Part shown: positions 1 through 24,652 of the stretch, piece after piece
Layout of the letters: every line of letters begins with the position of its first letter
Numbering within the stretch: position 1 is the stretch's first letter
Virus record (IMG/VR): IMGVR_UViG_3300035698_006585
Coordinates: 1 to 24,652 of that record
Reading direction: 5' to 3' (one strand)
From: a virus
Length of the DNA stretch: 24,652 bases
Translations under genes and position numbers: made by a program
Notes under the pieces: model-generated
The model's database searches: none
What the model was told of the DNA's origin: nothing
Seen by the model: only the letters and a program-made list of their open reading frames with translations

Positions 1-862
1 CCCTAGGCAATAGATATAGCGTATCTACATTATTGAGATCAGTACGCCAATACCGAACTTGATTTTCCGTCAATGTATATGGCAATCCCTGAGTATCGTA
101 TACCCGAGTTGTTCCAGTCGGCCAAACAGATGTTGGCGGTAGTTCGGAAAATAAATATGCATCAACATCGCGCCTTGACGTTTCCATATTATCAGCGCCA
201 AAAACAAAAGACGTTCGCCATAATGAATATTGTGTTCCAGTTACATCAACATAGCTTACTGCCCTGATTGGTTTAGAGCCGACTGGGCTCCACGATAGAG
301 CATTCCATGAGTTCATTGCATCTGCATACGATGGATCGGCACCATTAGTGGTGCGTGATGTTGCGCCAGTGCTGGTATTGTAGTATATATCCAAGTTGCC
401 CCACCGGAGACGGTCTACAACGTCATACAAAAACTTGGCATATTCCGCTGTGTATCCTTCAGTGTATGGGACTTCCTGTGCCAATCCAAGGGCAGTCAGC
501 ATGGACGCTTTTGTCCATACTGGAGCAAAGTCCCCTAAAGCAACACCATCCCATTTACCGCCAACCGCAGTGGCAGGGTTGACGTATGCGGCCAACAGGT
601 CGTCGTTCCAGATGGAATCGTGCAACGGTTGTTGATAGTTGTTAATTAGCTCGCCACGTACTGGCTCTGTAGTGGCAAGTGAGGCAATAAAGGAGTTTCG
701 CTGATTGTCACGGCTTGCATTCCATCGCTCTGTAGCTGCTTGCCGGAGAGCGTCAACGTATGGATTAAGCACGCAACCGCGAATAGTATCAGCGCTAGAC
801 CAATCCAGCGTATAACCGCCGTCCCAGTCGCAATCTGTCCATGATGTGTATGTTATAGCCAT
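1..862 (-). CDS. Putative distal tail/virion protein (C-terminus outside window)
   Basis: Open reading frame from an ATG at 862 that runs without a stop to the left edge, giving 287 visible residues beginning MAITYTSWTDCDWDGG. It overlaps the stop of the 127-aa gene upstream by 10 bases, so translation is probably coupled. No family is recognised. The visible part is rich in Trp, Tyr and Asp, lacks membrane segments and is probably a globular structural protein. Its place two genes after the tape measure in a late operon suggests a distal tail, baseplate or receptor-binding role; this is inference from gene order only. Length cannot be judged because the 3' end is missing. Confidence 0.7.
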   Translation of the reverse strand, partial: MAITYTSWTDCDWDGGYTLDWSSADTIRGCVLNPYVDALRQAATERWNASRDNQRNSFIASLATTEPVRGELINNYQQPLHDSIWNDDLLAAYVNPATAVGGKWDGVALGDFAPVWTKASMLTALGLAQEVPYTEGYTAEYAKFLYDVVDRLRWGNLDIYYNTSTGATSRTTNGADPSYADAMNSWNALSWSPVGSKPIRAVSYVDVTGTQYSLWRTSFVFGADNMETSRRDVDAYLFSELPPTSVWPTGTTRVYDTQGLPYTLTENQVRYWRTDLNNVDTLYLLPR

Positions 863-1236
863 GTTGGGACGGTCATCTCATATACTGTTTCGGTTTTTGT
901 CCCGGTTGCTGTCGTCCACGTTCTGTTGTCAATTTTTCGTGCTCTTGGATCAGTTACTATTCCACCTACTGGGAGAATCTCGCCACCCGCTATCCGGTCA
1001 ACTATAATAGTCACGTCCGTTTCTGTTGCCGCTCCATCAAATCCGGTTGCGCTTTCGTACACGTCGCCTTGGTAGACCCGAACATTAGAACCAAGCGGGC
1101 TGTCTGGATGAACATTGGTGATTTTGACCCGAGCCATAACCGCAGAGGAGCCACTAGGCCGCACACTCAACAGCAACTGATTGCCCGCAACTTGGCTTTC
1201 AAGCGGTGGCTGTACTCTGATGTCGCTTGGTTGCAT
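853..1236 (-). CDS. Hypothetical tail-region protein, 127 aa
   Basis: 127-aa protein starting MQPSDIRVQPPLESQ. The start at 1236 lies one base after the stop of the 281-aa gene, and its end overlaps the next gene by 10 bases, the tight packing of a phage late operon. The sequence looks beta-rich (alternating Val/Ile/Thr segments such as TDVTIIVDRI) with no membrane helix or Cys motif. I do not recognise the family. By position after the tape measure it is likely a small structural component of the distal tail, but that rests on gene order only. Confidence 0.65.
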   Translation of the reverse strand: MQPSDIRVQPPLESQVAGNQLLLSVRPSGSSAVMARVKITNVHPDSPLGSNVRVYQGDVYESATGFDGAATETDVTIIVDRIAGGEILPVGGIVTDPRARKIDNRTWTTATGTKTETVYEMTVPTWL

Positions 1237-1237
1237 A

Positions 1238-2083
1238 TTATGGTTTGTATTTCGTGATTGGGGTGAAGTCGGCTGTTGGGTATGGTTTTACCTGATCCGC
1301 ACCAGCGCTATCGCTATATATTTTTTCGAAGGCCTGCGTGTTTGGATTGTAGTATTTGTTCCATCCCTCGCTTTGATAAATCAGCTCGTACATTGCTTCC
1401 CATGTTAGCGTCCCGTCTGTGCGCCTAGTTGGCCTCGGCTTTGGTGGGGTAAACAGCAACGTTTCGGCCGCAAATGTTTTGTTGAATTGAACTGATTTAA
1501 CTGGTTTTTTGTTGACTTTCCCGATAAGCGTAAATGTAGATGACGGTAGTTTGTCAGGTACCTCGTGAAGGGTAATCTGCCACGCAAGTTGAATCATTAC
1601 CTTTTGTGGTGCGCTTACATCATTCAATACAATTCCATCAGACCAGTACAGGCTGTCACTTGAGAGAGATATCATCTTAGCGCTTGGGATAAGGTTTTCC
1701 GTCCTATACGGGCGTACTGAGCTACCCGCTGAACCCACCTGTGCGTTGTATGCTGGAACGATATATTTGAGTACAACAATCGAATAATCGTACTTTGCTT
1801 TTTTTGACGTATCTTTTTTGACTTTCCCGAACGGCTCTGGATCAGCGGCAACACATATTGCGTCATCGAAATGTGGATACTTGTTCGGATAATATGAGAT
1901 TCCGTCAATCTTTCCGCCTAGAAACCTTTGCGCTAACGTCAACCTATCAGACCACCTTACTTTGATGCGACGGGTGGCCGAGAACCCCTCAGCAGTGAGG
2001 CTTTCTTTAGGGGAACCGGCCAGCTCTTCGTAATCAATTGGCGGAGGTATATTGATGACTGTTGTTGTGGTTGTAGTGCTCAC
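1238..2083 (-). CDS. Hypothetical tail-region structural protein, 281 aa
   Basis: 281-aa protein directly downstream of the tape measure gene. The start codon is GTG and overlaps the tape measure stop as TAGTG (2081-2085), a clear case of stop-start coupling. The N-terminus has a Thr run followed by INIPPPIDYEELAG. The rest is beta-rich with aromatic residues (for example QSEGWNKYYNP near the C-terminus) and a basic Pro-rich linker (PPKPRPTRR). No membrane segment is seen. In siphovirus late operons the gene after the tape measure commonly encodes a distal tail or tail tip component; that is the best guess but no family signature is recognised. Confidence 0.65.
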   Translation of the reverse strand: MSTTTTTTVINIPPPIDYEELAGSPKESLTAEGFSATRRIKVRWSDRLTLAQRFLGGKIDGISYYPNKYPHFDDAICVAADPEPFGKVKKDTSKKAKYDYSIVVLKYIVPAYNAQVGSAGSSVRPYRTENLIPSAKMISLSSDSLYWSDGIVLNDVSAPQKVMIQLAWQITLHEVPDKLPSSTFTLIGKVNKKPVKSVQFNKTFAAETLLFTPPKPRPTRRTDGTLTWEAMYELIYQSEGWNKYYNPNTQAFEKIYSDSAGADQVKPYPTADFTPITKYKP

Positions 2084-4353
2084 TATCGCACCCCACTTAC
2101 TGGTGCTTCAGGAGGCTTTGGTATGAGCCCCTGCTCAGTGAGGAACGTATTGATGCCGTCCATTAAGGTGTTGCTTTTCTGCTGTTCAAGTAGTTGTTCT
2201 TTTTGCACAACAAGTTGCTGTTGATCTACGGTTGCCTGTTCGGTTGTTATCGTGGACAGTCGTTGCCATATATCAGTCAGGCCGATGAACTCAGCACGCG
2301 CGGAAATCTGTTGCGTCTTGGGGGGCACGATAGGATCATCGTCGCCGTCTTTTTTGCCCATAGCTTTTAGCTTTTCGCGAAGTTTTTCAATCTGGCGATC
2401 AACCCCGGCCTGTATGGTATCTGCAAATTCAAATCCAAACGCCTTTTTTGCTTCTTTTCCAATTGAGTCAAGGTCTTTTTCTATTTGACTCTTGTCCCGA
2501 GAGATAATTCCGGCAATGTCGAATTTAGGCATTTGAAAGCCTTCTGGCCCGTCGCCCTGGGCGGCATCTGCATTAGCCAATACGTCTTCAATTGATTTAA
2601 CGCCTTCCATGATGGGAGTTGGGTCGAATTCTATAAGTTTTCCCTTGAATACCCCTTTAATGACATCCCAGCGAGCTTTGATATTTTCCACTGTATTGCC
2701 AAGTATTGTACCAACGTTCCCAGACCATGTTTCAATCATTGCTAGAGCCAGACCAAACGAGTTTGAACCTTCTTCAACTATCACCCTGTACACTTCTTCG
2801 CCGAACTCCCACAAGAGTATCCCTGTTTTACCTAAAATGTTATTAATATCAAGAAAGAACCCAATTACTTTAGACGTTGCGCCAGCGAACGCCGCCGCAA
2901 TAGCAACCTCAAAATTATTCATTGCAGTGACGCCTATTGCCGCTATCAACGTAAGCCACTCGAACGCGCCGCCGAGCTTGTCTTTGATTGTGTCTCCTAG
3001 GCTTCCCATTTTTTCTTTCATCGTATCGCCTTTGGATGCACCAACGGCAAGCGCCGCCGATACCAGAATCAGCCCGCCAACTAGTAACCCGATTACCGCA
3101 GTTGCTGGAGATATAGCGAGGAAAGCCGCGCCCAACGCGAACACAGCGCCAGCAACTAGCCCAAAGGCGGCGGACAGTCCGAGCAGTAGCCCTGTCCATT
3201 GTACGGTTTGTGAGATCAGTTCAGTGTTTGCGTCAATCCATTTTACAGAGTCCCCACCAATCTTTGCCAGTGCTTCGCCTGTTGCGCGGATCGCAGGAAT
3301 GAAGATTGTTCCCAACGAAATCGCCATGCCTTCTGCAACAGATTTCAGCAGTGTCAGCGAACCGAACAGTGTGTTTAACTGTACGTCTGCAATGCGTTTT
3401 GCGGTGCCGCCTGAGTTCTCCAAGCTGGTTTGGAACTTGCGCATTGATTCCCCGCCCTCATCCATCATCGCTGCCAGTCCTGAAACTGCTCGTGCGCCTG
3501 CAACCTGCGATAATGTAGCTAACCGCTGTTCTGAAGTCATGCTTGAGGTGGCTTTGTTGAGGTCGTCTATCACGTCCGCCATCGGCCTTGATTTGCCCAT
3601 GGCGTCGGCGGTTGTAACTCCAAGGTCGTCCAATGCTTTCTTCGCCGCTGGAACGCTGCCGGACAGCCTGAGCAGGATCATTCTGAGTGATGTGCCAGCC
3701 ATGCCGCCTTGGATACCTGCGTTAGACATCACCTGTATTGCCGCTGTAATTTCTTCAATGCTACGCCCGGTTGCTTTACCAACCGGCCCAACAAATTTCA
3801 TCGCCTCGCCCAACTGTATCAGGTCTGTGTTTGAGGTGGTGAACGCTTTAGCAAGCACGTCAACTGTTCCGGCAAGCTCGCTCGTGCTGAGTCCCATGCC
3901 TGCCATGATTTTCGCTACAATATCAGCCGCTTGCCCTAGGTCCAGTTGACCAGCAGCCGCAAGGTCTAAGGTGGAAGGCATTGCGCCGATAATCTTGTTT
4001 GCGTCGAATCCAGCCAGTGCAAATGCTGACATCGCGTCCGCTGATTGTTTCGCGCTGAATACCGTTGTTCGCCCAAGCTCTTTGGCGGTGTCTTCCAGTG
4101 ATATGAACTCGGATTCAGTAGCTCCTGATAGAGCGTTGACACGAGCCATTGACTGTTCAAAACCACCAGCGGAAGCCGTCACAGCACCCAAAGCCAGCGC
4201 GCCAGCCGCGAGAATACCCGCAGCCGCTTTGCCGAATTTTGTGAACCCGCCGCCTAGACGTTTCATGTTCGCTGATGCTTTATTAACACCAGAACTGAAC
4301 ATTTTATCGTCAAGCGTAAGATCGACAAATGCTTCGCCGCCTTTGAACGCCAT
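2083..4353 (-). CDS. Tail tape measure protein, TP901 type
   Basis: 756-aa tape measure protein, which sets tail length and is threaded through the tail tube. Residues of about 60-320 fit the TP901 core: GFEQSMARVNALSGATESEF, then KELGRTTVFSAKQSADAM, GMAGTSLRMILLRLSG and later Gly-rich turns. Hydrophobic segments at about 45-63 and 385-440 (runs of Ala, Gly, Leu, Val) fit the membrane-active parts of tape measures. The C-terminal third is helical with Gln/Glu-rich stretches. An SD-like GAGGCGG precedes ATG 4353, which begins 1 base after the stop of the frameshifted chaperone extension, the conserved chaperone-then-tape-measure order. At the usual 0.15 nm per residue a tail near 110 nm is expected (inference). 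Confidence 0.93.
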   Translation of the reverse strand: MAFKGGEAFVDLTLDDKMFSSGVNKASANMKRLGGGFTKFGKAAAGILAAGALALGAVTASAGGFEQSMARVNALSGATESEFISLEDTAKELGRTTVFSAKQSADAMSAFALAGFDANKIIGAMPSTLDLAAAGQLDLGQAADIVAKIMAGMGLSTSELAGTVDVLAKAFTTSNTDLIQLGEAMKFVGPVGKATGRSIEEITAAIQVMSNAGIQGGMAGTSLRMILLRLSGSVPAAKKALDDLGVTTADAMGKSRPMADVIDDLNKATSSMTSEQRLATLSQVAGARAVSGLAAMMDEGGESMRKFQTSLENSGGTAKRIADVQLNTLFGSLTLLKSVAEGMAISLGTIFIPAIRATGEALAKIGGDSVKWIDANTELISQTVQWTGLLLGLSAAFGLVAGAVFALGAAFLAISPATAVIGLLVGGLILVSAALAVGASKGDTMKEKMGSLGDTIKDKLGGAFEWLTLIAAIGVTAMNNFEVAIAAAFAGATSKVIGFFLDINNILGKTGILLWEFGEEVYRVIVEEGSNSFGLALAMIETWSGNVGTILGNTVENIKARWDVIKGVFKGKLIEFDPTPIMEGVKSIEDVLANADAAQGDGPEGFQMPKFDIAGIISRDKSQIEKDLDSIGKEAKKAFGFEFADTIQAGVDRQIEKLREKLKAMGKKDGDDDPIVPPKTQQISARAEFIGLTDIWQRLSTITTEQATVDQQQLVVQKEQLLEQQKSNTLMDGINTFLTEQGLIPKPPEAPVSGVR

Positions 4354-4354
4354 T

Positions 4355-4555
4355 TTATTCCGCCTCTTGCTTGTTTTTCTGGAACTCTGCCAACTGTTCT
4401 GGACTCGTGAATTTTATCGTCTTCTGTTTCTCCTGCCCCATGTAAATGTATACCTGTGGCAAGGTCATGTCAGCAACCTCGTTCGGCCCCCAGTGGTACG
4501 CCTCTGCAAGGTTGCGACAGATTTCACGGAGACTTATTCCGCCCCCGGTTCCACG
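4355..4555 (-). CDS. Frameshift extension of tail assembly chaperone (T part of a G-T fusion)
   Basis: Reading frame -1 relative to the chaperone at 4534-5058. After a slip on GGGAAAC (4555-4561) the next codon is CGT, read from the C at 4555, and the frame stays open for 66 codons to TAA at 4355-4357, just before the tape measure ATG. The fused product would be 234 aa (168 plus 66). The extension contains SLREICRNLAEAYHW then a GPNEVADMTLPQVYIYMGQE segment, helical and of the type seen in lambda T-like extensions. It lacks its own plausible start with SD. In the same frame a TGA lies only a few codons upstream of the slip site, so the segment is accessible essentially only by frameshift. Confidence 0.82.
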   Translation of the reverse strand, partial: RGTGGGISLREICRNLAEAYHWGPNEVADMTLPQVYIYMGQEKQKTIKFTSPEQLAEFQKNKQEAE

Positions 4556-5058
4556 TTTCCCGGGTCACCAGCTTCAATCAGCTTTTCGAGCTTTTCTGGG
4601 TTGGTCATTACGTCACGGTCGAGGATCCCGGAGATAATCATTACCTCAGTTGACAACTCGCCAACCGCGCCAGCATTGAACGGCATCCGTTCCTCGGCCT
4701 CGTCGATGGTCATGCCTGGTTCGCCTTTGCGCATGGACAGCCAGATGATACGCATGACGCCTTCCGAAGACGACAGGAACGCCCTGCCCTGTGGAGTCAT
4801 CACCGATATTCTCGCGGCTGAATCGTATGCCTCTGCCCACTGCATCCGTTTCTCTGACTGGCTCAGAGGGGGCTGTACTGACTCGGCTCTGTACTGGTTT
4901 TCTTCTGCGATACTTCGGCGGGTTGCCCTGAGCAATTCCTCACGTCCGTACTGGTCAATTTTGCCGAAATCGCGGAACGTCAACGGGTGAAGAACGTACT
5001 CCACGCCGTCTATTTCCTTGGTTGTCGGTGTTTTGGTTATTGCGGCTATATCATTCAT
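4534..5058 (-). CDS. Tail assembly chaperone, zero-frame product (lambda G analogue)
   Basis: 174-aa protein between the tail tube candidate and the tape measure gene, the position of lambda G. Such proteins coat the tape measure during tail assembly and do not stay in the virion. The N-terminus (GVEYVLHPLTFRDFGKIDQY) resembles phage tail assembly chaperones that begin with a beta hairpin and helices. It ends DPGNVEPGAE. The codons Pro-Gly-Asn near the end form a textbook -1 slippery heptamer that extends the protein by 66 residues. The start at 5058 has GGGAG 12 bases upstream; an overlapping out-of-frame ATG at 5064 is not productive. Confidence 0.85.
   Translation of the reverse strand: MNDIAAITKTPTTKEIDGVEYVLHPLTFRDFGKIDQYGREELLRATRRSIAEENQYRAESVQPPLSQSEKRMQWAEAYDSAARISVMTPQGRAFLSSSEGVMRIIWLSMRKGEPGMTIDEAEERMPFNAGAVGELSTEVMIISGILDRDVMTNPEKLEKLIEAGDPGNVEPGAE
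4555..4561 (-). promoter_or_regulatory. Programmed -1 ribosomal frameshift site GGGAAAC
   Basis: On the minus strand the zero-frame codons are CCG GGA AAC, so the heptamer G-GGA-AAC has the X-XXY-YYZ form required for tandem -1 slippage (lambda uses GGGAAAG at the same gene position). A second slip-prone string, CCCGGGA, overlaps it and also fits the pattern. The zero-frame stop lies 19 bases downstream. No strong downstream hairpin was found by eye. Confidence 0.8.
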
Positions 5059-5082
5059 GTCATCTTCTCCCTCTGTTTTCGA

Positions 5083-5451
5083 TTAGGTCAATGCCCCGTT
5101 GGCTTCAACGCTCACTGTAACGCCCATGAGTTCGCCGCTTTCGACGTTGCATTCGTACGCAATTTCTGCCACGCGAGCTGTGCCACTGAGTTTGTTGCTT
5201 GAATCAAGGTTAAAAATCCATGCGTAGCTGTCGCCTTTGGTGATTGACGGAACCGCGCCGTCATTGAGATACAGTTCAACTGTGCCCTTCCAGTCAGAAT
5301 TGCCTTTCTCGCGTTTTGTGTTTCCGTCCGTGTCGCTGGAGACATACGGCAGTAATTCTGTGCTGTCAGTTACGGACCATTTTTTCACGTGGGCAATGTT
5401 TGTGCCCGCCTTTGATACGCTACCGCCGTTACCTGATTTTGGAACGCCCAT
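5083..5451 (-). CDS. Putative major tail (tube) protein
   Basis: 122-aa beta-rich protein. MGVPKSGNGGSVSKAG is followed by IAHVKKWSVTDSTEL and a central SDWKGTVELYLNDG strand pair, a pattern typical of siphovirus tail tube proteins (Trp after a Lys pair near the N-terminus, then beta-sandwich strands). It precedes the chaperone and tape measure genes in transcription order, the standard place for the tube subunit. A strong GAGGAG lies before ATG 5451. The protein is short for a tube subunit (usually about 150-250 aa), so it may be a minimal version without an Ig-like C-terminal domain. The assignment rests on order and general fold pattern. Confidence 0.68.
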   Translation of the reverse strand: MGVPKSGNGGSVSKAGTNIAHVKKWSVTDSTELLPYVSSDTDGNTKREKGNSDWKGTVELYLNDGAVPSITKGDSYAWIFNLDSSNKLSGTARVAEIAYECNVESGELMGVTVSVEANGALT

Positions 5452-5454
5452 GAT

Positions 5455-5955
5455 TTACTCCTCTAGTCGTGTTCTGTCGAGATAGATTTCAGCGACAATC
5501 GTGACCAGTCCGAACCAGCCTTGACCGCCACCACTAATATTTCCGTCGTCCTTGCCTTCGGACACATCTTCAATTCTCAGATTAGAAACGAAGCTCAGCC
5601 CGAGCGGTTGGTTCGAGATTACCTGTGCAAATAAGGCCTTGTATATCTCCCATTTGAGGGGGTAATAATACTGGTCTATCTGGTTCGACCCGCTGAACAG
5701 TTCAAACTCGTATTTAGCTGGTCCTTTCCAGCCCGAACTCGTCTGGGTTGCGCTACCGCCTGCTGGCATAATCCGCAACTGTGGAGCGTCCGCGAACTGC
5801 AACGTTTCTTTTTCCGATTTACCCGCCAAACCCGTGTAATCAATCCGGTTGCCTTTGCGCACGAGATTTGTAAACGCCTCGCGCGATTCAAGGGCGGTCC
5901 ACAGAGCTTCATAAATCTGTGTGAACGGGTCGATTGTCAGGTCAGGCTGATCCAT
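5455..5955 (-). CDS. Possible tail terminator / minor tail protein
   Basis: 166-aa protein (MDQPDLTIDPFTQIYEALWT) whose ATG overlaps the preceding stop as TAATG and whose stop is followed 3 bases later by the tail tube ATG. An N-terminal helix (IYEALWTALESREAFTNLV) followed by alternating strands and a C-terminal GWFGLVTIVAEIYLDRT strand fits the alpha/beta layout of tail terminator proteins (lambda gpU type). The location just upstream of the tube gene also fits, since the terminator is normally encoded there. No specific family motif is recognised, so the call is by fold impression and synteny. A pilus-like or head-neck role cannot be excluded. Confidence 0.55.
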   Translation of the reverse strand: MDQPDLTIDPFTQIYEALWTALESREAFTNLVRKGNRIDYTGLAGKSEKETLQFADAPQLRIMPAGGSATQTSSGWKGPAKYEFELFSGSNQIDQYYYPLKWEIYKALFAQVISNQPLGLSFVSNLRIEDVSEGKDDGNISGGGQGWFGLVTIVAEIYLDRTRLEE

Positions 5956-6479
5956 TACGCGCTTGCTCCGATCAGGATGATGTCATACACCATGTCCTCT
6001 GTCGTTGAGCCGTCGTGCGTCATTTTCAGGAGGTCGCCAGTTGCGCCGGTTACAACATACCCTGTTGCATCTGGAGCCATGAGCATAACGCCACCGCCAG
6101 CGCCACGGATAACGAGCACGTCCGAGGCATCGCTGAACATCGTTGAGAACGCATTCGCCGCCGCGCCACCTACCAGTAAATTAGCAGTAGAGCCGCTTGA
6201 AGTCTTGATGAAAATAGCCTTGATGCGTGCCGGGGTGAACGTGTCACCAAACGCATTCAGGAGCGTACCGGAAACGTCGAGTTCTTCGGTTGCCGATTGT
6301 GCCAGTGTGCGTTGGTCGTGCCACACGTCGTTCGCTTGGTCTGCGGCTGTGCCAAATGCCAGCGCCCACGAGATAATCCCGTCGGTTGTCACGGAATCTT
6401 GTACCGTAGACATGTCGAGAGCTTTCTTGAGGGATGGTTCGCAAGTGATCTTGACCGCGCCGCTTAATGCTGTAGCCAT
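5955..6479 (-). CDS. Uncharacterised virion protein, 174 aa
   Basis: 174-aa protein (MATALSGAVKIT). The start is put at 6479 because AGGAGG sits 6 bases before it; a longer reading from 6515 would overlap the upstream gene and has no comparable SD. The core (VWHDQRTLAQSATEELDVSG, then LLNAFGDTFTPARIKAIFIK, LLVGGAAANAFS and a Gly-rich VIRGAGGGVMLMAPDATGYVV) is a pattern I associate with small beta-sandwich phage proteins of unknown role in the head-tail region. It contains no membrane helix or catalytic motif. By order, between tail completion and terminator candidates, it is probably a virion or connector component. Confidence 0.6.
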   Translation of the reverse strand: MATALSGAVKITCEPSLKKALDMSTVQDSVTTDGIISWALAFGTAADQANDVWHDQRTLAQSATEELDVSGTLLNAFGDTFTPARIKAIFIKTSSGSTANLLVGGAAANAFSTMFSDASDVLVIRGAGGGVMLMAPDATGYVVTGATGDLLKMTHDGSTTEDMVYDIILIGASA

Positions 6480-6492
6480 GATTGGCCTCCTG

Positions 6493-7008
6493 TTATCGTT
6501 GTGCCTGTTGCCCAAGCGCTGTGATTGCGTTGGTTAAATCTGTTTTCATTCCGTTGATTGTCTGATTGTCCGGGTCTACGAATATCTCACGTTTCGGCAG
6601 GTTGCCTGTACCGTTCTGGTTCGCCGCCGCTATCTCGCCGTAGGTAAATGTTTTGCTTCTAGGATGTTTCACGTCTGCCCTGTAACCGACCCTGACACCA
6701 TTGATGATGTATTCGGTCAGGTTGCCTTTTTCGCCGGCTTTCAACCCTTTGAGCAAATGCCCCTCGTCAATCAATATCGAAGCTGACTTTTTGCCTGAGC
6801 CTTTTTTCCTTGCCTTCAACGTTGACTTTGCCAGTGGAGCCCAGCCGCCGCGCGACATTTTCTTGAATCTGCGTTGCGTGAACGATAGGTAACGTGCGCC
6901 CCATTGCTCTGCCATGTCATGCGCGGGACCGCGTTTACCAGTCCGAATCTCAGCCCTGAGTTCCCGGGCTACATATTCGAGCTCTTTAAGGTTTACGCGT
7001 GCTGCCAT
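6493..7008 (-). CDS. Phage virion morphogenesis / tail completion protein
   Basis: 171-aa basic protein starting MAARVNLKELEYVARELRAE. The start at 7008 follows the stop of the 60-aa gene by 1 base with GAAGG upstream; the longer reading would overlap that gene almost completely. The segment GGWAPLAKSTLKARKKGSGK followed by SILIDEGHLLKGL and a C-terminal NLPKREIFVDPDNQ matches the layout of the phage virion morphogenesis family (P2 gpS / Mu gpG type and HK97 gp10-like), where a WxPL motif precedes a Leu-x-x-Ser/Gly-x-Leu and a Pro-x-Arg-x-Phe motif. These proteins finish the neck or tail end so head and tail can join. Confidence 0.75.
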   Translation of the reverse strand: MAARVNLKELEYVARELRAEIRTGKRGPAHDMAEQWGARYLSFTQRRFKKMSRGGWAPLAKSTLKARKKGSGKKSASILIDEGHLLKGLKAGEKGNLTEYIINGVRVGYRADVKHPRSKTFTYGEIAAANQNGTGNLPKREIFVDPDNQTINGMKTDLTNAITALGQQAQR

Positions 7009-7009
7009 T

Positions 7010-7192
7010 TTACGCCTTCGATGGTGTGAATCTACCTGTGCCGCCGCATACTTGACAAATACCATCGGCAGTTTTTCCTTTGTCGCCGCATACAATGCAG
7101 GGACGTGGATCCTTCGGCTTGATCGCCTTTGCTTTTGGAGCCGCTTTGGGTTTTGCGTCTTGTTCAAATTTGACTGTTTTAATTTTAGGCAT
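7010..7192 (-). CDS. 60-aa zinc-ribbon-like protein
   Basis: Small basic protein starting MPKIKTVKFEQDAKPK. The first half is a Lys/Ala/Pro tail (KAAPKAKAIKPKDPRP). The second half has CIVCG then CQVCGGTGRF, a CxxC-x(8+)-CxxC pair resembling DnaJ-type CxxCxGxG zinc fingers. A strong AGGAGG precedes ATG 7192 and its stop lies 1 base from the next start, so it is a real, translated gene inside the head-tail block. The basic tail plus zinc knuckle suggests nucleic acid or protein binding; whether it is structural or a hitchhiking regulator is unknown. Confidence 0.72.
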   Translation of the reverse strand: MPKIKTVKFEQDAKPKAAPKAKAIKPKDPRPCIVCGDKGKTADGICQVCGGTGRFTPSKA

Positions 7193-7205
7193 CTTCGTCC
7201 TCCTG

Positions 7206-7610
7206 TTATCTAATCACTACCGGAGCCGTAGGCATTGAGTCCGCACGTTGTGCGTTGAGCCGTTCGCGCCCGGTTTGGTATCTGCGCATTTCGGTTTGCG
7301 CCTCGTCTGCAAGCGCCTGCATACGTTCATCGACCGAATCGTCACCGAGTCCACGACTGAAATACAACCACGCGCCCGCAAACGACAACATCCAATCCTG
7401 TACCTCGTACAATTGACCGCTAAGAGGCACAAACGGGACAGTGTACATTCCCATGCGGAATGCGTTCTGAACGCGGTTGATGCCTACCAACATGCTCTTG
7501 TCAATGCGCGTCTGATTTTTTTCACCAGTATTCTCAAGGTCACTCCACCTCAGTAGGTTAGATGCCCCGAACTTGGTGCTTAAATCAGTTTCTGTAATGC
7601 TTGTCGCCAT
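7206..7610 (-). CDS. DUF1320-like head-tail connector
   Basis: 134-aa protein (MATSITETDLSTKFGASNLL) with an early TETDL segment, a central helical QDWMLSFAGAWLYFSRGLG and a DDSVDERMQALADEAQTEMR helix near the end. This layout matches the Mu gp36/DUF1320 family and HK97 gp6-like adaptors that sit below the portal and stabilise packaged DNA. The gene begins just after the capsid gene and is followed by the tail completion protein, which is where this adaptor belongs. SD AGGAG precedes ATG 7610. The call is by pattern and synteny, without an alignment. Confidence 0.7.
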   Translation of the reverse strand: MATSITETDLSTKFGASNLLRWSDLENTGEKNQTRIDKSMLVGINRVQNAFRMGMYTVPFVPLSGQLYEVQDWMLSFAGAWLYFSRGLGDDSVDERMQALADEAQTEMRRYQTGRERLNAQRADSMPTAPVVIR

Positions 7611-7628
7611 TCAAACTCCTCAACGCGC

Positions 7629-7657
7629 CCAGCGGGGAATCGTCCTCACCCCGCCGG
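7629..7657 (-). other. GC-rich hairpin after the capsid gene
   Basis: CCAGCGGGG (7629-7637) and CCCCGCCGG (7649-7657) pair over 8 bp with one mismatch around an 11-base loop, in the 65-base gap between the major capsid stop and the next start. There is no T-tract on either strand, so it is not a typical intrinsic terminator. It may stabilise the capsid message or set its level relative to the connector genes (inference). Confidence 0.55.
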
Positions 7658-7675
7658 ACACTGGGACGGTTCCGC

Positions 7676-8758
7676 TTAGAATTTCACAGTTGCCTGGAAA
7701 ACAGCCTTGGGAACCTTAATGATCGGAATGAACGTGTCACCGGCCAGCTGTTTAATGCTAGGCGGATCGGTTTTCAGCTCAGCGTACGAGAACATGCCGG
7801 GCATATTAACGAGGTGCGACAGAGCGTCCAGAGCGTCATTACTGAGAACCAAATCGCGCGGAACGGGGTATGTGCCTTGGATGACTTCCCACCATTCAGG
7901 AGACGGAGCAGGAGTGAACACAACAGTGTCGTCGCCCCACAAATCCTGGTCGGTGCCGTCTACGTCCTGGTAGAACGCCTCGGACAGAGGACGCCATTTC
8001 AATTTCAGAAGACCGTCGGGGATCTCGTTGTTCAATGCAATTGCAGTCTGCATCGCTGGATTACGGTTCAGAATTTCTTTCATCTTGGTGTTGAGCATGA
8101 AATAGCTCAGTACGTTCTCGCCGTGGAACGCATATTCCAGTGGATAACCGCTTAGTTTACGCGCGGCTTTGCGCAAGGAAGAAATCTGTGTTGGGATGTC
8201 AGCCGCCGCGTTGTCCCACGTAACAGCAATCACGCCATTCAGCTGGTCTTGGTTGTCTGCTGGGATGTCTGCCGATACAGTGATTGACGCGCCCGCAGAG
8301 CTCGGGAGCATATCGCCGTTCTCGTCAAAATAGATGTTGCCAGTGGCAAGCATCGAATAAGTTGCGGCCATGCGCAGATTCGAGAACAACCGTTTAAACC
8401 CGGCTGTCTGGCGTGCGACTTCGGCCTCACCGAGACGCTGTTGTGTGCCGTCGGGACTCAACAGATTAACGAGGTCGGCTCCGGTGAACGACTGATTCAT
8501 AAATGTATGCATCAGTTTGATTGCAGTTTCCGAAATGCCCGTTTGTCCGCGCGCTTTGGATTTGCCACCGTAATGCACGAGGCTCGCAACCTGCCGAGTA
8601 TTGTCGACCTTGACGTATTTGCAACTGTCGCCAGTTACCGTACGAGTGGGACGCATGAACTCAGGCGGAAGCAGGTCATCAGGCACGCCGCCCTTGACTG
8701 CGTTGACTACCCCAGTCAGGGTAGTTGTTCCGAGGATTTGATTGAGTGTTTTAGCCAT
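7676..8758 (-). CDS. Major capsid protein, lambda E-like
   Basis: 360-aa protein directly after the decoration gene, the order D then E of lambda. Features that fit the phage major capsid protein E family: a long beta/helix N-terminal arm (VPDDLLPPEFMRPTRTVTG), conserved basic YGGKSKAR loop, a central helical region (FKRLFSNLRMAATYSMLATG) of spine-helix character, and a C-terminal NDALDALSHLVNMPGMFSY then FIPIIKVPKAVFQATVKF strand. Length matches lambda E (341 aa) closely. SD GGAG lies about 10 bases before ATG 8758. It forms the HK97-fold shell. HK97 gp5-type or Mu T-type capsids are less likely given the D-E order. Confidence 0.85.
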   Translation of the reverse strand: MAKTLNQILGTTTLTGVVNAVKGGVPDDLLPPEFMRPTRTVTGDSCKYVKVDNTRQVASLVHYGGKSKARGQTGISETAIKLMHTFMNQSFTGADLVNLLSPDGTQQRLGEAEVARQTAGFKRLFSNLRMAATYSMLATGNIYFDENGDMLPSSAGASITVSADIPADNQDQLNGVIAVTWDNAAADIPTQISSLRKAARKLSGYPLEYAFHGENVLSYFMLNTKMKEILNRNPAMQTAIALNNEIPDGLLKLKWRPLSEAFYQDVDGTDQDLWGDDTVVFTPAPSPEWWEVIQGTYPVPRDLVLSNDALDALSHLVNMPGMFSYAELKTDPPSIKQLAGDTFIPIIKVPKAVFQATVKF

Positions 8759-8794
8759 TTGAAAGAATCTCCTATACAGTGTTATTTTTGTGAC

Positions 8795-10540
8795 TTAGAA
8801 ATCGTCGTTGAATGTCCAGTTGCCATACGTGCGCAACAGAGATTTAACGTGTGCCTTGAGTGATGCGTCGGATGGGTAGTTGACTATCTGGCTTGCGATC
8901 ACGTCACCACCGATTACCATGTTCGGGAATGGTGTATCCTGGCTGTCGCAATCGTCGTCCGTGACCTTGAGCCCGTAGCCATCGCCAATGAGACATTTTG
9001 CGGCTTCGCTACCGTCAACTGGCAGAACCAGCGAACCAATTACGAAGTCGTTGCCAGTAGCAACTACAGCGGCGGTGGTGACAGCGATGTCATAGGAATC
9101 AAGTCCCTCAACATTGCTGAAATCAGCTTCAATCAACGCCTGCGATGTTGCGGCATAGCCGGTTCCGTCAAACGTGAATGTGACGGCTGTACCGCTCTGG
9201 ATTGTTCCGCCCGCGACTGAGATAGCAGCGGCGACAACTTCGTCCAGCGCAGTTTCGATTGTGCCAGCGGATGCCTCAATGTCAAGGTCTTCTGTCCACT
9301 GCATGTCGCCATCAGAATCCAGCACGCCCAATCGGAACGAACCAGCGGCGTTGATTGCACCAGCACCATGAGTAGTTCGAACGATTGACACGTCATCCAA
9401 GCCCACAACGTCGTTCATTTCCATCTGAACCAGCGCCTGTGGTGTGTTGGTGTACAATGTGCCCGAGAATGTCAGCACAACGGCTGTCGGTCCACTAATT
9501 GCACCACCAGTTGCAACAACTACAGATGACCCCATAGCGTCGTCCAACGCGGTGTTGATAGCGGCGGCATCGGCGTCAAACGCGATCGAAGGTGTCCACT
9601 GAACGTTGCCGTCCAATGCGTCTGTGATTCCGAGACGATAAGTGCCAGCGGTGATTGTTCCGCCGCCCTGTGTCGAGATTGCCACAGTGGCAGTTGTTGC
9701 GCCTGTGAGCGCGGAGACATCAACGCCAACCTCGCCCTGTTCCCTGTTGGTGGCTCCTGTGCCGCTCCAGGTCAGGGTCAGTACCATTGTTGCTGTGTTC
9801 GGGATCTCAGTTGCGACGATTACATTAGCGCCCAATAGATCGTCGAGTGCCGTCTGAACAGATGCAGTCTGAGTCGCTTCGGTTGCGCTCCACGCGATTG
9901 TGTCAGTCCAGAGAATTGCGCCGTCGGGCTGTCCGAGGTCACGGATACCGACCTTAAACGTTCCACCAGTCTGTGTGCCAGCGGTCGTGATGACCTGTAC
10001 ACAATCAGCATTTGCGCCAACGCTCGGGGTGATGGTCTGTACCTCGTCTGCATCAGAGGATACGGTCGGTGTCAGTGTCTGAATTTCGTCTACGTCCGCG
10101 CTTAGTGCGGTGATTGTGACGACGCCCGTTGTGGTGTCAACGGCTGAGTATGTGACCGTAACAGTCTGGACAGTACCGGATGCAGTTGGAGGACCAGCGA
10201 CCTTCATTGTGCCGGAAGCGCCGAGCCTGCGAACTATTTCAACTGCTGTTGCGGCTGAAACTGTGATTTCCGTTGTGTCTGCTGTGGCGTCATACGCGGC
10301 GGCCAATGCTCCGATGATTGCCGGGGCATACAGGCCAGTTGCTGTGATTTCACCCATGAGATTGCCAGCGCGGAGAACGTCGAGGTCTCCGGTATTGCCG
10401 GTGTCACGAGAGAGCGCGCCGTTTATGAGTTTTCCGCCCGGCAACAGTGCGAACCCATTGTCAGAGTTCATGATTAGTCGAGGTGTTGCGGTGCGATCGT
10501 CTTTGATTCCGGGGGTTCCGCTTACGTGTGTGAGAGCCAT
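8795..10540 (-). CDS. Head decoration protein with inserted tandem repeat domains
   Basis: 581-aa protein in the slot of lambda D, between protease/scaffold and capsid genes. Residues 1-125 (including GDLDVLRAGNLMGEITATG) and 495-581 (DFVIGSLVLPVDGSEA, then VIGGDVIASQIVNYPSDAS) look like the halves of a head decoration protein. Between them lie three short units around ADEVQTITPSV (about 148-190) and three units of about 100 residues (about 193-295, 298-398, 400-492). Each long unit has a G(T/S)(F/Y)(K/R)LG start, a W(T)xxI(A) strand, a helix ending TALDD and a VLTFSGT-like strand. Such modules occur in metagenomic virion proteins and are likely surface-exposed. SD AGGAG precedes ATG 10540. 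Usual decoration proteins are near 110-150 aa, so this one is about fourfold enlarged. Confidence 0.75.
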   Translation of the reverse strand: MALTHVSGTPGIKDDRTATPRLIMNSDNGFALLPGGKLINGALSRDTGNTGDLDVLRAGNLMGEITATGLYAPAIIGALAAAYDATADTTEITVSAATAVEIVRRLGASGTMKVAGPPTASGTVQTVTVTYSAVDTTTGVVTITALSADVDEIQTLTPTVSSDADEVQTITPSVGANADCVQVITTAGTQTGGTFKVGIRDLGQPDGAILWTDTIAWSATEATQTASVQTALDDLLGANVIVATEIPNTATMVLTLTWSGTGATNREQGEVGVDVSALTGATTATVAISTQGGGTITAGTYRLGITDALDGNVQWTPSIAFDADAAAINTALDDAMGSSVVVATGGAISGPTAVVLTFSGTLYTNTPQALVQMEMNDVVGLDDVSIVRTTHGAGAINAAGSFRLGVLDSDGDMQWTEDLDIEASAGTIETALDEVVAAAISVAGGTIQSGTAVTFTFDGTGYAATSQALIEADFSNVEGLDSYDIAVTTAAVVATGNDFVIGSLVLPVDGSEAAKCLIGDGYGLKVTDDDCDSQDTPFPNMVIGGDVIASQIVNYPSDASLKAHVKSLLRTYGNWTFNDDF

Positions 10541-10576
10541 GTTATTATCTCCTGTCCTTCGTTTTGTTAATTGTGA

Positions 10577-11131
10577 TTACGCGCTTACGCCGTCCACTGA
10601 TTCGACCATATTTTTGATCGTATCGGCAGTGACTTTTTCATCTGCTTCGGCAATAGCGAGGTCTTCGCGGCTGAGTTCAACCGTTTGCACGCCGGTCTTG
10701 GAACCAGTTGCAATTGGTTTGTTCGCTTTGAGGATTTCGCATACCTGAGTGGCGATGCTTTTGTCGGTCTTGCTGACTGACCGTGCGAGCATTACAGCCT
10801 GTACGGGTTCCTGAGCGAATAGAGCCAGAAAACTTGTCTTGGTTGCGGGGTCAATCAGTGAGAGCTCAACCAATGCGCCGAGCTTGGCTTCGATGCCTTC
10901 GCTGAGTGCGTCGATAGTTTCAGGCTGGAGCGTCGGGCGTTTGTTTGCGTCGGCATCTTTGTTGGCAGTGTCGAGGCTGGCTTGCAGTGTAGTGCGCGCG
11001 CCTTCCATCTCAGTGATACGAGTGTTTGACTTGCCGAACTCTGCAATGAGTGTTGCGGCAAAGTTTTCTTCGGTCAATGCGTCCGCAAGGCCAAATCCGG
11101 TCTGTAAATCTGTGAGTGTCTTCGGGTCCAT
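10577..11131 (-). CDS. Nested in-frame scaffold protein (Nu3-like)
   Basis: In-frame internal start within the protease gene, giving a separate 184-aa product (MDPKTLTDLQTGFGLADALT) that equals the helical C-terminal part. ATG 11131 has AGGAG at 11141-11145, spaced 9 bases, embedded in ACAGGAGACAG, the same ribosome site type used by several bona fide genes here. Lambda makes its scaffold Nu3 in exactly this way from the 3' part of C. The product lacks the protease region and would be needed in excess as scaffold. Confidence 0.75.
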   Translation of the reverse strand: MDPKTLTDLQTGFGLADALTEENFAATLIAEFGKSNTRITEMEGARTTLQASLDTANKDADANKRPTLQPETIDALSEGIEAKLGALVELSLIDPATKTSFLALFAQEPVQAVMLARSVSKTDKSIATQVCEILKANKPIATGSKTGVQTVELSREDLAIAEADEKVTADTIKNMVESVDGVSA

Positions 11132-11893
11132 TTTTTCTGTCTCCTGTGTTCTGCTGAATGTCAGCGGGATAAACGATTGCTGATTGGGTACTACTGGGGT
11201 CGGTGTGAGTGTGATATGAGTTAGGGCTTCGCCGTACGCTTTGCCGGTGCCGTCCACAAAATTGTCGTCTATGCGGACTGATACCTGATCGACTCGTTTG
11301 GCCATGTCTGCGGCTTGGTCGTTTGCAAACTCATGGACAACATAGAGGGAGTCGCCCCGACGGAACGCGTCGGTAGCATAACCGATGGTGCGTTCGGACG
11401 GATTCTTGCGTTCTCCCGCGCTGTCGTCGCTGTGATCTGAGAATAAAGGAATCTTCACGCCAGCGTCGCGCATAGCGAAAAACGTGGCTACCCAACCGTC
11501 CATACGCGCTGAGTCAACTGCAACGGTGCGGTCGCCCTGTTTATATTGACCGCTTGAAATTACGTCTTTGAGGTATTTGCTTTTTCCGACTTGCTCCATT
11601 GCGCTCGTGGTCGCCGCAAACAACATGCCGTCTTTATTCACTTCAGTTGAAAATAGTGACTTGGCGTGCTCCTGGAGCTGTTCGCGGGTTGCGCTTCGCA
11701 CGGTCGTGAGCTTTGGAATCTCTTGGATAGCAGTAGACAACCGTGATAACTCAACCTTGCCATCGGAGTCCTTGTACGGCAGATGACGGAACGAACGCGG
11801 AACGGTTAATCCGCTGGAGTCTTTCTGTCCCGGCTCAACCAACAGAAACGAATCGTCCGGCAGGTTGTCAATGAATTGTTGTGTCCATTCCAT
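10577..11893 (-). CDS. Prohead protease-scaffold fusion (Mu I-like)
   Basis: 438 aa. Residues 1-85 (RSFRHLPYKDSDGKVELSRL, then SATREQLQEHAKSLF) form a small helical domain often linked to head maturation proteins. Residues about 90-245 fit a serine protease: His154 in FSDHSDD, Ser205 in QVSVRID, His226 in ALTHITLTPTPVVPNQ are the candidate active-site and fold residues. From residue 255 the sequence is helical and charged with a coiled-coil segment (MEGARTTLQASLDTANKDAD), fitting an internal scaffold. The protein would start capsid assembly and then cleave the scaffold. It lies between the minor head protein and decoration genes, as lambda C/Nu3 do. Start 11893 has AGGGGA upstream; 10 bases separate it from the previous stop. 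Confidence 0.8.
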   Translation of the reverse strand: MEWTQQFIDNLPDDSFLLVEPGQKDSSGLTVPRSFRHLPYKDSDGKVELSRLSTAIQEIPKLTTVRSATREQLQEHAKSLFSTEVNKDGMLFAATTSAMEQVGKSKYLKDVISSGQYKQGDRTVAVDSARMDGWVATFFAMRDAGVKIPLFSDHSDDSAGERKNPSERTIGYATDAFRRGDSLYVVHEFANDQAADMAKRVDQVSVRIDDNFVDGTGKAYGEALTHITLTPTPVVPNQQSFIPLTFSRTQETEKMDPKTLTDLQTGFGLADALTEENFAATLIAEFGKSNTRITEMEGARTTLQASLDTANKDADANKRPTLQPETIDALSEGIEAKLGALVELSLIDPATKTSFLALFAQEPVQAVMLARSVSKTDKSIATQVCEILKANKPIATGSKTGVQTVELSREDLAIAEADEKVTADTIKNMVESVDGVSA

Positions 11894-11903
11894 ACGTGTT
11901 CCC

Positions 11904-12749
11904 CTATGCCGCCATCAGGTCGGCTGGATTGAATGCGAAATTTGGTGCTGCTACTGGCATGACGCCATCTACTGACCGGGGCGCGACTGTTTGTTCTGGT
12001 GCGAATACATCGATGATTGAACAGCGGCAACGCCAGCCGTTTGGTGGTGTGTTGGTTGACCAGAACGCGTCTGACTTCGGTAGCCGTGTACCGTCAAAAC
12101 CTTCGTGCTCGGGTCTTACTCTGTCGTCGCCAACTGTTACATATTCGTAACCCCACAAGATGCGTTGTATTGCCGGTGACTGTCCCGCCGTCCACTTGCC
12201 CGCGCTATGCGACATCTGCGCAAACGTGACTGCCCATGTTTCGAGCAGGTACGGGTCAGCCTGTGCCAATCCGATAGCGTTCATTCTGAGTTTTATTGCG
12301 TCCTCAGCGGCCTTGATGTTAATATTGCTTGCCCACGCATCTTCGACTGCTTTGGATACCGTGCTCGCAAGCCGTTGTTCAGTGTCACGGAATATCTGCT
12401 CAGCGGCGTTTTTGAAAAACAACGATTCCGGTGTGTCGGTTGCAAAATCCATTGCAAACTCTAATGATGCACCGTGGGTTTTTGCCCATGCCTTAGCCGC
12501 CCTTGTCGTGTCGCGCTTGCCTGTGGCAAACGCTTTGTAGGACATCGCACTTAACGCCTCAACCAACGGCTCAAACGCTGTTGCTATACGTCCTGCGGGT
12601 GCCAAGTCGCCAGCCCTAACGGCTCCGACAATGGTACGGCGGAATGCTCTGATTTTACGTTTCAATACGCGCAATGCAGACCGTTCCAGTTTTACAAGCC
12701 TGGCGTGCTGAATAAGTGCTTTTCTACGTGATCTGCGTGAACTAGGCAT
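11904..12749 (-). CDS. Mu F-like minor head protein
   Basis: 281-aa protein starting MPSSRRSRRKALIQHARL, very basic at the N-terminus. The start is set at 12749, where AGGAGG lies 6 bases upstream; a longer in-frame reading from 12767 would add six residues. The C-terminal signature GDDRVRPEHEGFDGTRLP followed by STNTPPNGWRCRCSI is the hallmark of the Mu F / SPP1 gp7 head morphogenesis family: a conserved R-x-x-H/E-x-x-x-D-G and a P-x-N-x-W-x-C-R-C motif. These proteins are packed in a few copies near the portal and may aid DNA ejection. It overlaps the portal stop by 8 bases, consistent with coupled expression. Confidence 0.9.
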   Translation of the reverse strand: MPSSRRSRRKALIQHARLVKLERSALRVLKRKIRAFRRTIVGAVRAGDLAPAGRIATAFEPLVEALSAMSYKAFATGKRDTTRAAKAWAKTHGASLEFAMDFATDTPESLFFKNAAEQIFRDTEQRLASTVSKAVEDAWASNINIKAAEDAIKLRMNAIGLAQADPYLLETWAVTFAQMSHSAGKWTAGQSPAIQRILWGYEYVTVGDDRVRPEHEGFDGTRLPKSDAFWSTNTPPNGWRCRCSIIDVFAPEQTVAPRSVDGVMPVAAPNFAFNPADLMAA

Positions 12750-14085
12750 CTGCGTCCTCCTCGCCATCCGATGGCCCTAGAGGTTCGTCGCGCACTACTG
12801 TTTTTTTCGTTGTTGAGGTGTTCAACGGTGCGCCTGTCTGTTCAATAATCTGTTTGATGTCCAGCATCTCAAGCGCCACGTCGAGGTTAGCGGGAGCACT
12901 GAAAATCTTGGTTACAATGTCTTTGAGGAACTGAATCACTGCGGGGTCGAGTGCGGCAAATGTAATCTTGACATCACCAACACGTTCCACGCCGTAATTA
13001 ACGGCAACCCACGGGTCCAAGAGATATTTATTGATGTGCGTAAACACGTCTTCAGTAAGCAGTTTTCCGATCATGTACGCCCATTTAGATTGTGTCTCGC
13101 TCTCGGCCTTGGTGCCGCTCGTACCCTCAAGGATTGACCGCTCGGGCTGTAACCAACCGCGCACTTTCAGACTGTCTTGATATTTGAGGTCGTCGAGAAA
13201 TTCGGACCCGTGCTGTCCAGTTGTTTCAAGAAACGAAATGTTCCACGCCTTAATTGCGCTCTTGCCAGCCCCACCCAGTTGCGCGAGGTCTTCGAGATAC
13301 TGAGTGAGAGTATTCGGCATTACTACGCCGTCGACTGCGGTTAGTTGTCGGAGGATCGCAGTAGCAAGCTCAAAGTTTGACACCTTGTTCCCGTCTTCGT
13401 CTAACCCAAAACCCTCGGGATACTCAATAACCGGGATAGCGCCAGCCACTTTTTTGCTGTATTTAGCGTACCGTTCAGAGGTGTTTTTCCATGTCCGCCA
13501 TGCGGTTGTGCGGATGTTCTCATTGCGTGAACGCCCGTACATGTTATCGCATTCCTGATCGTGGACAAATACGAAACTGTGCGGCGGATCAAGCTCAACT
13601 TCGCCCTGCTTGAGTCCCGCAAAATTGCCAGTGTCTTTGGTGACTACGATGGTCGTCTTATCAACTACCAACGGTTTGATTTTTTTGTAATGGAGCTTCC
13701 CGTCCTCGCGTAGTTCCCAGACCTTTTCAAACGGTGCCCAACCGTAATCAATCCCGAAAAGCATGTCATGGATCAGCTTTGCCCAGAGCGGTGTAAACTC
13801 GGCTTTAACGTCTGCTTTGAGCGATTCGTCTTCGCATTCCACGGACCATTCTGCACACTGTATCGGAGCACCAGCCGCACCACGAGCAAGTGCGATAGTC
13901 GGGTCTGTGCGCATTGCGCGGTATTCATCGTAGAGGCTGGTTTTAGGTTTGGGGAGTCCGTCGTCAGCTTGAAGCACAGCGATCCCGGTAACACGTGGAG
14001 CCGGAGGAATCTGAGCTTTGGTTTGGTCTTGAGGGGATTTCCCTCGGAAACGTTTTGGAATGAGTGACTTGAGCGTAATCGCCAT
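12742..14085 (-). CDS. Portal protein, DUF935 / Mu gp29 type
   Basis: 447 aa from ATG 14085 (MAITLKSLIPKRFRGKSP); an ATG four codons earlier (14097) is an alternative. Upstream in-frame readings run through an intrinsic terminator hairpin and are rejected. Segments GAPIQCAEWSVECED, then IHDMLFGIDYGWAPFEKVWE, and ECDNMYGRSRNENI fit the DUF935 family of Mu-like portals. The portal is a dodecamer at one capsid vertex through which DNA enters and leaves. The C-terminus is acidic (PSDGEEDADA). It is followed by the Mu F-like gene, the usual neighbour. A separate leader with promoter and hairpin lies upstream. Confidence 0.9.
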   Translation of the reverse strand: MAITLKSLIPKRFRGKSPQDQTKAQIPPAPRVTGIAVLQADDGLPKPKTSLYDEYRAMRTDPTIALARGAAGAPIQCAEWSVECEDESLKADVKAEFTPLWAKLIHDMLFGIDYGWAPFEKVWELREDGKLHYKKIKPLVVDKTTIVVTKDTGNFAGLKQGEVELDPPHSFVFVHDQECDNMYGRSRNENIRTTAWRTWKNTSERYAKYSKKVAGAIPVIEYPEGFGLDEDGNKVSNFELATAILRQLTAVDGVVMPNTLTQYLEDLAQLGGAGKSAIKAWNISFLETTGQHGSEFLDDLKYQDSLKVRGWLQPERSILEGTSGTKAESETQSKWAYMIGKLLTEDVFTHINKYLLDPWVAVNYGVERVGDVKITFAALDPAVIQFLKDIVTKIFSAPANLDVALEMLDIKQIIEQTGAPLNTSTTKKTVVRDEPLGPSDGEEDADA

Positions 14086-14112
14086 TGATATTCCCATTTT
14101 GGTGTTGACAAC

Positions 14113-14149
14113 AAAAAAGGCCAGTTGGGTGTTGGTCCCAACTGACCTT
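14113..14149 (-). terminator. Intrinsic terminator / possible attenuator before portal gene
   Basis: On the minus strand a 13-bp stem (AAGGTCAGTTGGG with CCCAACTGGCCTT, one wobble) closes a 7-base loop and is followed by a run of six T. It lies between the large terminase stop and the portal start. The promoter candidate at 14207-14235 is upstream of it, so it may also act on the portal transcript. Confidence 0.82.
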
Positions 14150-14206
14150 CTGTAATCTACAATGGACGGGGAGCAAAACCCAACCACTTTGCTGTCTAAT
14201 GCCTAA

Positions 14207-14235
14207 CTAGTAGCATACCAAAGGCCATTTGTCAA
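14207..14235 (-). promoter_or_regulatory. Sigma70-like promoter candidate for portal operon
   Basis: Perfect -35 TTGACA (14235-14230), 17-base spacer, weak -10 TACTAG (14212-14207), in the gap after the terminase gene. The expected start near 14200 would give a leader of about 115 bases containing the terminator hairpin. The -10 matches only half of the consensus, so confidence is moderate. Confidence 0.42.
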
Positions 14236-14271
14236 GCTCTTAACGGGAAGTTTGTGTAAAAAAGTGTGCGG

Positions 14272-15684
14272 CTAGACGCTCACGTTAGTGCGGCCGCCTG
14301 TGCGTGGTTTGCGACGGCGGATAGGTCTGAGACGATAAATCCTGTATCCCTCGGCTTCGCTGGCATGCGAGTATTTCTGATCGGTTTTATCTGGTTCCCC
14401 GAAATTGTCATACCGCATCTGTTTAAGGTCGGCAATCAAAACCTCGCATCGTTCATGGATTTGCCAATGCCTTGTTCCGGTCGCGTCTTCAAGCGCGGCG
14501 TTGACCGTGTTCACGCGGTCCTTGACAAACGGGTTAGACCTGCTCACGCGGAGACGGAACGGGATGTTCGCTGAGTCTAGTTTCTCAGCTACCAGCTGGT
14601 AACACGTCTCTCCTGTACCTGCCCAATGCTGAGTTCCGCCAGTCGCATCCCCGTACACCTCAAGAGGTTCTTTGCGTTTCCAGCCGCCTGCATCGTTGAT
14701 ATATTTTATAAAAATATCCATAGTTCCCAGCACGTCAAGCCGGGGCGCGTGAATCTCGTGGACAGTCGTGAAGATGTCGTTTATGGGGTCATACTGTCCT
14801 ATTTCTGCGTGCATCCCCGGAGCGATATTGAAATCCATTGAAAGATGCAACGGCAGATGGTCTACTATGTCAATATTGTTGACCACGTGAACGCCTTCAT
14901 CAAACATTGAATACAGCGTACGGCCTCTGAGGTTCATCGCCCCGCCGTCGAGGTATTGTTTTGCTAGATCACCCGGTAAAAGCGCTTTCTGAATCTCATA
15001 AAAATCCGCCATCTTGAGGTTGTCTTTAGTGCGTGCCCGATACAGTGCGTGAGTCGGGTGCCCGGCATGGAACTCTTCGTATATCCGCGTCGCGTCGCCT
15101 TCGTTTGTATACGTGAATATCCGCTGGATGAACCGCGCGTCCGGGTGCCGGACCCTGCCCATGAGCTGAATGTATGGGTCGTTTAGCGGGTCGTGTCGGT
15201 CGTCTTTCCAGCGTGCCGCCTCGTCACCCCACGCCGCGCCAACCTCCCAGCCGGTTATGCGTTTTGGTGAATCCGCTGTCCTGAGCAGTAACGCGGAAGG
15301 TTTTTTCTTGGTGCCAAAATCGTGTAGCACAAACCCAGGCCCCGAGTATTGCCCAGTCGAAAGTGCTTGATTCGGACCCCTCCACGAATATGACATACCA
15401 ACCTCGTTCATCGCCTCCTGCAACATCGGCACATCGAAATCCATGAGGTTCGAGTAGGTTGGAGCGAGCACAGCAGACGGGACATAGGTCGCATCGCCGT
15501 TGTCGTCAAATGCGTTGTTACGATGTAGAGTAAGCAGCTTCCGCGCGCCTATCCAGCTCTTACCCGCTCCCTGCCCACCTTCGAGCGCAACAAATGGATG
15601 TTCCCAGTCCTCAGCGAACCCAGTTTGTCCGCCCGGCCAGAAGCCCCATACTAACTCGTCTGTGATTTCAATTTCTTTTGCCAT
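14272..15684 (-). CDS. terL: Terminase large subunit
   Basis: 470 aa from ATG 15684 (MAKEIEITDELVWGFWPGG). An upstream in-frame ATG (15720) is rejected because a hairpin covers it. ATPase: Walker A GGQGAGKS at about 36-43, Walker B region VGAAWGDEA at about 148-156. Nuclease (RNase H-like) acidic residues are likely in LSMDFN (Asp about 284), VYGDATGG (Asp about 346) and the C-terminal YSHASEAEGYR, where the common Asp is Glu. The motor packages DNA into proheads and cuts the concatemer. Length is normal. Oddly, the small subunit gene is about 4.9 kb away instead of adjacent. SD is weak (GGTGTGG). Confidence 0.93.
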   Translation of the reverse strand: MAKEIEITDELVWGFWPGGQTGFAEDWEHPFVALEGGQGAGKSWIGARKLLTLHRNNAFDDNGDATYVPSAVLAPTYSNLMDFDVPMLQEAMNEVGMSYSWRGPNQALSTGQYSGPGFVLHDFGTKKKPSALLLRTADSPKRITGWEVGAAWGDEAARWKDDRHDPLNDPYIQLMGRVRHPDARFIQRIFTYTNEGDATRIYEEFHAGHPTHALYRARTKDNLKMADFYEIQKALLPGDLAKQYLDGGAMNLRGRTLYSMFDEGVHVVNNIDIVDHLPLHLSMDFNIAPGMHAEIGQYDPINDIFTTVHEIHAPRLDVLGTMDIFIKYINDAGGWKRKEPLEVYGDATGGTQHWAGTGETCYQLVAEKLDSANIPFRLRVSRSNPFVKDRVNTVNAALEDATGTRHWQIHERCEVLIADLKQMRYDNFGEPDKTDQKYSHASEAEGYRIYRLRPIRRRKPRTGGRTNVSV

Positions 15685-15708
15685 GCCCACACCATACCAC
15701 CAAAACAG

Positions 15709-15734
15709 GAAGCCCGCCATTTCTGACGGGCCTC
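15709..15734 (-). terminator. Hairpin upstream of the large terminase gene
   Basis: GAGGCCCGTC and GGCGGGCTTC pair over 10 bp (two G-U) with a 6-base loop on the minus strand, followed by the imperfect T-rich CTGTTTTGG. It is in the 113-base gap before the terminase start. It may be a weak terminator ending early transcripts or a leader structure; the poor T-tract lowers confidence. Confidence 0.5.
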
Positions 15735-15797
15735 ATGTGTTCATTTAATTTTCATCGGGCGTCATACGGCACCTCCCATTGTGCGATTGACTGTTGC

Positions 15798-16136
15798 TCA
15801 TATTGGAGCCTGTTGAGGTAATATCTTACGGTTCTCTCCCGCCTCGACACGACGGTTCACCTCGTTCAGCAGGTCCGACGTTGTGCAGTTGGCGCATCGG
15901 CCTTTGACTAATTTATCATGTGTCCAAGACTGTGCCCAAGCATGTGCCCTAAGCTGAGCCTCGCGCCATCCTCCGGTGTGCCCGTATATTTTCATTGATA
16001 TTTCGTCACTATTCAACAATTTTGAGGCCATGTTCTCGCCTTCCAATAGCCTATTCATGTCAACCTTACAGCCGCCCATTGGCCCAAGCCTAGACATATC
16101 GAAAAGTGTGGCGTATGATGGCAATCTCTTACTCAT
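15798..16136 (-). CDS. Hypothetical protein, 112 aa
   Basis: 112-aa soluble protein starting MSKRLPSYATLFDMSRLG. Its ATG overlaps the end of the 54-aa gene by 8 bases, so coupling is likely; its own SD is weak. It contains one CxxC (GRCANCTT, about residues 80-87) and several Trp in HAWAQSWTHDKL, but no recognised domain. It is the last gene before the terminase block. With a single CxxC it could bind zinc as a dimer, but this is speculation. Confidence 0.6.
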   Translation of the reverse strand: MSKRLPSYATLFDMSRLGPMGGCKVDMNRLLEGENMASKLLNSDEISMKIYGHTGGWREAQLRAHAWAQSWTHDKLVKGRCANCTTSDLLNEVNRRVEAGENRKILPQQAPI

Positions 16137-16293
16137 CAGCGCCGACCTTTGCCAACTGCGCTTCCAGCTTGCTCACGAGTCCTTTGGCGCTCTTAAGCTG
16201 GCACAAAATCACCTTTGCCTCCTCGATGTTCTCTTGGTTAGTTGCCTCTGCGAGGTCTTCTGTTGCCTGTGTTACGATTTCTGCGTTTGTCAT
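16129..16293 (-). CDS. 54-aa coiled-coil protein
   Basis: MTNAEIVTQATEDLAEATNQ followed by a helical, Lys/Glu/Gln-rich remainder (KSAKGLVSKLEAQLAKVG) with heptad spacing of hydrophobic residues, so probably a single coiled coil. The start at 16293 is chosen for the strong ACAGGAG 9 bases upstream; a longer in-frame reading lacks such a site. It is translationally coupled to the next gene. No family is recognised. Small coiled coils of this kind can be antirepressors or adaptor proteins, but there is no direct evidence here. Confidence 0.62.
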   Translation of the reverse strand: MTNAEIVTQATEDLAEATNQENIEEAKVILCQLKSAKGLVSKLEAQLAKVGADE

Positions 16294-16330
16294 CTTGCTC
16301 TCCTGTTTCTGTTTACGGGATGGCGTTGTG

Positions 16331-16735
16331 CTACCCCAAAAGGTATAAAAGCCCGTTTGCGTATTTGATAATCTGTCGTTCGGTCGGTTTGTCAGCAAGG
16401 TTGGAAATCATATCCGCTATTTTGACTTTGGTTGCGACCGAGCTTTTCTTTACCCGTTCGAGATAATCACGATATGGTTCGGAATTGCGGTGTGTCAATA
16501 TCAGCACCTGATCTAGACCCTTTGGATCAACTCCTTTCTCATGTAGACTCACAATCGTTTCGGCTGTGTCCTCAAGCACGTCATGCAACCACGCAACATT
16601 CACGGCGAAATCATCAGGCTTTACCCTGATAACCACAGCGACAACGTGATCCAGATACGTGGTTTTGCCGTCGCGCCTGAATTGCCCTCGGTGCGCGTCA
16701 CACGCGATATAGTGTACTGGCATTGCTGTACTCAT
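16331..16735 (-). CDS. HD-domain hydrolase, MESH1/SpoT hydrolase-like
   Basis: 134 aa carrying the ordered motifs of the RelA/SpoT hydrolase and MESH1 family: DAHRGQFRRDG with His15, YLDH with His30, LHDVLEDT with the His51-Asp52 pair and Glu55-Asp56, and VKIADMISNLAD with Asp108 and Asn112. These bind a divalent metal (Mn in family members) and remove the 3' pyrophosphate of (p)ppGpp; some relatives act on other nucleotides such as NADPH. All key metal ligands are present although the protein is shorter than MESH1 (about 180 aa). It is coupled to the upstream 58-aa gene by an ATGA overlap. A phage could use it to blunt the stringent response or an alarmone-based defence (inference). Confidence 0.82.
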   Translation of the reverse strand: MSTAMPVHYIACDAHRGQFRRDGKTTYLDHVVAVVIRVKPDDFAVNVAWLHDVLEDTAETIVSLHEKGVDPKGLDQVLILTHRNSEPYRDYLERVKKSSVATKVKIADMISNLADKPTERQIIKYANGLLYLLG

Positions 16736-16908
16736 TGGGTTACTCCATCTACGTTTCTGCGTCTCATCAATACAATACGTGCGTCTAGCTCAGAATCAAT
16801 CCGTTGCATCCAAACGGCTTTGTGGTCGTCCGTGGCTTCCATCCACGCCGTGCGCATGTCACCGAGAAACCTGTCTACCTGCTCAATCATTTGTTGCGTG
16901 ATGGTCAT
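16732..16908 (-). CDS. Hypothetical protein, 58 aa
   Basis: Small helical protein MTITQQMIEQVDRFLGDMRT and onward, ending RRNVDGVTQ, mostly charged with several Met and Trp. It runs from ATG 16908, just after the tRNA gene, to TGA 16732-16734, overlapping the HD hydrolase start as ATGA. That overlap supports a real gene even though the SD is weak. No homology is recognised. Co-translation suggests a link with the hydrolase. Confidence 0.6.
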   Translation of the reverse strand: MTITQQMIEQVDRFLGDMRTAWMEATDDHKAVWMQRIDSELDARIVLMRRRNVDGVTQ

Positions 16909-16927
16909 TTGATATGCCCGTGTAAAT

Positions 16928-17003
16928 TGGAGCCAGTAACAGGAGTCGAACCCGTGACATCAACATTACAAATGTTGCGCTCTACCAACTGAGCTATACT
17001 GGC
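16928..17003 (-). tRNA. tRNA-Thr (UGU anticodon)
   Basis: 76-base cloverleaf read on the minus strand, with 7-bp acceptor GCCAGTA/TACTGGC, D arm GCTC/GAGC, anticodon stem CAACA/TGTTG around loop TTTGTAA (anticodon TGT, reading ACA), T arm ACGGG-TTCGACT-CCTGT, discriminator T, and CCA encoded in the DNA. It lies between two protein genes of the accessory cassette. Such a tRNA may supplement codon supply or replace host tRNAs cut by defence nucleases; it is intact, so not an obvious half att site. Confidence 0.95.
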
Positions 17004-17014
17004 GTGATTGATTG

Positions 17015-17398
17015 CTATTCCCCACGTTCCAACCGCTGTTCTTCGTTCCACGCCTCGACCGCATCGTCTGGTTCCCCTATGATTAGATCGCCGTCTTTGC
17101 CGCATTCGACGCAGTGGATGTATGATGCGTCGCCGTCAACGTGGATCTCAGCGACACCCCCGCACGCACACGGCCCCGGTTGCTGTAGATGCTCGGCTAC
17201 CCTGAGTTCAGATAACGCCGCCTCTGCGTCAATAGCCCCCTGCCTACACTCCAGCCACCGCATTGCCTCGCGGAGTTTTTCGAGGGCTAACCCGTCCTCG
17301 TACCGGCTCCCGTCCTGTGTTGACCGTTCAGCCAGCCGGGTGATGGATGTCTGCACGTCCTGTTCGATTGTTGTTGTCGGTTTGCGCTTATTCGCCAT
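17015..17398 (-). CDS. Lar-like zinc-ribbon protein
   Basis: 127 aa. The N-terminal 70 residues are helical (LEKLREAMRWLECRQGAIDA). The C-terminal part PGPCACGGVAEIHV, then YIHCVECGKDGD and DDAVEAWNEE, has the layout of Lar family restriction-alleviation proteins: a Cys pair, about 15 residues, CxxCG, and a final (E/D)AxxAWN helix. The first pair is C-x-C instead of C-x-x-C. In the Rac prophage Lar eases type I restriction; phage relatives are common and mostly untested. Strong AGGAGG before ATG 17398, and a promoter candidate (17425-17454) drives it leftward. It is the first gene of the leftward accessory transcript with the tRNA and HD hydrolase. Confidence 0.7.
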   Translation of the reverse strand: MANKRKPTTTIEQDVQTSITRLAERSTQDGSRYEDGLALEKLREAMRWLECRQGAIDAEAALSELRVAEHLQQPGPCACGGVAEIHVDGDASYIHCVECGKDGDLIIGEPDDAVEAWNEEQRLERGE

Positions 17399-17424
17399 GT
17401 CTATATCCTCCTTTGTTTGCCTGC

Positions 17425-17454
17425 ACTATACCCCGCCCAACGCATAAAATACAA
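17425..17454 (-). promoter_or_regulatory. Leftward promoter candidate for the Lar-like gene
   Basis: -35 TTGTAT (17454-17449), 18-base spacer, -10 TATAGT (17430-17425; five of six match). The predicted start near 17418 leaves a short leader carrying AAAGGAGG. The -35 overlaps a TACAAC half-site identical to the arm of the palindrome in the opposing promoter. Confidence 0.5.
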
Positions 17455-17483
17455 CTTTCGCGAATTATTTACTCTACAGCCGC

Positions 17484-17512
17484 TTGCATGTTGTACGATA
17501 TACAACTATTAT
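17484..17512 (+). promoter_or_regulatory. Rightward promoter with operator palindrome in its spacer
   Basis: -35 TTGCAT (17484-17489), 17-base spacer, -10 TATTAT (17507-17512; five of six match). The spacer is exactly the inverted repeat GTTGTA-CGATA-TACAAC (17490-17506). A repressor dimer bound there would block RNA polymerase. The predicted start near 17519 precedes the first plus-strand gene. Confidence 0.58.
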
Positions 17513-17563
17513 AGGGGTATGCAGAACGACACACGCAACAACACAGAAACAGGAGAGAGCAAG

Positions 17564-17815
17564 ATGAAAACAACCTACACAATCAAACAGATCGAACTGA
17601 ACTCGTGGCGCGTTGACGAAGACGGTAATCAACACAACATCGAACTATGGGACTGCGGGCACAAGCATAGGACCATTAAAGGTGCCGTAAGATGCCTACT
17701 GGCGTTGTCTGGCACCACCCGTTCAATAGGCGCTAGAATTGAGTCTAGCGATGGATCAGACGTTGACGACGATGCAGTCAATCGCGCGGAAATGGAAATA
17801 CTCGGCTGGGATTAA
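17564..17815 (+). CDS. Hypothetical protein, 83 aa, first gene of the inverted operon
   Basis: 83-aa acidic protein starting MKTTYTIKQIELNSWRVDED. The start at 17564 has AGGAG 8 bases upstream inside AAACAGGAGAGAG. Earlier in-frame ATGs (such as 17519) sit at the predicted transcription start and lack an SD. A HNIELWDCGHKHRTI segment (His and Cys) might bind metal; the C-terminus is Asp-rich. No family recognised. It heads a four-gene plus-strand operon ending at the terminator 18490-18530. Confidence 0.68.
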   Translation: MKTTYTIKQIELNSWRVDEDGNQHNIELWDCGHKHRTIKGAVRCLLALSGTTRSIGARIESSDGSDVDDDAVNRAEMEILGWD

Positions 17816-17832
17816 CCAAAACAGGAGAGACC

Positions 17833-18060
17833 ATGAGACACAACGAACCAACGGAAAAATGGCTGGAAAAGGCATACACCAGATTCAGTTGCTATCGCAA
17901 TCCAACCACGCCGCCTACATGGACTCGGGAAACCGTGCGGATGAAACTGAAGCACGCACACAAACTGGGTTGTCATGCGGACGGGGCCGGGCTACTGGTT
18001 GCCGAGAAAGAATCCGACAATGCAACAATCACCGGGCTAGTGAACAGGATACTCAAATGA
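17833..18060 (+). CDS. Hypothetical protein, 75 aa
   Basis: 75-aa basic protein starting MRHNEPTEKWLEKAYTRFSC, 17 bases after the previous stop, with AACAGGAGAGACC as ribosome site. It is helical with Trp, His and Arg throughout (RETVRMKLKHAHKLGC) and ends in a short helix TITGLVNRILK. Its stop overlaps the next ATG as ATGA. No domain is recognised; the basic helical make-up would suit DNA or RNA binding. Confidence 0.65.
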   Translation: MRHNEPTEKWLEKAYTRFSCYRNPTTPPTWTRETVRMKLKHAHKLGCHADGAGLLVAEKESDNATITGLVNRILK

Positions 18061-18233
18061 ATACAACAATCACAGACTGCCCAACGTGCGAGGGCGAGGG
18101 CTATATATTAGTCCATACAGGCTGTGCCCGTGAACGCACATGCCCTGACTGCGAGGGAACGGGCGAGGCAACCCCGGAACAGGTACAAAACGCCGCTGAC
18201 TATGCAGCTGAGATGCAGGAGGTGGAGCGATGA
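18057..18233 (+). CDS. 58-aa protein with two CxxCxGxG zinc motifs
   Basis: MNTTITDCPTCEGEGYILVH, then CPDCEGTGEATPEQ and a helical tail ending MQEVER. The two CxxCxGxG motifs (residues 8-15 and 33-40) are those of the DnaJ zinc-binding domain, here without any J domain, so one zinc knuckle of four Cys is expected. The gene is coupled on both sides by ATGA overlaps (17833 gene upstream, HTH gene downstream). Small proteins of this kind are frequent in phages; a role in binding unfolded protein or nucleic acid is possible but unproved. The longer reading starting at 17739 is out of place because it overlaps two SD-led genes. Confidence 0.72.
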   Translation: MNTTITDCPTCEGEGYILVHTGCARERTCPDCEGTGEATPEQVQNAADYAAEMQEVER

Positions 18234-18472
18234 CACACCCAAACACAAAACCGCTGACACTCGGGCGCAAAAGCGAACCGGCACAGCTATCCCTGATCCA
18301 GCTGAGGAAGGCGGCTGGGTTTCCCAACGCGCAATCATTGGCCGCTGAGTTGGGATATGGCAAAGCACAGATTCACAGCCTGGAATGTGGGCGCGGTCTT
18401 CTCAGGAAGTGGCACAGGAAATATCTGCGCATGATTATACGCCTTAAACAGCTTGGAGAATCCACAGAATAG
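18230..18472 (+). CDS. HTH DNA-binding protein (Xre/Cro-like), 80 aa
   Basis: 80 aa. Residues 21-56 (SLIQLRKAAGFPNAQSLAAE, then LGYGKAQIHSLECGRG) fit a five-helix Xre-type helix-turn-helix, with helix two at about 35-42 and recognition helix at about 44-52. The rest is basic (LLRKWHRKYLRMIIRLK). It is the last gene of the plus-strand operon and is followed by the terminator. It is the obvious candidate to bind the palindrome at the operon's own promoter, so autoregulation is likely (inference). It lacks a repressor oligomerisation domain, more like Cro than CI. Confidence 0.75.
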   Translation: MTHPNTKPLTLGRKSEPAQLSLIQLRKAAGFPNAQSLAAELGYGKAQIHSLECGRGLLRKWHRKYLRMIIRLKQLGESTE

Positions 18473-18489
18473 GCCACAGGAGACGAAAC

Positions 18490-18530
18490 AAGCCCCGGAC
18501 GCGGTAAGTTACCATGTCCGAGGCTTTTTT
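18490..18530 (+). terminator. Intrinsic terminator of the plus-strand operon
   Basis: Stem AAGCCCCGGAC/GTCCGAGGCTT (11 bp, one mismatch) with an inner GGTA/TACC pair in the loop, followed by TTTTTT on the plus strand. It lies 17 bases after the HTH gene and separates it from minus-strand genes. Confidence 0.9.
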
Positions 18531-18555
18531 GTGTTTAGGCGGGATTTATCCGTGT

Positions 18556-18723
18556 TCACGAATGCTCGGGGTCATTGAACGCTTCGGCTACTGACTCAGG
18601 ATGAAGCCCTATTGCAAGCATTGCGTATCTGCATAGAGTTGCTGTGTCCTCTGCGGTAACTACAGAGCCGTCTTCAATGATCGCCTTGAGCCCGTCTTGT
18701 TTATCCTCGATTGTAATTTTCAT
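18556..18723 (-). CDS. Hypothetical protein, 55 aa
   Basis: 55-aa acidic protein MKITIEDKQDGLKAIIEDGS and on, ending PESVAEAFNDPEHS. The start at 18723 has only ACGGAA upstream. A longer reading from 18792 would add 23 residues without a better SD, so the start is uncertain. The sequence looks like a small beta-hairpin plus helices; no family recognised. Its 3' end lies 25 bases from the opposing terminator. It is the last gene of the leftward cluster from the DUF3850 gene onward. Confidence 0.55.
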   Translation of the reverse strand: MKITIEDKQDGLKAIIEDGSVVTAEDTATLCRYAMLAIGLHPESVAEAFNDPEHS

Positions 18724-18938
18724 GTTTTCCGTTTTCAGTTTTCCTCGTGTTTTCAATCCGCTAACGTTGACGAATTGCACGCATTTGTTCATATCTGTGC
18801 CGGTTATGTCAACAACTGGTGTACATATATGAGCAGTTATCGCGGTGGCTCATAGCTAGTAGTTGTATTACTGTCATTAAGCAGCCGTCCCGCTAGTGCA
18901 CGTTCCTCAGTCGTGCCCTGTTTCAGTGCATGTCCGAA

Positions 18939-19064
18939 TCAGCAACCACCTTTTCCGGCACCTTTCTTGGCTCCTGCGGGTTTGTTTGGTTTGTTTCCGT
19001 TGCCGTTTCCTCTGCCGTCACGTGGTCCTGATCCCCTGGGGCCTCTGCCGTCTCGTTTCGCCAT
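18939..19064 (-). CDS. 41-aa Gly/Arg-rich peptide (DUF5320-like N-terminus)
   Basis: Starts MAKRDGRGPRGSGPRDGRGN and continues Gly/Asn/Lys-rich to end KGGC. Start 19064 has AGGAG within ACAGGAGACAG, spaced 8 bases. The DGxGPxGxGPxxGRG pattern closely resembles the opening of DUF5320-type proteins from bacteria and candidate phyla (D-G-T-G-P-x-G-x-G-P-x-T-G-R-G) but here it is the whole protein and is highly basic. It is expected to be disordered and nucleic-acid binding, with a C-terminal Cys. Function unknown. Confidence 0.68.
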   Translation of the reverse strand: MAKRDGRGPRGSGPRDGRGNGNGNKPNKPAGAKKGAGKGGC

Positions 19065-19102
19065 TGTCTGTCTCCTGTTTTGTTTCCTGTTTTTGTCACA
19101 TC

Positions 19103-19282
19103 TCAACGGTGCAATGTGTGACAATCGTTGTTAGATTCCGAATCCTCGTATTTGTTTAGTGCTCGTGATAGATCATCCGCCAATATCGCCATCCGGCACG
19201 ACTCGTCCAGGTCACGCAACATCTGGATTATGTCTTCAATGATCACAGTTATCGCGACTGTATTGTTACCGTGCGGGTTCAT
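19103..19282 (-). CDS. Hypothetical protein, 59 aa
   Basis: 59-aa acidic helical protein MNPHGNNTVAITVIIEDIIQ, continuing MLRDLDESCRMAILADDLSR, ending NDCHTLHR. Start ATG 19282 has no good SD, so expression is uncertain. Amphipathic helices dominate, which might support dimerisation. It sits between the glycine-rich peptide gene and the repeat-rich intergenic region (19344-19442) that could be its regulatory region. Confidence 0.5.
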   Translation of the reverse strand: MNPHGNNTVAITVIIEDIIQMLRDLDESCRMAILADDLSRALNKYEDSESNNDCHTLHR

Positions 19283-19343
19283 TTAATGCGATTCTGCCGG
19301 TTTGCCCGGCGTTTGTTCCCTATCGGGAATGTTAGCTATATCG

Positions 19344-19442
19344 GACACTATAGCGTGTTTCGTGCCATATAGTGGACGTTTCGTGCCACTTGCCTGCTCG
19401 TCGGCTGGGAGACTGCCGTGTTGCTATTCACCGACACTATAG
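19344..19442. repeat. Cluster of short direct and inverted repeats
   Basis: GACACTATAG occurs at 19344-19353 and 19433-19442; GTTTCGTGCCA occurs at 19357-19367 and 19378-19388, exactly 21 bp apart; CACTATA (19346-19352) and TATAGTG (19368-19374) form an inverted pair. All fall in the 154-base gap upstream of the 59-aa gene. This looks like an operator cluster with two-turn spacing. It could alternatively be part of a 32-codon minus-strand ORF (19348-19446). Confidence 0.6.
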
Positions 19443-19778
19443 GCATTTGGCTGCGCTAAGTTGGCATTTAGCGGCAGTAGCCCCTCCTTTTGTATCATCC
19501 ACAACTTCGCCCACAGCTCTGCCTGTTTCGTCCCATTCCATAGCCCGCAGTCGTGTTATTTCGTCGGCTAATCTGGGGTTTTTAAATCGCGTAAACTTTG
19601 CCGGAACTAGCCTCGAAAGTTCATATGTGTGCAGATGCGAATTTATGGTTGTTTCAGGGCCAACCTCCGCACATTTAGCGACTCTGTTGATTCGTCGAAC
19701 ATACCCCACCCAATCGTCATGCTTATTATCAAACAATACATGCACTGGATCGCCTATTTCAATATTATAAGTCTTCAT
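19437..19778 (-). CDS. Hypothetical protein, 113 aa
   Basis: 113 aa. The first 60 residues (MKTYNIEIGDPVHVLFDNKH, then DDWVGYVRRINRVAKCAEVG) look like a small beta-barrel (SH3/KOW-like), followed by a helical, charged segment (RLADEITRLRAMEWDETGRA) and a Lys/Cys tail. Start 19778 overlaps the preceding stop as TAATG and has GGAGGTGGAG upstream. No family recognised. The barrel suggests nucleic acid or protein binding. It is coupled to the DUF3850 operon. Confidence 0.65.
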   Translation of the reverse strand: MKTYNIEIGDPVHVLFDNKHDDWVGYVRRINRVAKCAEVGPETTINSHLHTYELSRLVPAKFTRFKNPRLADEITRLRAMEWDETGRAVGEVVDDTKGGATAAKCQLSAAKCL

Positions 19779-19975
19779 TACTCCACCTCCATGCCTAATG
19801 GCATATTAAGCTGGATGGAATAGATGATTTTTTTCCAGCACTTGTCATCCTTGATCCACTTTGGTCGTTGCAGGTAGATCAGGGGAGAGGTATGACTGCC
19901 CTCAGTGCCCCAAATCGCGTACTGCTTGCAACAGTTCTTCGTAGGCTTACTTATTCCATAGGATTCAAGCTTCAT
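19778..19975 (-). CDS. Hypothetical protein, 65 aa
   Basis: 65-aa protein MKLESYGISKPTKNCCKQYA, then SPLIYLQRPKWIKDDKCWKK and a hydrophobic IIYSIQLNM. It has a Cys pair at positions 15-16 and another Cys near position 46, and many Lys and aromatic residues. Its ATG overlaps the DUF3850 stop as ATGA and its TAA overlaps the next ATG, so it is translationally locked into this operon. No domain recognised. Confidence 0.65.
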   Translation of the reverse strand: MKLESYGISKPTKNCCKQYAIWGTEGSHTSPLIYLQRPKWIKDDKCWKKIIYSIQLNMPLGMEVE

Positions 19976-20511
19976 CCCTCCACCCCATTCCGCGAGGCGA
20001 GGGCTTTGTCGCGTAGCTCTTTAGCGTTGCAGGTGCATACTCTACCGTCACGCGCCGCACATTCATCGCACGGGTCACACTCCTCCAACGCCTCTGCGAG
20101 CGTGGCGTTTTGGGCGGTGAGGGATTCTATCTGTGCGTCTTGGTTACTCATTGCTACCAAGAAAGCGTCATAGCTGGTACTGTGATGTATCTTCAACTCA
20201 GCCACCTCTGCCCGTAGCGCGTCTACCCTTGACACAGAGTCTCCAAGCTGTATCGACAATGCACAATAGCCCTCAGTCAGCCACTCGCCGTCAGTAATGA
20301 CATGCGTCACCTTAACCGGACGGCAACGCCTACCCGTGTATCCGTGGCGAGGGTCGTATTCGTCGAGCTGTAGAATATCACCCGCCTTGAAGTCCCGATC
20401 ATTTTTGCGGAGTTCAACAGTTTTTAGATGCCGTATAACATCCTCGAAATGCTGAGGGTGAGCCTTGAGGTAGTGTCTGCACGGCTTCAGCGTTGTCTGT
20501 TGGGTTGTCAT
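19972..20511 (-). CDS. DUF3850 (PUA/ASCH-like) protein with coiled coil and Cys tail
   Basis: 179 aa. Residues about 9-88 match DUF3850: H-x-L-K near the start, then TVELRKNDRDFKAGDILQL and EYDPRHGYTGR, followed by VKVTHVITDG and GYCALSIQL. This is a PUA/ASCH-like barrel believed to bind RNA or modified nucleic acid. Residues about 92-142 are a coiled coil, and 145-161 carry five Cys (CDPCDECAARDGRVCTC), probably a zinc site. Fusion of the barrel to a coiled coil and Cys cluster is not standard. The SD GGGAG precedes ATG 20511, and a promoter candidate lies directly upstream at the small terminase stop. Confidence 0.8.
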   Translation of the reverse strand: MTTQQTTLKPCRHYLKAHPQHFEDVIRHLKTVELRKNDRDFKAGDILQLDEYDPRHGYTGRRCRPVKVTHVITDGEWLTEGYCALSIQLGDSVSRVDALRAEVAELKIHHSTSYDAFLVAMSNQDAQIESLTAQNATLAEALEECDPCDECAARDGRVCTCNAKELRDKALASRNGVEG

Positions 20512-20547
20512 CTTGATTCTCCCTATTGTAGTTTCCGTCTCTCCCCT

Positions 20548-20575
20548 AGAATACTACACGGTACGCGGATGTCAA
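20548..20575 (-). promoter_or_regulatory. Sigma70-like promoter candidate for the DUF3850 operon
   Basis: -35 TTGACA (20575-20570; perfect) overlaps the stop codon of the small terminase gene; 16-base spacer; -10 TATTCT (20553-20548; four of six). Predicted start near 20541 gives a short leader with GGGAGAA before ATG 20511. It would give the accessory genes independent expression. Confidence 0.5.
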
Positions 20576-21129
20576 GCGGTGTCAGGCAAGTCCGTTGCTT
20601 CAATGTCAATCGCTGGTTCGTCGCCCGGCCCCAGCATGCCGCGTTTGATCTGTTTTGGCCCAACGTCGTCACTGTCTCCGAGGTCGTCCGGTCGGTTGAC
20701 TCTGCCGAACTCAGCCGGGTATTGTCTTTCCAATAGCCATGCGCCCGCCTGCCATGATTTGACGTTTCCTACCTCCCGAGTAGTGACATCAGTGGTGCGA
20801 GTCACGGGCTTTCCGTCGATAATTACCTGTTCTGTTTTTTTTACTGTTTTGATTTTTGTTGTCTTGATCCCGTCCCGTGCTTCCATGATTGCGTCTATGC
20901 ATTTTTGTTTCGCAACCAGCCTCGCACCCTCTACTGCATCCAAAAAATCTAGATAGCATTGCTCCGGTTTTTCGCCCCTCCCGATGGCTTGCCAAAGGCA
21001 AAAGGTGCTGACCCCTATCCCGTTCTCGATTGCGGCAAGTTGGTTAGTCCTCCCGTTGGCAATTGACAAGGCTATGGACTTAATGAGCTTCGGCGTACAT
21101 CCGCGCGGTCTGCCTAGTTTTGCGCTCAT
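20572..21129 (-). CDS. terS: Terminase small subunit (HTH type)
   Basis: 185 aa. Residues 4-60 (LGRPRGCTPKLIKSIALSIA, NQLAAIENGIGVSTFCLWQA) fit the N-terminal HTH of small terminases that bind the packaging site. A helical oligomerisation part follows (YLDFLDAVEGARLVAKQKCI). The signature W-Q-A-x-A-W-L-L-E-R-x-x-P-x-E-(F/W)-G-R is present as SWQAGAWLLERQYPAEFGR, typical of this family. The C-terminus is acidic and Asp-rich. It recruits the large subunit to DNA. SD is weak. It is directly upstream of the promoter for the DUF3850 operon and 4.9 kb from the large subunit gene. Confidence 0.85.
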   Translation of the reverse strand: MSAKLGRPRGCTPKLIKSIALSIANGRTNQLAAIENGIGVSTFCLWQAIGRGEKPEQCYLDFLDAVEGARLVAKQKCIDAIMEARDGIKTTKIKTVKKTEQVIIDGKPVTRTTDVTTREVGNVKSWQAGAWLLERQYPAEFGRVNRPDDLGDSDDVGPKQIKRGMLGPGDEPAIDIEATDLPDTA

Positions 21130-21138
21130 TGGTGGGGC

Positions 21139-22293
21139 CTATACGTTGACTGAACCGTTAGCAAACGCTTCTTCAGGATCTGCGCCAACCATCGTGCAAT
21201 AGCGTTCGACTATTACGTCACAATATCTGGCATCAAGCTCCATCATGCAACATGAGCGTCCGGTCTGTTCGCATGCCATCAGGGTGGAGCCGGAGCCGCC
21301 GAACACATCCAGCACGATGTCGCCAGCGTCGAACTTGCCGAACGTCCAAACCGCGAGTGACACCGGCTTCTGTGTGGGGTGCACCCTGTTCTTCTTCTCT
21401 GAGGCCTGCGTAAACATCCTCACCACACTGCGCATGTTAGTCCATGCAAGCTCAGCGTCGGTTTGGTCGCTCCCACCGTTGTTCTTGTCCCACACTATCC
21501 AGCATTCGGCGTCTGGCAATGCGCTCGAGTAATAGTTAGCACCCCACCATACCTGCTTCGCAATCCCGAGAGACCGAATCGTCTGGAAAGATCGCACGGC
21601 CACGGTGTTATCATCATCCCCCATGATGTCCCCATCGTAGTTCTTGCTCAGCACTCCGCTCTTGGATACTGCATTCATCCCGTACGGCGGGTCAGTGAAC
21701 ACCATATCCGCCTTCTCCCCGTCCATCAGCTTCGCAACGTCTTTCTTGCTGGTCGAGTCGCCACACATCAACTTGTGTCGGCCAAGCTGGTACATCCTGC
21801 CGAGTTCAGTCTTGGGCACCGCCGGCGGTTCCGGGGTTGGCGGTTCGTCCCCTCCTGATCCGCCACCACCCATAGCCGTCATCGCCTCTTCAATCTCAGC
21901 CTCGTCAAACCCCGTACAATCCAAATCCATGTCGCCGCCAAGCGAAACCAGTTCCTCAAGCAAGCTGTTCAACTCTGACTGGTCAAACTCTCCGAGGTCG
22001 GTTATGCGGTTGTCTGCGATTGCAAGCGCCTTCCTGCGCATGTCGTCTGTTGACAGGTCGTCACGTACCACTACCACGAGTTCTTCCCCGTTAGTGTGTA
22101 CCGGCTTCAGCTTCATCCCCAGCGCCTCAGCCTGTTCGAGCGTTGCGTTACCGCCTATGCAGATGCCGTTTTTGTCAACAACGATTGATCTGCCGCCGCC
22201 GAGTTCGTCCAAACTCTTCAGTAGTGAGGTCTTGTTTTGCTCGCCGTGAACTCTTGCATTACGCGGATCTTGTGTGAACTGTTCTTTTGTCAT
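21139..22293 (-). CDS. ParB-like domain / DNA methyltransferase fusion
   Basis: 384 aa. Residues 1-115 form a ParB/sulfiredoxin-like domain (FTQDPRNARVHGEQNKTSLL, SIVVDKNGICIGGNATLEQA). After an acidic and Pro-rich linker (about 135-160), residues 161-384 form a beta-class N6-adenine or N4-cytosine methyltransferase: catalytic DPPY at 201-204, HPTQKP at 305-310, SAM-binding FGGSGS at 331-336. The motif order (catalytic before SAM-binding) is that of the beta class. Such fusions are common in phages and protect DNA from host restriction or affect packaging. Start 22293 has AAGG. Target site unknown. Confidence 0.92.
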   Translation of the reverse strand: MTKEQFTQDPRNARVHGEQNKTSLLKSLDELGGGRSIVVDKNGICIGGNATLEQAEALGMKLKPVHTNGEELVVVVRDDLSTDDMRRKALAIADNRITDLGEFDQSELNSLLEELVSLGGDMDLDCTGFDEAEIEEAMTAMGGGGSGGDEPPTPEPPAVPKTELGRMYQLGRHKLMCGDSTSKKDVAKLMDGEKADMVFTDPPYGMNAVSKSGVLSKNYDGDIMGDDDNTVAVRSFQTIRSLGIAKQVWWGANYYSSALPDAECWIVWDKNNGGSDQTDAELAWTNMRSVVRMFTQASEKKNRVHPTQKPVSLAVWTFGKFDAGDIVLDVFGGSGSTLMACEQTGRSCCMMELDARYCDVIVERYCTMVGADPEEAFANGSVNV

Positions 22294-22302
22294 GCCTATA
22301 CC

Positions 22303-22725
22303 TTACTCTTCCACTTTGCGTTTGTCAAAAGGCCACTTGTCCCGTGTCATTTCGGGTGGCTTGCGAATGCCTTCTGCACATCCGTCTTGGTCTATTTGCA
22401 CTATTGGCCATACCCCTGACTCGTGTTTGCTTAGGTACGGCGATTCGTTGTGGCAAGTCCCTATCCCCTCCGCGTGAGTATCCGGGAGGCATAGGGCACA
22501 TTCGCTGCACTTGACTATCTCGGATCGATTGTCGAACGGTTCGACCTTTACGCCTACATAGCCCATGCACTTCCCCTTATCCCACGGGTGAACCCACGGG
22601 TGAACCCACGACAGAAACAGAGAGCACGATGTAAACCAAAGCCACCCAATGTCTATGAACGTGGCAAGCATTACCGTGACCGCCGCGAGTGCCAACATAC
22701 ATAATGCCCAATTGCTGTGTCTCAT
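22303..22725 (-). CDS. Cys-rich membrane protein, 140 aa
   Basis: 140 aa from ATG 22725, which overlaps the previous stop as ATGA; a longer reading from 22803 would overlap the 75-aa gene. The N-terminus has two hydrophobic stretches (ALCMLALAAVTVMLATFIDI, then GWLWFTSCSLFLSW), probably a membrane hairpin. The following tail has CSECALCLPDTH, then GTCHNESPY and DGCAEG, a zinc-ribbon-like Cys set. A 12-bp DNA repeat makes a duplicated Trp-Val-His-Pro. Function unknown; it sits between the methyltransferase and the 53-aa membrane protein group, so a membrane-linked role is possible. Confidence 0.65.
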   Translation of the reverse strand: MRHSNWALCMLALAAVTVMLATFIDIGWLWFTSCSLFLSWVHPWVHPWDKGKCMGYVGVKVEPFDNRSEIVKCSECALCLPDTHAEGIGTCHNESPYLSKHESGVWPIVQIDQDGCAEGIRKPPEMTRDKWPFDKRKVEE

Positions 22726-22949
22726 GACCTGTCTTCCCTCCGTGCTATCGTGTCGCATGTTATCATAACTGCGAGCCGGGATTCTTCGCTTAGTTGTCCC
22801 CATACCTGCCGAACCGAATGTGGCACATAGTTACGCCAATCGAAGCATTCGCCTCTGTTGAAATCGAAAATGTGCTTGCTCATCACGTTGTTATCCGCGA
22901 ATACCACATCGCCCAGCATTCTAAGTGGATCTAGTGGCGCTTTATTCAT
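22722..22949 (-). CDS. Hypothetical protein, 75 aa
   Basis: 75-aa soluble protein (MNKAPLDPLRMLGDVVFADN, then HSVRQVWGQLSEESRLAVMI) mostly helical with one Cys at about 35 and one at about 65. SD GGGAGG precedes ATG 22949, which overlaps the previous stop as ATGA, and its own stop overlaps the next ATG. No family recognised; the coupling shows it belongs to the co-expressed small gene set upstream of the methyltransferase. Confidence 0.65.
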   Translation of the reverse strand: MNKAPLDPLRMLGDVVFADNNVMSKHIFDFNRGECFDWRNYVPHSVRQVWGQLSEESRLAVMITCDTIARREDRS

Positions 22950-23107
22950 TTCGCCACCTCCCTAATCGCTTCACCGCAGAACCGGCATACACCCTGTTTC
23001 CTGTCCACGCTCTTGCGCCCGAGGTAGAACGAGAACCCGACCAGCGAGAACAGCAGTACCAGTATGATTGCGTATCCGACTCGTTGCTCCTGCGTTTGAT
23101 TACTCAT
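22946..23107 (-). CDS. 53-aa single-pass membrane protein with CxxC
   Basis: MSNQTQEQRVGYAIILVLLF followed by SLVGFSFYLGRKSVDRKQG and CRFCGEAIREVAK. A hydrophobic helix at about 11-30 with positive residues after it predicts a short external N-terminus and a cytoplasmic CRFCG zinc-binding tail (positive-inside rule). Both ends are coupled: ATG 23107 overlaps the stop of the coiled-coil gene, and its TGA overlaps the 75-aa start. The short CxxC tail could pair with itself or with a neighbour. Family not recognised. Confidence 0.65.
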   Translation of the reverse strand: MSNQTQEQRVGYAIILVLLFSLVGFSFYLGRKSVDRKQGVCRFCGEAIREVAK

Positions 23108-24375
23108 TTGTCACCTTCTTTCTTTGTGTCAACCACAAACTGCAAATGCCTGATTTTCCCCGCAGTTATGAATTTAACAGTCTGGCGCGCGTCGTGGTAG
23201 CTCATGTCCGGCATCACAAACATAAGTGAATCAATCGCCTCAGTCTTGGCTACAATCTCAGGTGCGTTGTCAGGATGCACCTCTACCGGCTTCTGAACCA
23301 ACCCGACTGCTGGGGTTTCTATTGTTTCCTCAACTACTCCGAGCTTTGATTTTGCCTCTTCAAGCTCAGCCTTTTCCTTGGCCAGCGCTTCGCGTTCAGC
23401 GGCTATCTTCGCGTCCGCCACAGCTTGTTTTGCTGCTGCAGCATTTTGTTCATCTGCAAGCTGTTTCTCAAGATTTGCTTTTGCCTCTGCCTGCTGTATT
23501 GCCAGTGCCTCACGTTCAGCACGCATCTTTGCCTCAGCCTTGTATTGTATACGCGCCTGCTCGTCACGCTCAATCTGTGCAAGACGTTCAATCTCTGCGC
23601 GTTCGGCGGCAAGTTTTTCTTCAGCGGCTATCCGTTCAGTTTCGACCTTTGCGGCGGCAGCTGCCTTGGATTCCTCAAGCGCCACACGTTCAGCCTCAAG
23701 ACGTTTCTGCTCTGCCAGATTCTCAGTTGCTATCCGTTCAGCCTCTGCCTGTGCCTCCTCGCGTTTTAGCGCAATTGTGCGGGCTGTGTCGAGTAGCGTT
23801 TCAGCCTGAGTTTTGGCGTCTTTCGCTTGGTCCTCAAACTCTTGGAACGTGTCGTCAACCTCAATCGCGGCGAGGTCAAGTAACGCCTGTTCAACGGTGG
23901 TGGATCCCGGCTGAAAATCCAACGTAAACGGGATGCGTTGAATTTCGTTTATACGTTGCTGGATCGCTTCGACCCGCTCACGTTCAGCGAGTTCAATAGC
24001 ATCTTTCTCTGCCTGTTTCTCAGCGTCCCTCGCGTCCTTGCGGTCTTTCATCGGTTGTTCAAGCGCCTCAATCCTGCCGATGATACGTTTGCCTTCGTCG
24101 TTGATTGCCTCAATTGCTGTACGATGGTTGCGGGTTAGGCTAAGCCGGTGCTTGTCCACGCTTGTCCGGGTCGTTCGTAGCTCGGCAATCCCTTTCCGGT
24201 TGAGTTCGTATCCCTCTGTTGTGGATACGTCAATCACTGCCGAGAACTTCGCGTCGAACTCGGTCAGCGTTGCCTCTGTGACGTTGCCGAATACAGGCAG
24301 TGTCTGAGTGTTCATCGGTTCGTGCTCCGCACAGTCCATTACCTCAAGCGGCGTGGTTTTTGCTTCAGTTGTCAT
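23104..24375 (-). CDS. Long coiled-coil protein (recombinase-associated type)
   Basis: 423 aa. Residues about 40-120 (ELNRKGIAELRTTRTSVDKH, IGRIEALEQPMKDRKDARDA) resemble the start of DUF1351-like coiled-coil proteins found next to phage RecT/Erf recombinases. Residues about 175-350 are a continuous Ala/Glu/Lys/Arg coiled coil (many AERxALxxxKAE heptads). The C-terminus is a globular 70-residue tail (SLMFVMPDMSYHDARQTVKF, ending KKEGDK). SD GAGGAG precedes ATG 24375; the protein ends on an ATGA overlap. It likely holds together recombination or replication proteins, but no recombinase is visible in the window. Confidence 0.72.
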   Translation of the reverse strand: MTTEAKTTPLEVMDCAEHEPMNTQTLPVFGNVTEATLTEFDAKFSAVIDVSTTEGYELNRKGIAELRTTRTSVDKHRLSLTRNHRTAIEAINDEGKRIIGRIEALEQPMKDRKDARDAEKQAEKDAIELAERERVEAIQQRINEIQRIPFTLDFQPGSTTVEQALLDLAAIEVDDTFQEFEDQAKDAKTQAETLLDTARTIALKREEAQAEAERIATENLAEQKRLEAERVALEESKAAAAAKVETERIAAEEKLAAERAEIERLAQIERDEQARIQYKAEAKMRAEREALAIQQAEAKANLEKQLADEQNAAAAKQAVADAKIAAEREALAKEKAELEEAKSKLGVVEETIETPAVGLVQKPVEVHPDNAPEIVAKTEAIDSLMFVMPDMSYHDARQTVKFITAGKIRHLQFVVDTKKEGDK

Positions 24376-24377
24376 CT

Positions 24378-24652
24378 TTAGCTCTCCTCGTTTTCTTGTT
24401 TCGTTAATTTTTCTTTTGTGATCTCAAACACAACTTCAGCTTTCTCGCCAGCGTGCAATCTCCACGTTGTACCGTCAAAACTCGGCACGTATCCAGCAAG
24501 CCACAGTTTACGCAATGGCTCCCACGGGGTTGGATTGTTCTTGACGTATTTCCATTCTGTGATGTTGGTGAATAATGAACCAGTATACGCCCCAACACTG
24601 TCCCCAACACTGTCCCAAACACTGTCCCAAACACTGTCCCAAACACTGTCCC
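24378..24652 (-). CDS. WDSV-repeat protein (C-terminal part; cut by window edge)
   Basis: Open frame from the right edge to TAA 24378-24380 (90 visible residues). It begins with Asp-Ser-Val-Trp/Gly tetrapeptide repeats, then AYTGSLFTNITEWKYVKNNP, PWEPLRKLWLAGYVPSFDG and ends EKLTKQENEES. I associate the combination of (W/R/G)DSV repeats followed by GAYxGSLF and VPSFDGxxWRLH with an uncharacterised family from phages and metagenomes whose repeat number varies. Its 3' end carries the GAGGAG used for the next gene, so the frame is real; the alternative frame made of Phe-Gly-Thr-Val repeats is a shadow. The start is outside the window. Confidence 0.68.
   Translation of the reverse strand, partial: DSVWDSVWDSVWDSVGDSVGAYTGSLFTNITEWKYVKNNPTPWEPLRKLWLAGYVPSFDGTTWRLHAGEKAEVVFEITKEKLTKQENEES
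24590..24652 (-). repeat. 12-bp tandem repeat encoding Asp-Ser-Val-Trp/Gly
   Basis: Five near-identical 12-bp units (CCCAAACACTGT or CCCCAACACTGT on the plus strand) from 24590 to 24649, continuing past the edge. The unit length is a multiple of three and keeps the frame. Units 1-2 and 3-5 differ at one base, which swaps Gly for Trp. Confidence 0.9.

Follow-up and report, generated by a model that had tools for sequence, protein, structure and literature searches.

Conserved slip site and −1-frame extension point to a programmed tail-chaperone frameshift in an IMG/VR virus

Does the gene that precedes the tape measure gene in virus record IMGVR_UViG_3300035698_006585 (IMG/VR) give rise to one tail protein or to two? 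The stretch of DNA analysed, here called the window, is this record of 24,652 bases, from an uncultured phage, and all coordinates are on its minus strand. According to the original prediction, a tail chaperone is joined to a T-like extension in the −1 frame by ribosomes that slip at a GGGAAAC heptamer. Slippage of this kind in tail chaperone genes is well known from phage lambda and from most long-tailed phages. The features that bear on the question are as follows.

5083–5451, minus strand: 122-aa gene, candidate major tail (tube) protein, from its position only
4534–5058, minus strand: zero-frame gene for a G-like tail assembly chaperone of 174 aa (open reading frame, homologues, profile match)
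4565–4567, minus strand: −1-frame TGA closing the −1 frame just 5' of the slip site (sequence)
4558–4564, minus strand: overlapping heptamer CCCGGGA, in register, missing from relatives L002 and L003
4555–4561, minus strand: slip heptamer G_GGA_AAC, in register, with the same spacing in L002 and L003
4528–4546, minus strand: candidate hairpin 8 bases past the heptamer, its loop containing the zero-frame stop (weak evidence)
4358–4561, minus strand: −1-frame T/E'-like extension, 68 codons from the heptamer (conservation, dN/dS, hhalign to P2 E')
4355–4357, minus strand: −1-frame stop TAA, one base short of the tape measure ATG
2083–4353, minus strand: tape measure protein, 756 aa (PF10145, E 8.5e-48; best PHROG tape-measure family, E 5.7e-99)

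The zero-frame gene starts at ATG 5058 and stops at TAA 4536–4534. As predicted, GGGAAAC lies at 4561–4555 in the exact X_XXY_YYZ register (G GGA AAC, Gly-Asn), and 6 codons separate it from the zero-frame stop. The TGA at 4567–4565, which abuts CCC GGG AAA, ends the preceding −1 reading; from there the −1 frame is open up to TAA 4357–4355, that is, for 66 codons past GGG AAA or 68 from the heptamer. A single base (4354) separates this stop from the tape measure ATG at 4353, and both the length and the end point of the frame are those originally described. The prediction had further held that the −1 frame has a TGA upstream and no usable start of its own. The TGA is in place. An ATG does occur in the frame, at 4468 (codon 32 of the extension), yet it cannot start the extension because it sits within the conserved domain.

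The tape measure assignment is secure. For the 122-aa gene, Pfam and PHROGs gave no match, and its candidacy as the major tail (tube) protein follows from the usual gene order. Neither the 174-aa protein nor the extension has a significant match in Pfam or PHROGs; against PF06528 (Phage_P2_GpE) the extension scores 12.9 bits, under the Pfam gathering cut-off of 23. AlphaFold models of the G-like protein were unusable when built from three sequences (pLDDT 45) and reached a pLDDT of 83 with eight. With the G model, a Foldseek search of BFVD reached significance for three phage proteins, none of them characterized (best E 8.9e-5); entries bearing the name tail protein or tail assembly appeared only at E above 0.1. 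Searched against the PDB with Foldseek, the G model had no match at E below 1, and a PDB sequence search returned chance matches to stathmin only.

Comparison with relatives is more informative. Only two close ones were found, L002 and L003, which are IMG/VR contigs from two different metagenomes. Over the aligned protein, their G-like proteins are 78% (L002) and 62% (L003) identical to that of the window, and their extensions 69% and 46%. Both keep GGGAAAC, its distance to the stop and the −1 extension, and the conservation of the heptamer among homologues, which had been proposed as a check, is thus confirmed. In the overlap, the residues GKR..GGG of the −1 reading are invariant among the window, L002 and L003, and the zero-frame residues vary (NVEPGAE, NVEPGAV and NAPAAEA). 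Between the window and L002, codons 9–41 of the extension give a dN of 0.109 and a dS of 1.95, and past the zero-frame stop there are 5, 1 and 16 substitutions at the three successive −1-frame codon positions; for L003, dN is 0.35 and dS is saturated. The −1 extension is therefore under strong purifying selection as a protein. All three sequences use the same Gly and Asn codons at the heptamer, which taken alone is not remarkable, because 32 of the 92 invariant degenerate codons of the G-like gene are identical among them. None of the relatives detected encodes the extension as a stand-alone gene with a start codon of its own.

A search with the tape measure N-terminus extended the comparison to 21 loci; two of these, L004 and L005, are the L002 and L003 contigs again. 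G/T-like pairs were recognised by eye, and the reading of L014 gave no clear result. Upstream of the tape measure gene, seven farther loci carry such a pair: L006, L009, L012 (with a near-copy, L010), L015, L016, L023 and L024. In all seven, the second frame is −1 and an in-register heptamer lies within the overlap; it is GGGAAAC in L012 and its near-copy and AAAAAAC in the other six. Overlapping GGGAAAA and AAACCCG are additionally present in L006, and AAACCCG in L024. No such pair was seen within the stretch read in L007, L008, L011, L013 and others. By hhalign, the window group matches L006, L012, L024 and L018 at E 2e-8 with the profile of the G-like protein and at E 3e-9 with that of the T-like extension. 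The pairs of L009, L015, L016 and L023 share the layout but seem to belong to another family. In these four, a different-looking chaperone pair is accompanied by AAAAAAC and, downstream of it, by predicted stems that are stable. The L009 pair belongs to PHROGs 18210 and 18850, of unknown function, the sole informative result from Pfam and PHROGs among the distant relatives. A tblastn search of 50,697 phage records with the G-like protein and the extension found no relative, and two extension matches at E 0.6 look like chance. A genome scan with the G alignment gave nothing; with the tape measure alignment, it returned one weak locus in a Myxococcus MAG that has no clear G/T pair.

Three loci show other arrangements in this region. 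At L018:1587–2693 there are tandem G-like copies, 28% identical (E 2e-13), the second of which is fused in frame to a T-like domain. At L003:4495–6753 the −1 extension reads without a stop into the tape measure ATG (...NRQRITI-MAFQGG...), and a slip there would yield one G-T-tape-measure protein, unless the missing stop is a sequence error, which is possible. It is conceivable, if rather doubtful, that gene duplication replaces the frameshift in L018 and that this locus and the L003 read-through together reflect a fluid frame arrangement before the tape measure gene. In Microcystis phage Mae-JY30 (L031:1877–2239), an open −1 frame runs through an unannotated gap before the tape measure gene, and CCCTTTG stands six codons ahead of the stop of the gene that precedes the gap; this is possibly an unannotated GT.

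How often would a heptamer fall into the overlap by accident? The minus-strand genes of the window contain 16 in-register X_XXY_YYZ heptamers in 6,299 codons, 11 of them with AAA or TTT as YYY. At the corresponding rate of about 1.7 to 2.5 per 1,000 codons, the chance of one in the 9-codon overlap is about 1.6–2.3%. By itself this figure is modest, and conservation of the site together with that of the −1-frame protein makes the case convincing. Multiplying the chances across loci gives no valid probability, because the loci are related.

A chance of some 2% is not negligible, and the heptamer might be a coincidence beside a −1 frame that is open by accident. The selection on that frame as a protein and the retention of the heptamer in a relative with only 62% protein identity make this extremely unlikely. 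A single in-frame gene split by a sequencing or assembly error might be suspected, given that the window comes from assembled data and that the distant relative L018 has both domains in one frame; the same −1 offset nevertheless occurs at the same place in two contigs of two different metagenomes, the seven more distant loci show a −1 offset as well, and an error of this kind is hardly credible.

Alternatively, translation might begin anew, at ATG 4468 or by re-initiation at the stop of the zero frame, and give the extension as a small protein of its own. In the window, ATG 4468 has GAGG eight bases upstream, but this sequence is GAAG in L002 and is also lost in L003. Moreover, conservation of the −1 frame starts at the slip site, 31 codons ahead of this ATG, and the core of the domain (LAEAYHWGPNEVADMT) lies mostly upstream of it. 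As to re-initiation, the −1 codon over the stop is ATA, which is no usual start and is not kept in L003. We regard a separate protein as very improbable. Finally, the frame could be shifted by RNA polymerase rather than by the ribosome. Transcriptional slippage normally needs a long homopolymer run, which GGGAAAC lacks (3 G, 3 A), and we give this explanation next to no weight, even though some bacterial frame changes are transcriptional (reviewed in PMC5009743).

The best explanation of the locus, and one of which we are highly confident, is a programmed −1 frameshift that yields G and G-T products. It is supported because the heptamer, the frame offset and the protein constraint on the −1 extension are all conserved and none of the relatives found has a stand-alone extension, and slippage remains the natural explanation that it was originally taken to be. 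We infer slippage, its efficiency and its role in assembly as follows. The majority of ribosomes would make the 174-aa G-like chaperone and terminate at 4536–4534. A minority, with Gly-tRNA and Asn-tRNA on GGA AAC, would slip back one base, re-pair on GGG AAA and read 66 further −1 codons, so that the chaperone would reach about 234 aa and end in a T/E'-like tail. Tandem slippage once the two codons have been decoded would give the predicted junction, Gly-Asn-Arg; a slip that precedes the reading of the A-site codon would give Gly-Lys-Arg instead. In E. coli, A_AAA_AAC is reported to be less shifty than A_AAA_AAG (PMC5009743). By analogy with lambda, G would coat the tape measure protein, recruitment of the tail-tube protein would fall to the T-like domain, and the ratio of G to G-T would matter for tail assembly.

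Two further elements around the slip site were considered. CCCGGGA, which overlaps GGGAAAC and had been put forward as a stacked slip site, is indeed in register, but L002 and L003 both read TCGGGAAAC at this position. We rejected it as a slip site, as both close relatives lack it; not being conserved there, it is probably a chance occurrence. The hairpin downstream of the heptamer is predicted at the same place in the window and L002 and in another register in L003. Over 40 nt, folding z values against shuffles are −0.85 (window), −0.3 (L002) and −0.78 (L003), with −4.5 for L002 at 60 nt. Neither in the window nor in L003 is there a structure 3' of the slip site more stable than in shuffles; with stems in different registers in these two and a stability no greater than that of shuffles, a conserved stimulatory hairpin is unsupported. 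Each of the six AAAAAAC loci has z below −3 in at least one of the three lengths tried. Downstream stimulatory structures are frequent, not universal, in tail-chaperone frameshifts.

These results annotate a chaperone pair that family libraries missed and add one more lineage with a conserved tail frameshift, and the alignments could seed a profile for this unannotated G/T family. They leave the understanding of the frameshift mechanism unchanged.

The frameshift itself is of an already known kind, because GGGAAAC has been predicted or reported as the tail-chaperone slip site in Burkholderia phage KL1 (gp18/gp19; PMC3483164), phage Colossus (PMC3556154) and archaeal virus HCTV-1 (PMC5009743), which were compared with the window by heptamer. 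In KL1, unlike in the window, a further gene intervenes before the tape measure gene (PMC3483164). Vibrio phage phi 2 (KJ545483) has an annotated G and a joined GT (gpGT analog) with a −1 offset upstream of a related tape measure gene; it differs in its slip site, TTTTTTG, and in its G-like protein, which has 92 aa and is annotated as Mu gp41-like.

The closest sequence resemblance of the extension is to E' of phage P2 (AF063097), whose annotated −1 frameshift product gpE+E' shares the layout of gene, −1 extension and tape measure. P2 E' aligns to the extension with an hhalign E of 3.6e-5, a probability of 71% and 24% identity over 33 columns, more weakly (E 0.0017) when the seven-sequence extension alignment is used, and both contain a motif like (Y/F)HWxPxE....M(T/S)L. 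P2 differs in its slip site (TTTTTTG), its contractile tail and its gpE, which has 91 aa and was compared with the 174-aa protein by layout. Tail assembly in lambda depends crucially on the ratio of gpG to gpGT, both of which bind the tape measure protein, and T is the part that binds the major tail subunit (PMC5009743); the window proteins presumably act in the same way. The layout is also the same, with GGGAAAG 5 codons before the stop in lambda and GGGAAAC 6 codons before it in the window, but the lambda T extension, at about 145 codons, is more than twice as long. A sequence relation of lambda G to the window G (hhalign E 0.3) and of lambda T to the extension (E 0.02 over 11 columns) is undetectable. 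The proposal that the lambda G/GT design is conserved here thus holds for layout and mechanism; in sequence, the extension resembles P2 E' and not lambda T. The window locus very probably belongs to the known class of −1 frameshifts represented by lambda G/GT and P2 E/E+E'.
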